Source: Terasakiella brassicae
Lineage (GTDB): Bacteria; Pseudomonadota; Alphaproteobacteria; Rhodospirillales; Terasakiellaceae
Reading direction: 5' to 3'
Assembly (NCBI RefSeq): GCF_014641495.1
Contig: NZ_BMHV01000004.1
Location: 62,001-126,000 of the forward strand
Length of the DNA stretch: 64,000 nucleotides
The position numbers and the translations under genes were made by a program. Positions 1-64,000 of this stretch are shown here, piece after piece (positions within the stretch are counted from its first letter, which is position 1; every line of letters starts with the position of its first letter). The notes below the pieces were generated by a model. It was given only the letters and a program-made list of their open reading frames with translations, had not been told where the DNA came from and did not search any database.

Positions 1-426
1 GTTCAAAAGCGTTCTTTCCGCTTCGCCATTAACAATGCCATCTACACACCCTTCTGCGGCTTTTGCCAGTTGTCGGGTAAAGAGGGTTGCATGCTGCCCA
101 CCGATAACGATTTTGATGTCCGGGGAGTTTTGGCGGATCAAGCGGGCCAATTTTATGGCCCCTTTGCTGAAATGTACCCAATTCAAGGCGATGGCAACCA
201 ACAAGGGCTGGGCTTCACCAATTTCGTTTATAAGATCATTCAGGCTATGGCTTTTGTTTGCCAGTAAATTGGGAATATGTAAGCCTTTGGCATCAAAACC
301 GTTTTGATTGAGATAAGCGCCCACGCCAAGAAGACCCAAAGGGAACGGCTGATCATCAAGGCAAGGAGTGACTTGTGGGATGTTGACAGGGGGCTGAATG
401 ATATAAACGCGAGATCGTGGGGCCAT
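1..426 (-). CDS. B12-binding domain radical SAM protein, N-terminal part (cut by window edge)
   Basis: The frame is open from an ATG at 424-426 down to base 1 with no stop, giving the first 142 residues; the rest lies left of the window. The protein begins MAPRSRVYIIQPPVNIPQV and contains PFPLGLLGVGAYLNQNGFD near residue 30 and IVIGGQHATLF near residue 115. This pattern (a hydrophobic strand, PPLGL-type turn, then GGxHxT) is that of the N-terminal cobalamin-binding Rossmann domain found before radical SAM domains. The CxxxCxxC cluster that would prove a radical SAM enzyme is not in the window, so that part of the name is inference. The Shine-Dalgarno is weak (GGA very close to ATG). Substrate cannot be guessed. 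Confidence 0.6.
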   Translation of the reverse strand, partial: MAPRSRVYIIQPPVNIPQVTPCLDDQPFPLGLLGVGAYLNQNGFDAKGLHIPNLLANKSHSLNDLINEIGEAQPLLVAIALNWVHFSKGAIKLARLIRQNSPDIKIVIGGQHATLFTRQLAKAAEGCVDGIVNGEAERTLLN

Positions 427-831
427 TTTCCGAACTTTGTTGTTAGATATTTTTAAGATCGTGACTTCTTGCGTTTTCAGGGGAAATAAAGAAGGGGGGC
501 AGGATCATAATATTGTATGAAAGGTTGAATATCTACAATATCCTGTGCGGGATTGTTGTTTTGCGGTGCGAAATACTTGTAAAATATACAACTTTAAGAA
601 AAAATCATCAATAAAAATATGATATAAGTCGGCGAATGGCCGGGGCTTTTAGAAGCTTTATCCGGCATGTACGTCATAACTGTGAGGTGGATAACAAAAG
701 TTTAAGTGTGAATGTGTCAGATTACGCGCAATCTATAAAAATCTTGATTTGGAAACCATTGCTGTTTCAGGTACGGTTTCTCTCCAATGTTAAAAATTTA
801 CGGGCATTTCGCCACTAAAAGGATTCGTGAT
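427..831. other. intergenic region between divergent radical SAM and RND pump genes
   Basis: About 400 bases without a convincing gene. It is AT-rich around 500-640 and must hold promoters for both flanking genes. A small inverted repeat (TTGTA, 5-base gap, TACAA) lies at 577-591 and could be an operator for a local regulator, but it is short and no TetR-type gene is adjacent. The open frame at 636-818 has no ribosome binding site and no recognisable content, so I do not call it. Confidence 0.4.
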
Positions 832-2004
832 TTGTTTATTCGATCATTTACAAAAATCGCAAGTGTTGCAGCTATGGCTCTGGTTGTTGCTTCCTGCGGT
901 GAAGAACAAAAAGGAAGCGCCGGGGCGGGCGGGCAGCGTCCGGGGGTGGCGGTCAATACAGTGGTGTTGAATGCTACAAAAGTCCGTTTGTCTGAAGAAA
1001 TGCCCGGTCGTACAGTTGCCTTTCGTAAAACCGATGTACGCCCACAGGTGGACGGGATTATTGAAGCCCGAAAATTTGAAGAAGGCGCGTATGTTGAACA
1101 GGATCAGGCCCTCTATGTAATTGATCAGGCTGTTTATGTCGCTGCCCTTGATGCGGCAAAGGCGGAACTTGATCGCCAGAAAGCAATGCTGAGCCAAGCG
1201 GTTAAAACACGTGTCCGTTATGAAAAGCTGATTAAAACCAAAGCATTGAGTGAACAGAAATATGACGATGCGGTTGCTGTTGAAGCACAGGCACGTGCCG
1301 CTGTTGCTGCGGCCAAGGCCAAAGTGGATCAAGCCCAGATCAATATGGAAGATACAACGGTGAAAGCCCCGATTTCCGGCCAGATCGGCGCATCTGCCTT
1401 TAACGAAGGGTCCCTTGTTATCGCAAGTCAGGGCAGTGCCTTGGCAACCATTACACAGCTGGATCCGATTTATGTCGACGTTATTCAGGCTGGCGGTCGT
1501 TTGCTGAAAATTAAACATGCGGTACAGTCCGGTCGCTTGCAAGGCGTTGATGCAGGCAAGATTGACGTGACTTTAACCGTGGATGCAACGGGTGTGGAAT
1601 ATTCTCACAAAGGAACGCTTAAATTTTCTGACGTGAGTGTGAACGAAACAACAGGGACGGTGCGTTTGCGCGCGGTCTTCCCAAATCCAAAACGTGATTT
1701 GCTGCCGGGTATGTTTGTGCGCGGAACCGTGTATCAAGGGGAATTGGACGGTGTGTTTGTCGTTCCACAAAAAGCGGTGATGCGTCGCCCGGACGGGTCT
1801 GCCTTTGTTTATGCCGTTGAAGAAGGTAAAGCGGTGGTCAAGCCCATTACAATTGAACAATCCCAAGGCAATGACTGGTTGGTGACGGCTGGTCTCACGG
1901 ATGGTGTTGAAATCGTGGTTGAAGGTTTACAGCGTATCGCACCGGGTGCTCCGGTCGTTGCGCAGCCGGTAAGTGCGGCGAATGATGCCCAACCCGGTAA
2001 ATAG
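832..2004 (+). CDS. RND efflux pump periplasmic adaptor (membrane fusion lipoprotein, AcrA/MexA family)
   Basis: Periplasmic adaptor linking the inner-membrane RND transporter encoded next to an outer-membrane channel. Order seen: lipoprotein signal, first beta-barrel/lipoyl half ([19 protein letters not shown]), alpha-helical hairpin rich in Ala/Lys (about residues 90-150), second lipoyl half ([10 protein letters not shown]), then beta-barrel and membrane-proximal domain ([11 protein letters not shown]). I chose the TTG at 832: AGGA sits 8 bases upstream and it yields a compact 22-residue lipoprotein signal, MFIRSFTK..., ending in the lipobox VVASC. An in-frame ATG at 787 would add 15 residues before an otherwise good signal and has no clear ribosome site. 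The transporter starts 11 bases after the stop, so the two are co-transcribed. No outer-membrane factor gene is in the window. Substrate unknown. Confidence 0.9.
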
Positions 2005-2015
2005 GAACAGCGAAT

Positions 2016-5000
2016 ATGGCAAAGTTTTTTATTGACCGTCCCGTATTCGCATGGGTTGTTGCCCTTGTGATTATGTTGGCAGGCGGTCTGTCGATCTTTC
2101 AGTTACCGATCGAACAATATCCAACCATTGCACCGCCTTCGGTTAAGATTAATACATCTTATCCCGGTGCCTCTGCCAGTACGGTGGAAAATGCCGTCAC
2201 ACAGGTGATCGAAGAACAAATGAACGGTCTGGATTACCTGCGTTATATTTCTTCTGCAAGTGATGCCAACGGTTCGGTTGAAATCACCCTGACGTTTGAA
2301 GCAGAAGCTGACCCGGATATTGCACAGGTTCAGGTGCAAAATAAACTGCAAGGGGCGATGTCCCTGTTGCCCGCAGAAGTGCAGCAACAAGGGGTGACGG
2401 TGTCGAAATCCGGCGGGTCTTTCCTGATGGTTGTCGGGATTGTATCGGCTGATAACAGTCTTGATCGCGCAGATTTATCTGATTTTGTTGTGACATCATT
2501 ACGTGACCCGATTGCACGGGTAAATGGTGTTGGAAGTGTGCGGGTTTTTGGGGCCAAGCATGCGATGCGGGTCTGGCTCGATCCTAATAAGTTGATCAGT
2601 TATAACCTGACGGTATCTGATGTGACTTCGGCCATTGCTGCACAGAACACCGAAGTCACAGCCGGTCAAATCGGGGGGATGCCTGCGGTTTCCGGCCAAC
2701 AGTTGAACGCGACAATTACCGCACAAAGCAAACTTCAAACGGTTGAAGAATTTGCCAATATTTTGCTGCGAGTGAATACAGACGGCTCACAGATTCGTCT
2801 TGGCGATGTTTCCCGACTTGAAATCGGTTCGGAAAACTATGCGGTGACGGCCCGTTATAACGGGCAACCCGCAACCGGTATCGGTGTTACCTTGGCGACC
2901 GGGGCTAATGCTTTGGATACGGCTGAGGCGGTCAAGGCCCGGATGGAGGAACTGAAACCCTTCTTCCCGCAAGGCGTAGAAGTGGTTTATCCCTATGATA
3001 CAACCCCGTTTGTGAAGGTTTCGATCAAGGAAGTGGTCAATACGCTGTTTGAAGCGATTGTGCTGGTTTTCCTCGTCATGTTGCTGTTCCTGCAAAACTG
3101 GCGGGCGACCCTGATCCCGACGATTGCGGTTCCGGTTGTGTTGCTGGGGACGTTTGCTGTTTTGTCCGCGTTTGGATATTCCATCAATACCTTGACCATG
3201 TTCGGTATGGTACTGGCGATTGGCCTGTTGGTGGATGACGCCATTGTTGTGGTGGAAAACGTTGAACGGATTATGCATGAAGATGGCTTATCCCCGCGTG
3301 AAGCAACCCGCAAATCAATGGATCAGATCACAGGGGCCTTGATCGGTATCGCGCTTGTTCTATCTGCCGTGTTTGTCCCGATGGCCTTCTTTGCCGGGTC
3401 TACCGGTGCGATTTATCGTCAATTCTCCATCACAATTGTTTCGGCGATGGGGTTCTCGGTTCTGGTTGCGATTATCCTTACCCCGGCCCTTTGTGCCACC
3501 ATGTTGAAACCGTCCAAGCATAACCCTTATGACAGAAAAGGCTTCTTTGGCTGGTTTAACCGTGGTTTTGATAAGACGAACCTGTTTTATCAAAACAGTG
3601 TCGGCTATATCACGGTTCGCAAATTCCGTTTTCTGGTGATTTATGCGGCATTGGTTGGTGGATTGATTTTCACCTATAACCGTTTGCCGGGGTCCTTTCT
3701 GCCGGATGAAGATCAGGGGATCATGTTCTCCATGCTGCAATTGCCAGCCGGGGCTTCTCAGGAACGCACGGTCGAAGTTCTCAAGAAAATCGAAAAACAT
3801 TTTCTGGAGAACGAGACAGAAAACGTCAATGGTCTGTTTACTGTTGCGGGTTTCTCGTTTGCGGGGAGTGGTCAAAACACGGGGATTGCCTTTATCAACT
3901 TGAAAGACTGGTCGGAACGCACGCGCCCCGATCAATCGGTCAAGGCGGTTATCGGACGGGCTTATGGGATGTTTGGCCAGATCAAGGAAGCAATGGTCTT
4001 TGCCTTCGCCCCACCTGCCATCATCGAACTGGGGACGGCAAACGGCTTTAATATGCAGTTGGTTGATCGTAGTGGTATCGGTCACGAAGCCCTGATGGCA
4101 GCACGTAACCAGTTATTGGGTATGGCTGCACAAGACCCGCGTGTTGTGGGGGTGCGCCCGAACGGGATGAACGATACACCGCAATTCGATATCAATATCG
4201 ATCAGGAAAAAGCCAGTGCATTGGGTGTTAATATCGCCGATATCAATCGCACATTGGCAACCGCGTGGGGGTCCAGTTATGTCAATGATTTCATTGAAAA
4301 GGGGCGGATCAAGAAGGTTTACATTCAAGCCGATGCCCCTTATCGGATGATGCCGGAAGATATCGCCCATTGGTATGTACGCAATAACCAAGGCGAAATG
4401 GTTCCGATCTCGGCCTTTTCCAGTACGCAATGGACTTATGGCTCCCCGCGTCTGGAACGTTTTAACAGCTTGTCGTCTTTGAATATTCAAGGTCAGGCGG
4501 CACCGGGCGTTGCCTCGGGTGACGCAATGGCGGCAATGGAAGAAATGGTTGCCAAACTGCCCGGCGGGATTGGTCTGGAATGGCAAGGTTTGTCCTATGA
4601 GGAACAAGAAGCCGGTGAACAGGGACCAACCTTGTATCTGTTGTCGGCAATTGTGATTTTCCTCAGCCTTGCCGCCCTTTATGAAAGCTGGACCATTCCG
4701 GTATCGGTGATGATGGTTGTGCCGCTTGGGATTTTAGGGGCCGTTCTGGCGGTGATGTTGCGCGGCTTGCCCGGGGACGTTTACTTCCAGGTTGCTATTT
4801 TGACGACGATTGGTCTTTCGGCGAAAAACGCGATTTTGATCGTGGAATTTGCCCGTGACCTTTATGAACAGGGAATGGATGTGGTCGCGGCGACCGTCGA
4901 AGCGGCGCGTCAACGTCTACGCCCGATCGTTATGACCTCTATGGCCTTTACCTTGGGGGTTCTCCCGCTGGCCATCAGCAGTGGGGCCGGTGCTGGTGCC

Positions 5001-5144
5001 CGTATTGCAGTGGGGACAGGTGTTATGGGCGGGATGATTGCCGCGACTGTGCTGGCGATTTTCTTCGTTCCGTTATTCTTCGTGCTGATTATCGGCCTGT
5101 TTGGTCGAAAGAAAAAGCCGGAAGATGAAAGCCTGACCTCGTAA
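2016..5144 (+). CDS. RND multidrug efflux transporter, HAE1 (AcrB/MexB) family
   Basis: Inner-membrane proton-driven exporter, 1042 residues, the normal length for AcrB-type pumps. It starts [19 protein letters not shown], the classic N-terminal sequence of this family. The pump's internal two-fold repeat is visible: TM1 then a large periplasmic loop, TM helices around residues 340-500, a second periplasmic loop and TM helices from about 870. The proton-relay motif of TM4, [16 protein letters not shown] with its DD pair, is present at about residue 402-418. TM10 carries the corresponding Lys in [13 protein letters not shown]. It follows the adaptor gene by 11 bases and ends before a strong terminator. 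It probably exports hydrophobic or amphiphilic compounds; specificity cannot be read from sequence. Confidence 0.95.
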
Positions 5145-5166
5145 AAAAGGCGATTACGATAAAAAA

Positions 5167-5195
5167 GGGAGGCGTTGGTGCCTCCCTTTTTTTTT
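5167..5195 (+). terminator. Rho-independent terminator after RND pump operon
   Basis: Perfect 7-bp stem GGGAGGC / GCCTCCC (5167-5173 with 5180-5186) around a 6-base loop, followed by nine T. The upstream A tract allows it to work on the other strand as well, where the convergent methyltransferase gene ends at 5212. Confidence 0.9.
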
Positions 5196-5211
5196 GGTAT
5201 AATCCGCTTAT

Positions 5212-5856
5212 TTATCCGGTTTTCTTTTCTAATCGCCAGATGCTTTCCTGTGCTTTGTGTTTGCCGTGAACGCCGCCGTCAACATCTATGCGGTCCAGCA
5301 GTTCAAAGGTATAGAAAGCATCGTAATGATGATGAACTTCCTCGGGATGAATAGAAAACGGCGGGCCTTGCACAAGGTCTTGATCATATTCGTAGGTAAT
5401 CAATAATTGCGGGGCGCAATGGGTTAACGTCATCAGGTGTTTGGTGTATTGACGGCGCATGCTTTCGGGAAGGGCGACCAGTGCAGCACGATCATAAACC
5501 GCATCAATCGGGGCGATTTGTTCGGCTTTCAGATGAAAGATATCACCGACAAAAATATCAATGTTCGATGCGCTGTAATGGATCAGGTCACCTTGGTCTG
5601 TGCGCGTTGGTGTGATTTCCAATTCTTCGAATAACTGGATGATGGCGCTTTCGATTAATTCAGCCCCGACCACACGGTAGCCATGACCCAACAACCATGC
5701 AATATCGCGGGTTTTGCCACATAAAGGCAGAAAGACACTTTGGTTTGGGGAAAGGTGAAGCGTGTGAAAGTAATTGGTCAACAGTTCATTGGGGCGGCCT
5801 TCATGGAAGCCGAGTTTGTTGTTGTCCCATTTATCCTGCCAAAAATGATGTTCCAT
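5212..5856 (-). CDS. tpm: thiopurine S-methyltransferase family protein
   Basis: SAM-dependent methyltransferase of the TPMT family, 214 residues, matching the bacterial Tpm length. The N-terminal block FWQDKWDNNKLGFHEGRPN and the SAM-binding loop SVFLPLCGKTRDIAWLLGHGYRVVGAELIESAI are diagnostic for this family. Bacterial Tpm proteins methylate thiopurines and also selenium and tellurium compounds. The start has AGGAG 7 bases upstream. The gene is divergent from a SoxR-like regulator, with a MerR-type promoter pointing into it (see 5897-5927), so expression is probably induced by the signal sensed by that regulator. The actual substrate here is inference. Confidence 0.9.
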   Translation of the reverse strand: MEHHFWQDKWDNNKLGFHEGRPNELLTNYFHTLHLSPNQSVFLPLCGKTRDIAWLLGHGYRVVGAELIESAIIQLFEELEITPTRTDQGDLIHYSASNIDIFVGDIFHLKAEQIAPIDAVYDRAALVALPESMRRQYTKHLMTLTHCAPQLLITYEYDQDLVQGPPFSIHPEEVHHHYDAFYTFELLDRIDVDGGVHGKHKAQESIWRLEKKTG

Positions 5857-5896
5857 ATATTTGCTCCTGACGTTGTTTATTTCTGCAAGTTACCGT

Positions 5897-5927
5897 AAGC
5901 TACAAGCTCAAGCTAACTTGAGGTCAA
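5897..5927 (-). promoter_or_regulatory. MerR-type promoter with SoxR-box-like operator
   Basis: On the minus strand a TTGACC -35 (bases 5922-5927) and TAGCTT -10 (5897-5902) are separated by exactly 19 bases, the long spacer characteristic of promoters that MerR proteins untwist. The spacer contains the 18-bp dyad GCTCAAGCTAACTTGAGG (5906-5923, plus strand), differing at two positions from the SoxR-box CCTCAAGTTAACTTGAGG. The promoter points into the tpm-like gene and the dyad overlaps the ribosome-binding region of the merR gene, so autoregulation is likely. Confidence 0.75.
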
Positions 5928-5934
5928 GATAAAA

Positions 5935-6366
5935 ATGACATTGCCTATGATTTTAGATATTGGGGAAGTGTCCAGACAATCGGGTTTGGCTGTTTCCACT
6001 TTGCGCTTTTATGAAGAAAAAGGTTTGATTCAATCGTGTGGCCGCCGGGGGATGCGCCGTTTGTTTGAAGCCAGTGTTTTATTACGTCTGGCCTTAATCT
6101 CGCTGGGGAAAAATGCTGGCTTTTCATTGGATGAAATGGATGAAATTTTTACATTTCAGGACGGTGTGCAGATTGATCGTGACCGTCTTATGAACAAGGC
6201 CGATGAACTGGATCTGAAAATTCGCCAGCTCACGGCCGTGCGTGAGGGGTTGCGACATGCCGCAGATTGTTCCGCCCCCAGCCATCTGGAATGTCCGACA
6301 TTCCAACGCTTGCTGGATGGGGCATTGAAGAAAAATAAAGTCAAACGTAAAACTAAGGGCGTTTAA
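5935..6366 (+). CDS. MerR family transcriptional regulator, SoxR-like
   Basis: 143-residue activator. The winged-helix DNA-binding part ILDIGEVSRQSGLAVSTLRFYEEKGLI is a textbook MerR domain, followed by the dimerisation helix around residues 75-108. The C terminus has two cysteines, C112 and C120, in ADCSAPSHLECPTF. SoxR carries four clustered cysteines binding a [2Fe-2S] centre; here that cluster is not complete, so redox sensing as in SoxR is doubtful while the DNA-binding half and the operator look SoxR-like. The gene is divergent from the tpm-like gene and shares its operator. The start at 5935 has GAGG 11 bases upstream; ATG 5947 is possible. Ligand unknown; a metal, metalloid or thiol-reactive compound is plausible. 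Confidence 0.85.
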   Translation: MTLPMILDIGEVSRQSGLAVSTLRFYEEKGLIQSCGRRGMRRLFEASVLLRLALISLGKNAGFSLDEMDEIFTFQDGVQIDRDRLMNKADELDLKIRQLTAVREGLRHAADCSAPSHLECPTFQRLLDGALKKNKVKRKTKGV

Positions 6367-6498
6367 GGGATCCAAATATCAAAGGCTGTTGAGTTTCAGT
6401 CGATAGGGCAAGCCGCATTTCGCAGATGAAATATTATGCAGGTGAATGATTTTGTTTGAGTCGCAAAAAAGACTTGAACAAGACTGGAAATTCTATAA

Positions 6499-6517
6499 AT
6501 TAATAATGATTATTAAT
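6499..6517. promoter_or_regulatory. 19-bp palindrome resembling a Fur box
   Basis: ATTAATAATGATTATTAAT is a perfect 9-1-9 inverted repeat 32 bases before the DUF2061 gene. It has the architecture of the Fur box GATAATGATAATCATTATC and agrees with it at most positions. Being purely AT apart from the centre, it could also be a chance AT-rich palindrome. Confidence 0.4.
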
Positions 6518-6549
6518 TGCATATAAGTAATTTGAAAACGAGGTGTAGG

Positions 6550-6789
6550 ATGCAATCGGTTCAGGCTTATTCCGTCAGGCAATTTCAGCAATGGGTCAAT
6601 AATAATGCTGGATCGTTATTACGGGCGGTGATCTATACGATCGGCCACTTTTTTATTGCGGCAACCTGTGTGTGGTATTTTACCGGGGCCAGTTTTTCAG
6701 CTGCAATTACCGATGCGGTTGTGGAACCGTTGATCAATGGCTTGTGGTATTTTGTTTTGGATCGATTTTGGGCCAGTCGTTTTTCGTGA
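6550..6789 (+). CDS. DUF2061 family small membrane protein
   Basis: 79-residue integral membrane protein. Residues from about 25, RAVIYTIGHFFIAATCVW, YFTGASFSAAI and VVEPLINGLWYFVLDRFW, follow the DUF2061 pattern of two membrane helices with a T-G turn and a closing aromatic-basic W motif. I start it at ATG 6550, which has GAGGTGTAGG directly upstream; an ATG at 6517 in the same frame lies inside the palindrome and has no ribosome site. The function of the family is not known. The candidate Fur box just upstream suggests iron-dependent expression, which is inference. Confidence 0.75.
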   Translation: MQSVQAYSVRQFQQWVNNNAGSLLRAVIYTIGHFFIAATCVWYFTGASFSAAITDAVVEPLINGLWYFVLDRFWASRFS

Positions 6790-6851
6790 TTGAGGGATCA
6801 TCATATTTTCCCTAAGCTGGTGCTTTAGGCGAAACAAGCAGGAACTTTGAC

Positions 6852-7418
6852 ATGAATGTTTTGATTATTGACGGTGCAGAAATTCATGGTCATGCAAAAG
6901 GGGAATATAACCGCACCTTATGTGAGACAGCGCAGACGGTTTTACAAGATCGTGGGCATTGCGTAGCAGTTAGCCGTGTACGCGATGGATATGATGTGGC
7001 GACAGAGGTCAAAAAAATTTCGGCCTGTAACGTGATGATTTTTCAATTTCCGGTCTATTGGTTTCATATGCCCGGTGGTTTGAAACAATATATTGATCAA
7101 GTCTATATGGCAGGACGAGGCACCCTTTGGCTGAATGACGGGCGCGCACAAGGCGGCCCTTATGGGTCCGGTGGGTTGATGCAGGATAAGAAATATATGT
7201 TATCTCTCACTTGGAATGCTCCTTTGGATGCATTTGGTGACCCTGAAAAGTTGTTTGAAGGACGTGATGTGGATGATGCCTTTTTTATGTTTCATAAAAT
7301 GCAGCAGTTTATGGGGGCGACTGCGTTACCTACTTTTTCCTGCCACAACGTCATTGCCAACCCTGAAATTGAAACCGATTGCGCACGTTTACAAGATCAT
7401 TTTGCCCAGTGTCTTTAA
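6852..7418 (+). CDS. mdaB: NAD(P)H-dependent oxidoreductase / quinone reductase, MdaB family
   Basis: 188-residue flavodoxin-fold enzyme that reduces quinones by two electrons, protecting against redox cycling. The start MNVLIIDGAEIHGHAKGEYNRTL and the block IFQFPVYWFHMPGGLKQYIDQVYMAG are typical of MdaB and of the wider KefF/NQO1 family; the Y-G-S-G-G-L segment (PYGSGGLM) and SLTWNAP also match MdaB. AGGAA lies 7 bases before the ATG. Cytoplasmic, FAD or FMN bound. It stands alone and converges on the MaoC gene with a gap of only 5 bases. Confidence 0.85.
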   Translation: MNVLIIDGAEIHGHAKGEYNRTLCETAQTVLQDRGHCVAVSRVRDGYDVATEVKKISACNVMIFQFPVYWFHMPGGLKQYIDQVYMAGRGTLWLNDGRAQGGPYGSGGLMQDKKYMLSLTWNAPLDAFGDPEKLFEGRDVDDAFFMFHKMQQFMGATALPTFSCHNVIANPEIETDCARLQDHFAQCL

Positions 7419-7423
7419 AGGGA

Positions 7424-7882
7424 TTAGTCTTTTTGACCACGACTGGGGACCCATGTTGTTGCAAATCCTTCGACAACGACCTCGCCATCGACTTCGCAGG
7501 TTGTGTCCAACTCAACAAAGTTCTTTTCCGGGATTAATTTACGAACGACCACACGTGCATTGACGGCATCTCCGATAAACACAGGTTTTCTAAACTTAAT
7601 CTCTTGATTGACATAAAGGGCACCAGGGCCGGGCAGGCGACAGCCGACAAGGGTGGAAATCAAACTTGCGGATATAAATCCATGTGCAATGCGGGTCTTG
7701 AAACGGGTATATTTGGCAAAATCTTCATTCAGGTGAATGGGGCAGGTGTCGCCGGACACGCCGGCAAACATATTAATGTCGGCTTCGGTGACGGTTTTAC
7801 CGAAACTAGCGGACATGCCGACTTCGATATCTTCAAAACAATAACCGAATTGTTCCTGAATATGGACGGGAATATCGTTCAT
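7424..7882 (-). CDS. MaoC-like (R)-specific enoyl-CoA hydratase
   Basis: 152-residue hot-dog-fold hydratase. The hydratase-2 motif is clear in FAGVSGDTCPIHLNEDFAKYTRF followed by IAHGFISASLIS; the Asp and His of GD-x3-P-x-H are the expected catalytic pair. PhaJ-type enzymes of this size feed (R)-3-hydroxyacyl-CoA to polyhydroxyalkanoate synthesis, but no phaC is in the window, so the pathway is open. The start is the ATG at 7880-7882 with GAGG five bases upstream; an ATG at 7975 would add 31 residues that look like translated promoter DNA. Confidence 0.85.
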   Translation of the reverse strand: MNDIPVHIQEQFGYCFEDIEVGMSASFGKTVTEADINMFAGVSGDTCPIHLNEDFAKYTRFKTRIAHGFISASLISTLVGCRLPGPGALYVNQEIKFRKPVFIGDAVNARVVVRKLIPEKNFVELDTTCEVDGEVVVEGFATTWVPSRGQKD

Positions 7883-7975
7883 GGCAGCCTCGTGTTTGCT
7901 TGATGTCGCAATGATTATGATAAGCAAGACATACCACAAAGGGCAGCGAACAATTGTGAAAAATTGTATGGGCAC

Positions 7976-8018
7976 AAAAAACGCCCCCTTCCTGAAATCA
8001 GGAAGAGGGCGTTTTTTT
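7976..8018. terminator. bidirectional terminator after gap
   Basis: Long stem CGCCC-CCTTCCTG / CAGGAAG-AGGGCG with one C-A mismatch and an AAAT loop, flanked by A on the left and seven T on the right. On the minus strand it ends the GAPDH transcript just before the MaoC promoter region. Confidence 0.85.
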
Positions 8019-8048
8019 ACATAGCTTATGTAAGCGGGCCGGGTGAAA

Positions 8049-9488
8049 TTATTCCGCCGGAACCGTTTGCATTTTCAGACCGACAACGTCCTGCATCATG
8101 CGGATAACCTGTGCGCTGTAACCGGACTCGTTATCGTACCAGACGTACAGCACAAGGCGGTTGCCGTCCACGATGGTTGCCAACGAGTCAACCACACCGG
8201 CATGTGTCGACCCAACCATGTCTGTAGAGACCAATTCAGAAGAAGTGGTGTAGTCGATCTGATCCTGCATTTCGGAGTTTAGCGAAATATTACGCAGGTA
8301 GTCGTTCATTTCTTCCTTGGTGGTTTCTTTGCCAAGGTTCAGGTTCATAATCGCCATGGAAACGTTCGGTGTCGGTACGCGAACGGCGTTCCCCGTCAGT
8401 TTACCTTTCATTTCCGGCAGACATTTACCAACTGCACTGGCAGCGCCTGTACTGGTCAGAACCATGTTCAACGGTGCAGAACGACCACGACGATCACCTT
8501 TGTGATAGTTGTCGATCAGGTTCTGATCGTTGGTGTAAGAGTGGATGGTTTCCACGTGACCGTTTTCGATACCAAATTCGTCGTTGATGGCTTTCAAAAC
8601 CGGTGTGATGGCATTTGTTGTACAGGATGCCGCACTTAAGATGGTGTCGGTTGCTTCGATATCACCGTGGTTCACACCGTAAACGATGTTCTTGATGTTG
8701 CCTTTACCCGGTGCTGTCAAAAGGACCTTGGAGGCACCCGGGCATTTCAGGTGTTGGCCGAGGCCTTCTTCATCGCGCCACATACCGGTGTTATCAACGA
8801 CCAACGCATTTTTAATGCCGTACTTGGTGTAATCAACGTCTGCCGGAGAATTGGCATAAATAACTTTGATATAAACGCCGTTTGCGATGATGGCGCTTTC
8901 TTCCTCGTCGACCTTGATGGAACCGTTAAAGGCACCGTGGACGGAGTCGCGACGCAGCAGGCTGGCGCGTTTTTTCAAATCACCTTCTTTACCGCCACGA
9001 ACGACGATGGCGCGCAGGCGCATTTTGTTGCCGTCACCGACACGTTCGATCAACATGCGGGCAAGTAGACGACCGATCCGACCAAAACCGTAAAGAACGA
9101 TATCTTGCGGCTCATTCAGAATTGTACCTTTACCCGTGTTGATGCAACCCAGTTGATCTTTCAGGAAGGTTTCCGCATCGCCGCCTTTTTGCATGAAATC
9201 GTAGCACAGACGGCCAAGATCAACGCGAGCCGGTGCCAAATCCATGTTGGACATGGCTTGAACCAGTTCCAGACTTTTGGGAATATCAAGCTCTTCGCCA
9301 ACCATTTGCAATGCATAACGGTGAGCTTTGATGATGTCGATGGCGGAGTTGTTCAGAAGACGGCGACCGAAGATTCTGATTGTCACGCCATTGTCGCGAT
9401 AGAGTTGGCCAACCAGCGGAATCATTTGTTCAGCAGAGCTTTGCTGTTCTTTCCACTTCGCGAAGTGCGAGGCACTCGAATTCGTCAT
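8049..9488 (-). CDS. gap: glyceraldehyde-3-phosphate dehydrogenase, long form
   Basis: 479 residues, about 140 more than ordinary GAPDH. The first ~125 residues (FAKWKEQQSSAEQMIPLVGQLY...) are a helical extension found in a long GAPDH subgroup of Proteobacteria. The NAD-binding Rossmann fold starts at YGFGRIGRLLARM (about 133). The active-site SCTTN contains the catalytic Cys near residue 289 and its partner His is in ETIHSYTNDQ near 316. It oxidises glyceraldehyde-3-phosphate to 1,3-bisphosphoglycerate in central carbon metabolism. I chose ATG 9486-9488 because GGGA is 9 bases upstream; a TTG six bases earlier is too close to it. The gene is monocistronic, ended by the 7976 terminator. Whether the extension is regulatory is not known to me. 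Confidence 0.9.
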   Translation of the reverse strand: MTNSSASHFAKWKEQQSSAEQMIPLVGQLYRDNGVTIRIFGRRLLNNSAIDIIKAHRYALQMVGEELDIPKSLELVQAMSNMDLAPARVDLGRLCYDFMQKGGDAETFLKDQLGCINTGKGTILNEPQDIVLYGFGRIGRLLARMLIERVGDGNKMRLRAIVVRGGKEGDLKKRASLLRRDSVHGAFNGSIKVDEEESAIIANGVYIKVIYANSPADVDYTKYGIKNALVVDNTGMWRDEEGLGQHLKCPGASKVLLTAPGKGNIKNIVYGVNHGDIEATDTILSAASCTTNAITPVLKAINDEFGIENGHVETIHSYTNDQNLIDNYHKGDRRGRSAPLNMVLTSTGAASAVGKCLPEMKGKLTGNAVRVPTPNVSMAIMNLNLGKETTKEEMNDYLRNISLNSEMQDQIDYTTSSELVSTDMVGSTHAGVVDSLATIVDGNRLVLYVWYDNESGYSAQVIRMMQDVVGLKMQTVPAE

Positions 9489-9697
9489 GCTCAATTTCCC
9501 TTTGTCATATAAAGCACATGTAACTTACATGCAGAAATAACCATCACGGAAAAAGCTGCCGAACAGACGCTGTCAGTGTTGCCAGTGCCGATCTTGCGTT
9601 TCCAGATGGCTCCAAATTCTGTGGGGTAGATAGCAAAACTGACACAAAAAAGAAACCCTAAACTGCATGGGGAGAGGCTGGGTTTAACGGGATTTTT

Positions 9698-11593
9698 CTA
9701 GAAACCATAGAAAACGGGGATAAACAGGCTGAAGACAATCCAGATAATAAAGACCAGCGGCGTTCCTGCGACAATAAAGTCTTTGAAACTGTAACGCCCC
9801 GGTGCCATGACCAGCAAGTTGGTTTGATAGCCAATCGGGGTGGCAAAGGCACAGTTGGCGGCAAAGACCACCGCAACGGCAAAGGCGCGGGGATCGACCC
9901 CCAGTTCGTTCGCCATTGAAACGGCGATTGGCGTGAACAAGACGGCACAGGTCTGTGTTGACAGCACGTTGGTCAAGATGGCGATGAGCAAGAACAAGGT
10001 TGACAGGACGGTGCGCGGACCTGCCCCGTCCAGCATATCGACAACGCCATGTGCCAAATAGCTGGCGGCACCCGTTGCCTGCATGGCAGCCCCCAAGGCA
10101 AGGGCGGCTCCCACCATCGTAACAATTTTTGAATCGACCGCACGTACGGCTTGGCGAACATTCAACGCACCGATTGCCACCATTGCCGTTGCCCCCAAAA
10201 GAGCACAGGTTACGGTGGGTAGAATGCCGCTCCCCGCCAGCACGACAACCCCGAGGAAAATACTTAAGGCGCGTCTTGCGTGATGAACGGCGGGGAGTTC
10301 TTCTTTTGACCATTCCAACAAAATGACGTCACGGTTTGAGCGCAGATTGTGAATGTCACGGGGATGGCCCTGAACCAGTAGAACGTCACCCGATTGCAGA
10401 CGGATGTCGTCCATGCGGGCCCGGATCATACGCGAACGCCGTTGAATACCAATGACCTTGCAGGCGGACCGCTGCGCAAATGTTGTGTTTTGTAAGGTTT
10501 GTCCAGATAGTTGCGAGGTTGGCGGCAACATAACTTCGACCAGCATGCGGTCCCGGTTGCGAATTACATCGTCTTCACCGTCCGCAACCGTTTCATCGCC
10601 TTCCATCGAGGCAAAGGATTTTTCGATCAATTCGGGGTGATGCGGTTCCAGAAGGCCGTTATTTTGTGTGAGAACCTCGGTAATGACTTTGCGTGTGGCT
10701 GCGACGACCAGAATGTCGCCGGGTTGGATTTTATGATCTTCAAAAGGTGGCAGGATCGTAAGGCCCTGATGCTGGATCATACGCACCGTCATATCTGGCA
10801 GTTCTTTGAAAAAACCGCCCATTGATCGTTTGCCGACCAGTTTGGCCCCCGGCGCAACGGTCAATTGTGCAATGAAATGTTTACCGCTGTGTCGGTTTTC
10901 GTTTTCTTCACCACTGCGGTCCGGCAGCAGGCGCGGCATGACAAAGACAACGTAAATCAGCCCCGTTCCGGCCAAAACAAGACCGGGAATGGTAAAATCG
11001 AAAAATTTAAACGGCACTTCACCCAGTTGGATCAGGGCGGAATTCACCAGCAGGTTTGTGCCCGAGCCAATTAAAGTGATCATCCCGCCTAACACGGCAG
11101 CGGCGCTCAGTGGCATCATCACCTTGGATGCGGATTTGTTAATGCGTGCGGCCAAGGCTTGCATAATGGGAATGAAGATGACAACAACGGGGATATTGTT
11201 CAGCATGGATGAGATCAACATGCCAACCGTCAGGGTCAACAAGATGGTGAGCCATGTATTTTTCCCGCCGAGTTGCAGCAGGAACTGGGCACCGCGTTCC
11301 AAAACCCCGGTGCGGACCATGCCTTGTCCGACAACCAGAAGGGCCAGCACGGTAATTAGGCCGGTATTGGCAAACCCAAGTAAAAGAGTGTGAGGCGATA
11401 AAAGGTTGTTGCCTTGGTCATCCAGAACAGGGAATACGTGGAAAATAACCATGATGACACCTAACGTCACCAGAGAGGTCAGTTCAACGGGGATGTCTTC
11501 AACCGCATAGGCGATCAGGGCAGCGAGAATAATGATGTAGGTTAACCACATCTGGAAGTTCGGCCCGAAGATGTCCATGACGAGTTGCTGCAT
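9698..11593 (-). CDS. SLC13 family permease with two central TrkA-C (RCK_C) domains
   Basis: 631-residue inner-membrane transporter. N-terminal helices (MWLTYIIILAALIAYAVEDIP, LTSLVTLGVIMVIF) and a C-terminal helix set surround a soluble middle part. That part has two RCK_C-like domains: TVAPGAKLVGKRSMGGF ... IQPGDILVVAA, and EVMLPPTSQLSGQTL ... LQSGDVLLVQGH. The motif SSMLNNIPVVVIFIPI and its C-terminal counterpart STQTCAVLFTPIAV are the two SNT-like substrate/sodium sites of the DASS family. Members carry dicarboxylates, sulfate or other anions; specificity cannot be read. It starts at ATG with AAGGGG just upstream and lies 75 bases after the GNAT gene, so it may be read through from that operon. 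Confidence 0.85.
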   Translation of the reverse strand: MQQLVMDIFGPNFQMWLTYIIILAALIAYAVEDIPVELTSLVTLGVIMVIFHVFPVLDDQGNNLLSPHTLLLGFANTGLITVLALLVVGQGMVRTGVLERGAQFLLQLGGKNTWLTILLTLTVGMLISSMLNNIPVVVIFIPIMQALAARINKSASKVMMPLSAAAVLGGMITLIGSGTNLLVNSALIQLGEVPFKFFDFTIPGLVLAGTGLIYVVFVMPRLLPDRSGEENENRHSGKHFIAQLTVAPGAKLVGKRSMGGFFKELPDMTVRMIQHQGLTILPPFEDHKIQPGDILVVAATRKVITEVLTQNNGLLEPHHPELIEKSFASMEGDETVADGEDDVIRNRDRMLVEVMLPPTSQLSGQTLQNTTFAQRSACKVIGIQRRSRMIRARMDDIRLQSGDVLLVQGHPRDIHNLRSNRDVILLEWSKEELPAVHHARRALSIFLGVVVLAGSGILPTVTCALLGATAMVAIGALNVRQAVRAVDSKIVTMVGAALALGAAMQATGAASYLAHGVVDMLDGAGPRTVLSTLFLLIAILTNVLSTQTCAVLFTPIAVSMANELGVDPRAFAVAVVFAANCAFATPIGYQTNLLVMAPGRYSFKDFIVAGTPLVFIIWIVFSLFIPVFYGF

Positions 11594-11668
11594 AGTACCC
11601 CTTAGTTTTTTTATTCTTTGAGAATATCAGATATCGCCTATGGCGCGGCTCTACACAAGTATTTTTCG

Positions 11669-12130
11669 TTATTTTCCCAAAGTTAATCCCATTGGGACGA
11701 TGTCTTCATGCTCGGTATGGTGGGCGTTTTTATCTATTTGAAAGCCGTGTTTTTGATAAAAGGACAGCGCAGGCCCAAGACGTTTGAGCGTTTCAAGTTC
11801 GACTTTTTCAACATGGTTTTTGCGCAGGATGTTCAACGTATATATCAAAAGTTGGTCTGCAATTTTCTGCTGGCGATAAGATGGCAGGATGTAAAGACGC
11901 TTCATTTCATAGACATCATTTGTCTTGGGACGATAAGCGATGCATCCGCAAATATGTCCGTCTTTCTTTGCCAAAAAGATAAAGGTTTTATCCGCGCCAT
12001 ATGTGGTGCGTTCTTTTTCGTAGGCCGGAAAACAAACGTTTTCATTCAGTTCAACGCGGTATTTTTCTACCAGATCAAAAAACTGATCCAGTTCCTTATC
12101 GCTTTGGGCGCGGATAAAAGTCAGAGACAT
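11669..12130 (-). CDS. GNAT family N-acetyltransferase
   Basis: 153-residue acetyltransferase. The acetyl-CoA-binding segment MKRLYILPSYRQQKIADQLL has the R/Q-x-x-G/A-x-A signature (RQQKIA, with K instead of the usual G), preceded by the strand ICGCIAYRP. ALSFYQKHGFQ near the C terminus is the usual GNAT beta5-alpha4 closing motif. AAGG is 8 bases before the ATG. It is the last gene of the packed minus-strand operon that begins at 15360, 12 bases after the PhzF-like gene. Acceptor unknown; an amino acid or derivative would fit the operon. Confidence 0.85.
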   Translation of the reverse strand: MSLTFIRAQSDKELDQFFDLVEKYRVELNENVCFPAYEKERTTYGADKTFIFLAKKDGHICGCIAYRPKTNDVYEMKRLYILPSYRQQKIADQLLIYTLNILRKNHVEKVELETLKRLGPALSFYQKHGFQIDKNAHHTEHEDIVPMGLTLGK

Positions 12131-12142
12131 TTTTTAGACCTT

Positions 12143-12934
12143 CTATGAAATGTTGATGCGGCCTTCCAGATAGAGAACAGCTTTGCCGAATAAATCGACG
12201 CGATCCCCACGTAAACTGCATAGAACATCCCCTCCGCGTTCGGAAACCTGACGGGCGGAAAGTTCTGTTTTTCCCAGTTTTTCCGCCCAATAAGGGGCAG
12301 ACACACAATGGGCGGACCCTGTCACCGGGTCTTCGGGGATGCCGTGTTCGGGCACAAAAACGCGCGAGACAAAATCATATTTTTCAGAAGGGGCCGTTAA
12401 GATAAAGTTGCCGGGTGCGATTTTCATAAGGGTATTAAAATCCGGTTTTGCTTTGATTACGTCTTCTTCTCTGTCGGTCAGGACAAGCGAAAAAATGCTT
12501 TGTTCACAGGTCAGGACAGCGTTCACTTTGGCATCAATAATCTTTTCCAACCCAGCCGTGGTGGTAACAGGATGTACTTTGTGTGCGGGGAAATCCATGA
12601 CGAAACCGTCATCTTTGCGCCGAACGATTAAATCACCGCTCATGCTTTCAAATGTAACGCTGTCGCCATTGTATCCCAGCTTATTGTAAAGAAGAAAAGC
12701 ACTGGCCAAGGTCGCATGCCCACACAGGGGGATTTCTACAGACGGGGTGAACCAACGCAGGTGAAAGCCTTTTTGCGTGGGAACGAAAAAGGCGGTTTCT
12801 GCCAGATTATTTTCAGCCGCAATTTTTTGCATTAGGTCGTCCGGCAGCCATTTTTCCAAGGGAACAATGGCTGCCGGATTTCCACCGAACAATTCATCGC
12901 TAAACGCGTCAACTTGATAAATTGGGAGAGTCAC
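12143..12934 (-). CDS. PhzF family protein (phenazine biosynthesis-like isomerase)
   Basis: 263 residues, the family's usual length. It starts with the PhzF hallmark YQVDAFSDELFGGNPAAIVPL. The catalytic Glu sits in AENNLAETAFF, and the second-half motif EDPVTGSAHC is present. FTPSVEIPLCGHATLASA is also typical. The start is GTG (12932-12934) with AGGAG 8 bases upstream. Most PhzF paralogs outside phenazine clusters are isomerases or epimerases of unknown substrate, and no other phz gene is seen. Its place between AlaX and GNAT in one operon points to handling of an amino-acid-like compound. Confidence 0.9.
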   Translation of the reverse strand: MTLPIYQVDAFSDELFGGNPAAIVPLEKWLPDDLMQKIAAENNLAETAFFVPTQKGFHLRWFTPSVEIPLCGHATLASAFLLYNKLGYNGDSVTFESMSGDLIVRRKDDGFVMDFPAHKVHPVTTTAGLEKIIDAKVNAVLTCEQSIFSLVLTDREEDVIKAKPDFNTLMKIAPGNFILTAPSEKYDFVSRVFVPEHGIPEDPVTGSAHCVSAPYWAEKLGKTELSARQVSERGGDVLCSLRGDRVDLFGKAVLYLEGRINIS

Positions 12935-12955
12935 GGGATAGGTCTCCTGTTAGAA

Positions 12956-13663
12956 TTATTCGGCGAAATGAATATTGATACGACGGTTTAATTTGCCCTT
13001 TTTTTCGATCTTTCCGATGCGAATGGGGCCAATTTCACCTGTGGATTTAACATGTGTGCCACCACAGGGCTGATAATCCACCTCAGCAATGCGAATGGTG
13101 CGCACCTGTCCTTGCCCCATAGGCGGTTTGACCGACATGGTACGGATCAGATCCGGGTTTGCCTCCAGTTCGCTATCTGAAATGGCGGAAACTTCCACGG
13201 GTTTATTCGCGGTGATTTCGGCATTGATGGCATCGGCAAGTTCGTCTTTATCCGGGACTTCCGGCAAGTCAAAATCCAGTCTGCTTTTTTCCAGTCCGAT
13301 AGAGCCACCGGTGACGGCCCCGTCAACTTTTGAACACATGATATGCAGGGCCGTATGCATGCGCATCAAGGTATAGCGACGATCCCAGTCAATTTGGGCG
13401 GTAATCGTTTCACCAACGTTTGGTAATGGCGTGCCTTCTTCAACCAGATGAAGGTGCGCCCCAGTGTCACGATCTTTAACCGTATTGGCAACTGTGATGG
13501 TGCGCCCATCACTGAGGGTAAATGTCCCGCTATCACCGGGTTGACCGCCGCCTGTGGGATAAAAGACGGTTTGATCCAGAATAATGGCATTGTCCTGCAC
13601 GGCGCTGACAGTTGCGGTGCATTCTTTGAGATATGAATCATCACGGAACAATTCTTTGGTCAT
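12956..13663 (-). CDS. alanyl-tRNA editing protein AlaX
   Basis: 235-residue free-standing editing domain that hydrolyses mischarged Ser- or Gly-tRNA(Ala). The N-terminal barrel TVFYPTGGGQPGDSG is characteristic of AlaX and of the AlaRS editing domain. The zinc-binding residues are in MRMHTALHIM (HxxxH) and CGGTHVKSTGEIG (CxxxH). The length fits AlaX-M, with the short N-terminal domain. AGGGG precedes the ATG by 9 bases. It lies 19 bases after the LysE gene. Association with amino-acid exporters suggests that the operon limits damage by a non-protein or excess amino acid; this is inference. Confidence 0.9.
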   Translation of the reverse strand: MTKELFRDDSYLKECTATVSAVQDNAIILDQTVFYPTGGGQPGDSGTFTLSDGRTITVANTVKDRDTGAHLHLVEEGTPLPNVGETITAQIDWDRRYTLMRMHTALHIMCSKVDGAVTGGSIGLEKSRLDFDLPEVPDKDELADAINAEITANKPVEVSAISDSELEANPDLIRTMSVKPPMGQGQVRTIRIAEVDYQPCGGTHVKSTGEIGPIRIGKIEKKGKLNRRINIHFAE

Positions 13664-13682
13664 TATTTTCTTCCCCTCTTTG

Positions 13683-14228
13683 TTATAAGACGATCGACAG
13701 CACCATAATCAGTGCCAGTGATACATAAAGTATGCGGGTTCTGAGCGGATTATCAATGAGAAAGCCGCGCATATAACTGCCTGCGAAAATCCATGTTCCA
13801 CACACCATATTGGCGATTGTGAAAATGGCGGCACCCGTCACATTGTCTAGTCCGAACGAGGTTGCCCCGGCAAAGGCCATCATCAATCCCTTGGGGTTGA
13901 TCCATTGAAAGGCTGCGGCTTGAAAAAAGCCCCACGGGCGATCATCTGCTTTTTCATCATGGAAATTGGTCGAGGCCGTGGCGATTTTAATGGCGATATA
14001 AATAAGCAACGCCATTGCGACATATTCCAGAACCTCGATGGTTCCTTTCGGCAGCAGGGGTAAGATGCTGCCGACACACAGAAACATAAACCCAAAACCC
14101 AGATTGATACCAAGAAGGTGGGGGAGGGTCCGGCGTATGCCGAAACGCAAGCCCGAGGCCATCAACATGGAATTGTTTGGCCCCGGTGTGATGGATGTAA
14201 TGAGGGCAAAAAGGGCGAAATTCAACAT
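13683..14228 (-). CDS. LysE family amino-acid exporter
   Basis: 181-residue inner-membrane protein. The start MLNFALFALITSITPGPNNSMLMASG carries the LysE/RhtB signature TPGPNN. Further helices are clear (LGFGFMFLCVGSILPLL, VLEYVAMALLIYIAIKIA, MVCGTWIFAGSYMRGF) and FQWINPKGLMMA is the conserved loop of the family. Slightly shorter than the usual ~205 residues because the N terminus is trimmed. It overlaps the upstream EamA gene by 7 bases, so translation is probably coupled. Confidence 0.88.
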   Translation of the reverse strand: MLNFALFALITSITPGPNNSMLMASGLRFGIRRTLPHLLGINLGFGFMFLCVGSILPLLPKGTIEVLEYVAMALLIYIAIKIATASTNFHDEKADDRPWGFFQAAAFQWINPKGLMMAFAGATSFGLDNVTGAAIFTIANMVCGTWIFAGSYMRGFLIDNPLRTRILYVSLALIMVLSIVL

Positions 14229-15106
14229 GGTGTTTTACTTCTTTTTAGGAAATCCAGCTTTAAGGTATTCAGGGCCAATCCGGTTAAAATAAGCATTGCG
14301 GCAAGAATGGTCAGGGTGGAAACCTCTTCGCCCAACAACAGGGCAGCGGAACTCATACCAAAAATCGGCACGAGCAGGGAAAAAGGGGCCACATAGGCGG
14401 CTGGATAGGTCCGCAACAAGAAGGCCCAGACCCCGAAGCCCGCCAGTGTGGCGACAAAAGCGAGATAAAACACGCTGAACGCCCCCATCGCATTGATATT
14501 GTTGAGGGCTTGCCCCATGACATCGCCGCCTTCCAGCCAATAGGAAATCGCAAAAAGGAAGGGAGCACTGAGCGCGCTCACCCAGATCATTAAATGAAGC
14601 GGGTTTTTACTGGCCGCCTGTTTCATGGCAAGGTTGGCAAGTGCCCAGCAGACCGCCGCCGTAATGACAAACAGCAACCCGCCAATGGCACCGTATTCCT
14701 GCATGCGTTCACTGATAATGAGGCCAAGACCGCCAAACGCAAACCCCATGCCGAGGAGTTGACGGATGCCCGGTTTTTCGTCCAGCAGGAAGAAGGCGAA
14801 AATAACCGTGAAGAAGGCTTGCGTTTGTAGCACCAACGAGGATAACCCCGCACCAGCCCCCAAATTCATGCCGATAAATAACAAGTTGAACTTGAAAATG
14901 GCAAGGCTGAGCGCAATGGCGACAATCCATTTGAGGGGCGCGGGCGGTGTTTTCCAGATAAAGACGATGGGAAGCCCCGCCAATGCAAAGCGCAATGCGG
15001 AAAGCAAAATGGGCGGGAAACTGTCCAGGCCGACTTTAATAATGACAAAATTGATCCCCCATGCCGCCATGACGCATATTGCGAGAAATATATGTAATGG
15101 TTTCAT
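14222..15106 (-). CDS. EamA (DMT) family transporter
   Basis: Inner-membrane transporter with ten predicted helices in two EamA repeats: one from residue 4 (IFLAICVMAAWGINFVIIK) and one from about 140 (GGLLFVITAAVCWALANLA). The second half ends in PIFGMSSAALLLGE, the typical EamA signature. Nearest characterised relatives export O-acetylserine/cysteine or other amino-acid metabolites. I start it at MKPLHIF (15104-15106); a start five codons earlier (15121) is possible and would overlap the stop of the DUF1127 gene. Second gene of the operon. Confidence 0.88.
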   Translation of the reverse strand: MKPLHIFLAICVMAAWGINFVIIKVGLDSFPPILLSALRFALAGLPIVFIWKTPPAPLKWIVAIALSLAIFKFNLLFIGMNLGAGAGLSSLVLQTQAFFTVIFAFFLLDEKPGIRQLLGMGFAFGGLGLIISERMQEYGAIGGLLFVITAAVCWALANLAMKQAASKNPLHLMIWVSALSAPFLFAISYWLEGGDVMGQALNNINAMGAFSVFYLAFVATLAGFGVWAFLLRTYPAAYVAPFSLLVPIFGMSSAALLLGEEVSTLTILAAMLILTGLALNTLKLDFLKRSKTPC

Positions 15107-15108
15107 GG

Positions 15109-15360
15109 TCAGGCTTTCCAAAAGGGTTTGTCGGCTTCGGCCTGAATTTGTTCACGGGTTAAGCCGACATCCATCAATGTCGTATCCGTTATGTTTTTTA
15201 ATTTTTGGCGATGATGCCAGCGTTCATGCCAACTCATCACGGTTGTCACAAGCTGGAGAATGTCCGCACGTACCATGCGCAGACCTGCCTTTGCCCAATC
15301 GCCCCAGCTTGGCAGCGGGGCAGTTTTTGTTTCGAATGTATCGATACAATCCTGTCTCAT
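15109..15360 (-). CDS. DUF1127 family small protein, first gene of a MocR-controlled operon
   Basis: 83 residues. The C-terminal part LKNITDTTLMDVGLTREQIQAEADKPFW is the DUF1127 (YjiS-like) motif. I start at ATG 15358-15360, which has GGAG 9 bases upstream; the frame extends to 15402 but without a ribosome site. Small DUF1127 proteins in Alphaproteobacteria have been linked to RNA turnover and phosphate or carbon metabolism, but the role of this one is unknown. It is divergent from the MocR regulator gene, with a perfect palindrome between them. Confidence 0.8.
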   Translation of the reverse strand: MRQDCIDTFETKTAPLPSWGDWAKAGLRMVRADILQLVTTVMSWHERWHHRQKLKNITDTTLMDVGLTREQIQAEADKPFWKA

Positions 15361-15440
15361 CGGTCTAAACTCCGCTTGTGTTTTAAAAATACTTGATGAC
15401 ATTTAACGTAAAATCGATACAATAAGCTGTCAAACATTAC

Positions 15441-15457
15441 ATTGTCACCGTGACAAT
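15441..15457. promoter_or_regulatory. perfect 17-bp palindrome, likely MocR operator
   Basis: ATTGTCACCGTGACAAT is a perfect 8-1-8 inverted repeat 18 bases before the MocR start and about 80 bases before the divergent DUF1127 start. On the minus strand a TTGACA-like -35 follows it closely (15427-15432), with a 17-base spacer to a weak TACGTT -10, so a bound regulator would sit at the -35 edge of the operon promoter and over its own leader. Confidence 0.65.
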
Positions 15458-15475
15458 TTTTTTAGGAATTCTAAA

Positions 15476-16873
15476 ATGACCCAATGGAAACCGCAAATTG
15501 ATCACCGTAAAGGTCCGCGTTACCTTGCGATTGCTGATGCAATCGGGGAGGCCATTCGCGAAGGAGCCCTGAAAACGGAAGAACGTTTGCCGACCCATCG
15601 GGATTTGGCATATGAGCTTGGTGTCACGGTGGGGACGGTCAGCCGTGCCTATGCCGAAGCCGTGCGTCGCGATTATGTGGTTGGCGAAGTCGGGCGTGGG
15701 ACTTATGTTAAACCGAGTATTGATGAACCGGATATGCCGTTTCATATCCCGGATAATCTGGATCCCAATCTGATTGATTTCAGTATGAATATTCATACCG
15801 AAGGCGAAGGGGTTGAAATCCTGCGCCGCGCCTTGATGGTCCTGGCGCAAGCCCCCGGACTAGGCGCGTTGATGCGTTATCAGGCGGAACAGGGGATGGA
15901 ACATCACCGGGTGTCAATGGCAAAATGGGCACAAATGCACGGGGCACCTTATGACCCGGATCGCATTATCGTTTCCTGTGGGGTGCAACATGCCATGACC
16001 TTGGCTTTAATGTCGCTGGTCAAAGCGGGAGACACCCTGTTATGTGAGGAATATTCCTATCCCGGTATCAAGACGCTTTCCACCCAGTTGGGGGTGAAAA
16101 TGCAAGGTCTTCCGATGGATGAATATGGTTTGATACCGGAACGCCTTGAAGAAGCTGTGATAAACAGTGGCGCGCGCGTCCTTTATTGTATGCCCAATTA
16201 TCAAAACCCAACCAGTGCAACGATGGACCTGCAACGCAGGCGTGATATTGCCGCAATTGCGCAACGCCACGGGTTATGGATTGTGGAAGATGATATCTAC
16301 GGATTTTTGCATGAAGAACCGGGAAAGTTTCCGCCATTTGCCAGTTTGTTACCGGAACAGACGTTCTATTTGAACGGGGCCTCCAAAAGCGTCAGCCCGG
16401 GCTTGCGGGTTGGTTATGTTCTGGCACCCAAGAAAAAAGTGCCAACGGTTGCGGCCTGTGTGCGCCTGAGCAACTGGATGGTGCCGCCCTTGAATGTGGA
16501 ATTGATGTCGCGCTGGATCGAAGATGGCACCGCAGAATATTTTATGGATTGGCACCGCAAGGAAGCCGCTGTCCGTCAGGACATTATGCTGGAACATATT
16601 AGGCGCGGCAGCTTGCATCGTGCGCCTAATACTTACCACACGTGGCTTGAATTGCCAAAACCGTGGACAGCAGAAATGTTTTGTCTGCGTGCGCGTGAAC
16701 GTGATGTTTCCATCATGCCGGCTCATGTTTTTTATATCGGTAAAGGCACACCGTTGAATGCGGTTCGCATCTGTTTTGGGGCTCCGCCGACACGAGAAAT
16801 GGTTGAAGATGGCATGTCGAGCCTTGCCCAATTGTTAAGCGAGGAAATTCACGCCTTTCATAACGTTATGTAA
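15476..16873 (+). CDS. MocR/PdxR-type transcriptional regulator (GntR wHTH fused to PLP aminotransferase fold)
   Basis: 465 residues. The N-terminal GntR winged helix (residues ~12-75) includes LPTHRDLAYELGVTVGTVSRAYAEAVRRDYV. The rest is a fold-type I aminotransferase domain with PNYQNPTSATM, VEDDIYGFLHEEP and the PLP-binding Lys in NGASKSVSPGLRVGYV. MocR proteins sense PLP or an amino-acid adduct and act on the adjacent divergent gene. Here the target is probably the DUF1127-EamA-LysE-AlaX-PhzF-GNAT operon plus itself, through the 15441 palindrome. Its 3' end overlaps the convergent lrgB by 8 bases. Confidence 0.92.
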   Translation: MTQWKPQIDHRKGPRYLAIADAIGEAIREGALKTEERLPTHRDLAYELGVTVGTVSRAYAEAVRRDYVVGEVGRGTYVKPSIDEPDMPFHIPDNLDPNLIDFSMNIHTEGEGVEILRRALMVLAQAPGLGALMRYQAEQGMEHHRVSMAKWAQMHGAPYDPDRIIVSCGVQHAMTLALMSLVKAGDTLLCEEYSYPGIKTLSTQLGVKMQGLPMDEYGLIPERLEEAVINSGARVLYCMPNYQNPTSATMDLQRRRDIAAIAQRHGLWIVEDDIYGFLHEEPGKFPPFASLLPEQTFYLNGASKSVSPGLRVGYVLAPKKKVPTVAACVRLSNWMVPPLNVELMSRWIEDGTAEYFMDWHRKEAAVRQDIMLEHIRRGSLHRAPNTYHTWLELPKPWTAEMFCLRARERDVSIMPAHVFYIGKGTPLNAVRICFGAPPTREMVEDGMSSLAQLLSEEIHAFHNVM

Positions 16874-17582
16874 AGAGCAGGTATAGAAGGGGTAACAAAA
16901 CCGCTGTTGCCAAGGCGTTTAACCCCATGCCAAGACCGGCAAAAGCACCGGTAGTTTCATGGACGCTTAATTTACGGGCTGTTCCAATCCCGTGCGAAGC
17001 TATACCGATGGCCAGCCCGCGTGCTTTTTTATTTTTAACGCCGACCAAATTCAGGACCATTGCGCCAAAGACAGCACCGATAATACCGCACAGAATAACC
17101 AGAACAGCGGTCAGGGACGGGGTGCCGCCGATGATTTCAGATAATCCCATTGCAACGGGCGCTGTTACGGATTTTGGGGCGAGTGACAAAAGCGTCTCGC
17201 GCGATCCCCCCAATAAAGCAGCGATACCGACACCGCTGAAAATAGCAAACAGGCAACCAGCGATGACCGTTATAATAATGGGCAGAAGTGCCGCTTTGAC
17301 ATGATGGATGTTTTTATAAAGCGGGACGGCAAGCGCCACTGTTGCAGGGCCAAGCAGGAAATGGATGTATTTAGCGCCGTTGAAATAGGCTTGATAATCG
17401 GTTTTGGTGATCATCAGAACGGCTGAGACCAAGACGATGGAAATCAAAACAGGGTTGGCAAGCGGGGATTGCTTGCATTTTTTATTGATCCAGTCTCCTA
17501 GCACGAAACAGGCGAGCGTCAGGCAAATGCCCAGCAAAGGGGTTTGCGCCAAATGATCCCAGAGTGTGTATAACCTATCCAT
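16866..17582 (-). CDS. lrgB: LrgB family membrane protein
   Basis: 238-residue multi-helix membrane protein with the LrgB/CidB pattern: YIHFLLGPATVALAVPLYKN, SVTAPVAMGLSEIIGG and ARGLAIGIASHGIGTARKL. LrgA-LrgB pairs form holin-like or pyruvate/glycolate-type transport systems in bacteria and plastids. The ATG lies inside the end of lrgA (8-base overlap), so translation is coupled. Third gene of an oxyR-lrgA-lrgB operon. Confidence 0.9.
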   Translation of the reverse strand: MDRLYTLWDHLAQTPLLGICLTLACFVLGDWINKKCKQSPLANPVLISIVLVSAVLMITKTDYQAYFNGAKYIHFLLGPATVALAVPLYKNIHHVKAALLPIIITVIAGCLFAIFSGVGIAALLGGSRETLLSLAPKSVTAPVAMGLSEIIGGTPSLTAVLVILCGIIGAVFGAMVLNLVGVKNKKARGLAIGIASHGIGTARKLSVHETTGAFAGLGMGLNALATAVLLPLLYLLFT

Positions 17583-17916
17583 TGCGTCGATCCATAAAAT
17601 TCATCATCAGGCCACAAAAGGCGATTGTCAGTAAGGTGGCGATAATCAAGGATGCGGTGATTGGCAACCATTCACGCGCAATCAGGTTGAAATGCAAGGT
17701 CACACCGACCCCTGCTGGAACAAACAATAAGGCAAGATATTTCAAAAGGCCGCTTGCGGCGTGATCCAGCCCTTGCGGTAATCCCTTGTTGATCAGTAAT
17801 CCTGCCAAAAGAAGGGCCATGCCAACGACAGGACCGGGAATGGGCAGGTCGGTAACATAGACAATGACCTCGCCCACCAATTGCAGCAGGCAGAGGAGAA
17901 AAAAGAACGGGAGCAT
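17575..17916 (-). CDS. lrgA: CidA/LrgA family holin-like protein
   Basis: 113 residues, four predicted helices, with the family signature LVGEVIVYVTDLPIPGPVVGMALLL at the N terminus and FVPAGVGVTLHF in the middle. It begins three bases after the oxyR stop and overlaps lrgB. The pairing with an OxyR homolog suggests expression under oxidative or redox stress, which is inference from position only. Confidence 0.9.
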   Translation of the reverse strand: MLPFFFLLCLLQLVGEVIVYVTDLPIPGPVVGMALLLAGLLINKGLPQGLDHAASGLLKYLALLFVPAGVGVTLHFNLIAREWLPITASLIIATLLTIAFCGLMMNFMDRRNG

Positions 17917-17919
17917 AGG

Positions 17920-18816
17920 TTAGAGAGCCTCTTTTAAAAAATCTGCGAGCATTCGAAATTCATCACGGCGCCCCGATGTTTTGCGCCAAACCAGCCCGAT
18001 ATCGCGTGGCGGGGCATCCTGATCTAAGGCAATGGTTTTAAGCCCGGTGCCTTGTGTAATGCCAGCGCGTACCGCCATTTCGGGCAATAACGTCAGACCT
18101 AGACCGTTTGCGACCATTTGAACGATTGTCGACAGGCTGGTGGCGGCAAATTCATTGGCATTTTTGTTTTTGGGCCAGGAACACGCGGCAAGGGCATGAT
18201 CGCGCAGACAATGCCCCTCTTCCAACAAGAGCAGGTTTTCTTCGAACAGGTCTTGATTGTGGATGGTCTTTTTCTTGGCGAGACGATGGTCCGGTGCAAG
18301 CGCGCAATAAAAAGGGTCCTGCATAAATATCTGGCTGTCAATGCCGTCATGTTCATAAGGCAGTGCCAAAATCAGCAAGTCCAGTTGCCCGTCATGCAGG
18401 GCATTGAGCAACCGTTCGGTTTGATCTTCTTTTAAATAGAGGATCAAATCGGGATAGGCGCTGCGAACCTTTGTCATCAAATTGGGCAATAGGTAAGGGG
18501 CAATGGTGGGGATAACCCCAACCCGCAATTCTCCTTGCAAGGGTTTGCCTTTGGTATGGGCCAATTCCATCAGGGCATCGGCTTGCAGGACGATCTCTTT
18601 TGCGCGTTCCAGAATGTCGTGAGCCTGCGGTGTCAACAGGACACTGCGTCTGGTGCGTTCAAACAATTGCAGGCCGAGAATGTCTTCAAGTTCCTTGATA
18701 GCGGCACTTAAAGTGGGCTGGGTGACAAAGCAAGCCTGTGCGGCATGACCGAAATGTTTCAATTCAGCCAAGGCGATAAAATATTTGAGGTGCTTCAGTG
18801 TGTAAATCGCATTCAT
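17920..18816 (-). CDS. oxyR: OxyR-type LysR regulator (hydrogen peroxide sensor)
   Basis: 298 residues. The LysR helix-turn-helix is LKYFIALAELKHFGHAAQACFVTQPTLSAAIKELE. The sensory domain retains both redox cysteines in EEGHCLRDHALAAC, equivalent to the peroxide-sensing pair of E. coli OxyR, with the surrounding CLRD context intact. It probably activates antioxidant genes elsewhere and perhaps its own operon with lrgAB. No catalase or peroxiredoxin gene is next to it. The start codon overlaps a candidate OxyR half-site array, and there is no good Shine-Dalgarno, so the leader may be very short. Confidence 0.88.
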   Translation of the reverse strand: MNAIYTLKHLKYFIALAELKHFGHAAQACFVTQPTLSAAIKELEDILGLQLFERTRRSVLLTPQAHDILERAKEIVLQADALMELAHTKGKPLQGELRVGVIPTIAPYLLPNLMTKVRSAYPDLILYLKEDQTERLLNALHDGQLDLLILALPYEHDGIDSQIFMQDPFYCALAPDHRLAKKKTIHNQDLFEENLLLLEEGHCLRDHALAACSWPKNKNANEFAATSLSTIVQMVANGLGLTLLPEMAVRAGITQGTGLKTIALDQDAPPRDIGLVWRKTSGRRDEFRMLADFLKEAL

Positions 18817-18840
18817 AGAAAATATCTATAAAATATAATA
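18815..18840. promoter_or_regulatory. candidate OxyR binding site at oxyR start
   Basis: ATAG, 7 bases, CTAT, 7 bases, AATA, with the first two tetranucleotides exact and the third related to the ATAG-N7-CTAT-N7-ATAG-N7-CTAT consensus; a fourth is not convincing. It overlaps the oxyR start codon, as expected of an autorepression site. The region is AT-rich, so chance similarity is possible. Confidence 0.4.
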
Positions 18841-18969
18841 AACTGATTGGCAAACTTGTAGTTGGTGTGTCTTCGCTGCAATGTGCGCTTTTTTATGTTC
18901 TTTTCAGGCAAAAGATGGCATAAATCTCCCCATAATAAAAACAGAGAAGCTGTCGGAGATAGAGGCAAT

Positions 18970-19899
18970 ATGGGGCAGGAACGATTTAATGAAGTGACAG
19001 TCGTTGTGGCGGACCCTGATCCGCGCGCGCGTACAATTGCAAAAAAAACATTGATCCAAGCAGGGTTTCGCAAAATTCTGACCGGGCATTCATTGGCCTT
19101 TGTCAAACAAAGTTTTGATATTGAAATGCCAGAGCTGCTGATTGCAGAAACGGAATTGCCCGATGGTGATTTCAGCGAATTCGTCAGTGACCTGCGCCAT
19201 CATAAAATCGGCAATAACCCTTTCCTTGTCGTATCGGCTCTGACATCCAATCCAACGCCGGAAATTGTGAAGAAGGTTATTCAGGCCGGGGCGGATGATT
19301 TGTTGTCCAAGCCTTTTTCCGTCGATACATTATTGCGCCGCGTTGGACGGTTGATCCATGAACGTAAACCTTTTGTTGTAACAGGGGATTATGTCGGGCC
19401 GACACGGCAGGCAAAATCACAAAAAGAAGCCAATGCCGAACGTTTTGATGCGCCCAATACATTAAAAGCCCGTGCCTTGAATGAAGGCAGCGTGGATGAG
19501 GTGCAGGCGATGGTCGATGCCGCCATCTCGCAAGTCAACAACAAGGCCTTGGAAGCGCACGCCGAAGATGTCAACGAATTGGTGACCATTCTTGTACCGC
19601 GTTTGACGGGGGGGCAAATTGATGCAACATCGCGTTTGTGTCTGGACCGTTTGCGCTATGCCTCTGAAGACGCCAACCGCCGTTTGGGTGGAACGGAATA
19701 CGACCATGTCTCGGATTTATGTCAGACGTTGTTGGGGGTTGTGAACAGTATTCGCAACAGCGGCAGTATGCCGACCCCGAAGGACGTGCGCTTGCTTGAT
19801 CCGTTGAATAAAGCCATCCAGTTGGGATTTGATAAAAACGCAGATAAGGCAACGGCGCGTCAAATCTCACAAGCAATTTTGGCAAAAATTAACACTTGA
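18970..19899 (+). CDS. receiver-domain protein with Glu in place of the phospho-accepting Asp
   Basis: 309 residues. Residues ~9-130 are a CheY-like receiver: VVVADPDPRARTIAKKTL (acidic pair), AGADDLLSKPFSVDTLLRRV with the conserved Lys at 114. The phosphorylation site reads LLIAETELPDGD, so Glu60 replaces Asp. A Glu there often mimics the phosphorylated state. Residues ~160-309 form a mostly helical, conserved-looking output region (NELVTILVPRLTGGQIDATSR) that I do not recognise. The start at 18970 has AGAGG just upstream; an in-frame extension to 18862 lacks one. It converges on the DUF2478 gene with a 10-base gap. Confidence 0.75.
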   Translation: MGQERFNEVTVVVADPDPRARTIAKKTLIQAGFRKILTGHSLAFVKQSFDIEMPELLIAETELPDGDFSEFVSDLRHHKIGNNPFLVVSALTSNPTPEIVKKVIQAGADDLLSKPFSVDTLLRRVGRLIHERKPFVVTGDYVGPTRQAKSQKEANAERFDAPNTLKARALNEGSVDEVQAMVDAAISQVNNKALEAHAEDVNELVTILVPRLTGGQIDATSRLCLDRLRYASEDANRRLGGTEYDHVSDLCQTLLGVVNSIRNSGSMPTPKDVRLLDPLNKAIQLGFDKNADKATARQISQAILAKINT

Positions 19900-19909
19900 A
19901 TTTGACGAT

Positions 19910-21097
19910 CTATTCCTTTTCCAATGTGATGTAACGACTGACTTTTTTTAGCTCGTTCACGCTGGCACCTGCCTCGACCATCGTCTTGGCTTCGGCCGGG
20001 TCTTCGATGATGCGAGCGCATAACATATCGATCCCATAATTGAACAGGCGGGGGCTTAAAGGGGTGATTGGGCCGACCAGCAGGGTCTGGGCATTTCCTT
20101 TGGCGCTCAGGAATAAAGGCAGGCTGTGATCCATAAATGTATGCGCCGGCAGGATCAGCCCATCATAAGCGTGTGTGCCGAGATGGGGCAGGGCGTTTTC
20201 TGTTGAAATAAAATGGGTGTGCGCTGCGTAATCGCGATGTCGTGGGAAATCTCCGACGACTAAAACACTGTCGGAACTGCCTTTAAAATGATCAAGCCCA
20301 CTTTTGTCGGATCCTTTTTGTTCATACCTGTTGGTATGCGCCAGCAAAGCGGCACAGCCCAAGGCGTGATCCAGCGGGTCTGCGTCTTGATGAATTTTCA
20401 AGGCCAGTTCGCGTAAAGAAACCGTGGCAGGCACATCCGTTGTTTCCATTGCGTTTGGATTTGGCGCAGCACCACATCCAAACGCCGTTTCCACCAAAAT
20501 GGTTTTGGGGCCAATGCTCAGGCTGCGAACCGGGATGTCCGGGACGTCAAGGCATAGGTCTTTATAAAGATTTGATTTGGGCCACCAGTCCCAAAGCTTA
20601 TCTATGTCATGGGGAAGTAAGGTTCCCAAACGCCCGGTGAAGTTATTCCATGTTTCAAGGGCACTGGCGGGTACGGCGACCAGTGTGGGGATGCCAACGA
20701 GGGCGGCAGCAACGATTTCTTCGGCTAATCCATTACCGTCCTGTTCGCGTTCCCCGAATTTTTCAACGATTAAAAGATCGGCTTGTTCTTCTATGGCATT
20801 GTTTAAAGCTCTGGAAGCATCGCACAGGCGGGAAACATCAAATCCACAGCTTCCGGCCGTGCGGTCTTCTTTGCTGGGGCGGGCAAGGGCAAATCGTTCG
20901 CCGGTTTTGATGTCGATGGCATCCAGACCGATTTTTTCGCCGTGGGTATCGTAGGCTAATTCCTGAGTTAAACCACAGACATGCCAGCCGCGTTTTTGTA
21001 AATCGGTGGCAAAATCAAGCAAGGCATTGCGCTTTGGGGTGTCGGCGGCATAAAGTACACCGCCAAGGCGAATCGGTTTTGCGGTTTGTGTTGACAT
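19910..21097 (-). CDS. DUF2478-DUF4213/DUF364 fusion protein
   Basis: 395 residues. Residues 10-165 match DUF2478, a P-loop-like nucleotide-binding domain usually linked to molybdate transport: GGVLYAADTPKRNALLDFATDL, GSCGFDVSRL, ADLLIVEKFGEREQDGNGLAEEI and IPTLVAVPASALE. Residues ~185-390 match the DUF4213/DUF364 pair described as putative heavy-metal-chelation domains: PIRSLSIGPKT-like start, ALGCAALLAHTNRYE, SVLVVGDFP, AYDGLILPAHTFMDHSLP and LLVGPITPLSPRLFNYGID. Both halves are separately associated with metal handling, so a role in molybdenum, tungsten or other metal homeostasis is a reasonable guess. No mod genes are adjacent. The function is not established. Confidence 0.75.
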   Translation of the reverse strand: MSTQTAKPIRLGGVLYAADTPKRNALLDFATDLQKRGWHVCGLTQELAYDTHGEKIGLDAIDIKTGERFALARPSKEDRTAGSCGFDVSRLCDASRALNNAIEEQADLLIVEKFGEREQDGNGLAEEIVAAALVGIPTLVAVPASALETWNNFTGRLGTLLPHDIDKLWDWWPKSNLYKDLCLDVPDIPVRSLSIGPKTILVETAFGCGAAPNPNAMETTDVPATVSLRELALKIHQDADPLDHALGCAALLAHTNRYEQKGSDKSGLDHFKGSSDSVLVVGDFPRHRDYAAHTHFISTENALPHLGTHAYDGLILPAHTFMDHSLPLFLSAKGNAQTLLVGPITPLSPRLFNYGIDMLCARIIEDPAEAKTMVEAGASVNELKKVSRYITLEKE

Positions 21098-21167
21098 GAA
21101 AGCCTGTTCGCTTTTCTTCTAGGGGTGAACCGAGTGTCCAATCTAACAAAAGAAGGATCAAATTTCT

Positions 21168-21833
21168 ATGGGTGTACAAGTCGAAATGAGAGTGGCCGAG
21201 TTGTTATGTTCACGTTTGTGCCATGACCTTGTGGGTCCGGTCGGCGCTGTCAATCATGGAATCGAACTGATCGAAGAGGAAAACAGCCCGGTTTTAAACG
21301 AGGCGGTTGAAATGATCGGGCAAAGTGCAAGGCAGGCCTCCAATCGGCTTGAATTTTTCCGCTTTGCGTTTGGGCTGTCGGGCGGGGGAAGCGGTTTGAC
21401 CTCGATGGAACAAGGGCGAAAGCTTGCGACGGGGTTTCTGGAAAAGCATATTCGTCTTGATTGGGCGAGAAACCCGGAATTACCGTGGCAGGATAGCGAA
21501 GTGACCGTCCCCAAAGATGTGGTGAAGGTTATTTTGAATCTGATCATGTTGGGCGTGGATTGTTTACCGCGTGGCGGTGTTTTGACCTTGAGCCAAGCGG
21601 TTTTACCCGAAGGATTGGGAATTGCCTTGGTGGCGGAAGGCCAAAAAGCCCATGTTCGCGATGATATTCAAAGTGCAATAGAGGCGAATGCAAATTGCGA
21701 TTCTTTAAGTGCGCGAACGGTTCAGGCCTTCTTTTTAGCACGGCTGGCAGATGACCTTGGGTTGGATTTTGAAGTCTTTAGTCCGCAGCCTGATTGTGTG
21801 CAGATTGCTGCAATTATTCCATTGGACCTGTAG
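21168..21833 (+). CDS. chpT: histidine phosphotransferase ChpT
   Basis: 221 residues. The motif LLCSRLCHDLVGPVGAVNHGIELIEEE contains the phospho-accepting His of the ChpT dimerisation/phosphotransfer helix. The rest resembles a degenerate HATPase fold without ATP-binding boxes. In Caulobacter ChpT passes phosphate from CckA to CtrA and CpdR. Its presence 6.5 kb from ctrA, just before the chemotaxis genes, supports a CtrA-centred control of motility. AAGGA lies 10 bases before the ATG. Confidence 0.9.
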   Translation: MGVQVEMRVAELLCSRLCHDLVGPVGAVNHGIELIEEENSPVLNEAVEMIGQSARQASNRLEFFRFAFGLSGGGSGLTSMEQGRKLATGFLEKHIRLDWARNPELPWQDSEVTVPKDVVKVILNLIMLGVDCLPRGGVLTLSQAVLPEGLGIALVAEGQKAHVRDDIQSAIEANANCDSLSARTVQAFFLARLADDLGLDFEVFSPQPDCVQIAAIIPLDL

Positions 21834-22044
21834 GGTTTTGCAGATATATGCACTGCAGCAATAAAATAGTTTCATTGCTAAACTAAAATAAAATAAAAAT
21901 TTCGAATGCGGAATGAAATGCATTTTTTCTTTTGTACTCAGCAGTTTTTAAGTTATTGCTTGTGGCAAGAGAAATGGTAAACGCGCTTCTTATGCGTCTT
22001 AAATGCGGCCGGATACGCCGGCGTGACAGTAGAAAGGTACAGTC

Positions 22045-24816
22045 ATGGATGATCTACTCAGTGAATTCATAACGGAAACGTCCGAAAGCCTGATGGTGTT
22101 GGACTCTGAACTGGTTAAATTTGAGCAGGACCCGAATGATACGGAAATCCTGTCCAATATCTTCCGTTTGATGCACACGATTAAAGGGACTTGTGGGTTT
22201 TTGGGGCTGCCGCGTCTGGAAAAAGTCGCACATGCCGGTGAAAACGTACTGGGTAAATTCCGTGAAGGCACATTGGAAGTTACACCTCAGGCCGTGACCT
22301 TGATTTTGCACGCGATCGATACGATTAAAGAATTGCTGCAAACGCTGGAAGAAACAGAAGCCGAACCGGAAGGTAACGATCAGGAACTCATTGATCAGCT
22401 TAACGCAATGGCTGAGGGCCGTACCGTTGAAACGGCGGCACCTGTTGCTGCGGCACCGGAACCCGTTGCAGAACCAGCGCCCGCGCCGTCCAGTGGCCCG
22501 ATTACAAATGATCAGGGTTTCCCGGTTGCCGCCGAACTTCTGGCCGAGGTTGAACAAGCTGTGGCGGCCGGGGTAAATGCCCCCAGTCAGGCAGAAATTG
22601 ATGCCCAGATGAAAGCGGAAATGGAAGCGGAGAAAGCAGCAAGCGCGCCTGCGACACCGGAACCGCCTGCACCTGCACCACAAGTTCCCGCTGCGCCGAA
22701 AGAGGCCCCGAAACCGGCTGCAAAAAAAGAAGAACCCAAGAAAGCGGCCGGAACGAAAGAAACCTCTGTTGCCAGCCAGACCATTCGCGTGAATGTCGAA
22801 TTGCTTGAAAATTTGATGACGTTGGTTTCCGAACTTGTCTTGACACGGAACCAACTGTTGCAAATGGTACGTGGGTCTGATGACAGTGTCTTTAAGGTGC
22901 CGCTGCAACGTTTGAGCCACATTACATCGGATTTGCAGGAAGGGGTGATGAAGACCCGGATGCAACCGATCGGTAATGCGTGGGCGAAATTGCCACGTAT
23001 CGTTCGTGACTTGGCTGTTGAATCGGGTAAGAAAATCGATCTGCAAATGATCGGTGCCGAAACCGAACTGGACCGTCAGGTTCTTGAATTGATCAAAGAC
23101 CCGCTAACGCACATGGTGCGGAACTCTGCCGATCATGGTCTGGAACAACCCAATGAACGTGTTGAAATCGGTAAGCCGCAAGTCGGTACCATTACGCTGA
23201 ACGCGTTCCACGAGGGCGGTCACATTATCATTGAAATCACCGATGATGGTAAAGGGCTGAATACAGATCGTATCAAAGCCAAAATTGTTGAAAACGGTCT
23301 GGCGAGTGAAGCTGATCTGGAGGCAATGTCCGATCAGCAAATTCACCAGTTTATTTTCCGTGCCGGTTTCTCAACCGCACAAAAAGTGACAAGCGTTTCC
23401 GGTCGTGGTGTCGGGATGGACGTTGTACGGACCAATATCGAAAAAATTGGTGGTACGATCGAGTTGAAATCCATTGAAGGCAAAGGCTCAACCTTCACCA
23501 TCAAGATTCCGCTGACCTTGGCAATTGTGTCTGCGCTGGTTGTGGAATGTTCCGGTGAACGTTTTGCTATTCCGCAAATCAGTGTTCTGGAATTGGTACG
23601 TACGTCATCGGGTTCTGATAACGCGATTGAAATGATTAACGATGCCCCTGTCTTGCGTCTGCGTAATCGTTTGTTGCCGCTGGTTTCCCTGCATGATCAT
23701 TTGAAACTGGATGAAACCAAAAAAGACCTTGCCAATGATGAACTGTTCATTGTTGTGACGCAGGTCGGGACCTATCAGTTCGGTATTATTGTTGATCGTG
23801 TCTTCGATACGGAAGAAATCGTTGTGAAACCGGTTGCGCCGATCTTGCGCCATATCTCGCTCTTCTCCGGGAATACGATTCTGGGTGATGGTAGTGTGAT
23901 TATGATCTTGGATCCGAACGGTATTGCTGCGACAACCGGTGAGGTTGCGATGGGTGGTAGTAATGATGCACACAGTACGGCGATGACAACACGCACAGAT
24001 GGGGAAACAACGTCCATCCTTATCTTCCGTGCTGGCAGCACGGAACTCAAAGCGGTTCCGTTGGCTCTGGTCGCACGTCTGGAAGAAGTCGATGTTACCA
24101 AGATCGAATATTCTGGCACCAACCCGGTTGTCCAGTATCGCGGTCAATTAATGCCGTTGATCCCGATCGATCCGAAGCATGTCTGGAAAGAGGAAGGCCG
24201 TCAACCGGTCCTCGTCTTTACGGATCGCGATCACTCTATGGGTCTGGTTGTTGATGAAATTGTCGATATCGTGGAAGATCACCTCAATATCGAGCTGGCG
24301 TCTGAGCGTGACGGCTTTGTCGGTTCTGCGGTGATTAGCGGTAAGGCAACCGATCTGATTGATGCGGGTTACTATCTGACCAAAGCCTTCCCGGATTGGT
24401 TTGGTCGTGCGGAAACCACGATCTCGTATGGTGATGATTACCAAGGTGGACCGCGCGTTCTGCTGGTTGATGACAGCCCGTTCTTCCGTAACCTGCTGAC
24501 GCCGATCCTATCGGTTGCCGGGTACAAGGTTTCCACGGCTGAAAATGCGAAGAAAGCTTTGGAGTTGCGCTCTGCCGGCGCCTTCTACGATGCGATCGTC
24601 AGTGATATTGAAATGCCGGAGATGAGCGGTTTTGAATTTGCCGAAGCCGTGCGTAGTGATACCCGTTGGCAGCACACGCCGATGGTGGCCATGTCATCGC
24701 ATGCAACCGAAGCAGATTTCGAACGTGGACGTGAAGTTGGTTTCAATGATTATTGTGCCAAATTTGATCGTGATGCTTTGTTGCAAACCTTGTCTGAATT
24801 GCTTGCGCAAAAGTAA
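22045..24816 (+). CDS. cheA: hybrid chemotaxis histidine kinase CheA with C-terminal receiver
   Basis: 923 residues. Domains in order: Hpt (1-105) with phosphorylation site His44 in MHTIKGTCGFL; a Pro/Ala/Glu-rich linker (about 125-245) with no recognisable CheY-binding P2; dimerisation helices (about 250-320); HATPase with HMVRNSADHGLE (N box), ITDDGKGL (G1) and VSGRGVGMDVVR (G2); two successive CheW-like domains (about 490-630 and 650-785); and a receiver (about 805-923) with LLVDDSPFF, SDIEMPEMSGF and the Lys in YCAKF. AAGG precedes the start. Such CheA-REC hybrids often control functions other than classical swimming. The linked CheW domains may substitute for a separate CheW, which is not encoded nearby. 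Confidence 0.93.
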   Translation: MDDLLSEFITETSESLMVLDSELVKFEQDPNDTEILSNIFRLMHTIKGTCGFLGLPRLEKVAHAGENVLGKFREGTLEVTPQAVTLILHAIDTIKELLQTLEETEAEPEGNDQELIDQLNAMAEGRTVETAAPVAAAPEPVAEPAPAPSSGPITNDQGFPVAAELLAEVEQAVAAGVNAPSQAEIDAQMKAEMEAEKAASAPATPEPPAPAPQVPAAPKEAPKPAAKKEEPKKAAGTKETSVASQTIRVNVELLENLMTLVSELVLTRNQLLQMVRGSDDSVFKVPLQRLSHITSDLQEGVMKTRMQPIGNAWAKLPRIVRDLAVESGKKIDLQMIGAETELDRQVLELIKDPLTHMVRNSADHGLEQPNERVEIGKPQVGTITLNAFHEGGHIIIEITDDGKGLNTDRIKAKIVENGLASEADLEAMSDQQIHQFIFRAGFSTAQKVTSVSGRGVGMDVVRTNIEKIGGTIELKSIEGKGSTFTIKIPLTLAIVSALVVECSGERFAIPQISVLELVRTSSGSDNAIEMINDAPVLRLRNRLLPLVSLHDHLKLDETKKDLANDELFIVVTQVGTYQFGIIVDRVFDTEEIVVKPVAPILRHISLFSGNTILGDGSVIMILDPNGIAATTGEVAMGGSNDAHSTAMTTRTDGETTSILIFRAGSTELKAVPLALVARLEEVDVTKIEYSGTNPVVQYRGQLMPLIPIDPKHVWKEEGRQPVLVFTDRDHSMGLVVDEIVDIVEDHLNIELASERDGFVGSAVISGKATDLIDAGYYLTKAFPDWFGRAETTISYGDDYQGGPRVLLVDDSPFFRNLLTPILSVAGYKVSTAENAKKALELRSAGAFYDAIVSDIEMPEMSGFEFAEAVRSDTRWQHTPMVAMSSHATEADFERGREVGFNDYCAKFDRDALLQTLSELLAQK

Positions 24817-24842
24817 GAAAAATTTCGAACGTTGTTGAGTTT

Positions 24843-24886
24843 GACGGCCCGCTACATTAACTTATTACATATGTATGGGGGCCGTC
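24843..24886 (+). other. inverted repeat between cheA and cheY
   Basis: GACGGCCC (24843-24850) pairs perfectly with GGGCCGTC (24879-24886) around a 28-base AT-rich loop. There is no T tract, so it is not a standard terminator; it could set relative cheA and cheY levels or protect the cheY message. Confidence 0.35.
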
Positions 24887-24942
24887 TCTAACCAGAGGAG
24901 CCGGTGCACCAAGGTTATAATGCCGAAGGGAGCCGTAAAATA

Positions 24943-25308
24943 ATGAAATCTTGTCTGATTGTTGATGATTCTAAAGTCATCCGTATGGTGGCCCGTAAAA
25001 TTCTTCAGGAATTAAGCTTTGAAACAATCGAAGCAGCCGATGGCCAGCAAGCCCTTGATGAGTGCAAAAAGGAAATGCCGACAGCGGTCCTTCTGGACTG
25101 GAATATGCCAGTGATGAGCGGCATTGAGTATTTACGCGAATTACGCAAGCTGCCGGGTGGCGATGAGCCGGTTGTTGTTTTCTGTACGACGGAAAATGAT
25201 ATCGAGCATATCCAGGAAGCCATTGAAGCCGGGGCCAATGAATATATTATGAAGCCATTTGACAGCGAGATTATTCAAGCGAAGTTCTCTCAAGTTGGTC
25301 TTTTGTAA
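24943..25308 (+). CDS. cheY: CheY-like response regulator
   Basis: 121 residues, a receiver domain only. Phosphorylation site in AVLLDWNMPVMSGIEYL, acidic pair in IVDDSKVIR, Thr in VFCTTEND and the conserved Lys in EYIMKPFDSEI. It is the likely partner of the CheA upstream. The ATG at 24943 is preceded by GGGAG at 10 bases; a GTG at 24904 in frame would add 13 residues not found in the family. Confidence 0.93.
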   Translation: MKSCLIVDDSKVIRMVARKILQELSFETIEAADGQQALDECKKEMPTAVLLDWNMPVMSGIEYLRELRKLPGGDEPVVVFCTTENDIEHIQEAIEAGANEYIMKPFDSEIIQAKFSQVGLL

Positions 25309-25331
25309 TTCTTTTATGAATTGAGGTTCTC

Positions 25332-26516
25332 TTGTCGAGTCTCATTGGAAAAACAATGTCGGTAAACCAAACGCAAAAAAATAATAATCCAATCCGGGTC
25401 ATGGTGGTTGATGACTCTGCTGTGGTGCGCGGACTCGTTACGCGTATGCTTGAAGCCGATGCCGACATTTCAGTCGTTTCTTCTGTTGGTAATGGAAAAA
25501 TGGCGGTCGATAGTCTGGCGCGAAACGAGGTCGAAGTCGTCGTCCTTGATATCGAAATGCCGGTTATGGATGGCCTGACGGCCTTGCCCAAATTGTTGGA
25601 AATTGACAAATCCATTCGTGTCATTATGGCCTCGACCCTGACGGCACGGAATGCGGATATCAGTTTGCGGGCCCTGCAAGCCGGTGCGGTCGATTATATT
25701 CCGAAACCGTCTTCCTCGCGCGAATTGTCGGGCGGGCGGGACTTTTCCAAGGAATTGGTCGATAAAGTCAAAATTCACGCCAATGCACGACGTAGATTGA
25801 AAGGCTCCCCGAGTGTTTCAATTTCACGACCGCGCACAACGCTGGAAAAACCGACACCGACGACACTTGCCCATGCCGGGTCGAGCTTGCATAAGCATAA
25901 AGAGGTCGTTCTGCGGGCACCTGCCTTGAAAGAGCGCCCCGATGTGATTGCGATCGGGAGTTCGACAGGCGGTCCACAGGCTTTGTTCAGCGTTTTAAAA
26001 GGTATGTTTGGGAAGGTTAAGCAACCTGTTATCATTACCCAGCATATGCCAGCGACCTTTACAAAGATTTTAGCCGAACATATCAACCGTATGACCGGCT
26101 GGACCTGTTCGGAGGCTACGGACGGTATGATCATTGAGGCCGGCAAAGCTTATTTGGCACCGGGGGACTTTCATATGGTGGTGGAAAGTCAAGGGACGCA
26201 AAAGGTTTTAAGATTAAATCAAGATCCACCGGAAAATTTCTGTCGTCCTGCCGTTGATCCGATGTTTCGCAGTATTTCGGCGGCCTATGGTCGAAAAGTT
26301 CTGAGCGTTATTTTAACGGGTATGGGGACCGATGGACTTAAAGGCGGTCGTGTCATCGTTGAAAACGGGGGTGACTTGATCGCACAGGATGAAGCCAGTA
26401 GCGTGGTCTGGGGGATGCCCGGTTCTGTTGCTCAGGCAGGTCTTTGCAGCGCGGTTCTGCCCTTGGACGAAATTTCTTCATATGTCGTTAAAGTCGCTGC
26501 GGGAGGTGCGTCATGA
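25332..26516 (+). CDS. cheB: chemotaxis protein-glutamate methylesterase/deamidase CheB
   Basis: 394 residues. Receiver (about 18-140) with VMVVDDSAVVR and VVLDIEMPVMDGL, linker, then the methylesterase domain (about 200-390). The catalytic triad is visible: Ser in IAIGSSTGGPQALF, His in ITQHMPATF and Asp in LTGMGTDGLKGG. It removes methyl groups from chemoreceptor glutamates. I use TTG 25332 because GAGG lies 5 bases upstream; ATG 25356 (MSVNQTQ) is a fair alternative. The stop overlaps the cheR start. Confidence 0.93.
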   Translation: MSSLIGKTMSVNQTQKNNNPIRVMVVDDSAVVRGLVTRMLEADADISVVSSVGNGKMAVDSLARNEVEVVVLDIEMPVMDGLTALPKLLEIDKSIRVIMASTLTARNADISLRALQAGAVDYIPKPSSSRELSGGRDFSKELVDKVKIHANARRRLKGSPSVSISRPRTTLEKPTPTTLAHAGSSLHKHKEVVLRAPALKERPDVIAIGSSTGGPQALFSVLKGMFGKVKQPVIITQHMPATFTKILAEHINRMTGWTCSEATDGMIIEAGKAYLAPGDFHMVVESQGTQKVLRLNQDPPENFCRPAVDPMFRSISAAYGRKVLSVILTGMGTDGLKGGRVIVENGGDLIAQDEASSVVWGMPGSVAQAGLCSAVLPLDEISSYVVKVAAGGAS

Positions 26517-27568
26517 AACCTGATGATTTTCAGTTTCTCGCAACATTAGTTAAGGATCGGTCCGGTCTTGTTTTAACGCAAGATAAAGCGTATCTGCTCG
26601 AAAGCCGCTTGATGCCGGTGGCGCGAAAACGTGGCATGAAAGGTTTGGAAGACCTCGTTGCCTCATTGAAGGCGCGAATGGATCATGCGTTGGCTGATGA
26701 AATTACCGAGGCAATGACGACCAATGAGTCTTTCTTCTTTCGTGATATTAAACCCTTTGATATTTTCCGCGATACGGTTTTACCAAACCTGATTAAAACG
26801 CGGGCGGCAAAAAAATCCTTCCGAATTTGGTGTGCGGCCGCCTCCAGCGGGCAGGAACCATATTCGATTGCAATGGTGTTAAAAGAGGCGGCTGCGCAGC
26901 TTGCCGGTTGGCGTATTGAAATCATTGGCACGGATATTTCGCGTGAAATGCTGGAAAAAGCCAAGGCCGGACTTTATTCTCAATTTGAAGTTCAGCGCGG
27001 TTTGCCAGTTCAGCATCTTGTAAAATACTTTAAAAAACATGACGATCTGTGGCAGATTGACGCATCTTTGCGGGCGATGGTTCAGTACAAGGAATTTAAC
27101 CTGCTGAACGATATGAATGCGCTGGGTACTTTTGATGTTGTCTTTTGTCGAAACGTTTTGATTTATTTCGATCAGCAGACAAAAGGGGCTGTTCTGGAAA
27201 AAATGTCGAAACAGATGACGGATGATGCCGTTCTGTATCTGGGCGGTGCAGAAACCGTTTTAGGTATTTCAGAAGCCTTTAAACCTGTTCCTGGCTTGCG
27301 CGGTGTTTATGGTCGCGCAGGTGGAAACGGGTCTTTAGGGGACGGGGCACCCGCCGCCGGTGCGATGCCAAAACCCGCTGCTGCGCCAACAGGGTTTGCC
27401 AAACCCAAACACATGATGGAGGGCCGTGCCCCTAAAGGGGCGGATGCACCTGCACGTCCTGCGGCGCCTGCTGCACGTCCCGGTGGGCTACCACCACGCC
27501 CGGCAGGCCCATCATCGGGTTCGCCGGCACGTCCCTTGCCGCCCAAACCCGGCATTAAGAAACCTTAA
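26513..27568 (+). CDS. cheR: chemotaxis protein methyltransferase CheR
   Basis: 351 residues. N-terminal helical CheR_N domain, then the SAM-binding methyltransferase domain with IWCAAASSGQEPYSIAM, IIGTDISREMLEKAKAGLY, FDVVFCRNVLIYFD and LYLGGAETVLGI. After about residue 275 comes a Pro/Ala/Gly/Arg-rich tail (GPSSGSPARPLPPKPG) that ordinary CheR lacks; it is probably disordered and could tether the enzyme to a receptor or polar landmark. The start codon overlaps the cheB stop (ATGA). Confidence 0.93.
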   Translation: MKPDDFQFLATLVKDRSGLVLTQDKAYLLESRLMPVARKRGMKGLEDLVASLKARMDHALADEITEAMTTNESFFFRDIKPFDIFRDTVLPNLIKTRAAKKSFRIWCAAASSGQEPYSIAMVLKEAAAQLAGWRIEIIGTDISREMLEKAKAGLYSQFEVQRGLPVQHLVKYFKKHDDLWQIDASLRAMVQYKEFNLLNDMNALGTFDVVFCRNVLIYFDQQTKGAVLEKMSKQMTDDAVLYLGGAETVLGISEAFKPVPGLRGVYGRAGGNGSLGDGAPAAGAMPKPAAAPTGFAKPKHMMEGRAPKGADAPARPAAPAARPGGLPPRPAGPSSGSPARPLPPKPGIKKP

Positions 27569-27572
27569 TAGA

Positions 27573-27604
27573 AAAAGGCCGCCTCACATTGCAGGCGGCC
27601 TTTT
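27573..27604. terminator. bidirectional terminator between cheR and ctrA
   Basis: A 12-bp perfect stem AAAAGGCCGCCT / AGGCGGCCTTTT (27573-27584 with 27593-27604) with an 8-base loop. It lies between two convergent genes and can serve both strands. Confidence 0.9.
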
Positions 27605-27627
27605 GCTTATGGGTTGAAGCCCTTGTG

Positions 27628-28332
27628 TCAGGCACTTGCTGCCTGTGCTTCGTCGTTGGCATCGGGGTCGCGCAAGACATAACCGCGCCCCCAAACAGTA
27701 TGAATATAGTTGTCATCGGTCGCTTTGGTCAGTTTTTTGCGGAGTTTGCAGACGAAAACGTCGATGATTTTCAATTCCGGTTCATCCATACCACCGTAAA
27801 GATGGTTGAGGAACATCTCCTTGGTCAAGGTCGATCCTTTGCGCAGGGAAAGAAGCTCCAGAATGCCGTATTCCTTGGATGTCAGGTGAACAGGCTTCCC
27901 ATCGCTTTCGACCGTTTGATTATCCAGATTGACACAAAGCTTGCCTGTGCGGATAACAGATTGTGCATGGCCTTTGGAGCGGCGTACAATCGCATGGATA
28001 CGGGCAACCAGTTCTTCTTTGTTGTAAGGTTTAGTCAGATAATCATCGGCCCCGATTTCAAAGCCCTTCACCTTGGAAGGCGGCTGGTCCAGACCGGACA
28101 GAATCAGGATCGGCGTTTCGACCTTGGAACTGCGCAGGGCACGAAGAACTTCAAATCCATCGATGTCGGGCAGCATGAGGTCGAGAATAATAATATCGTA
28201 ATCATATAGTTTGCCAATCTCGATACCTTCTTCGCCGTAGTTGGTGACATCTACCACCATTCCGGCAGATTTAAGCATCAATTCAATGGCTTTGGCTTCG
28301 CTTGGGTTGTCTTCAACGAGTAATGCGCGCAT
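27628..28332 (-). CDS. ctrA: cell cycle response regulator CtrA
   Basis: 234 residues. Receiver starting [20 protein letters not shown] with Asp in [18 protein letters not shown] and Lys in [12 protein letters not shown], followed by an OmpR-type winged helix ([32 protein letters not shown] ... RKKLTKA...[11 protein letters not shown]). The sequence is close to Caulobacter CtrA throughout. CtrA binds TTAA-N7-TTAA sites and, in Rhodospirillales, controls motility and chemotaxis rather than replication. Two overlapping sites lie just upstream, indicating autoregulation. The phosphate donor is presumably ChpT (21168). Alanine-rich tail after residue 222. Confidence 0.95.
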
Positions 28333-28353
28333 GGTGCCCCCCGAAAGTTGGCG

Positions 28354-28379
28354 TTAACTTTTCATTAACCTTTCGTTAA
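28354..28379. promoter_or_regulatory. two overlapping CtrA boxes
   Basis: TTAA at 28354, 28365 and 28376, each separated by exactly 7 bases, so that two full TTAA-N7-TTAA boxes (28354-28368 and 28365-28379) share the middle half-site. They lie 22 bases upstream of ctrA and about 170 bases upstream of the divergent fliI. Confidence 0.85.
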
Positions 28380-28547
28380 CCATTACCATAACTCCGATTT
28401 GTTGAAAATAGTTTTTTTGTCGCAACGCTATATTTTCTCACGAGTCGCAAAAAATACTGAATCCTGTCAAGGGGTTTGTCATTTTTTACAAAAGGAGTAT
28501 AGTGGGCAAAGAAAAGGCAATGAACATCCTTGTTTGGAGTATCTATC

Positions 28548-29942
28548 GTGGCCCTGTTGGTCAATAACGTAATCGCAGAAGTTGACAAGCTTCCTGGCTT
28601 TAATGTGTTTGGCCGGGTGGCGGCTGTACAAGGTCTTATGGTCGAGGTTGGCGGTGTGCAAGGGGCGCTATCTATCGGGGATCATTGCCGAATTCATGTG
28701 CGCCGCCGCGATTGGGTCACTTGCGAAGTTGTCAGTTTCCGTGATGGTCGTGCGCTTGTCATGCCTTTTGGCCCGGTGGATGGCATTGCGTTGGGGGATC
28801 GCGTAGAAGTTGGGCAGCGCGAGCCGGTTTTATTCCCGTGTGAAGCATGGCTGGGACGTGTCATTAATGCAATGGGTAAACCGGTTGATGGCAAAGGCCC
28901 ACTGCCGGTTGGGCCTATACCTTATATTATCAAGGGAACACCGCCCTCGGCCCATGAACGGACCCGTGTCGGGGGCAAGATCGATTTGGGTGTGCGTGCG
29001 ATTAATACCTTTCTCACCTGTTGTCGCGGACAACGGATGGGGATTTTTGCCGGTTCCGGTGTGGGGAAATCGACCGTCCTGTCGATGATGGCGCGCAATA
29101 CCGAAGCCGAAGTCAGTATCATTGGTCTGATTGGGGAACGTGGACGAGAAGCCCGCGAGTTTATCGAAGATGATCTGGGGGAAGAGGGACTGGCCCGTAG
29201 TATTGTTGTTGTTGCAACATCGGATGAACCTCCGTTGATGCGCCGGCAGGCGGCCTATGTCACAATGGCAGTTGCCGAATATTTTAGAAATCAGCAACGC
29301 GATGTGTTGTGTTTGATGGATAGTGTGACACGTTTTGCAATGGCACAGCGTGAAATCAGTCTGTCTGTGGGGGAACCACCTGCCTCCAAAGGTTACACCC
29401 CGTCCGTTTTTGCCGAATTGCCACGTCTTCTGGAACGCGCGGGGCCGGGGAATGCCCAGCAAGGCAGCATTACCGGACTGTTCACCGTCTTGGTGGAAGG
29501 AGATGATCATAACGAACCGATTTCAGATGCGGTGCGAGGGATTCTGGATGGTCATATCGTATTGGATCGCGCCATTGCCGAACGGGGACGTTATCCGGCA
29601 ATTAATTTGTTAAGGTCTGTTTCGCGGACCATGCCCGATTGTAATGATGATCAGCAAAATGCATTGGTGTTTAAAGCGCGAGAATTGTTGTCAACCTATG
29701 AAGATATGGCGGAACTAATTCGTTTGGGAGCTTATCGTCAGGGGACCGACCCCAAAGTGGATGAAGCCGTTTATTATTATCCGGCAATGGAGGCCTTCTT
29801 ATCCCAAAACAAGAATGAGCCTATGAATTTGGAAACCGGATATATGGCGCTGGCTCAGCTTTTGGGCATGCCGTACAAAGATTTTGACGGGGATGTTTCC
29901 CAATTGGGTGTACCACATGAACAGTTGCAAGGGCCACAATAA
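28548..29942 (+). CDS. fliI: flagellar export apparatus ATPase FliI
   Basis: 464 residues, F1-beta-like ATPase that energises unfolding and docking of flagellar export substrates at the membrane. Walker A is GIFAGSGVGKSTVLSMM near residue 165-180; Walker B is VLCLMDSVTRFAMAQREI; GEPPASKGYTPSVFAELPRL is the FliI/YscN signature. N-terminal barrel from residue 10. I use the GTG at 28548, which has GGAG 8 bases upstream; the frame extends six codons further without support. fliJ follows 10 bases later. The CtrA box pair upstream suggests cell-cycle-type control. Confidence 0.95.
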   Translation: MALLVNNVIAEVDKLPGFNVFGRVAAVQGLMVEVGGVQGALSIGDHCRIHVRRRDWVTCEVVSFRDGRALVMPFGPVDGIALGDRVEVGQREPVLFPCEAWLGRVINAMGKPVDGKGPLPVGPIPYIIKGTPPSAHERTRVGGKIDLGVRAINTFLTCCRGQRMGIFAGSGVGKSTVLSMMARNTEAEVSIIGLIGERGREAREFIEDDLGEEGLARSIVVVATSDEPPLMRRQAAYVTMAVAEYFRNQQRDVLCLMDSVTRFAMAQREISLSVGEPPASKGYTPSVFAELPRLLERAGPGNAQQGSITGLFTVLVEGDDHNEPISDAVRGILDGHIVLDRAIAERGRYPAINLLRSVSRTMPDCNDDQQNALVFKARELLSTYEDMAELIRLGAYRQGTDPKVDEAVYYYPAMEAFLSQNKNEPMNLETGYMALAQLLGMPYKDFDGDVSQLGVPHEQLQGPQ

Positions 29943-29952
29943 AGGGTGATGT

Positions 29953-30375
29953 ATGGGTAAAACACTCGCCAACCTGATCCGTCTTCATAAATATCGTGTC
30001 GACGAGAAACGCCGTGTTCTCGGTCAGTTGTATGGCGAGTTGCATGATCTCGAACAAAAGCTGCAAGATCTTGAAAATCAACTGATTGAAGAACAGAAGA
30101 TTGCAAAATCCGCCCCAGATCAGGCGTTATTTTCCTATGGTCGGTTTCATCAACGTGCAATGGGCATACGCGAACAACTGCAACAGGCGATTGCAGCCAA
30201 GGAGCAGGAAGTCGAGATTGCACGCGACGATGTCAACGAGGCGTTCCGCGAGTTGAAAGTGTATGAAGAAGCGGAAAAAAATCGCATCAAGCGAGTAGAG
30301 GAAGAACGCACCCGCAAAGAAAACATCGAAATGGATGAGATCGCAATGAACTTGCACCGTCGCAAGCAGGATTAA
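29953..30375 (+). CDS. fliJ: flagellar export chaperone FliJ
   Basis: 140 residues, almost entirely charged coiled coil (LYGELHDLEQKLQDLENQLIEEQ ... KAYEEAEKNRIKRVEEE pattern), as expected for FliJ, the central stalk that links FliI to FlhA. The family is weakly conserved, so the call rests on length, coiled coil and position directly after fliI. GTG/ATG region: start at ATG 29953 with GGTG upstream. It converges on the Cys-repeat gene with an 18-base gap. Confidence 0.88.
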   Translation: MGKTLANLIRLHKYRVDEKRRVLGQLYGELHDLEQKLQDLENQLIEEQKIAKSAPDQALFSYGRFHQRAMGIREQLQQAIAAKEQEVEIARDDVNEAFRELKVYEEAEKNRIKRVEEERTRKENIEMDEIAMNLHRRKQD

Positions 30376-30393
30376 GAAAAGACGGATCTGGTA

Positions 30394-31065
30394 TTATTGA
30401 GGCAAACAGGCTTTCTGTGATTTTTTAAAAGAAGGGTCACATTCCCAGTCGTTCCCTGAATAATCCAGATGAGCGTTTTTGGGTAATTCGATGTGAATGC
30501 AGGTGTTATCAACCTGTTTAAAACCCCGTAGACATTTCCATCCAAATTGATGAGAACGGTCATTGAGATAAGCATTCTTGGGAACCGTGATCAGTTGGCA
30601 GGTGTTTTGAACGGTACGATATCCACGCTCGCACTCCCAACCGTTTTCATAGGCACTTTCGGATAAATAGGCATTTTTTGGCAGGGTAATCAAAAGGCAT
30701 GCGTCTTTTGTTTCTTTGTATCCCCGTTCACAGTTCCATGTGTTTCCTGTGTCATCCAAATAGGCATGTTTGGGGACAAGGACAGGGACGCATTTCTCAC
30801 CCATATGCTTAAAACCGCGCAAACATTCCCATCCCCGGTCATATAATCGACCTGTGGCAAAGGCGTTCTTGGGGACTTTTATTTTCACGCATTTATTATT
30901 GCTCTCGCGGAAACCGTCATTACATAGCCAGCCTGTACCATATTTCTCTGCATGGGCATTGGTTGGAATGTTTTGTGCGCTTGATAGGTTGGGAAAGCCA
31001 ATAAAGGCAAATAAAGTGAAAATAAATAGGAGCGAAAATATTCTCGTTTGAGAAAAGGTGTTCAT
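30394..31065 (-). CDS. secreted protein of six Cys-pair repeats (unknown function)
   Basis: 223 residues. Residues 1-30 are a signal peptide (hydrophobic run IFSLLFIFTLFAFIGF, cleavage likely after LSSA). The rest is six tandem repeats of about 31 residues with consensus W-x-C-x-x-G-[FY]-[KR]-x5-C-x-x-[IV]-x-[VL]-P-K-N-A-[YFH]-L; the last repeat is degenerate (DWECDPSF). Each repeat has two cysteines that probably form one disulfide. I chose the ATG at 31065 because the signal peptide then starts directly; the frame runs on to 31110. I do not know a function. Repeats like this suggest an exported binding or surface protein. It lies between flagellar gene groups. Confidence 0.7.
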   Translation of the reverse strand: MNTFSQTRIFSLLFIFTLFAFIGFPNLSSAQNIPTNAHAEKYGTGWLCNDGFRESNNKCVKIKVPKNAFATGRLYDRGWECLRGFKHMGEKCVPVLVPKHAYLDDTGNTWNCERGYKETKDACLLITLPKNAYLSESAYENGWECERGYRTVQNTCQLITVPKNAYLNDRSHQFGWKCLRGFKQVDNTCIHIELPKNAHLDYSGNDWECDPSFKKSQKACLPQ

Positions 31066-31096
31066 TCTGTTCTTTCGAATAGGTGATAGGTGCGTT

Positions 31097-31414
31097 TTAC
31101 GATTTCTCACCTAAAAAATAATAATCAATTTCCAAATCTTTTAAGATATTGCCATCTGCGGCCCTGTCGCGTTCCAATGCCTGTTTAAGGAGGGATGCTT
31201 TTATGGTGAGAGCACGGGTCAAGCTGCTGTTTTTGCTTTTGCTATGCAGATGTATGATCGTCTGGGTGCGTTTGTAGGCAACAAAGGACAAGCCTTCGAT
31301 CAATTCTTCATCCGTATCAATTTGATAAGAACCTGCCGGTTGCGTATTGATCGTTTCATCAAGTTTAAAAGGGTGATGAAAGGTAACGGTTTCTGTATGT
31401 GTACGAGTGGTCAT
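31097..31414 (-). CDS. conserved hypothetical protein, 105 residues
   Basis: Begins MTTRTHTETVTFHHPFKLDE with AAGGAG six bases before the ATG, a strong ribosome site. The pattern (an N-terminal beta strand with FxHPFxL, then PAGSYQIDTDEELIEG and VAYKRTQTIIHL) recalls a small family of uncharacterised alphaproteobacterial proteins that I cannot name. No signal peptide, no membrane segment. It is 31 bases upstream of the Cys-repeat gene on the same strand and may be co-transcribed with it. Confidence 0.65.
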   Translation of the reverse strand: MTTRTHTETVTFHHPFKLDETINTQPAGSYQIDTDEELIEGLSFVAYKRTQTIIHLHSKSKNSSLTRALTIKASLLKQALERDRAADGNILKDLEIDYYFLGEKS

Positions 31415-31440
31415 GGGAGACTCCTTAAGAAGTATAGCCC

Positions 31441-31570
31441 TGCCTGAGAAATAAAAATATATATGGGATTAAGATAACTGATATTTATTTTTAATTATTA
31501 TTTATAATATCATATATTTTATTAAATAGATATTTGTATTAAAATTATAAATATTATTGTTTTATTTTGG
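31441..31570. other. very AT-rich intergenic stretch
   Basis: About 130 bases composed almost only of A and T between two minus-strand genes. It probably holds the promoter and UP-like elements of the 105-residue gene. No open frame or clear dyad is seen. Confidence 0.4.
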
Positions 31571-31574
31571 GGGA

Positions 31575-31952
31575 TTAAATTGTGGAGATGCGCACAAGCA
31601 AATGGGGATTATCCCATTGAGGTTGGCGATCTTCTATAACAATATTATGCGTTATTGTTTGATGGGGTTCTTCCTCGCCAAAGACCTGTATCCAGCGCGC
31701 GACCAGTTCGTTATTCATATCTTCTAAAAGAGCGTTCGCCGTCTGTTCGAGGGAATAGTCCGGCAAATTAAACAGATGGGTGAAATAGGCATCTATTTCT
31801 GCGGTATCGATGATGACCTTGTCGGGCACGTAACGCAGGCGCAGGCATCGGGCCGTGCGGGTGCAAGTGGTCTGAAATGTGATGATATAATCATTTGCCC
31901 GGTTTGGGTTGTCTTTGGTCGCGATTAGGCTGCGTCGTTGTGCGAGGTCCAT
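31575..31952 (-). CDS. small protein resembling a reduced QueF (T-fold) domain
   Basis: 125 residues. The segment NRANDYIITFQTTC, LRLRYVPDKVIIDTAEIDAYFTHLF, SLEQTANALLEDMNNELVARWIQVFGE runs parallel to the QueF fold (Y-I-P-D-K ... S-x-x-x-Y ... N-x-x-x-x-D-L ... P-R-W-x-x-V). The QueF substrate loop CPxTGQPDF is shortened and the ESKSLKLY motif is replaced, so it is unlikely to reduce preQ0. It sits two bases after the FliK-like gene (ends 31955), in the flhG operon. This similarity is from memory of the family and is distant; I would not assign a function. Confidence 0.5.
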   Translation of the reverse strand: MDLAQRRSLIATKDNPNRANDYIITFQTTCTRTARCLRLRYVPDKVIIDTAEIDAYFTHLFNLPDYSLEQTANALLEDMNNELVARWIQVFGEEEPHQTITHNIVIEDRQPQWDNPHLLVRISTI

Positions 31953-31954
31953 TT

Positions 31955-33607
31955 TTATACCAGCATGCCGAGATTTAATTCTGTCGATGTCAGATCAACG
32001 CCATCGACTTCAATAAAATTAGGGGTGACCTGAAAAGATAATTTACCATCGAAACCGATTGTGTCCATCGCATTTTCATAGATTTCGAGGATGTCGCGAC
32101 GAATAAACCCGGCCAATGGTTTATGTGTACGGATGATCAGGTCAAACATCCGGTTGCTTTCCTTGGTCAATCCGTCCAATTGCATGGCCCCCAGACGGGA
32201 GAGGTGCAGGTCGATGACAAAACGCACGCCGGGGTCTTCTTTTCCGTCTTCCTTTTCATCCTTATGATCGCGTTCTGCCAATCGGATTTGGTTGATTTGC
32301 CCGTTGTCTTGCAAAGGGATATAGGCGATTTTCCAGTCCGTAGAACTTGGCGTTTTGATCTTGTCACTGATTTGTGTGAAATCATTTTCCAGTTTTTTCA
32401 GCAAGTCCGGTCGGGCTTTGGACAAAGCTTTCATTACTTTGTCATCAGCCCAATTCTTGAAATTCCCACGCCCCAATGCCTTTAGAAAAAAGATCATATT
32501 GGCGGCGAGGCGATGGTCTGCTTTCGGGATCATGGCCTGATGCAGGTTGTCTGCGGCAGCCGGATTGCTTTGTGTCAGAATTTTATCGATTTCTTCGAGG
32601 GTGGGCCAATTTTTCCCAACCCCTTGTTCCAGCTTAAGTTCATTTAGAACTGGTTTTGCGTGGGCCTGCGGGTCGGGACGGGTGGCTGACAGGATCTCCA
32701 GTTTGACCTGTGTGCCTTCCGGCATCTTCGCCTTGATATCCAGTGCAATTAACCCCTGAGCGGTCTTGACAACCGGTTGTCCCTGGGCGGTGTTGCCCAT
32801 TATGGTCCCTTGAATAATAACTGTATTGGTTTTTGCCGGACTGCCCGCTGTTGTTGTGGATGTCAGGTTTTGATTTTGGGGGGATTGTGCAAAGGATTTC
32901 CCCCCTTGTTGTTCCTGCTGAACCGATAAAAGACGTACTTTTAAATCATTACCCGGTTGCACCATTGGATGGCTGTTTTGTCCGCTTGCGCTTGGGGCCC
33001 CTGTGGGGGTATTCGAAGAGGTTGCCGCCATCGGGGACATGTTGGGGGAAGGTGGATTAATTTGTCCTTGCATGTTGGAAGGAGACGCAGCCCCGGATGT
33101 GAAGCCTTGGGCCTGAGATGGCGTGAGAACAAAAGCCCGAAAGCCAGTTGCACTGTTCAAGCTTAATAAGGTTGCAGGACCAGCTCCCGTTGCATTTGCG
33201 TTTAAGGCGGAGGGAGGCAGCGCCGTTTGGGTTTGAGGTGTTAATGATGTCTGTGTGGCAAATGTTGCAACCTTCGCGGCCGGTATATTAGGGGACACAG
33301 GCTTGTTATTGACCCCGACCAATTGGAGCTGAATATTCGGAACTTTTTGGACGAGGCGGAAAGTGGCTTGTGTGTCTTCGGGCAGGGCAAAGGGGGCTTT
33401 AAACTGTAACAGACCCAAATTGGTTTGAACCTGAAGATTGCCTTGTGTCGTGGTCTGTTTGACCAATCCATTGATAAGACTGTCAAGGGCGAGTTTTGAC
33501 AGTTCGAGAGAGGCGACATTTGCCGGGGGTAATGTAACGGTCAATTGCGCAGCCGAACCACCCGCACTGGGCGGTGGTGGGGGCGGTGGTGGGGCAACGC
33601 TTGTCAT
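31955..33607 (-). CDS. FliK-like flagellar hook-length protein
   Basis: 550 residues. Starts with a polyproline run after MTSVA, then a long low-complexity Gln/Asn/Ser/Thr/Pro region (about 100-260) typical of the FliK ruler, then a folded C-terminal part including VRFVIDLHLSRLGAMQLDGLTKESNRMFDLIIRTHKPLAGFIRRDILEIYENAM that fits the FliK C-terminal switch domain pattern (x-L-x-P-x-x-L-G-x-x). A more orthodox fliK lies at 46566. This copy sits after flhG, so it may be a paralog with another client. Assignment is by domain layout. Confidence 0.6.
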   Translation of the reverse strand: MTSVAPPPPPPPPSAGGSAAQLTVTLPPANVASLELSKLALDSLINGLVKQTTTQGNLQVQTNLGLLQFKAPFALPEDTQATFRLVQKVPNIQLQLVGVNNKPVSPNIPAAKVATFATQTSLTPQTQTALPPSALNANATGAGPATLLSLNSATGFRAFVLTPSQAQGFTSGAASPSNMQGQINPPSPNMSPMAATSSNTPTGAPSASGQNSHPMVQPGNDLKVRLLSVQQEQQGGKSFAQSPQNQNLTSTTTAGSPAKTNTVIIQGTIMGNTAQGQPVVKTAQGLIALDIKAKMPEGTQVKLEILSATRPDPQAHAKPVLNELKLEQGVGKNWPTLEEIDKILTQSNPAAADNLHQAMIPKADHRLAANMIFFLKALGRGNFKNWADDKVMKALSKARPDLLKKLENDFTQISDKIKTPSSTDWKIAYIPLQDNGQINQIRLAERDHKDEKEDGKEDPGVRFVIDLHLSRLGAMQLDGLTKESNRMFDLIIRTHKPLAGFIRRDILEIYENAMDTIGFDGKLSFQVTPNFIEVDGVDLTSTELNLGMLV

Positions 33608-33620
33608 GGTCTGTTACGTT

Positions 33621-34418
33621 CTAAAAATTGTTTAACAATCGACTGGCAATGGCAGCAATATCTTTGGCCGCGACACAGGAAGGCGCGTGGCTGAGCAAAG
33701 GCTGCTGCTGTTTGATTGTATCACGAACACGCTTGTCCCAGCGAATCACACCTGCCAAAGGCGGCGAAATGCCCAAAAATCCTTCACAGGCCCGGCGCAA
33801 GGTGTTGTAAGTCCGTTCCCCATCGCGGATCGAATCGCTCATATTCACAACGATGCGCAGGTCCAGACCGGGGCGATCCTTTGACATGGTTTTGATGAAG
33901 GCATAGGCATCGGTCATGGCCGTGGGTTCGTCGGCGGTGACGACAAGACAGCTTCCGGCCTTGGATGTCAGTTGACGGGTGGGGCGGTCCATTCCGGCCC
34001 CTAAATCAATGATGACCCGATCATAGGATGCGGCCAGAACACCGAGATCGTTGCCCAGATGTTGAACCTGATTGGCAGGAATATGATTAAGGGCACTGGA
34101 CCCTGATCGTCCGGCGATAATATCGAAACCGCCTTCGTCAAAATGTTGCGCGGCCTGATTGAGTGTCAGGTTGCCACCCACCACACCGGACAGGTCGTGT
34201 TTGGGCATCAGGCCAAGCTGGATATCCACATTGGCCAGACCGAAATCCCCGTCAAAGAGTAATGTTTTTTGACCCAGATTCGCCAACGCATGAGACAACG
34301 TCACGGCAAACCAGGTCTTCCCCACACCGCCTTTACCGGATGCAACGGCAAATACATTGCCGCCCTTGCGTGCCCTCGGCGTTGGAGTTGTTTTTGTCAT
34401 AGCTGCAAACATAGCCAT
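33621..34418 (-). CDS. flhG: MinD/ParA-family ATPase FlhG (flagellar number regulator)
   Basis: 265 residues from the ATG at 34418 (a TTG five codons earlier is possible). Deviant Walker A: FAVASGKGGVGKTWFAVTLSHAL; FDGDFGLANVDIQLGL follows as in FlhG/FleN/YlxH. Walker B is in DRVIIDLGAGMD. The C terminus carries the amphipathic-type helix seen in MinD relatives. FlhG limits flagellar number and, with FlhF, polar placement. FlhG normally follows flhF; here the gene upstream is flhA and no flhF is seen in the window. Confidence 0.88.
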   Translation of the reverse strand: MAMFAAMTKTTPTPRARKGGNVFAVASGKGGVGKTWFAVTLSHALANLGQKTLLFDGDFGLANVDIQLGLMPKHDLSGVVGGNLTLNQAAQHFDEGGFDIIAGRSGSSALNHIPANQVQHLGNDLGVLAASYDRVIIDLGAGMDRPTRQLTSKAGSCLVVTADEPTAMTDAYAFIKTMSKDRPGLDLRIVVNMSDSIRDGERTYNTLRRACEGFLGISPPLAGVIRWDKRVRDTIKQQQPLLSHAPSCVAAKDIAAIASRLLNNF

Positions 34419-34711
34419 AATTTGTACGCTCAAATGGTTACCGAACGGTTAGGTAAAGGTATTCAATTCGTTAATTTCAGGTAGAAAGAAAAAGACCAAA
34501 GCCGCGTAAACCCTTGGTTATCTGATGGGCTTTGTTCTTTAAAAGTTATTTATTTATTTTTGAGAAATGTTTTTCATTTTCCTCATAAAAGAGCCCCAAA
34601 CACCTGTTGCCATATCTTTGTATGTCGACAAAGTCGATTGGCTTGAAAAAAGCATCTTGCCCCGATCATAGGATTCTTTTCGTCATTTACGCGATGGTAT
34701 CGACAGCCGGG
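34419..34711. other. gap between flhA and flhG where flhF would be expected
   Basis: About 290 bases without a convincing gene on either strand. The plus-strand frame at 34607-34990 runs into flhA as antisense and has no family features. No strong terminator or CtrA box is seen. Confidence 0.4.
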
Positions 34712-36841
34712 TTAAATCTGGCCCAAGGTTTTAATTTTGGCTTTCGGGTGGACTTCACTTTGCGAGATCACAGCCGTTGCCGGGCGGAACCGTTCAATGA
34801 TGGAACGTACGTAAGGGCGGATTGCCGGGCTGGTGAGAAGGGCAGGCGTTTCCCCCATCATAGCTTGGCGTTCAAAGGTTTGGCGAATGGCGTTAATAAA
34901 TTCCTGCATTTTGCTAGGCGCCATGGAAAGCTGACGTTCGTCCCCGGACCCGACGAGGGATTCAAGGAAAATCTGTTCCCATTCCGGTGACAGGGTAATA
35001 AGCGTCAAAATCCCCTGATGGTTTGCCAGCATATCGCTGATTTGGCGACCAAGGCGGGAACGCACATGTTCGGTAATCATATTGATATTGCGGGTATATC
35101 CTGTGGCTTCGGAAATACCTTCCAAAATGGTTGGCAAATCGCGAATGGAAATTCGTTCGGTCAGCAGGTTCTGCAAGACGCGTTGTATGCCGCCGACACT
35201 CATGGAATTTGGAATGATATCTGCAATTAGTTTCTGGTGTTCTTTGTCCAGATCGTCCAACAGTTTTTGCGTTTCGGCATAGGACAAAAGTTCGGACATG
35301 TTGTCTTTGACCAATTCGGTCAAATGGGTGGTGATAACAGTGCCGGGCTCGACAACCGTATAACCGCGAAACAGGGCTTCTTCCCGATTGGTGGGATCTA
35401 CCCACATGGCAGGCAAGCCGAAAGTTGGTTCTTGTGTCGCCTCGCCGGGCAGGCTGATGTCTTCGCCGCGCGGGTCCATAATCATCAGGCTGGCGGGGCG
35501 AAGATCACCACGGCCAGCTTCAATTTCCTTGATGCGGATGACATAGTTGTTGGCCGGAAGCTGCATATTATCCTGAATACGGACCGAGGGCATGACAAAG
35601 CCCATTTCTTGGGCCAACTGGCGGCGCAAGGCTTTGATTTGATCGGTCAGGCGCTGCCCCGCTGCCCCGGCATTGACAAGAGAAAGCAAGCCATACCCCA
35701 ATTCCAGACGCATCATGTCGATCTTCATGGTTTCCGAGATCGGTTCTTCTGATGGGGCTGGAGGGGCTTTCGTATCGGCTTGTTGCTGTTTGAATAATTC
35801 GGCGGCTTCGGCCTTTTGCCGTTGGCTGACAATATAAGCCCCACCCCCGGTCAAAATCCCCAAAAGCATAAATGGCAACACGGGAATCCCCGGCATAGTC
35901 GCCATTGCAAACAGGATAACGGTGCTGACACCCAATGTTTTCGGATTGGCACCAAATTGGGCAATCAGGGCTTTGTCGGCGGTGCCTGCAACACCGGCCT
36001 TGGTTACAAGCAGACCGGCGGCAGTTGAAACAATCAGGGCCGGGATCTGGGAAACCAGACCATCGCCAACGGTCAGTCGGGTATAGCTGTCGGCGGCTTG
36101 TGCCATCTCAAGGTCTTTTTGTACAACCCCGATAATAATACCGCCGATAACGTTGATGAAGGTAATGAGAATACCGGCAATCGCATCGCCGCGCACGAAT
36201 TTGGAGGCACCATCCATCGCCCCGAAGAATGTGCTTTCGTCTTGCAGTTCCTGGCGGCGGGCTTTGGCTTGGTCTTCGTCAATCAGGCCGGTGGACAAGT
36301 CGGCGTCAATCGCCATTTGCTTACCGGGCATGGCATCCAGTGTGAAACGCGCGGTAACTTCAGCAATTCGACCGGAACCTTTGGTAATAACAATGAAGTT
36401 TACGATGACCAAAATCGAGAAAACAATAATCCCGATGACGAAATTCCCGCCCATGATAAAGCCGCCGAAGGCTTCGATCACCGCACCGGCTGCCGCCGTT
36501 CCTTCATGCCCATCGGTCAGAATCAACCGGGTGGAGGCAAGGTTCAAGGCCAGTCGGATCATGGTTGCAATCAGCAAAACGGTTGGAAAGGCGCTGAATT
36601 CAAGCGGTTTTTCCAGAAAAATAACCGTCATCATAATCATAACGGAGAATGTAAAACTAAAGGCGAGCGAAATATCCAGCAGCCAACTGGGCATCGGGAA
36701 AATCAGGACAACCAAGATGGTTGCAATCCCGACAGCCATACCATAATCGCCATTCAAGAAAGCATTTTTTGCCTTCCCGAAAAAGGCATTGAAGGCGTCT
36801 CCGCCTGCCTCTGGTTGACCGGTGTTGCTGGGTTCTGCCAT
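34712..36841 (-). CDS. flhA: flagellar export gate protein FlhA
   Basis: 709 residues, full length. The N-terminal half has eight membrane helices (IATILVVLIFPMPSWLLDISL, VMIMMTVIFLEKPLEF) and the conserved cytoplasmic loop with ATRLILTDG-type and ARFTLDAMPGKQMAIDADLSTGLI motifs (FHIPEP region). The C-terminal half, from about residue 350, is the docking ring for substrates and chaperones. Inner-membrane component of the flagellar type III secretion gate. Last gene of the fliF-fliG-fliH-fliN-motA-flbD-flhA operon; start 16 bases after flbD. Confidence 0.96.
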   Translation of the reverse strand: MAEPSNTGQPEAGGDAFNAFFGKAKNAFLNGDYGMAVGIATILVVLIFPMPSWLLDISLAFSFTFSVMIMMTVIFLEKPLEFSAFPTVLLIATMIRLALNLASTRLILTDGHEGTAAAGAVIEAFGGFIMGGNFVIGIIVFSILVIVNFIVITKGSGRIAEVTARFTLDAMPGKQMAIDADLSTGLIDEDQAKARRQELQDESTFFGAMDGASKFVRGDAIAGILITFINVIGGIIIGVVQKDLEMAQAADSYTRLTVGDGLVSQIPALIVSTAAGLLVTKAGVAGTADKALIAQFGANPKTLGVSTVILFAMATMPGIPVLPFMLLGILTGGGAYIVSQRQKAEAAELFKQQQADTKAPPAPSEEPISETMKIDMMRLELGYGLLSLVNAGAAGQRLTDQIKALRRQLAQEMGFVMPSVRIQDNMQLPANNYVIRIKEIEAGRGDLRPASLMIMDPRGEDISLPGEATQEPTFGLPAMWVDPTNREEALFRGYTVVEPGTVITTHLTELVKDNMSELLSYAETQKLLDDLDKEHQKLIADIIPNSMSVGGIQRVLQNLLTERISIRDLPTILEGISEATGYTRNINMITEHVRSRLGRQISDMLANHQGILTLITLSPEWEQIFLESLVGSGDERQLSMAPSKMQEFINAIRQTFERQAMMGETPALLTSPAIRPYVRSIIERFRPATAVISQSEVHPKAKIKTLGQI

Positions 36842-36857
36842 AAAACGCTACCTTGTT

Positions 36858-38192
36858 TTAACCATTGCCGCCGGCAGCGGGAACGTTGAAACCTTCGTCC
36901 CCGTATAGCTTCAGCTTGTTGCGCAATGTGCGGATGGAAATACCCAGAACATTGGCGGCATGCGTCCGGTTGCCAAGGCAATGATCCAATGTGGCAATAA
37001 TCAGTTTACGTTCCATATCTGCAACGGTTTGACCGACAAAATCCCCCGGATTACCCGTGGCTTGGCCTGTGTCGGCGCTGGGTTGTGCGCTGGGACTGCC
37101 GCTTAACATAATGGCTTCTTCGCCGATTTCAGTGGGACCGGCAATCAGAACGGCGCGGTGCATGGTGTTTTCCAATTCGCGCACGTTCCCGGGCCAACTG
37201 TGGCGCAGTAATTTATTCAGTGCAGTCGGCGATAGAGGCCGTTCTGCCATGTCATTGGCTTTTGCATATTTTTTGATAAAGTGATCGGCAAGAATTTCCA
37301 CGTCTTTGGGACGTTCTTTCAAAGACGGTAATTGCAGATTAACCACATTCAGACGGAAATATAAATCTTCGCGGAATTCACCTTTGGCAACGGACTGTTC
37401 CATATTGCGGTTGGATGTTGCCAAAACACGGACATTGACGGGAACAGGTTTTTTACCCCCGACACGATCAATTTCACGTTCCTGTAAAATTCGCAGTAAT
37501 TTGGCCTGAAGACGGGGATCCATTTCTGAAATCTCGTCCAGCAGGATGGTGCCGTTGTTGGCTTCTTCAAATTTGCCGATCCGGCGCGCCACGGCACCTG
37601 TGAAGGCACCCTTTTCATGGCCGAATAATTCTGATTCCAGAAGGTTTTCCGGGATAGCCGCGCAATTGACAGCAATAAAGGGACCATCCTTGCGCCGGGA
37701 ATTGCGATGGATGAAACGGGCCATAATCTCCTTACCCGTACCGGATTGCCCCGTGATCAGAACGCTGGCATCTGAAGGCGCGATTTGTTTGGCAAGGCGC
37801 ACCACATCGTCCATGATCGGATCGTGATAGATCATGGCATGGCTTTCTTCTGCCACCGCGCTTAAGACAGCGCCAATCAATTCCGCATCCGGGGGCAGGG
37901 GCAGGTATTCCTGTGCGCCTGCGCGAATGGCGCGTACGGCGGCTTTTGCATCGGTGGCAACACCACAGGCCACCACGGGCGTGTTGATGCGTTCGCCATT
38001 CAGGTTGCTGATGAATGTTTCAATATCAAGCTGGATATCCACCAGCACAAGGTCGATCCCCTTGCCTTGGCGCAAGGTGTCCAAACCTTCGTTGATGTTA
38101 TCGGTGTGAATGACTTTTGCGCCGCGCTTCACTGCGATTTGGCTGGCAGCGCCGACTTGTCCATTCAATGTACCGACAATCAAAATCTTCAT
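36858..38192 (-). CDS. flbD: sigma-54-dependent flagellar regulator FlbD
   Basis: 444 residues. N-terminal receiver-like domain (1-115) that lacks the usual Asp pair after the first strand ([14 protein letters not shown]) and has Leu instead of the conserved Lys (YLPLPP), though Asp remains in LVLVDIQLD; so it is probably not phosphorylated normally. Central AAA+ domain (about 125-355) with Walker A GQSGTGKE, the sigma-54 contact GAFTGA and Walker B ILLDEI. C-terminal Fis-type HTH ([31 protein letters not shown]). FlbD couples assembly of the basal body to transcription of late flagellar genes in Alphaproteobacteria. Confidence 0.95.
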
Positions 38193-38219
38193 CTGGTTTA
38201 GGCCTCTTTAATATCTGCG

Positions 38220-39026
38220 TTAATCGAAATATTGAACGCGACGGTTCGGTGGCAGAATACTGTTGAGCATCATCTCCAGACGGCGTGGGTTTTCCTGACG
38301 TCCGATGGATGCTGTGGCGAGAATATAGAGCTGGTTAATCAGCAATTCATCGTCGGAATTTCGCTCCAGTTTTGCCGCCAGCGGCATAAGTACCATGTTT
38401 GACAGGACCGCACCATAGAAGGTTGTCAATAAAGCAACAGCCATCGACGGACCAATGGTACTGGGATCATCGAGATTGCCGAGCATTTGAACCAGACCAA
38501 TCAAAGTTCCGATCAATCCCATTGCGGGGGCGAATTCGGCAGCCTTGCGTAAAATGTTCGCCCCTTTGTAGTGGCGTCCGGCCATGGCTTCCAATTCGCC
38601 GATCATCATATTTTCGACTTCGTCTGCCGGGGTGCCGTCGACAACCAGCGACAATCCCTTGTAAAAAAATTCTTCGCGCCGGATATCGTCAAGAACGCCC
38701 TGCAATTGTAAAACACCTTGTTTGCGGGCAATCTCGGCAATGCGTATGGTTTGAACGGCGACCGTGCTGGCATTTTGATTTTTATAGAGAACGGTTTTGA
38801 AGATCAATTGACCGGCCCGCAACATTTCGCCCAGTGAAAAACAAACCGTGGTGACACCGATGGTTCCCCCGATCACAATCAAAACCGAAGGGGGATTGAA
38901 AAAGGATTCCGGTGATCCACCCAAGACAATAGCCGCGCCAACCAAGGCAAAGGCCACAATCAGGCCAATGATGGTTGCGCTATCTAAAGAGGCTTTGCCG
39001 CCGCCGATACCTTCGCCTTCGCTCAT
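38220..39026 (-). CDS. motA: flagellar motor stator protein MotA/PomA
   Basis: 268 residues, four membrane helices: ATIIGLIVAFALVGAAIVLGG, SVLIVIGGTIGVTTVCFSL, then a long cytoplasmic loop (about 75-165) with the charged residues that touch FliG (RIAEIARKQG, DDIRREEF), then FAPAMGLIGTLIGLVQML and MAVALLTTFYGAVLSNMVLMPLA. The proton- or sodium-selectivity cannot be told from MotA alone; the ~260-residue size and sequence are of the PomA-like branch. Its partner motB is not in the window. It lies in the middle of the basal-body operon, before flbD. Confidence 0.93.
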   Translation of the reverse strand: MSEGEGIGGGKASLDSATIIGLIVAFALVGAAIVLGGSPESFFNPPSVLIVIGGTIGVTTVCFSLGEMLRAGQLIFKTVLYKNQNASTVAVQTIRIAEIARKQGVLQLQGVLDDIRREEFFYKGLSLVVDGTPADEVENMMIGELEAMAGRHYKGANILRKAAEFAPAMGLIGTLIGLVQMLGNLDDPSTIGPSMAVALLTTFYGAVLSNMVLMPLAAKLERNSDDELLINQLYILATASIGRQENPRRLEMMLNSILPPNRRVQYFD

Positions 39027-39037
39027 GTTTCCTGCAC

Positions 39038-39412
39038 TCAGCTCCGGTCTGATTTGATAATCTCTGTCATGGTGACGCCGAGGCGTTCTTCAACCACGAC
39101 GACTTCGCCGCGTGCGACAAGTCGGTTGTTGACATAGATGTCAATCGCTTCCCCCACCTTGCGGTCAAGTTCGACAACTGCGCCACGTCCCAGTTTTAAA
39201 AGGTCGCTCACGGGCATCGTTGCCTTGCCCAGAACGGCAGATACACGCACCGGGATATCGTAAACGGCTTCCAGTTCGCGCGCACTGGTCGGTAAATCCT
39301 GAACAGGTGTGCCCATGCTGGGGCCGGAGTGTCCCATCTGGCTTTCCGGGGCCATCGGGCCTTCCATATTGTCCAGATTGTTGAGTTCCAAGTTGTTGTC
39401 TTCGTCAGCCAT
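39038..39412 (-). CDS. fliN: flagellar motor switch protein FliN
   Basis: 124 residues. An acidic N-terminal tail, then the C-terminal SpoA domain: YDIPVRVSAVLGKATMPVSDLLKLGRGAVVELDRKVGEAIDIYVNNRLVARGEVVVVEERLGVTMTEII, very typical of FliN. C-ring component of the rotor. The stop is 12 bases before motA and the start overlaps the fliH end by 8 bases. Confidence 0.95.
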   Translation of the reverse strand: MADEDNNLELNNLDNMEGPMAPESQMGHSGPSMGTPVQDLPTSARELEAVYDIPVRVSAVLGKATMPVSDLLKLGRGAVVELDRKVGEAIDIYVNNRLVARGEVVVVEERLGVTMTEIIKSDRS

Positions 39413-40229
39413 CGAATGATGTCTCCTCTATTCCGGTCTGATTTTCTGACCGGTTTTCGGCCGATACATCTTGTGCGTTTGACAAGGGTGCATCTGCCTG
39501 ATTATGAGTTTCGCCCTGATTGGTGCCTTGCGTCAAGTTTCGTTCTACAATTTCGTCAATTAGTTGCCACATATTTTCGATGTTGCGTTCTGCGCCGCCT
39601 TCTGCCCATTCAATACGGCAGTCACCGGGCAGGATATCATCATGTGCCATCGTGACAATCCGTCCGTCAAACCCCAGTTCATCGGCAATTTTAACCAGTT
39701 TGTCGTGCAAGTCTTCACGCAATGATTCGTGTACCTTAACAATGATACGCGGTTCAGCACGCAAAGGTTCCAGACATTTGGAAACCACGTTGAGAATTTC
39801 GTCCAGCCCATGTTTTTCCGCATAGGCGGGAATGATTTTTTTCGTAACCGCATTGGCAACGGATAAGGCGTGGGCTTCGTGATCTTCCTGACTTTTGCTA
39901 TGGGCTGCAAACACAGCCGGGATGGTCTGTGCCATTTGCGTCAGTGCGGTTGCGATCATGCGTTCGAACTGGGCGTTGGCCTCTTCCAGTCCGGCGGCTT
40001 TGCCTTCATCAAATGCGGTTTGTTGGGCGGCGAGGACTTCTTCTTCGCTGAAGGTGGGCGGGGGCGGGGCCTCGACCTCTTCGTCGTCGTCGCCTTCGTC
40101 CTGCTCGCGCTCCCGGTGATGATGGGGGGCTTCGTCGTCGTCGTCAAAGGCGTAGCTGTGATCGGCCTCCGGGTCGTAATCCGGGTCGAAGTTTCGGTTT
40201 TCGAACATGTATCTTTTGACGGTACTCAT
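39405..40229 (-). CDS. fliH: flagellar assembly protein FliH
   Basis: 274 residues. A highly acidic, His- and Pro-containing N terminus (residues ~20-60: YAFDDDDEAPHHH, DDDEEVEAPPPP), then an Ala/Glu-rich helix with GKAAGLEEANAQFERM, then a domain resembling the FliH C terminus (VKVHESLREDLHDKL, RIVTMAHDDILPGDCRIEWAEGG). FliH is the stator-like regulator of FliI ATPase. The acidic tail is longer than usual. fliN overlaps the 3' end. Confidence 0.92.
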   Translation of the reverse strand: MSTVKRYMFENRNFDPDYDPEADHSYAFDDDDEAPHHHREREQDEGDDDEEVEAPPPPTFSEEEVLAAQQTAFDEGKAAGLEEANAQFERMIATALTQMAQTIPAVFAAHSKSQEDHEAHALSVANAVTKKIIPAYAEKHGLDEILNVVSKCLEPLRAEPRIIVKVHESLREDLHDKLVKIADELGFDGRIVTMAHDDILPGDCRIEWAEGGAERNIENMWQLIDEIVERNLTQGTNQGETHNQADAPLSNAQDVSAENRSENQTGIEETSFDG

Positions 40230-40247
40230 AAGTTACATATACTCCAA

Positions 40248-41267
40248 TTAGAAGACGAGTTCGTCTTCTTCGCCCGGTTGAGAAATATTGATTTCACCTG
40301 CATCGGCCAATTGTTTGGCGACGACAACGATTTCGGCTTGTGCTTCGTCCACATCGCGCAGACGAACCGGCCCCATTGCTTCCATGTCTTCGCGCATCAT
40401 CTTGGCGGCCCGTTCGGACATATTTTTGAAGAACAGTTCCTTGACCTCTTCGGAACCGCCCTTCAATGCCATTGCCAGTTTGTCTTTTTCGGCCTGACGC
40501 AGCAGGATTTGAATCCCGGATTGATCCACACGCACCAGATCGTCGAAAGTGAACATAAGGGCTTTGATGCGTTCGGCAGACTCGCGGTTGCGTTCTTCCA
40601 AGGCGGTAATAAAGCGGTTTTCGGTGTTGCGATCCAAATTGTTGAAGATATCGGCCATCAATTCGTGACTGTCGCGGCGTTGGGTCCGTGCCAGGTTGGA
40701 CATAAATTCGGAACGCAGGGTTTTTTCCACCCCGTCCAGAACTTCTTTCTGGACAGCTTCCATACGCAGCAGGCGCATGATGACTTCCATCGCATAGTTT
40801 TCGGGCAATAAAGACAGAACACGTGCCGCATGATCCGGTTTGATTTTCGAGAGAACAACCGCAACCGTTTGCGGATATTCGTTTTTGAAATAGTTGGCAA
40901 GGACGGCTTCGTGAACGTTGCCGAGTTTGTCCCACATGGTGCGCCCGGCCGGGCCGCGAATTTCTTCCATAATGGCGGAAACGCGGTCTTTGGGCAGGGC
41001 GTTTTTCAGCAAGCGTTCCGTACTGTCAAACGTCCCGACAAGGGATCCGGCGGAAGACAGTTGATCGGCAAATTCAACGAACAGACGTTCAATAACCGTG
41101 GAACTGACGGAACCCAGCGAGGCCATGATTTGGGAAAGCTCGCGGATTTCTTCATCATCCATCATTTCAAACAGCCGACCGGAATGTTCATCCCCCAGCG
41201 ACAGCATGAAAATGGCAGCTTTCTCCTGTCCTGTTAAACTGCGGTAATCGTCTTTTACGCGTGCCAT
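40248..41267 (-). CDS. fliG: flagellar motor switch protein FliG
   Basis: 339 residues, the usual length. N-terminal, middle and C-terminal armadillo-like domains; [26 protein letters not shown] at the start, [27 protein letters not shown] (EHPQ-type motif) in the middle domain, and [32 protein letters not shown] with torque residues at the C terminus. It couples to MotA in the stator. Transcribed between fliF and fliH with 12 and 18 base gaps. Confidence 0.96.
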
Positions 41268-41279
41268 CGTATCCTACCC

Positions 41280-42911
41280 TTAGCCTTCCTGATACATCCA
41301 GTTGCGAATAATGGCGAGTGCTTCCTCCGGGTGTTTTTCGACGATTTCGCCGACTTTCTTGACGGAGGACGCTTTCACGCGGCCTTCTACCCGGTCAATA
41401 TCGATAAGCTCCTCGAAACTGTCATCTTCATCAGCCACGGTATCGGATGGAACCGGAACACCACCCGGACCAGCCAAAGCTTCCTGTTCGGCTTCTGCCA
41501 AGGCAGCGGCCTCGGCGGCGGCTTGTTGTTCGAACACACGTTTGATAAGCGGGCGAACCACCAAAAGGATGACCAGCAAGGCAACAAGACCAAGGACAAC
41601 CATCTCGGCGTAGTGCATGAGTTCTTCTTTGGTGAAAATCCAGAAGACAATTTCAGGTGCATCGTCAATGGCCTCAACGGAGGCAAAGCGCATGTTGATG
41701 ACATCAACCTGATCGCGGTCCTGCGTAAAACCAATCGCGCTTTTTACCAAAGTTGAAATTTGATCCATTTCTTCCTGGCTGCGCGGCTCATAAGTCACCG
41801 TTCCATCTTGTCCGGGGGTGTAAATACCATCAACCAGAACGGCAACGGACAAACGATTGACAACAGCGGTTTCACGAACCCGGTTAATGATTTTTTTAGA
41901 GATTTCGTAGTTGACGGTTTCCTGTGTCCGGCTGGCACTGGACCCGGCGGTTGCACCGCTGCCACCATCTTGTGCATCCGGCAGGTTGTTGCCAACCGTC
42001 ACGGACATATCATTTTCGCTTTCGTTGCTTTGCTCGTTTTCTTCCATTGTGGAACTGGAACGAACCACCTGACCTTCGGGGTCATATTCTTCTTCGACTG
42101 AGGTCTCGCGGGAGAAATCCATATCGGCATAAACTTCGGCGCGCACTTTACCAAAACCGACGGTGCGTTCCAGCAATCCCTCGATGCGGCGCGCAATGGC
42201 TTCCTGTTTTTGCAGACGCTGGTTTTCGATTTCCTGTGCCTTGTCGGCATTACCGGGTTGTTCGAAACCACGGGCAAGCAATGTGCCTTTGTCATCGACA
42301 ATGGAAATGCGTTCAGGCTTTAGGTCCGGTACGGCTGAGGCGACCAAATGTTGAACGGCCGTGATCTGTTCTTTGCTTAAGCGTTCCGCATTGTTCATTT
42401 TTAGAATGACGGAGGCACTGGGCTGCTGGCGTTCCCGCGAAAATAATTCACGACGCGGCAAAACCAGATGGACCCGGGCGGCTTTTACGTTGTTGATGGA
42501 ACGGATGGTTCGGGCAAGCTCGCCTTCCAATGCGCGGACCAGATTGACATTCTGTTGAAAGTTGGTGGAACCGACACTATCGGTGCCGTCAAAAACTTCA
42601 TATCCGACAGACCCACCGGTGGGGAGGCCGTTTTCAGCGATTTTAAGACGCATGGGGCCGACTTTGTCGGAGGATACAAAAATCTCCGCCCCTTCTTTTG
42701 CGATGTCGTAAGCAACTTGTTCACGCGCCAGGATCGCGACGATTTGTTGTGAGTCATCTGTATTCAGGTTGGAATAAAGCAATTCCATTTGCGGTGTACT
42801 CAAACGGGTCATCAAATAAATGAAAAAGGCAACCAGAGCCAATATGACACCACCGACGACAGCCAGTCGCTGTGGTCCGAGATTTTTTAATGTGTCTACA
42901 AAACCGCTCAC
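41280..42911 (-). CDS. fliF: flagellar MS-ring protein FliF
   Basis: 543 residues. N-terminal membrane helix (RLAVVGGVILALVAFFIYLMTRL), periplasmic ring-building motifs with GLPTGGSVGYEVFDGTDSVG and VLPRRELFSRERQQPSASV, a Gly/Ser/Thr-rich central section, second membrane helix (MVVLGLVALLVILLVVRPLI) and a C-terminal FliG-binding tail (IVEKHPEEALAIIRNWMYQEG). The start codon is GTG (42909-42911) with AGGAA 8 bases upstream. First gene of the large minus-strand basal-body operon. Confidence 0.96.
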   Translation of the reverse strand: MSGFVDTLKNLGPQRLAVVGGVILALVAFFIYLMTRLSTPQMELLYSNLNTDDSQQIVAILAREQVAYDIAKEGAEIFVSSDKVGPMRLKIAENGLPTGGSVGYEVFDGTDSVGSTNFQQNVNLVRALEGELARTIRSINNVKAARVHLVLPRRELFSRERQQPSASVILKMNNAERLSKEQITAVQHLVASAVPDLKPERISIVDDKGTLLARGFEQPGNADKAQEIENQRLQKQEAIARRIEGLLERTVGFGKVRAEVYADMDFSRETSVEEEYDPEGQVVRSSSTMEENEQSNESENDMSVTVGNNLPDAQDGGSGATAGSSASRTQETVNYEISKKIINRVRETAVVNRLSVAVLVDGIYTPGQDGTVTYEPRSQEEMDQISTLVKSAIGFTQDRDQVDVINMRFASVEAIDDAPEIVFWIFTKEELMHYAEMVVLGLVALLVILLVVRPLIKRVFEQQAAAEAAALAEAEQEALAGPGGVPVPSDTVADEDDSFEELIDIDRVEGRVKASSVKKVGEIVEKHPEEALAIIRNWMYQEG

Positions 42912-43010
42912 TTGATGCGTTCCTTCCGATGTACCTGTTTAAGTCTGTTACATAGTCCGCAGGTACGACCCGCGTATGATGCTACATATTAGAATCTAAC
43001 GCGATTACCC

Positions 43011-43025
43011 TAAACAAGAGGTTAA
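43011..43025 (-). promoter_or_regulatory. imperfect CtrA box upstream of fliF
   Basis: On the minus strand: TTAA, then CCTCTTG, then TTTA, one mismatch from TTAA-N7-TTAA, about 100 bases upstream of the fliF start. It adjoins the palindrome GGTTAATAACC. One half-site is imperfect, so this is only a candidate for CtrA control of the basal-body operon. Confidence 0.35.
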
Positions 43026-43122
43026 TAACCCGGCAATTTTTGCCCATTGGATTCTTTAACCGACTCAGCTTCTCTAAAATGGCCTTAAAAGCTCAATGAT
43101 TCTAGTGTTTTTTTGCCTCGGT

Positions 43123-43157
43123 AAAAGAAAAATGCCCCGGCGCAAAAACACCGGGGC
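43123..43157 (-). terminator. terminator after flgE
   Basis: On the minus strand GCCCCGG, a 10-base loop and CCGGGGC (43151-43157 with 43134-43140), followed by ATTTTTCTTTT. It ends the fliK-flgD-flgE transcript 54 bases after the flgE stop. Confidence 0.88.
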
Positions 43158-43210
43158 CAAGTCTTAAAGAGAACCGATAAAAATCGGAGATTGTCAAGAG
43201 TGAGACGGGC

Positions 43211-45388
43211 TTAACGTTTCACTCTCAACAGTTCTTCCAGCATCTCGTCTGATGTGGAAATGATCTTGGCCGCAGCACTATAGGCGCGCTGGGTTGTGAT
43301 CATAGAGGTGAATTCTTCCCCCAAATCAACGGTGGAAGCTTCCAATGAAGATTGTTGTACGGAACCGGACCCGGCAGAACCGGCTTCACGCACGGTCGGC
43401 TGACCGGAGAAATCCGTTTCAATCCAGACGTTGCCGGACAGACTGTTCATGCCGTTCGGGTTCACCATTGTGGCAACCGGGATCATAAAGATCGGGCGGG
43501 TCACGCCGTTATCGAACAGGGCGGTCACAACACCGTCTTCCCCGATGGTGACACCGGCAAAGTTACCGAAGGAGGCCCCGTTCTGGGCAATATAGTTGAT
43601 CTGGTATGTATCACCAAATTGTGTCATCCCATCGGCCACGTTATAGTTCCCAAGGGAGACCGATAGGGCCGGACTGTCGGAGCCGTTCATATCTTCCGCC
43701 CCGTTGGCCCAGTCAATTTTATATTGGATGCGGGGGTCAGATGCAGTCGCTTCGTCTGTACCGAAGAATTTATTCGGTGTACCATCGCCATTGAATTCGA
43801 GTGTATAGTTATTGGGATCGGTCCATGCTGCTGCAGAGTCCAGTTTTTCAACTGTGAAGGCACTATCTTGAATAACCGAAGTTACACCAGCCGTTGTTAG
43901 GCCTGACATATCAACGGATATATCATAAGAGGTGGAACCATTATGAAAGGCGACTGAATTTTCACCCGCAATGCGTTCGGCCCAATTATTTGGCGGAGAT
44001 TTAGGTGTACCTGCATATTCGGTCTGCAAAATGTTGTTTACCGCTGCGGCAACCTTATCCATGACTTGAGAAAGAGAGCGTCCGCTAGTGTTAATGTTAA
44101 GGGTACGATCAGCTGCAAGGGCCAATGTTGCAGGAGTGAGACCGCCATCAGTTAATGTAGCTGCGGATGCTTCAGAGAAGGTTACTGCATTGTTGGGTGC
44201 GGCAGCATTCACGGGGTTGTTAAAGGTGATTGTACCACCAGATACGGAGAACCATTCGCCTTGACCAAAAACTGTATCTGCTTGAGTGTTTAGGACTGTG
44301 TTCAAGTTACTGATTGTGGAATTTAAGGTGGATCCAATAGAAACTGAAATATTACCACTGGTAACTGAACTATCGTTGTCAAATTCGAAGACATAGGGAG
44401 TGCCGCCTACGTCCATTGTGAAGGTTTCTCCATCAGCTGGGTTTGTGCCTGAAAAAGCCAGGTCACGGGTTTGCAGAGCCAGATCATCAGATGAACCGCT
44501 GAAGTTAATTGTATAGTCCGTATTATCAACGTTAATCGTCATGGACTTGCCCGCATCAGGAATAGAATCAAAGTCCATTCGACCGATTGACATATAGTTG
44601 TTGCGAGCAGAATTCTGATCTTCCACAACGATTGAGGCTGAGCCGCGTGGCGGGACAACACTTAAATCCCATGCATTAGAAGCCCGTTTCGTCCATGTAT
44701 GGTTGATATTGTGTGCAGCACCCAAAGAGTCGTAAATGAGTACGTCTGTTTTGTGTGACTTACCAACAGCAGCGGAGGAAGGCAGGTTGGCCCCCATAGA
44801 AATGGTGGTTGTTGAAACGGCTGTCCCACCAATTGTTTTCAGGTTGAGCGGACGCAGGTTGGTGTTATCCACGATGTTGTCGTTGATATAAACCGTATCG
44901 CCTTCGGTGTTTCTATAAGATTTCATATAGGTGCTGCCGCCAATGTCTTTTTGAACGGCCTGAGTTGAACCATCCCACGTTTGCAGCGGCCAGCCTTGCA
45001 GGTAGTAGCCGGACGTATTTTGCAGGTAACCTTCTTTATCCACACGGAAAGACCCCGCGCGGGAATAGGCATAGATGTCACCCGTTGACGGGCTGCCCGC
45101 TTCGTTTACGATGAAAAAACCGCCGCCTGAAATTGAAATATCGGTTGCAGATGTCGTGGATTGTAAAAGACCCTGCACATCAACGCCTTGGCGAGGTTTC
45201 GATTGAACGCCGCCTGCGGAATATTTGGTCAGGGAGGCTTGCTTGGTCACCAGTGTCTGAAAATTGACCTGTGTCGATTTGTAGCCGATGGTGTTTACGT
45301 TTGTCACGTTATCGGCAATGGCACCCATCGCACTGGATTGTGCCTGAAGGCCGGATACACCGGAAAAAAGTGCGCCGTATAAGCTCAT
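43211..45388 (-). CDS. flgE: flagellar hook protein FlgE (large)
   Basis: 725 residues, well above the roughly 400 of enteric FlgE. The N terminus MSLYGALFSGVSGLQAQSSAMGAIADNVTNVNTIGYKS and C terminus SSLEASTVDLGEEFTSMITTQRAYSAAAKIISTSDEMLEELLRVKR are the conserved coiled-coil ends of hook proteins. The central region (about 220-520) is enlarged by surface domains rich in Thr, Ser, Gly and Asn with several repeated TFNFSG-like strands. The start has GGAG eight bases upstream. It makes the flexible hook joining rod and filament. Confidence 0.94.
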   Translation of the reverse strand: MSLYGALFSGVSGLQAQSSAMGAIADNVTNVNTIGYKSTQVNFQTLVTKQASLTKYSAGGVQSKPRQGVDVQGLLQSTTSATDISISGGGFFIVNEAGSPSTGDIYAYSRAGSFRVDKEGYLQNTSGYYLQGWPLQTWDGSTQAVQKDIGGSTYMKSYRNTEGDTVYINDNIVDNTNLRPLNLKTIGGTAVSTTTISMGANLPSSAAVGKSHKTDVLIYDSLGAAHNINHTWTKRASNAWDLSVVPPRGSASIVVEDQNSARNNYMSIGRMDFDSIPDAGKSMTINVDNTDYTINFSGSSDDLALQTRDLAFSGTNPADGETFTMDVGGTPYVFEFDNDSSVTSGNISVSIGSTLNSTISNLNTVLNTQADTVFGQGEWFSVSGGTITFNNPVNAAAPNNAVTFSEASAATLTDGGLTPATLALAADRTLNINTSGRSLSQVMDKVAAAVNNILQTEYAGTPKSPPNNWAERIAGENSVAFHNGSTSYDISVDMSGLTTAGVTSVIQDSAFTVEKLDSAAAWTDPNNYTLEFNGDGTPNKFFGTDEATASDPRIQYKIDWANGAEDMNGSDSPALSVSLGNYNVADGMTQFGDTYQINYIAQNGASFGNFAGVTIGEDGVVTALFDNGVTRPIFMIPVATMVNPNGMNSLSGNVWIETDFSGQPTVREAGSAGSGSVQQSSLEASTVDLGEEFTSMITTQRAYSAAAKIISTSDEMLEELLRVKR

Positions 45389-45497
45389 CTTTTATCTCCA
45401 TTAAGAATGTTTTTTTAGCATTCTTGCTTATCGTTTAAGTCACCCGTTCTAGGTCACTGGTTCTCTATTCGTTGAAGCTTGTGCTTCTTGTTATAAA

Positions 45498-46541
45498 TTA
45501 TGCGGCAGCGGCAATCTCTGCGAGAGCTTTAGCTGTAGCATTGGCCTGGGCTGCATCAGATGCGGCCTTAGATGCTTTTGCAGCGGCAGTAATGGCGGTT
45601 TGTGCCGCCTCGGCTGCAAGTGCGGAACTTGTTGCATTTTGTGCTGTTTCATATGCCTCTGCGGCTTCTGCTTTCGCGGCGGCAGCAGCCTCGGAGGCGA
45701 CTTTCGCTTTTTCTACTTCAGCCTCAATCTCGGTGATCGGATAATCTTCAGCATATTCTTGTGTAGATTCGTAAGAAGCCTGTGCAGACTCAGCACTGGC
45801 GGCAGCATCTTGTGCGGATGCTTTGGCTTTCAGTTGAGCCGCAGCGATTGAGTCAACTTCCGACAGTTCAACAGCTTCTTCTTTCAACGAGATGACATCA
45901 GCCAGCTTGACGGCCTGATTGGTCATAATCAGTTCAGGTTCGTCACCGGCATAAGAGACCCCTGTGATCTTGCCGACAGCCGTGGTTGTGACATCAACCG
46001 GTGCACCATCTGCATCCAGTGCGGTCACGGTCAGTTTATAAAGACCATCCGGCAGTTTGTTGCCGCTCAGGTCCGTGCCATCCCACAGGACGCCGTGCTT
46101 ACCGGCCGCCAGGTTCCCTTCACCGGAGAAGACAGTTCGTCCGTTATCATCCTGAATATTGATGAGAGTACCGACAGAATCTTCGTGCAGAACGTAGTTG
46201 AATTCAGCTTCGCCGTTGTAAACCTGAACCTGATTGGTTTTGACTTCGGCCATACGTCCAACATAACTGGCGACAGAGGACAACTGCGAAGTTTCTTGCG
46301 CTTTAATGAGGGCTTCAAGGTTGGCGTTTTGCGAAATTTGCTGTTCCACGCTGGCAAACTGTACCAACTGGGTCGTGAACTCGTTGGCATCCATCGGGTC
46401 CAACGGGTCCTGGTGTTGCAACTGTGTGGTCAGAAGCGTCATGAAATCGTCGAGGTCATCGGCGAGTTTTTGACGGTCCGTTTCGGCCCGTGATTGGCCG
46501 GCAACCGCAGCAGCGCCTAATCCGGAAATTGAGTCAGCCAT
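45498..46541 (-). CDS. flgD: hook capping protein FlgD with long Ala-rich C-terminal extension
   Basis: 347 residues. Residues 1-100 contain the conserved N-terminal FlgD part DDFMTLLTTQLQHQDPLDPMDANEFTTQLVQFASVEQ; residues ~100-200 are the FlgD Tudor/Ig-like beta domain (GKHGVLWDGTDLSGNKLPDGLYKLTVTALD). From about 230 to 347 there is an Ala/Glu/Lys-rich predicted coiled coil (KAKVASEAAAAAKAEAAEAYE) that ordinary ~220-residue FlgD lacks. FlgD caps the growing hook. The extension might contact the large FlgE. It follows fliK by 24 bases and precedes flgE by about 110. Confidence 0.92.
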   Translation of the reverse strand: MADSISGLGAAAVAGQSRAETDRQKLADDLDDFMTLLTTQLQHQDPLDPMDANEFTTQLVQFASVEQQISQNANLEALIKAQETSQLSSVASYVGRMAEVKTNQVQVYNGEAEFNYVLHEDSVGTLINIQDDNGRTVFSGEGNLAAGKHGVLWDGTDLSGNKLPDGLYKLTVTALDADGAPVDVTTTAVGKITGVSYAGDEPELIMTNQAVKLADVISLKEEAVELSEVDSIAAAQLKAKASAQDAAASAESAQASYESTQEYAEDYPITEIEAEVEKAKVASEAAAAAKAEAAEAYETAQNATSSALAAEAAQTAITAAAKASKAASDAAQANATAKALAEIAAAA

Positions 46542-46565
46542 CGTTCAACCTTTCTTCTTTCGTCC

Positions 46566-48365
46566 TTACGCACTCAGGTCCACGCCGCCATAGGCAGCGC
46601 GTAATTGGGCGCGACGTTCCAGTGCTTCCTGTTCGGCTGTCGTGATATCTTCGCCGCGCACAGGTGCGTCATTTAATGTATCGTTGCCAAGATTGCCGGA
46701 CCCATTGCCTTGTGCTCTCTGTTGGCCTTCGTTGTTTTGCTGGCGCAAGTTAAAATTCATATCGCCCATGTCCAAACCTGCCTCACGCATGGATTTTTCC
46801 AATGCTTTGGCATCTTGTTTCAGCATCTCCAGCGTTTCGGGTCGGTCTGCTGTGACGGTTGCGGTGACCTTGGAACCTGTCATGTCCAATTGAACTTCGA
46901 TCCGACCCAATTCCAATGGTTTAAGCTGGATATTGATGCGATCGGCACCGGCTTTTGCAGCCTTGGCGATTTCAACGTTGATATGTTCAGGTTTTGCCGT
47001 TGTGTGAACGTGCTGTTTGGCCTCATGTGTCGGCTTGGCCTGTTCAGCCTGCTGGGTCGGGTTGCTGGCTTGCGTCTGTGTTGTCGTTGCGGTTTGCGTC
47101 GTTTCTGCACCAACCGTTGTTTGTGCAACTTGTGCGCCGGTCCCTTTTGCAGCGGCTTGTGCGCCCTTTGCTTCATTCACCATATTGGCGAAATTCTGAT
47201 TTTGGGTGTTCTGTGCAGAATTGTTTTGATTGTTTTGCACCTGTGCATTGGCGAGACCTGCCTGTGCATTTTGTCCCAGATTGGACTGCGCATTATTCTG
47301 CTGCTGCCCATTTTGGGTGGAAATACCCGCCTGATTGGTGTTTGCTGCAACGCTGGATGCATTGGACAATGAAGTTGAGGTCTGAGACGTGGTTGTCGCA
47401 GCCGCTTCTGCGACTTTGACCTGAACATTTGCCTGTTGGTTCTGACCGATTTTTTTGGACAACTCCGCAGCTTGTTGTTGTGTGTTGCTTTGTTGTTGTG
47501 TGGTCTGTTGCGGATTAATCTCTTTTTGCTCGCCCTTATTGACCTGCGCTTGCTGCTGAGACTGGTTTTGCGCATTGCCGTGCTGACCAGCTTGTCCTTG
47601 TTGGGCGGTGTTTTGTGTGGTCGTTGTCTGTGTTGTTGTGTTTTTGGCGTTCGGATCCACAGCTAAGGGATCAGTCGTCTGGCTCCCTGTTTTTGTGCTA
47701 TTGCCTTGGGTGTTGCTCTGCTGTGTTGAGGCAACGGCGGCAACTACGCTCGGATCTGTTGCACCTTGTGCGTTGGCAGCAGCGGCTTGTCCCAGATTTG
47801 CATTGGCGGCTGCATCGGCAAGGTCGTTGCCTTGGTTTTCGCTGTTTGCGCCAGCCTCATTTGTGTCGGCTGTATCGTTTGAGGCATTACCGTTGGCCTC
47901 AGTTGTTTCTTTTTGTTCGTTCTTATCTGCTTTGGGCTTGTCCCCTGCGTCCGCATCTTTTTGCGGTGCATCCTCGCGTTCGGAACGATCCCGGTTGTCA
48001 TCACTGGCATCCCGACGTGTATCGTCTGCGCGATCATCCGGGCGATCTTCTGTGCGTGTGTCGTCAGATTTATCGCTACGATCACTTGCGACATCGTCGT
48101 CGTTGCGTGCATCGACTGTTTTGGATGCTTTATCGTCGTACGAGTCATCATAGCCTTTGTCAGAACGCGCATCATAGGCGGGCTCGTTGGATGATTTGGA
48201 GGTCGACATGCTTAGGTTCGTGCTCATATTGCTGCTGGAAAAAGCGAGCAAATCGGCAAAACCTGCACTATTGTTGGTGCCTTTTGTTTTTGTTGTTTGG
48301 GCCACAGGACCTGTCACCGGGGCAACAGTTCCGTTATTTTTCGCGTTAACCGCTAAATTATCCAT
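46566..48365 (-). CDS. fliK: flagellar hook-length control protein FliK
   Basis: 599 residues from ATG 48363-48365, which has GAGG 8 bases upstream (the frame runs on to 48410). Residues ~60-170 are very rich in Asp, Arg and Lys, followed by a long Gln/Asn/Thr-rich ruler region to about 460. The C-terminal Flg_hook domain is clear: RINIQLKPLELGRIEVQLDMTGSKVTATVTADRPETLEMLKQDAKALEKSMREAGLDMGDMNFNL. FliK is secreted intermittently, measures hook length and switches export specificity through FlhB. Order fliK-flgD-flgE is normal for Rhodospirillales. Confidence 0.94.
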   Translation of the reverse strand: MDNLAVNAKNNGTVAPVTGPVAQTTKTKGTNNSAGFADLLAFSSSNMSTNLSMSTSKSSNEPAYDARSDKGYDDSYDDKASKTVDARNDDDVASDRSDKSDDTRTEDRPDDRADDTRRDASDDNRDRSEREDAPQKDADAGDKPKADKNEQKETTEANGNASNDTADTNEAGANSENQGNDLADAAANANLGQAAAANAQGATDPSVVAAVASTQQSNTQGNSTKTGSQTTDPLAVDPNAKNTTTQTTTTQNTAQQGQAGQHGNAQNQSQQQAQVNKGEQKEINPQQTTQQQSNTQQQAAELSKKIGQNQQANVQVKVAEAAATTTSQTSTSLSNASSVAANTNQAGISTQNGQQQNNAQSNLGQNAQAGLANAQVQNNQNNSAQNTQNQNFANMVNEAKGAQAAAKGTGAQVAQTTVGAETTQTATTTQTQASNPTQQAEQAKPTHEAKQHVHTTAKPEHINVEIAKAAKAGADRINIQLKPLELGRIEVQLDMTGSKVTATVTADRPETLEMLKQDAKALEKSMREAGLDMGDMNFNLRQQNNEGQQRAQGNGSGNLGNDTLNDAPVRGEDITTAEQEALERRAQLRAAYGGVDLSA

Positions 48366-48625
48366 GATCGCGTCCTCGCAAGTTCCGGTTCTTCGACGGA
48401 TTAAATGCAAGGGATGTGCCAGAAGGTTTATTTTGTTCTAGTTGATTGAAAAATAATAATAAAATTATTATTGGAAGGTTGAGCTTTATGAACTGTTTGT
48501 TGATGACAAGGAAAAAAATACCGTTATGGGCAAAATGTGCAGTCTGTTGTATTGTGTGAGATACAATTTCGTGAGTCTGCTATAAAACATACCATTCAGA
48601 GTTCGACAAAATTTGTAGGGTAATA

Positions 48626-50485
48626 ATGACTCGTATTTCTTTTAAAACATGTAAAAAAAGTCAGGAAGATGCACGAAAAATAATGATGTGGCGTAATGAC
48701 CCGGTCACCTTGGCTGTTTCTTATCATCATACGCCTAAGGTGTGGGAAAATTTTTGGAGGGAATATTGTGACGAATATTTGATGCCCGTTTCGAAGGTAC
48801 CTCAGCCCGTTTTTGCTGAAGTTGATGGCACCCCCTGTGGTTTCTTGAAGTTTGCCCCATTTAAAGACCCTTTGGACCGGAATTTGAGTTGTGTGGAGAT
48901 TTCTATCAATATTGCTCCAAGTTTTCGCAAGCAGGGGTTGGGCCACAGGGTATTGTATGAGGTACAAGATTATTTGAAGCAACAAGGTGTCCAGTCTGTT
49001 TATGCTGAAGTAAGAAAAAATAATGATCCCTCAAAACGAACTTTCCGACGTGCAGGATTTAGATATCTAGGTGATGCTAATAAAACGGTCCATGACACAG
49101 GAGAAGAATGCTGTATTTCTAAATACCTTGTGGACTTAAATATTGAAAAAGCGATTTGCATTGATTTAGACGGAACGTTGGCGGATAGCCTTTCCTGTAT
49201 GGAAGAAGCTTATTATAGTTTTTTGCAGCTTTATGGGGAAGAAGGCGACATAGAGGAGTTTAATCAACTGAATGGTCCTCCTTTACTGAATGTCGTACGC
49301 ATATTACAACAAAGATACGATTTGCCGGGGTCTGTTGTTGAATTACATAAGAAGTATGAAGAAATTATAGATTGCTTTTATGATAAAGCGGCAATTATGC
49401 CCGGTGCTGATCAATTTCTAATTCGCGCTCATCAAGAAGGGTGGGGGATTATCATTGTTACTTCTAACAGTGAAGAACGTACAAGATCTTGGTTGAAGGT
49501 TCGCAAATTATGGCCTCTTGTGAATGCGTTGGTGTGTGGTGAAGATGTTGAAGAAGGGAAACCTTCAAAAGAACCTTATTTGAAAGCCGCTGAAAAAATT
49601 GGTTGCAAGCTTTATAATATAATTGCCATTGAAGATTCGAAAGCTGGTGTATGTTCTGCGACGAGTGCAGGAATTCGCACTTTAATGATAGGACAAGATG
49701 GGAATAATTATGAAGAAGAACAGGCGTGGCCTGTGAAGGATTGGTTCGAAGCAACCTATTTTCTTTTTTCTTTTCAAGGTTTGATGATTTTTAAGTTAGC
49801 GAGAGAATTAAATATTCATCTTAGGGGAGACGGGAGCGTTGATGCTGCACTGAAACATGAAATTGACAGGCTATGGAAAGTAGCTCAGCAGGAAGAGGGA
49901 AATATTTTTTTTAATGGTCCTGTTTGCCGTTTGGTTAACTACGGATATCGTAACCTGACGCTTGAACTTAGTACTTATAAAGTATTTTTGGCTTTACGCC
50001 GGAATATGATGTTACAGACTAAATTAGATTGGTTCTCATTAGCTGTATCAGGTTTGCTGCTTTGTCGTGACGGCCTTGTGGCGGGGAAGCGTTCTAATCA
50101 GGTTGCAGATGAGGCTGGTTATTGGGAGTTGGTCCCTTCGGGGGCATGTGACGACAATGTTTTCGAAGAAGACAAGAGTTATAAAAGTGGACTTGAAAAG
50201 CAAGTTCTCACGGAATTACTTGAAGAAGTTGGTTTGGATCGAAAACAGGTTCGAGTAAGCGATCCGTGTTATTTAATTATCAATACCGAACAACGTTTGA
50301 TTGATGTAGTTTTCAAGATTGAGACAAATTTGTCTTTCTCTGAAATTTCTCAATATTTTCAGAAAGTAAAAGAGGAATATAGTGACATTACGGTTTTAAG
50401 GGAATCAGGTTTAAGTGCTGAAAATATTACCTTAACGAAGACATCGACGTTGATAAAACAGTTATATTGTGACGGGTATATTTAA
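48626..50485 (+). CDS. three-domain GNAT-HAD phosphatase-Nudix protein
   Basis: 619 residues, three catalytic folds in one chain. (1) GNAT N-acetyltransferase, residues 1-170, with APSFRKQGLGHRVL (acetyl-CoA loop R101-K-Q-G-L-G). (2) HAD-like phosphatase, about 174-385: nucleophile D180 and D182 in CIDLDGTLAD, T279/S280 in IVTSNSEE, K312, and acidic E336-D337 in IAIEDSKAG; PGM-like cap between. (3) C-terminal Nudix-like domain, about 425-600: the box reads TELLEEVGL (529-537), so the metal-binding EE is kept but R529 is Thr and the upstream G and E are lost. It is the only plus-strand gene in the glycosylation block and converges on pseB with a 4-base overlap. N-acetylation, dephosphorylation and nucleotide-sugar cleavage would all fit nonulosonic acid synthesis; this is inference. 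Confidence 0.8.
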   Translation: MTRISFKTCKKSQEDARKIMMWRNDPVTLAVSYHHTPKVWENFWREYCDEYLMPVSKVPQPVFAEVDGTPCGFLKFAPFKDPLDRNLSCVEISINIAPSFRKQGLGHRVLYEVQDYLKQQGVQSVYAEVRKNNDPSKRTFRRAGFRYLGDANKTVHDTGEECCISKYLVDLNIEKAICIDLDGTLADSLSCMEEAYYSFLQLYGEEGDIEEFNQLNGPPLLNVVRILQQRYDLPGSVVELHKKYEEIIDCFYDKAAIMPGADQFLIRAHQEGWGIIIVTSNSEERTRSWLKVRKLWPLVNALVCGEDVEEGKPSKEPYLKAAEKIGCKLYNIIAIEDSKAGVCSATSAGIRTLMIGQDGNNYEEEQAWPVKDWFEATYFLFSFQGLMIFKLARELNIHLRGDGSVDAALKHEIDRLWKVAQQEEGNIFFNGPVCRLVNYGYRNLTLELSTYKVFLALRRNMMLQTKLDWFSLAVSGLLLCRDGLVAGKRSNQVADEAGYWELVPSGACDDNVFEEDKSYKSGLEKQVLTELLEEVGLDRKQVRVSDPCYLIINTEQRLIDVVFKIETNLSFSEISQYFQKVKEEYSDITVLRESGLSAENITLTKTSTLIKQLYCDGYI

Positions 50486-51531
50486 AATGTTTCATTTGGG
50501 TAAAGGTGTCTCAGTAGCTGCTTGATCTCTTCAATATCAAGGAAGTGTGGGTTGTTATTACTTGTATATTCAAAGTCTGGTGAGACTTCTTTTGCATCAG
50601 CTAGTTTATTTTCACCAAGTCGCCAAAAAGCATAAGATGGTTGGATTATGTAACAATTATCCATTTCGACCGTTTGTCGTGCTTCATCCATAGGCACCAT
50701 AATTTCATGGAGTTTTTCACCGGGGCGAATGCCAATTATCTTAATGGGGATGTTCGGTGCCATAGCCTTGGCGATATCAGTGATAGTCGTACTTGGAATT
50801 TTGGGAATATAGATTTCACCACCATCCATTCTGGATAAGGAAGTTAGAACGAAATCAACTCCTTGTTGCAATGTAATCCAAAATCGGGTCATCTGATCAT
50901 GGGTAATAGGAAGATGATCGGTACCCTGATTTAATAATTGCTTGAAGAAAGGAATGACACTGCCTCGAGAACCGATAACATTTCCATAACGTACAACGGA
51001 AAAGCGAGTACCATCTTTGCCCGATAAGTTATTAGTCGCAACAAAAATTTTGTCAGAGGCCAGTTTTGTTGCACCGTAAAGGTTTAATGGATTTGCTGCT
51101 TTGTCGGTTGATAAGGCAACAACTTTTTTTACATTCCGGCTCATACAAGCTTCAACAACATTTTCTGCGCCGATGATATTTGTGCGGATACATTCAAATG
51201 GATTGTATTCAGCGGCTGGAACTTGTTTTAAAGCTGCGGCATGGACAACATAATCAATGTCACGTAATGCCATTTGTAATCTTGATTTATCGCGAACATC
51301 TCCGATAAAAAAGCGAATAGTATGAAATTTGGGGTGATTAGCTAATCGATTATGCATCTCATACTGTTTTAGTTCATCTCGAGAATAGATAATAATTCGT
51401 CTTAAGTTTGCTTCATCCAAGAGAGTCTGCACTAATGCATTGCCAAAGGAACCGGTTCCACCTGTAATGAGAATAGATGCTCCATCCAAGAAAGAGGTAC
51501 TTGTTTTAAAAGATGTTAACAGTTTAGACAT
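50482..51531 (-). CDS. pseB: UDP-N-acetylglucosamine 4,6-dehydratase (inverting) PseB
   Basis: 349 residues, short-chain dehydrogenase fold. N-terminal NAD(P)-binding ILITGGTGSFGNALVQTLL, then VVHAAALKQVPAAEYNPFECIRTNIIG, the Ser-Thr-Asp catalytic segment ALSTDKAANPLNLYGATKLASDK, and VVRYGNVIGSRGSV. PseB makes UDP-2-acetamido-2,6-dideoxy-beta-L-arabino-hexos-4-ulose, first step to pseudaminic acid. The C-terminal half with QMTRFWITLQQGVDFVL and RPGEKLHEIMVP is diagnostic for the FlaA1/PseB branch. It overlaps the convergent three-domain gene by 4 bases and lies 5 bases after the Maf gene. Confidence 0.94.
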   Translation of the reverse strand: MSKLLTSFKTSTSFLDGASILITGGTGSFGNALVQTLLDEANLRRIIIYSRDELKQYEMHNRLANHPKFHTIRFFIGDVRDKSRLQMALRDIDYVVHAAALKQVPAAEYNPFECIRTNIIGAENVVEACMSRNVKKVVALSTDKAANPLNLYGATKLASDKIFVATNNLSGKDGTRFSVVRYGNVIGSRGSVIPFFKQLLNQGTDHLPITHDQMTRFWITLQQGVDFVLTSLSRMDGGEIYIPKIPSTTITDIAKAMAPNIPIKIIGIRPGEKLHEIMVPMDEARQTVEMDNCYIIQPSYAFWRLGENKLADAKEVSPDFEYTSNNNPHFLDIEEIKQLLRHLYPNETF

Positions 51532-51536
51532 GACAT

Positions 51537-53540
51537 TTACTCGTTTACCTGTAAATCAATTTTATTTTTTTGCGCAAGGCTCTTGTAGTCATATGGTTTG
51601 AAAGTAGGAGCTTTCTGACCTGATTGATAAGCATTAAACATGATATCTATCCAGTCTAACATCCATAATGTTAATTCTTCCCATGCATCTAGAAAACCTT
51701 CAATAAAGAGATTTGTTTGTTCGTCACTTGTGCGGTTTCCATAAAATGCTGCGGCACGAATCATGCCAGCCATAGATCCATTGATAATGCGTAGTACACG
51801 GTTCGCTTTGTTGTGGTTTTGTTTTTGCAAAGTCCGATAAGCCGCATATATTTCTCTAAAACTTTGTTGTTCAGCGCGTGCGGTTTCAATAAGTTCTGCA
51901 AATGCCTTCTTGAATATTTCCACCTCAGTGCAAACATCCTCCCAATTTATTTCTTGAATTAATTGCCCTTTTTGAATGAGAGGTAGTTGTTCTTCCATGT
52001 TTTTCAAAGTGAGCTTTTTTTGACTTGGTGTAATACTCGATAAGTCAATTGTAGAAGAGACTATAGGCAATGACTTGTTAATGCGTGCACCATGAGAACA
52101 ATTCTTTAATTGCACTTTGTAAACATTTTGGATAGAAGCAAGTGACTGGCGTGAAACGTCAAAAAAATGGCCTGTCTCAACAGTTCCGCCGAAGTTTCCC
52201 GGAACAGAACGATCAAACCGTTTCTCAAATTCTTCATCTAAACCGATATCATAATAAATATGATCTTTATGATGATGCCCACCGCCTGCATAGCGACCAC
52301 AATCAACGCCAAATAAGTAAATGTTTTTAAACCCCATATTTAGGATAAAAGAAACACCTGCATTGGCGACTAGGGGGAAAGAATAGAGGAGCGACTTTGT
52401 TTCATCAAAGAAAAAAGCAGATGAACTTAATCCCGGTCGGGCATATAACCATGTTTGTTTGAAAAATTCTGATACGCCTGCGGTTAAGGTTGAAGAGGAG
52501 ACAAGGGTTATGTCCTTAAGATCATATTTTTCCGCTGTCTTACTGATGATTTCATATACCATTTCAACATTTTCAATTTCTATATGAAAGTCGGGCATAA
52601 TATCGTTAGAGAGTAGAAGATTAAGCGTTGTTCCACATGATACAATAATGGCACGGTCTGCCCATTTCTTGACAGAGGCGATATCGCGCTCTAATGACGG
52701 TCCTGCAGCGACGATGAAGACAGGCAGGTTTTGTGATAGGAATGAGCCACGATTGATCAGCCGAAAGTCAATATTAAGTACATTATGGTAAGTGTTTTCC
52801 ATCATCTTCACTTCATCTTCGAAGAAGCCGCTCGAAATGAACTGAGACTTGGCATATTCTTGAAATTTATTGTAAATTTCGTTTATATCACGAGAATAAT
52901 AATGAATGAGGAAGTGAGAACCTTCAACGAAAACGACAGATAATGAGCTGAGAATATCGCTAAGGGCGTCAATGGATTTAAGAACACTTTGGCCGACGAT
53001 AAAATGAATCTGTATCTCTTTTTCATCAGCCAGGTCAAATATCTCTCTCCAGTCAACACTGGAGAGAGAATGGATGAAAAAATCAGGAACAGGTTCGACA
53101 ATTACGATATTAAAGGCAGCGTCTCTTTCTACGAGATCTTTAATATGGTGAGCAAGGCCAAGTCCAAAAACAAAGAAAAATCCGACATTACGTAAGGGCA
53201 CCTGGGAGTTTACCGAGATTGTATGATCAACACAATGTTTGGCGACTTTGGTTATCAAGCCAATAGAGATTGGAGATAAGTTGCAATGGTTTGGGTTCTC
53301 ATAAAGGATCTGAGATGGTTTCTTAAAGTAATCATCTAGCTGTGTCTGACAGTACTTCTGACTATCTTGACCGTAAAGTTCTACGTTATCGACAGTGATG
53401 TTTACCGGAGTACCATTTTTTAGAACCAGCTTGGAACCAGCCATGTCAAAATGAATGGCTGATTTATATAAAGCAGGGTAACGGTCTTTGAAGGCATTAA
53501 GGTTTTTGTTTTTAAGTTTTTCGACGTTGACCGTAACCAT
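51537..53540 (-). CDS. maf: Maf family flagellin glycosyltransferase (motility accessory factor)
   Basis: 667 residues from ATG 53538-53540 with AGG nine bases upstream (the frame runs on to 53582, overlapping the upstream gene). The central DUF115 (MAF_flag10) glycosyltransferase-like domain is seen in PVFIVAAGPSLERDIASVKKWADRAIIVSCGTTLNLLLSNDIMPDFHIEIE and in NAGVSFILNMGFKNIYLFGVDCGR. The C-terminal helical part follows from about 540. Maf proteins of Magnetospirillum, Aeromonas and Campylobacter transfer activated pseudaminic or legionaminic acid to flagellin before export. It sits between flmG-like and pseB, the expected donor pathway. Confidence 0.9.
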   Translation of the reverse strand: MVTVNVEKLKNKNLNAFKDRYPALYKSAIHFDMAGSKLVLKNGTPVNITVDNVELYGQDSQKYCQTQLDDYFKKPSQILYENPNHCNLSPISIGLITKVAKHCVDHTISVNSQVPLRNVGFFFVFGLGLAHHIKDLVERDAAFNIVIVEPVPDFFIHSLSSVDWREIFDLADEKEIQIHFIVGQSVLKSIDALSDILSSLSVVFVEGSHFLIHYYSRDINEIYNKFQEYAKSQFISSGFFEDEVKMMENTYHNVLNIDFRLINRGSFLSQNLPVFIVAAGPSLERDIASVKKWADRAIIVSCGTTLNLLLSNDIMPDFHIEIENVEMVYEIISKTAEKYDLKDITLVSSSTLTAGVSEFFKQTWLYARPGLSSSAFFFDETKSLLYSFPLVANAGVSFILNMGFKNIYLFGVDCGRYAGGGHHHKDHIYYDIGLDEEFEKRFDRSVPGNFGGTVETGHFFDVSRQSLASIQNVYKVQLKNCSHGARINKSLPIVSSTIDLSSITPSQKKLTLKNMEEQLPLIQKGQLIQEINWEDVCTEVEIFKKAFAELIETARAEQQSFREIYAAYRTLQKQNHNKANRVLRIINGSMAGMIRAAAFYGNRTSDEQTNLFIEGFLDAWEELTLWMLDWIDIMFNAYQSGQKAPTFKPYDYKSLAQKNKIDLQVNE

Positions 53541-53550
53541 TTTTCTATAC

Positions 53551-55431
53551 CTATTTTGCGATGGACTTCTCAACCCAGACATGTTCTAGCAGATCTTCCC
53601 ACTCTTGAATACGGGCTTTATAATTGAAAAGGTTCTCCAATTTATATTTTTTGGCAGAATTTTTACTGAGAAAATCCCGCTTTTCAGGTGAATTTGCCCA
53701 GTTTATGGCAAATTCTACGTATTGGTCATCATCGTCGGCAAGGAAGTTATCTTTTATATCTAATGTATTAAAAAGAAGATGTGCAGGGTAGCTGCTTCCT
53801 TCTTTCCCTTTTTGATAAATTACAGGAAGGCCACATTCCATTGCATTATAAACCGTAATGTAATTTTGATCATAAGAGGCTAAGAAAATATCCCCATGAG
53901 CAAAAAATTCGGCCATATTTCCAGTCGTTACAATATCAATGCGATGGGAGATCCCGTAGTTTCCAAAACGTTGTATTAGAGCGTCCGTGTTATCTTGGGC
54001 TAAGAAATGATTATTTTTCAGGACTAAGGTAGAATTCGGGCATTGGTTTAAAATGCGAGCCCAAGTTGCGACGATTTGAGGAGACAAGCTACCAAGCTCG
54101 GCATCACACAGAAAGGTGATCTGTTGATCTTTTTTCGGGATTCTAAAATTTTGCTTTGTCATAGGAGCTATAAAAACATTTCCCGTTTTTAGTTGTATAG
54201 CTTTTTCAAGGATTGCAATGTTACGTTCCTCTAAGCCAATACCATCGACAAGATAGTCCATTTCGGGCATGCCCGTTCCAAAGGGGCTGCCTATCATAGA
54301 GATTTGAACAGGGGCGATACGCATAGAAAATAGGCGCAATAATCCCGGTTCATTATAGCCACTAAGATCAATTAGAATATCAGGTTCTTCTGCACCGATC
54401 ATGGCGCGCACCGTTTCTATATTGATGCCCTTGATGTTACGCCATTCGCGAAATCCTTTTTGCAATAAGTAATTTTGCAATTCGTGACCTTCCCCTATTC
54501 CGAATGCTATAGGGTGAAAACGGTCATGGTTATGGTGCATTAAGAAATCGGCAAGGGCGGGCGCAATACGCGATGTTTCTAGTTGACCAACGAGATAGGC
54601 AACAACAAGTTTATCTTTCTGCTTTGGTTTTTGGACGTCCCAGTGGCCCGTGTCGTGAATAGAGGATGCTTCCCCCCATTTAATGATTTCAGAAACAATT
54701 TTTTTACGATCAAATTCCGCATCATGAAACATGGAGAGGCATTTTTCTCCGATGATGTTTTCTGGGGTGTTCGAATAACGGATCGCCCAATCGTAAACAT
54801 GACGGGCTTCCGAATGATAACCTAAATGAGCAAGGGATTTGGCTAGGAGTACGCTTATATCTGGGTTTCCCGGGCAAGCATGCATGCCCCCGCGCGCGAC
54901 TTCCATGACGCTGCGCCAAGACCCAGTTAAAAGCAAGCACATACACAAGTTAATATAAGATGCGGGGTCATTTGGCTTCGCCATTGATTGTTGACGATAC
55001 CAATGTTCTGCCATTTCGATATCATTATTGTCCAATGCATGAAGAGCTCGTAATTTCAACGGGTCTTCAACCGTTTTCGTGAAAAATTGATCCAAATCCG
55101 GTAAAAAATCAGGAGAGATTAACTCTTTTAAATTTGAGGCAGGCTTCGCAATGGAGCGTAGTTTTGTATAGTAAAAGGCACTTTTATGATCACCGACTAA
55201 GAAGGCCATAATTGCGCAAAAATTGGCAATCTCTGCGTTTTGAGGATCTTCTTCATGTGCCGCGACAACTGTGTTGTAGGCATCAATATATTCATTTTTA
55301 GAATATAAAGCGAGTGCGAGAGCGTAAAGCGTTTCACTTCTTCGTCCATCATCATTGGTCAACATTTCCTGACACAAAGTGATAATCTCATCCCAGTTTT
55401 TATTTTGGAAATGAATACGCAAATTGTCCAT
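53551..55431 (-). CDS. flmG: TPR-glycosyltransferase, FlmG-like (GT41 / OGT family)
   Basis: 626 residues. N-terminal TPR-like helical repeats (about 1-260: LYALALALYSKNEYIDAYNTVVAAHEEDPQNAEIANFCAIMAF, NDPASYINLCMCLLLTGSW, PDISVLLAKSLAHLGYHSEARHVYDWAI). C-terminal GT41 catalytic part (about 270-626) with EEPDILIDLSGYNEPG, APVQISMIGSPFGTGMPEMDYLVDG and a late ECGLPVIYQKGKEGSSYPAHLL. Caulobacter FlmG, with the same architecture, glycosylates flagellins with pseudaminic acid. Here it lies directly after flbT-flaF and before Maf, with 10 and 41 base gaps, so it is a strong candidate for flagellin modification. Confidence 0.85.
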   Translation of the reverse strand: MDNLRIHFQNKNWDEIITLCQEMLTNDDGRRSETLYALALALYSKNEYIDAYNTVVAAHEEDPQNAEIANFCAIMAFLVGDHKSAFYYTKLRSIAKPASNLKELISPDFLPDLDQFFTKTVEDPLKLRALHALDNNDIEMAEHWYRQQSMAKPNDPASYINLCMCLLLTGSWRSVMEVARGGMHACPGNPDISVLLAKSLAHLGYHSEARHVYDWAIRYSNTPENIIGEKCLSMFHDAEFDRKKIVSEIIKWGEASSIHDTGHWDVQKPKQKDKLVVAYLVGQLETSRIAPALADFLMHHNHDRFHPIAFGIGEGHELQNYLLQKGFREWRNIKGINIETVRAMIGAEEPDILIDLSGYNEPGLLRLFSMRIAPVQISMIGSPFGTGMPEMDYLVDGIGLEERNIAILEKAIQLKTGNVFIAPMTKQNFRIPKKDQQITFLCDAELGSLSPQIVATWARILNQCPNSTLVLKNNHFLAQDNTDALIQRFGNYGISHRIDIVTTGNMAEFFAHGDIFLASYDQNYITVYNAMECGLPVIYQKGKEGSSYPAHLLFNTLDIKDNFLADDDDQYVEFAINWANSPEKRDFLSKNSAKKYKLENLFNYKARIQEWEDLLEHVWVEKSIAK

Positions 55432-55472
55432 TGTGATCTCTCGCTCGTAATGAAGTGGCGGGAAAAATAAGA

Positions 55473-55934
55473 TTAGGCTTCAATATCACCGTCAAAACCA
55501 GCCAGAGCGGTTTCAGTTTCGGTGTTCTCTGCAGGAGAGTTTGATGCTTCTTGGTTTGTTAGTTGTATTGAATCGTACAGGCCACTTGCAATCTCCTTGT
55601 TGATGTTGAACATAACAGGGAGTAGCTCCATGTCTTTTTCTGCGTAAAAATCAATACTTCTTTTGTCTATAAAAGCGGCCAAAGAAAGGATGTTTTGACG
55701 AATGTTGGCTGGTAAAGGACAGTTTGGAGAAAGCATTTCTGATTGAAAAATTGTCCAAAGGCGCCAATTTAAGCGAACCGCAACTTCCGCATCTTCTGTA
55801 TCTTTATTTTCATAAGCTTGCCGGATGCGAATAGCAGCCTGAGTAAGTGCCCAAGCTTCACTTTGCGTTGGATCTCCCGGTTCAGGTACTCTTTGGTACT
55901 TCTGATGGTTTTGCTGGTTCTGGTTGACGGACAT
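55473..55934 (-). CDS. flaF: flagellar biosynthesis regulator FlaF
   Basis: 153 residues. The core ALTQAAIRIRQAYENKDTEDAEVAVRLNWRLWTIFQSEML and LPANIRQNILSLAAFIDKRSIDFYAEKDMELLPVMFNINKEIASGL is the FlaF pattern. FlaF is needed for flagellin synthesis or export in Alphaproteobacteria and acts opposite to FlbT. Its start overlaps the end of flbT by 53 bases, so the two are translationally linked. The last ~25 residues are a Glu/Thr-rich tail not usual in FlaF. Confidence 0.92.
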   Translation of the reverse strand: MSVNQNQQNHQKYQRVPEPGDPTQSEAWALTQAAIRIRQAYENKDTEDAEVAVRLNWRLWTIFQSEMLSPNCPLPANIRQNILSLAAFIDKRSIDFYAEKDMELLPVMFNINKEIASGLYDSIQLTNQEASNSPAENTETETALAGFDGDIEA

Positions 55935-56316
55935 TTTCTAACACTCTAGCTTCGTGATTGATCAATTCTTGTGTCTTTTTTAGTGCGCCGTATAAGTTAG
56001 CGTCATCAATCTCTTTTTCGATATCATTAACGATAGGGGCGCAGCTGGGTGCAGCTTTTATGTATTCTTTGAGATGAAGGTAAAAAAAACGTAAATGTTC
56101 TTCATATTTTTCTGGAAATATGTAGGCGCACTGTAACGCATAATATATTCGCGCTGCAGGAGTAACGCAATCATCGGGCCCAAGAACTTCTGAATCTCTT
56201 AATAAGCTAGCTTTGTTGTGAAGATTTAATGAGATATTGCGATTGCCAGCATTTTCTATGACGGCGCCGTTTATGATGATTTTTTGACCTTTTTTTAAAT
56301 TTACTTGTAAAGCCAC
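55882..56316 (-). CDS. flbT: flagellin mRNA regulator FlbT
   Basis: 144 residues. Conserved FlbT segment at the start: LKKGQKIIINGAVIENAGNRNISLNLHNKASLLRDSEVLGPDDCVTPAARIYYALQCAYIFP. In Caulobacter FlbT binds the 5' leader of flagellin mRNA and promotes its decay until the hook is complete. A matching tandem hairpin is present in the flagellin leader here (57365-57398). It begins 80 bases after the flagellin stop. Confidence 0.93.
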   Translation of the reverse strand: MALQVNLKKGQKIIINGAVIENAGNRNISLNLHNKASLLRDSEVLGPDDCVTPAARIYYALQCAYIFPEKYEEHLRFFYLHLKEYIKAAPSCAPIVNDIEKEIDDANLYGALKKTQELINHEARVLENVRQPEPAKPSEVPKST

Positions 56317-56347
56317 GTCCGCACCCTTGTTTTAAAAGAAGAAGGAA

Positions 56348-56371
56348 GGGGAAAAAAGTTTCCTTTTCCCC
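56348..56371 (-). terminator. weak attenuator-like hairpin between flagellin and flbT
   Basis: On the minus strand GGGGAAAA (56364-56371) pairs with TTTTCCCC (56348-56355). The stem is half A-T and is followed by CCTTCC rather than T, so it would be a partial terminator at best; it could help keep flbT below flagellin. Confidence 0.35.
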
Positions 56372-56395
56372 CCATCCCCATTTGATAGGCTTTGC

Positions 56396-57334
56396 TTATC
56401 GGAACAGACCCAATACGGCTTGTTCTGATTGACCAGCAAACGACAGAGCTTGAATACCCATTTGTTGACGAGTTTGCAAGGCCAGAAGGTTTGCACCTTC
56501 TTCGTTCAAATCGGCAACAGTCAATTGGGAAGCACCACTTCCAAGAACGTTGGAGTACTCTTGAGTAAAGTCTGCACGAACTTGAAGAATAGCTACGTTA
56601 CCAGCCATTTTAGCAGCTTCCGCACGCAGGTTAGAGATGGTGGCGTCAAGCGACAAAACAGCCAAATCGGCTTGTTCGTTGAATGATGCCAACGTTGCAG
56701 CAGTTGAGAATTCGAAAGTCGAAATCCCTGCTACGAAACCAAGTGCGGACAGTAGTTTTTGCCCCATTTCTGTGGCTGCAGTTTCGAATGTCAAACCCAC
56801 AGCGGAGAATGAGCCACCGCCTGTAGCTACTTGAATAAAGCCGGAAAGTTCAAAGTTAATACCATCAACTTTGAGTTTTGAATCTGCGGAGTCGGAAAAA
56901 CGTACGCTAAGTGAGGATGCTGTTGAGTTCAACAGATTCAAACCCTGGTACGTTGCATCACCAACGATATGAGAAAGCTGCTGACCAAGATCACCGATTT
57001 GTTTATTGAAAGCCTCACGTTGAGTCGGATCACCGGAACGTGCACTATCAATAACACCTTTGATTTGGTCAACGAGTTTTTCCATTGCACTCGTTGCTTC
57101 TAGAGCTGTTTTCAGGGCATTGATCCCTTGCTCAATTGAAGACTTACGGTTCATCAAATCGCTAGCGCGGTCGCTCAGTGATTTGGCTTGGAAAAACTTC
57201 ACCGCGTCATCTACTGGACCTGCAACAGACAGACCAGTGGACAAGCGCCCTTGAGTTCTTTCAATAAAACCGGAAGTGCTTTGCAATGACAACAGATTCG
57301 AACGTACTGCCGTAGATAGAGTTATATCAGCCAT
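56396..57334 (-). CDS. fliC: flagellin
   Basis: 312 residues. N terminus MADITLSTAVRSNLLSLQSTSGFIERTQGRLSTGLSVAGPVDDAVKFFQAKSLSDRASDL and C terminus GANLLALQTRQQMGIQALSFAGQSEQAVLGLFR are the helical D0/D1 ends of flagellin. The variable D2/D3 part is small (about 140-200), typical of alphaproteobacterial flagellins. No cysteine. Ser/Thr residues in the exposed middle could be glycosylation sites. It is the only flagellin gene in the window, starting with AGGA about 8 bases upstream, and its leader contains two hairpins (57365-57398). Confidence 0.95.
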   Translation of the reverse strand: MADITLSTAVRSNLLSLQSTSGFIERTQGRLSTGLSVAGPVDDAVKFFQAKSLSDRASDLMNRKSSIEQGINALKTALEATSAMEKLVDQIKGVIDSARSGDPTQREAFNKQIGDLGQQLSHIVGDATYQGLNLLNSTASSLSVRFSDSADSKLKVDGINFELSGFIQVATGGGSFSAVGLTFETAATEMGQKLLSALGFVAGISTFEFSTAATLASFNEQADLAVLSLDATISNLRAEAAKMAGNVAILQVRADFTQEYSNVLGSGASQLTVADLNEEGANLLALQTRQQMGIQALSFAGQSEQAVLGLFR

Positions 57335-57364
57335 TTTTTTATTCCTTCATTCTAAAGGTGAGAA

Positions 57365-57398
57365 GATACCTTCCTGGTATCAGCTGTACATCACAGCT
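57365..57398 (-). promoter_or_regulatory. two adjacent perfect stem-loops in flagellin mRNA leader
   Basis: Two 17-base perfect 6-5-6 inverted repeats follow each other without a gap: GATACC-TTCCT-GGTATC (57365-57381) and AGCTGT-ACATC-ACAGCT (57382-57398, plus strand). In the mRNA they lie 31 to 64 bases before the flagellin start. The mRNA loop of the start-proximal hairpin is AGGAA, resembling a ribosome-binding sequence. Confidence 0.65.
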
Positions 57399-57448
57399 AT
57401 ATCAGACTACCTTATGCGGGTGTGAAGGGCAAGAGTTTTTGCGCATTT

Positions 57449-57473
57449 GGGAAGGGGGGTAAACGCCCTTCCC
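57449..57473 (-). terminator. terminator-like hairpin after the SpsF-like gene
   Basis: GGGAAGGG (57449-57456) pairs with CCCTTCCC (57466-57473) around a 9-base loop, between the SpsF-like stop and the flagellin leader. The 3' side is AAATGCGC and not T-rich, so termination would be Rho-assisted or partial. Confidence 0.5.
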
Positions 57474-57499
57474 GGCTAGGGTTATTAAATGGCGTTTGT

Positions 57500-58234
57500 T
57501 TAAGATAATCTTGTTTTATCTATTTGAAATTCATTTATTTTTTTTAGGTCAGGTTCCTGTTCTAAAATTTTTAGAATTTGTAAATAGCTATATTGTTCTT
57601 TAGATGGTGCGGGTAGGCGATTAAAAATTTCATTGATCAATTCAAAATCTTGGGGTGTATCTAGCGTCCATCTTAAATGTGCCAAATTATCATTGGGGTG
57701 GGCAAGGTTACTGATCTTGGCGTGAGGGTTGGTGCGAATGAAAGGGGTGACATGTTCGCGTTCATGAGGTGATTTAGCTTGACGAAATGCTTTCTGGAGC
57801 CATTCAAGCTTGAAGAACTCGCAATCTAATCCATGTGGCCAGGTTGGCGGAATGTTATTGGCGCAGTAGTCTGCATTTTCTTTTAGGCCGTGATCAATTA
57901 CTGCCGCACAGACTTGTGGATCTATCAGTGGACAATCGGACGTCACTCTAAGAATGTAATCCGCTTTCAGTTTTTGGGCTGCTTGATAATATCGGGCAAG
58001 AACATCCGTTTCAGACCCTCGAAAGACCTCTACATCGCATTGTAAAGCTTCTTCTGCAACGGGGTCAGAGTCTGCACTTTTTGGTATGGCGCAACAGACT
58101 GTGTTTACGTTTTCAATGGCCTTGCACCGCTCAAGCACGTGTTTCAATACGGTTTGGCCAGATAATTTTTTTAAAATTTTGCCATGTAGGCGGGTCGAAT
58201 TCATTCGGGCTTGAATGATCGCAACGATATTCAT
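57500..58234 (-). CDS. SpsF-family cytidylyltransferase / glycosyltransferase family protein
   Basis: 244 residues. MNIVAIIQARMNSTRLHGKILKKLSGQTVLKHVLERC is the nucleotidyltransferase N terminus, close to the CMP-sugar synthetases; RVTSDCPLIDP is the following nucleotide-contact motif. COG1861/SpsF proteins of spore coat and flagellar sugar loci have this form. Here it probably activates a nonulosonic acid with CTP, in the place of PseF. It follows the flagellin-like gene by 8 bases and precedes flagellin. The start ATG overlaps nothing. Confidence 0.8.
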   Translation of the reverse strand: MNIVAIIQARMNSTRLHGKILKKLSGQTVLKHVLERCKAIENVNTVCCAIPKSADSDPVAEEALQCDVEVFRGSETDVLARYYQAAQKLKADYILRVTSDCPLIDPQVCAAVIDHGLKENADYCANNIPPTWPHGLDCEFFKLEWLQKAFRQAKSPHEREHVTPFIRTNPHAKISNLAHPNDNLAHLRWTLDTPQDFELINEIFNRLPAPSKEQYSYLQILKILEQEPDLKKINEFQIDKTRLS

Positions 58235-58242
58235 GGGCGAAT

Positions 58243-59379
58243 TTACACGCTAATATTCATCAAGGTATTCATTAGCGGATTGTTACCCGTAAAACGTGCA
58301 AACATGTTAGCATATTGGCTGCGTTGGGCCATCGCATGAGCCAAGGAGGTGGAGACAGATTGAAGTTGTTGTTGAATGGCTTGCTTTTTTACATCAATCT
58401 CGTATTGCATTTCCACCTGAAGCTCAATGTTTTTATCGTATGATTCTGTAATCACGTTTTCGGCCATGCCTTGGTAGTAATTCATGACAGTTAGAGCTGC
58501 CTCATAACGACTTTTTTCTAACTTTAGTACTTCTTCAGCAGCTTCGAGATCGTCTTTTGCGGTCGTGCGAGTTGTATCGTTATCCAATTTGCTATAAAGC
58601 CATGAATCCAAAACACCAATGCCTTTACGATAGATTGTCCCGGTAAATGTTTGCGGCGAAGCTGTTTCGCTGCCAATTGTGAACTCTATATCATCTCCAG
58701 AAATTGAATCGACTACGATATTATCGAAACTGCCAACTGTGGATGTTTCTTCATCTGGGTAGGTGTCGTATCTACGTATGAAATCGCCACTATAATTAGG
58801 TTGCCAACGCTTACCGTCCTGATCGACAATGTAATAATCCGATTCAACATTCAGGCCTTGAACGGTGCCGTAGCTTCCTGTTGGTGCTGTTGGGTATTCA
58901 AGTGTACGGGTGTTGGAGGCGAGAAGATTTGTTTTTGTGCGTGTGTTTGAAGCAAGATCGCGCACGCTATTAAGTATTGAATCAAAAGCAGCAGCATAAC
59001 CACTGGAATCAAAATAATCACCGCTTTCTTCGGCTTGTTCTGCGTTATTAACGGTAAGACGCAGAGTCTCAATTCGGTTCAGCATCCCTTCTATGCGGGA
59101 TAAAGAGTTGGACACCACATCCTTTGCGTCAGATATGTTTTGTTTCATATCTTCATAAGGTTTGATCTTGTAGGTGTTATAGTTGATTTTACTGGTGTAG
59201 CTGTCTTGGATCACCTTGCTTTCTCGCGCAAGTTTTTGATTGTATTGCGTCGAAAGCTGCGCACTAAGTTGTCGTCCTTGTATTTGCGCCAATCTTTGTG
59301 CAGTAGATTGAGTAGCACCGGACAAAGAGGTCGTTGTGCCGTTAGAAAGTGCTGAGAAAATATCTGCCATAGCAGCCAT
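58243..59379 (-). CDS. flagellin-like protein of unknown role
   Basis: 378 residues. No name can be given. The ends are long helices: residues ~20-115 (AQRLAQIQGRQLSAQLSTQYNQK ... DVVSNSLSRIEGMLNRIETLRLTVNNAE) and ~270-370 (AAEEVLKLEKSRYEAALTVMNYYQG ... VSTSLAHAMAQRSQYANMFARFTGN). Between them is a beta-rich, variable middle with Thr/Ser/Gly. This helix-variable-helix layout is that of flagellin, FlgL or FlgK, but the sequence is not a normal member of these. It lies between pseI and the SpsF-like gene, in the same strand as flgK, flgL and flagellin. ATG 59370 is an alternative start. Confidence 0.6.
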   Translation of the reverse strand: MAAMADIFSALSNGTTTSLSGATQSTAQRLAQIQGRQLSAQLSTQYNQKLARESKVIQDSYTSKINYNTYKIKPYEDMKQNISDAKDVVSNSLSRIEGMLNRIETLRLTVNNAEQAEESGDYFDSSGYAAAFDSILNSVRDLASNTRTKTNLLASNTRTLEYPTAPTGSYGTVQGLNVESDYYIVDQDGKRWQPNYSGDFIRRYDTYPDEETSTVGSFDNIVVDSISGDDIEFTIGSETASPQTFTGTIYRKGIGVLDSWLYSKLDNDTTRTTAKDDLEAAEEVLKLEKSRYEAALTVMNYYQGMAENVITESYDKNIELQVEMQYEIDVKKQAIQQQLQSVSTSLAHAMAQRSQYANMFARFTGNNPLMNTLMNISV

Positions 59380-59427
59380 CCATTCTTGGAATATTGCGCA
59401 TTCTACGCATCATGTAAAATCAAAGCT

Positions 59428-59456
59428 ATTATAGCCGAGAAAAGCAAAAAGGTAAA
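59428..59456 (-). promoter_or_regulatory. sigma-70-type promoter for the flagellin-like gene
   Basis: Minus strand: -35 TTTACC (59451-59456), 17-base spacer, perfect -10 TATAAT (59428-59433), which sits within the small palindrome GCTATAATAGC. It is about 50 bases before the flagellin-like start. Confidence 0.55.
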
Positions 59457-59598
59457 CGGTGCTATTTGTAAAAATACTTTCTTTATCTTATTAGAGATCG
59501 TTCAAACTATGTAATTTTAATGTATGAAACCGTTTATAACGTTTATGTATTATGCGCGGTCTGATCTTAGAAAGTGCTTAATTTTCTTGAGAAACCTG

Positions 59599-60627
59599 CT
59601 AAGGGTTAAGTTCGGTGTGTTCTATTTTTAACGCAGTTCCGCATTGTAGGTCCGCAGTTGCGATAGTTCCTAGGACTTTTTCATAATACTGCGGGGATAA
59701 TCCAAAACCAGGCCGGATGCGGCGAATATTTTCAGAAGTGAAGTATTCCCCTTTCTTGATGTTTTTTACAACATAAATTGATCTTCTGAATTGGTTGTTT
59801 GCTTCTTCTACTTTCTTTTGATTAAAGCTAGCCTTGCCTTTTGCAAGAAATGCACGTTGTAAACTTTGTGCGAGATGGTTGAGATCTTTAGGTTCCATTG
59901 AAAAATTGGCATCAGGCCCGCCATCTGAACGAGCTAATGTGAAGTGTTTTTCGATGATCATAGCGCCGAAACCAATGGATAAAGTTGCAGCTAAATTGTC
60001 AAGAGTATGATCGGAGAGACCGACGCTACATTTAAAAGTTTCTTGTAAGAGGGGAATGGTACTTAGGTTGATCTGTTCGATCGGGGTGGGGTAACCGCTC
60101 ACGCAGTGTAATAAAGCCAGCTCTCCCCCTCCATATTCACGAATAACATTTACGGCTTGCTGTATTTCTTCCAAGTTTGCCATGCCCGTTGAGGCAATAA
60201 TAGGTTTTTTAGTTTGAGCAATATATTTAATCAACGGTAAATCAGTTAGTTCAAATGACGCTATTTTATAAAAGGGTGTGTTGAGATCTTCGAGTAAATC
60301 GACAGCGGTTTCGTCAAATGGTGTGCTGATGCATGTGATTCCAATACTTTTAGCATAGGCGAAAAGGTCAGGGTGCCATTCGTAAGGGGTGTGCGCCCAG
60401 TTGTAGAGATCCCATAATTGGTAACCATCCCATAGGCCGCCTTTTATCTGGAAATCCTCAATACTCGATTTTATCGTCATTGTATCAGGTGTATAGGTTT
60501 GTAATTTAACACAATCTGCGCCATTGTTTTTTGCTGCGGCGATGATTTGTTTTGCACGTTCTATGGAACCGTTATGGTTACCTGAAATTTCAGCAATTAG
60601 ATAAGGCTTTTGCAGAGAAGAGAACAT
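59599..60627 (-). CDS. pseI: pseudaminic acid synthase PseI
   Basis: 342 residues, NeuB-family TIM barrel followed by an antifreeze-like SAF domain (from about 275: EANNQFRRSIYVVKNIKKGEYFTSENIRRIRPGFGLSP). PYLIAEISGNHNGSIERAKQII at the start and FTLARSDGGPDANFSMEPKDL are PseI-specific variants rather than NeuB or LegI ones. It condenses PEP with the 2,4-diacetamido-hexose to yield pseudaminic acid. ATG 60627 is preceded by a GTG in frame; AGG lies nine bases upstream. It is co-directional with flgL and the flagellin-like gene. Confidence 0.93.
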   Translation of the reverse strand: MFSSLQKPYLIAEISGNHNGSIERAKQIIAAAKNNGADCVKLQTYTPDTMTIKSSIEDFQIKGGLWDGYQLWDLYNWAHTPYEWHPDLFAYAKSIGITCISTPFDETAVDLLEDLNTPFYKIASFELTDLPLIKYIAQTKKPIIASTGMANLEEIQQAVNVIREYGGGELALLHCVSGYPTPIEQINLSTIPLLQETFKCSVGLSDHTLDNLAATLSIGFGAMIIEKHFTLARSDGGPDANFSMEPKDLNHLAQSLQRAFLAKGKASFNQKKVEEANNQFRRSIYVVKNIKKGEYFTSENIRRIRPGFGLSPQYYEKVLGTIATADLQCGTALKIEHTELNP

Positions 60628-60654
60628 CACATAAGACCTGACAAAATGTTGTGA

Positions 60655-62202
60655 TTACAAGAAGTTCGCCAAGCCAAGCTTTTGAGTTCTGGAGAGAACC
60701 TGATAGGATGCCTGAAGAGCCCGATCAATATCAAGAAGTCGAGTTGTTGCCTCTAACATATCAATGTTTTCAATTGAACCAATGTTCACCTCAAGAAAGC
60801 CTATGGTTTTTTCTTCCCGTGTGATTGAGTCTTTGATCTGATTGCGTTGGAAAGCGTTATTAAAACGTAATTGCTCAATACTGGATGTTTCTTCCGTGCC
60901 ATACGGCGGAGTACCATCTGTAGGGAAATTAAGAGAAGAATTTAACAGCCATAGTGCGTCATCCGCGCGGTCTGTATTTTGATCCAAGCCACCCGTTGTT
61001 CCCAATTTACCCTGTGCGATAATAGAGAGTGCACGAATGGCTTTTTCAAATGCCGGGTCCAGTCCATTGGTGTCTAATGTAATGACGCGATTGTCATCAA
61101 TTCGATGATTTGATGTCATTAAGTCGCCATTATAATAATTTTGAGAACTAACGGTTACAGCTTCGCCTGCACCGCCAACTGCCGTGAGAGGTTTTTGTTC
61201 AATTGTCAGGCTGCCTAGAGTATCTTCATTAAATGCTGTTGCTGTTACGTGTAGGTTGTTGTTACCATCAGCACTTGTGATTTCAATGGTTGACGGAATA
61301 GTAACACCCTGAAAGTCCGTGGGGTTGGACGGAGTGATGTATCCTGTCACGGGGTCAACAACAACATCAGCGTTGAATGTTTCCTCTTTGGTGCCGCGTT
61401 TTACTGTGAATGTATAAGTATCGGTTGCTGGTGAACTGGCATTCGTGTTCAACTCTTTTCTTGCGAGCCTGAGTGTGTTTGCGCCGTCTTGATCTTTATC
61501 AAGGACGGTCCAAGTACCTGCGTTTGTACCTGTTAAGGTAATTGAACTGCCTGTTTGGTAGAGAGATGAGTCTGCAACAGTCATAACACCATGTTGAACT
61601 TGCTCTCCATTAATGACGCTGTTACCTAATGTATAGGTTACGCCAGTTTCATTGACGCCGAACTCCATAATATTCGCGGATCTCGTCGTTGGGTAAGTCG
61701 TTGTATCACCGTTCCACGTTGTTTGAAAATCATTCAAATCGTTGCCGAGTCCTAAGCTAACCGGTGATGTTTCAATACGTGAACCAGAAAATAAATAACG
61801 ACCACCGACTTTTTCGTTTAGGAAACCCTGAATGTCGCGCAAGGCTTGGTATGCAAATTTTTGCATTTGCTCAACTTGATTTTCATCTCGTCTTTCACCG
61901 GAAGAAAAATCAGAAAGCATGTCTTTGATATTGCTGATGGTTTCTTCTATACCAACCATTGCAATGTCTTGCGTTTCCAACCTTAAATCCATTGCATTAT
62001 TATTGAGGTTGAATTGTTCTGATTGACGTGCCAGATATTCAAGGTTAACCAACCGCTGAGACTGAGAGGCTAGGCCCGCGTATTTCTGCGTTTTCTTTTC
62101 TGATGCGACTGCAATTTCTGCATCAAACAGATCGTTTTGCAGCTTGAATAAATGAGAGTTCAAAAATTGATGGTGAGCAAAGTTTGCAAGTCGATTTACC
62201 AT
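60655..62202 (-). CDS. flgL: flagellar hook-associated protein FlgL (HAP3)
   Basis: 515 residues, longer than enteric FlgL (~317). N-terminal helix VNRLANFAHHQFLNSHLFKLQNDLFDAEIAVASEKKTQKYAGLASQSQRLVNLEYLARQ matches the FlgL pattern (conserved SGKR-type stretch is EKKTQ here). C terminus IENIDMLEATTRLLDIDRALQASYQVLSRTQKLGLANFL is the FlgL D0 helix. The middle holds an extra beta-rich domain of about 150-200 residues. GGAG is eight bases before the ATG. It follows flgK by 11 bases. Confidence 0.88.
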   Translation of the reverse strand: MVNRLANFAHHQFLNSHLFKLQNDLFDAEIAVASEKKTQKYAGLASQSQRLVNLEYLARQSEQFNLNNNAMDLRLETQDIAMVGIEETISNIKDMLSDFSSGERRDENQVEQMQKFAYQALRDIQGFLNEKVGGRYLFSGSRIETSPVSLGLGNDLNDFQTTWNGDTTTYPTTRSANIMEFGVNETGVTYTLGNSVINGEQVQHGVMTVADSSLYQTGSSITLTGTNAGTWTVLDKDQDGANTLRLARKELNTNASSPATDTYTFTVKRGTKEETFNADVVVDPVTGYITPSNPTDFQGVTIPSTIEITSADGNNNLHVTATAFNEDTLGSLTIEQKPLTAVGGAGEAVTVSSQNYYNGDLMTSNHRIDDNRVITLDTNGLDPAFEKAIRALSIIAQGKLGTTGGLDQNTDRADDALWLLNSSLNFPTDGTPPYGTEETSSIEQLRFNNAFQRNQIKDSITREEKTIGFLEVNIGSIENIDMLEATTRLLDIDRALQASYQVLSRTQKLGLANFL

Positions 62203-62213
62203 CTTTTTATCTC

Positions 62214-64000
62214 CTATCTAACTGCGTTTTCAAGAGTTTCGAACATGCCTTGGATAACGCTGATGACGCGTGCAGCGGCAGAATAAGCTTGTTCATAAAG
62301 AATCAATTGTGACAGTTCTTCGTCCAGATTGACACCTTTTTGTGTATCTGATCGGTTTTGTAGACTATTAACCAGAGACTCTTGGATTTCGACATCTAAT
62401 TCGTTGTTTGAGGCTTGAGAGGCGTTAAGCGCGAGAATGGAGGAAGCGTATTGATGAATTGTTTCTGTAACCTCGCTCAAACCGCCTGCACTGGAAAAGC
62501 TTTGTGCACTATTCAGAACCCCTGCTAATTCTCTGGCGATTGAGTTATCACCAGCACTAACATAATACTCCCCACCGGTACCAAGTGTAGCATCCCATTG
62601 TAGAGTACCGCGAGAGATATTGCCAGGGGAGGATGTTAAATCACTTCGAACGATTAATGAGGACGCTGTTCGTACGTCTGCTACATCAAAGCCTGTATTG
62701 GATGTGAAATTGCCATTTTCTTGCACCACTTCCATATTATTGCCAGCCTCGTTTGTAAAACGCAAACGTTGGCCGTCACCTTCTCCGATGACGGTTGCTC
62801 TTACGCCGATATTTGCATCATTTACAAGCTTGGCCATGTTTTCCATTGTGCCGGAAAGCGGGATTGAACCTAGACTTGTTAGGCTTCCACTAGAGTCATC
62901 ATAAAAAGTAAGAGTTGAGCCGCTTTCTGTATAATTAGAAGATAATATTCCTGTTTCCCAGATGTTTTGACCCAAGTCGTCTGTAAAGAAGTCATTGAGG
63001 CCCAGAAAATCAGAGAAACCTTCATGGGTGCGGGTTACAGATGTACCATTACCATAAAAGTTTATAGTCGCGTCGGCCATGTCGGAACCCGCTGTGGTAC
63101 CGGTTTCGTCACGGAAGCTTAAATAATTGGATGTGTTATCCATCGTGATTTGAAGTTTACCATCGACGAATTGTGCAGTACCGCCACCTGCATTGGCATC
63201 AAGCCAATTGTCAATTGTAGTTGCAACATCATCTAGTGTCCACGGCCCTGCACCATGATCTGCAGTGAGTTGAGTTGAAAGGGATACGGAAGCCACCTGA
63301 TTTCCAGTTCCGTCCATAACAACCATGCGAGTATCGCCGCTGCCAAAAGCAATTTGCTGTGTTGAGGAATCGACAAAAGAGGTGGACCCTTGCATGGCTT
63401 GTGAACCAGGGAAGGCCATTCCTCGGTTATGCACGGCATTGATGGTGTCACGCAACGTGGCGGCTAGATGGTCAATTTCAGCTTGCAATTCAACTAATTT
63501 GTCATCGCGCATTTCTACGAGGCCGGCCAATGTCCCCCCTTGAAGCTCGGTCGTGACATCATTGTATGTAACTGCACTACCTATGAAAATACCTGAAAAA
63601 TCACCCTCTTCATGAGTTGTCACGGCACTGACACTTGCGCCCAGGTTATGACTGATACCGGCTGATTCTTGATCAATTAAGACGCGACCACCTTTTGTAA
63701 AGACAGATATTTCCCCGTTGGCCCTCGGGAAATATGAGATATCGATAATCTGTGATAAGGCGTTTAAAGCAAGGTCGCGTTTATCTTCTAACGCCGAGGT
63801 GTCATTGTTCGCAACATCATTTCTTACGATCTTATGATTTAAGTCAGCAATTTCAGCGAGATAATTATCAGCTTCTTGTACCGTTTGATGAATATCGTTA
63901 TCAGCTTGCTTGCGTAGCCCTTGAATGGTTGTAGACATATCTTGAAGTTGTTGGGTTAGATTTTCTGCCCAACGGGTTACTTCACTTTGCTCAAGTGAGC
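62214..64000 (-). CDS. flgK: flagellar hook-associated protein FlgK (HAP1), C-terminal part
   Basis: The frame is open from 62214 to the right edge, giving about 595 residues; the N terminus is outside. The C terminus SLVNSLQNRSDTQKGVNLDEELSQLILYEQAYSAAARVISVIQGMFETLENAVR is the signature of FlgK. The N-proximal part seen (RWAENLTQQLQDMSTTIQGLRKQADNDIHQTVQEADNYLAEIADLNHKI) is the inner helical region. A large Thr/Ser/Asp/Gly-rich middle is likewise enlarged. FlgK joins hook and filament; flgL follows. Confidence 0.93.
   Translation of the reverse strand, partial: SLEQSEVTRWAENLTQQLQDMSTTIQGLRKQADNDIHQTVQEADNYLAEIADLNHKIVRNDVANNDTSALEDKRDLALNALSQIIDISYFPRANGEISVFTKGGRVLIDQESAGISHNLGASVSAVTTHEEGDFSGIFIGSAVTYNDVTTELQGGTLAGLVEMRDDKLVELQAEIDHLAATLRDTINAVHNRGMAFPGSQAMQGSTSFVDSSTQQIAFGSGDTRMVVMDGTGNQVASVSLSTQLTADHGAGPWTLDDVATTIDNWLDANAGGGTAQFVDGKLQITMDNTSNYLSFRDETGTTAGSDMADATINFYGNGTSVTRTHEGFSDFLGLNDFFTDDLGQNIWETGILSSNYTESGSTLTFYDDSSGSLTSLGSIPLSGTMENMAKLVNDANIGVRATVIGEGDGQRLRFTNEAGNNMEVVQENGNFTSNTGFDVADVRTASSLIVRSDLTSSPGNISRGTLQWDATLGTGGEYYVSAGDNSIARELAGVLNSAQSFSSAGGLSEVTETIHQYASSILALNASQASNNELDVEIQESLVNSLQNRSDTQKGVNLDEELSQLILYEQAYSAAARVISVIQGMFETLENAVR

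Follow-up and report, generated by a model that had tools for sequence, protein, structure and literature searches.

This locus raises the question of how pseudaminic acid could be completed in a genome that matches no PseG, and whether a single chain of three fused catalytic folds takes its place. PseG frees 2,4-diacetamido-2,4,6-trideoxy-L-altrose in one step. In the standard route, the freed sugar is used by PseI (excerpts of PMC7910423). The window (the whole stretch of 64,000 nucleotides that was analyzed) holds one open frame in which GNAT, HAD-IA and Nudix folds follow one another, next to genes for pseudaminic acid synthesis and flagellin glycosylation:

48626..50485, + strand: GNAT-HAD-Nudix fusion, one open frame, 619 aa
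48626..49129, + strand: GNAT domain, about residues 1-168 (Pfam; PseH-like role proposed)
49142..49741, + strand: HAD-IA domain, about residues 173-372 (D180, D182, S280, K312, E336, D337)
49778..50482, + strand: NUDT22-like Nudix domain, about residues 385-619 (E530, E533, E534)
50482..51531, - strand: pseB (TIGR03589, 522 bits, over the cut-off)
51537..53582, - strand: Maf-type flagellin glycosyltransferase (Maf_flag10_N and MptE-like)
53551..55431, - strand: TPR and GT41-like protein (domain scan)
56396..57334, - strand: flagellin, likely acceptor (named by eye from the sequence)
57500..58234, - strand: CMP-sugar cytidylyltransferase, PseF-like by context (CTP_transf_3, E 6.7e-26)
59599..60630, - strand: pseI, pseudaminic acid synthase (TIGR03586, 478 bits, over the cut-off)

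The fusion lies on the strand opposite to the listed pse, Maf and flagellar genes around it and meets pseB tail-to-tail, the two stop codons overlapping. GC content is 39% in the fusion, pseB and Maf genes, 41-42% in the GT41-like, PseF-like and PseI genes, 46% in the flagellin gene, and 49-52% in FlgE, a FliK-like gene and FlhA (flagellar genes named by eye); given the lower GC of the fusion and the pse and glycosyltransferase genes, the fusion appears to belong with them to a single glycosylation island. The GC contrast of positions 48626-60630 with the flagellar genes resembles that of an acquired island. Among the matches listed, the PseF-like cytidylyltransferase scores under the cut-off of the NCBIfam models.

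An earlier note, made from the sequence alone, had described this block as containing pseB and pseI without pseC, pseH or pseG. Whole-genome searches (83 contigs, 99.7% complete) indeed placed none of these three genes inside the window, but pseC is not lost to the pathway: it sits 7 kb past the window (C4:133001-134119, over the cut-off), and a second PseC match on C14 falls under the cut-off. PseB, PseC and PseI are all over their cut-offs in this genome, and the PseF-like gene is also there. Canonical pseG and pseH elsewhere, which the note had named beforehand as refuting its reading, were not found: PseG (TIGR03590) has no match in the whole genome, the fusion included, and PseH (TIGR03585) has none either, both at E<=0.001. 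Ordinary genes elsewhere, which the note had allowed for, do account for the PseC step and, at that threshold, for neither the PseG nor the PseH step. NeuC was set aside as the missing hydrolase of this genome, with no matches at E<=1e-20. The absence of PseH says little, because none of 29 genomes, among them some with PseG, had a match over the cut-off of this model, and 25 had matches under it. An N-acetyltransferase and the release of the sugar from UDP are what is missing and what the fusion could supply, and it seems to fill two steps for which no other candidate was found in its own genome.

The presence of three catalytic folds in one chain, as first read from the sequence, is borne out. 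A Pfam scan assigns Acetyltransf_1 to fusion residues 59-145 (E 2.8e-14) and HAD_2 to residues 179-354 (E 2.9e-25), and gives no Nudix match at E<=0.01 in the last 235 residues, where the fold was recognized through relatives and an AlphaFold2 model. Among the matches listed from the 150 genomes searched (its own included), the sole full-length match to the fusion is in its own genome, and the remaining matches to the whole fusion mostly reflect general HAD or GNAT similarity. The fusion is the most compact form of the module seen, with its three parts in one chain.

We consider it probable that the fusion performs the PseH step, UMP release and dephosphorylation in a PseG-free route. The GNAT domain would acetylate the 4-amino group of UDP-4-amino-4,6-dideoxy-L-AltNAc (the PseH step), the NUDT22-like Nudix domain would cut the pyrophosphate of the acetylated UDP-sugar into UMP and sugar-1-phosphate, and the HAD domain would remove the phosphate to give free 2,4-diacetamido-2,4,6-trideoxy-L-altrose for PseI, Nudix and HAD together replacing PseG. 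The computed basis comprises the domains, their kept catalytic residues, the PseG/PseH/NeuC gap, the complementary distribution, the Aeromonas swap and the NUDT22 fold; we infer the substrates, products, step order and the GNAT as a PseH-type enzyme. The chemistry put forward in the earlier note is supported, not proven, because distribution, Aeromonas gene position and the NUDT22-like fold fit it, in small numbers of genomes, related lineages and draft assemblies. The fusion and PseG would share a pathway position, and PseG in some relatives shares a frame with a GNAT similar to that of the window, yet the two have no sequence match and other folds: PseG releases UDP in one step, whereas the fusion would cut the pyrophosphate to UMP and sugar-1-phosphate and need a second enzyme.

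The distribution of the module was compared with that of PseG in 150 genomes, its own included. Nudix profile A1 has a strong match in 10 of them and a weak one in one; G132 (7e-13) was left out of the module counts. PseG matches in 72 of the 150 genomes (47 over the cut-off) and PseI is over its cut-off in 44. Forty of these 44 match PseG (38 over the cut-off), and the module occurs in none of the 40; PseI without PseG is found in G000, G001, G050 and G093, three of which, the fusion's own genome included, carry the module. A Fisher test of module versus PseG in the 44 PseI genomes, which ignores kinship, gives p 3.0e-4; the test was repeated without the genome from which the hypothesis came, giving p 3.3e-3, kinship again ignored. 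When NeuB/PseI matches at E<=1e-20 are taken (110 genomes), PseG is missing in 8 of 9 module genomes versus 35 of 101 others (p 0.002, or 0.005 without the own genome; kinship ignored), and over all 150 genomes in 9 of 10 versus 69 of 140 (p 0.018; kinship ignored). Within the genus, G000 and G001 have the module and PseI without PseG, G003, G004 and G005 have PseI and PseG without the module, and G002 has neither module nor PseG, with no PseI over the cut-off. The comparison is not strictly one of like with like, because PseB- and PseC-like matches beside PseG are weak in G003 and G005 and none is typed in the G004 stretch; the sugar of these three genomes may differ from that of the fusion's genome.

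Searches for PseG in 19 named genomes gave none over the cut-off and one 22-bit fragment (G155); 14 of the 19 carry a strong module, and the other five contain distant Nudix homologues that are not evidence (L068-L072, distant Nudix loci, were searched for PseG and not counted as module genomes). The 19 do not include L057, L060, L061 and L067, which were taken as contigs of the already searched G067, G090 and G114. The 14 strong carriers, the 10 relatives and a second Aeromonas make up 25 module genomes. Comparing them for loss of pseG, as had been proposed, showed PseG over the cut-off in a single one (G049), which carries PseG and the module together and perhaps makes two different nonulosonic acids; NeuC is over its cut-off in 6 of the 25. 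One 18-kb stretch of G049 (L047, G049:C1:1674000-1692000) holds PseG, a formyltransferase-like gene, HAD and Nudix. G050 has PseI over the cut-off and neither PseG nor module. Beside its pseI lies a GNAT fused to a DUF218 domain (L073:8985-10037, G050:C2), the GNAT part of which matches PseH under the cut-off (1.4e-12), and which is perhaps a third, unrelated replacement of PseG.

A swap of gene position is seen in Aeromonas, where the 16-kb surroundings of PseG were compared in each of four PseG-bearing genomes. In G175 and G173, the genes run pseB-pseC-AKR-pseF-class III aminotransferase-PseG-pseI, with about 0.6 kb untyped before pseI; in G202 and G172, PseG and pseI are the only genes typed. 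A. sobria (G150), with PseB, PseC and PseI over their cut-offs, and G169 keep the same order as far as the aminotransferase, followed by HAD, methyltransferase, Nudix and pseI, so that the module stands in the slot before pseI that PseG has elsewhere. PseG matches in 29 of 37 Aeromonas genomes (20 over the cut-off), two have the module and neither of these has PseG (Fisher p 0.04), and six have neither. PseG absence consequently has other explanations too, as G050 and these six genomes lack both.

Part of this layout is in print. Subgroup ID of the Aeromonas flagellar glycosylation islands is reported to have no PseG ortholog and, between its class III aminotransferase and pseI, to contain genes for a hypothetical protein, a methyltransferase and a HAD-IA hydrolase, a layout that matches L050 and L084; subgroup IE also lacks PseG and has other genes in that place (excerpts of PMC7874193, 2021). 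From gene order, we infer that the hypothetical protein of subgroup ID is the Nudix of the module. The word Nudix is absent from the main text of that paper, which in the parts available ascribes variable pseG/pseH to chimeric PseG-PseH proteins without proposing replacement by these genes.

The same distribution bears on a different use of the module, in which it decorates or diverts the sugar towards a side-branch sugar-1-phosphate or other nucleotide sugar while an unrecognized hydrolase releases UDP for PseI. G049, with PseG and module together, would suit such a diversion, and G050 and the six Aeromonas genomes with neither leave room for the hydrolase; the fusion's own genome, without a PseG or NeuC match, the occupation of PseG's slot in Aeromonas, and the complementary distribution among PseI genomes all argue against it, and we regard it as unlikely.

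For the preferred reading, a PseG-free route by GNAT, Nudix and HAD, separate genes in other genomes are informative. In four genomes (G006, G067, G090, G114), a GNAT is fused to a NeuB-type synthase with HAD and Nudix genes adjoining, a fusion confirmed by Pfam in G067. G001, of the same genus as the window, has PseF-like, PseB, HAD, formyltransferase, PseI and Nudix genes together, and in G093 HAD adjoins pseI, and a Nudix gene lies together with a formyltransferase-like gene on another contig. A scan of named genomes gave 23 loci, some from one genome or species, of which 17 have a HAD of the fusion's type and 14 a NeuB/PseI-type gene. The module shares a locus with PseB-, PseC- and PseI-type genes in Aeromonas sobria, three of four Nitrobacter loci (PseB only as a frame of about 115 aa in L051) and one Planctomycetota genome (PseI cut by the stretch edge); in the stretches examined, the fourth Nitrobacter lacks PseB and Caenispirillum lacks PseI. 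L062 and L063 carry formyltransferase-HAD-Nudix without NeuB in the stretch, and L064 carries NeuB and Nudix without HAD. Flagellin-like frames adjoin the module in L041, L061 and L067 also. GNAT fused to a NeuB-type synthase was further observed in L038, L039, L041, L042, L052 and L059; the L038 synthase falls under the cut-off for both NnaB and PseI, NnaB scoring higher, and represents an uncharted synthase type.

Relatives of the HAD and Nudix genes were found in nonulosonate clusters across alpha- and gammaproteobacteria, Melainabacteria and Planctomycetota, and their neighbor varies between GNAT, formyltransferase and methyltransferase, the last rather than GNAT being found in Aeromonas and one Planctomycetota genome. 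This variation suggests that the neighbor may determine which group the nitrogen receives. Tentatively, and with somewhat more doubt than belief, we envisage a widespread PseG-free nonulosonic acid route in which a NUDT22-like Nudix and HAD core would release UMP, phosphate and the free hexose, and an exchangeable acetyl-, formyl- or methyltransferase would set the substituent of the 4-nitrogen, giving 7-N-acetyl, -formyl or -methyl sugars.

In sialic acid routes with a 6-phosphate as starting point, the NeuB-type synthase is followed by a HAD phosphatase; PseB is a 4,6-dehydratase. The role of such phosphatases raises the alternative that the HAD part is a nonulosonate-9-phosphate phosphatase and the Nudix part a housekeeping hydrolase, with which the L038 synthase, closer in score to NnaB than to PseI and below both cut-offs, would agree. 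The product of PseB is 6-deoxy and offers no site for a 9-phosphate, PseB-, PseC- and PseI-type genes occur in the window's genome as well as in A. sobria and the three Nitrobacter loci, and HAD stands alongside Nudix in most of the loci scanned (the 17 of 23); this role was set aside as highly improbable.

In the HAD domain, the class IA motifs (DxD, Ser/Thr, Lys, acidic) are all kept, the six residues listed above showing no variation in 20 of 20 aligned members. Among solved structures, the top match of the domain is the carbohydrate phosphatase TM_1254 (E 3.6e-27), with beta-phosphoglucomutases among the next; the domain is over the cut-off of subfamily TIGR01509 and, among the matches listed (25 of 36 families), under that of the equivalogs. 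It shares class and intact catalytic motifs with these beta-phosphoglucomutase-type HAD-IA sugar phosphatases but, unlike them, is fused between a GNAT and a Nudix domain.

The GNAT domain contains R101-x-x-G-x-G106, which we take to be the acetyl-CoA motif, and R101, G104 and G106 are invariant in 9 of 9. Its profile A6 was run over 25 loci, selected in part for their long frames, and in 15 of them finds a GNAT in PseG's own frame; the best is L086 (E 5.4e-24, or 2.5e-11 with the window GNAT alone). As a control, profile A3 was run against every frame of 120 aa or longer (2,077 in all) in the fetched loci, mostly nonulosonate loci, and at E<=1e-3 gave 27 matches: 8 of the close group (window fusion and GNAT-NeuB), 14 in PseG frames and 5 others. 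Beyond the close group, the top-scoring match is L036 (5.5e-19), which lies outside any PseG frame and has no known PseG link, and the next two are in PseG frames; as judged from these profiles, the link of this GNAT to PseG appears real, though not exclusive. Among the 50 listed fold matches of the GNAT, YncA and phosphinothricin acetyltransferases come first; aminoglycoside and similar acetyltransferases are also present, and none is labeled PseH.

Structure prediction, proposed earlier as a check, gave a GNAT model with pLDDT 91.9 and a Nudix model with pLDDT 88.9 and pTM 0.86 (AlphaFold2). NUDT22 chains occupy ranks 1-6 of the Foldseek matches of the latter (E 8.5e-14 to 3e-12; TM up to 0.77 by query; identity 16-19% over the fold matches); the leading matches are Nudix proteins, the first other than NUDT22 being RppH (E 8.2e-6). 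The Nudix profile, built from 28 relatives of which six are distant, likewise has human NUDT22 as its best solved chain (E 6e-6, positions 27-221 of 241). The window domain is thus like this human UDP-glucose/galactose hydrolase in profile and fold over most of its length, with an N-terminal extension, aligned as well as the core, and an atypical Nudix box in common; it differs in its bacterial origin, in its fusion with or proximity to HAD and nonulosonate genes, and in that its UDP-sugar substrate is putative.

The box keeps its glutamates and has lost its arginine, as the earlier note read it: T529 stands where the Arg is expected (TELLEEVGL at 529). NUDIX PF00293 matches 14 of the 28 relatives and misses the domain of the window itself. 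The worry raised in that note, that the Nudix is altered or inactive, is weakened because the Arg position is variable across relatives and the glutamates are kept (E530 and E534 do not vary in any of the 28, and E533 stays in at least 90% of alignment A4), and because NUDT22 converts UDP-glucose (abstract of PMC10101856) although a conventional Nudix box is reported to be missing from it (PMC5688067, in part; the screen in that paper found no substrate for NUDT22). A degenerate or regulatory fusion with a catalytically dead Nudix part, to which the Thr in place of the box Arg and the missing Pfam match would point, was set aside as very unlikely on these conserved glutamates, the variable Arg position and the activity of NUDT22.

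If the proposed route holds, there are two chemically different solutions to the PseG step, the one without PseG being found in two proteobacterial classes and probably in other phyla too; annotation by PseG would miss such producers, NUDT22-like enzymes would gain a bacterial role, and the PseG-less Aeromonas islands in print would be explained. The published cell-free Pse pathway could serve to test it (excerpts of PMC7910423). In the open-licence literature, no paper was found for nonulosonic acid with Nudix, nor for flagellin glycosylation with Nudix and haloacid dehalogenase; a paper on pseudaminic acid and Nudix deals, in its excerpts, with Nudix-type sugar dehydratases, and the module is unmentioned in excerpts of PMC13317340, PMC3765264 and PMC7371886. 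Shewanella oneidensis MR-1 is described with PseB and PseC and without clear PseH, PseG, PseI and PseF orthologs (PMC3765264, in part).

NUDT22-like Nudix relatives were also observed in Planctomycetota and a cyanobacterium (L068-L072), with no nonulosonate synthase typed nearby. Lastly, the PseF-like cytidylyltransferase occurs in frames of about 680-690 aa (L044:255-2300, L066:4985-7057, L086:13656-15692 and L088:9413-11479), and those of L086 and L088 also match class III aminotransferase.
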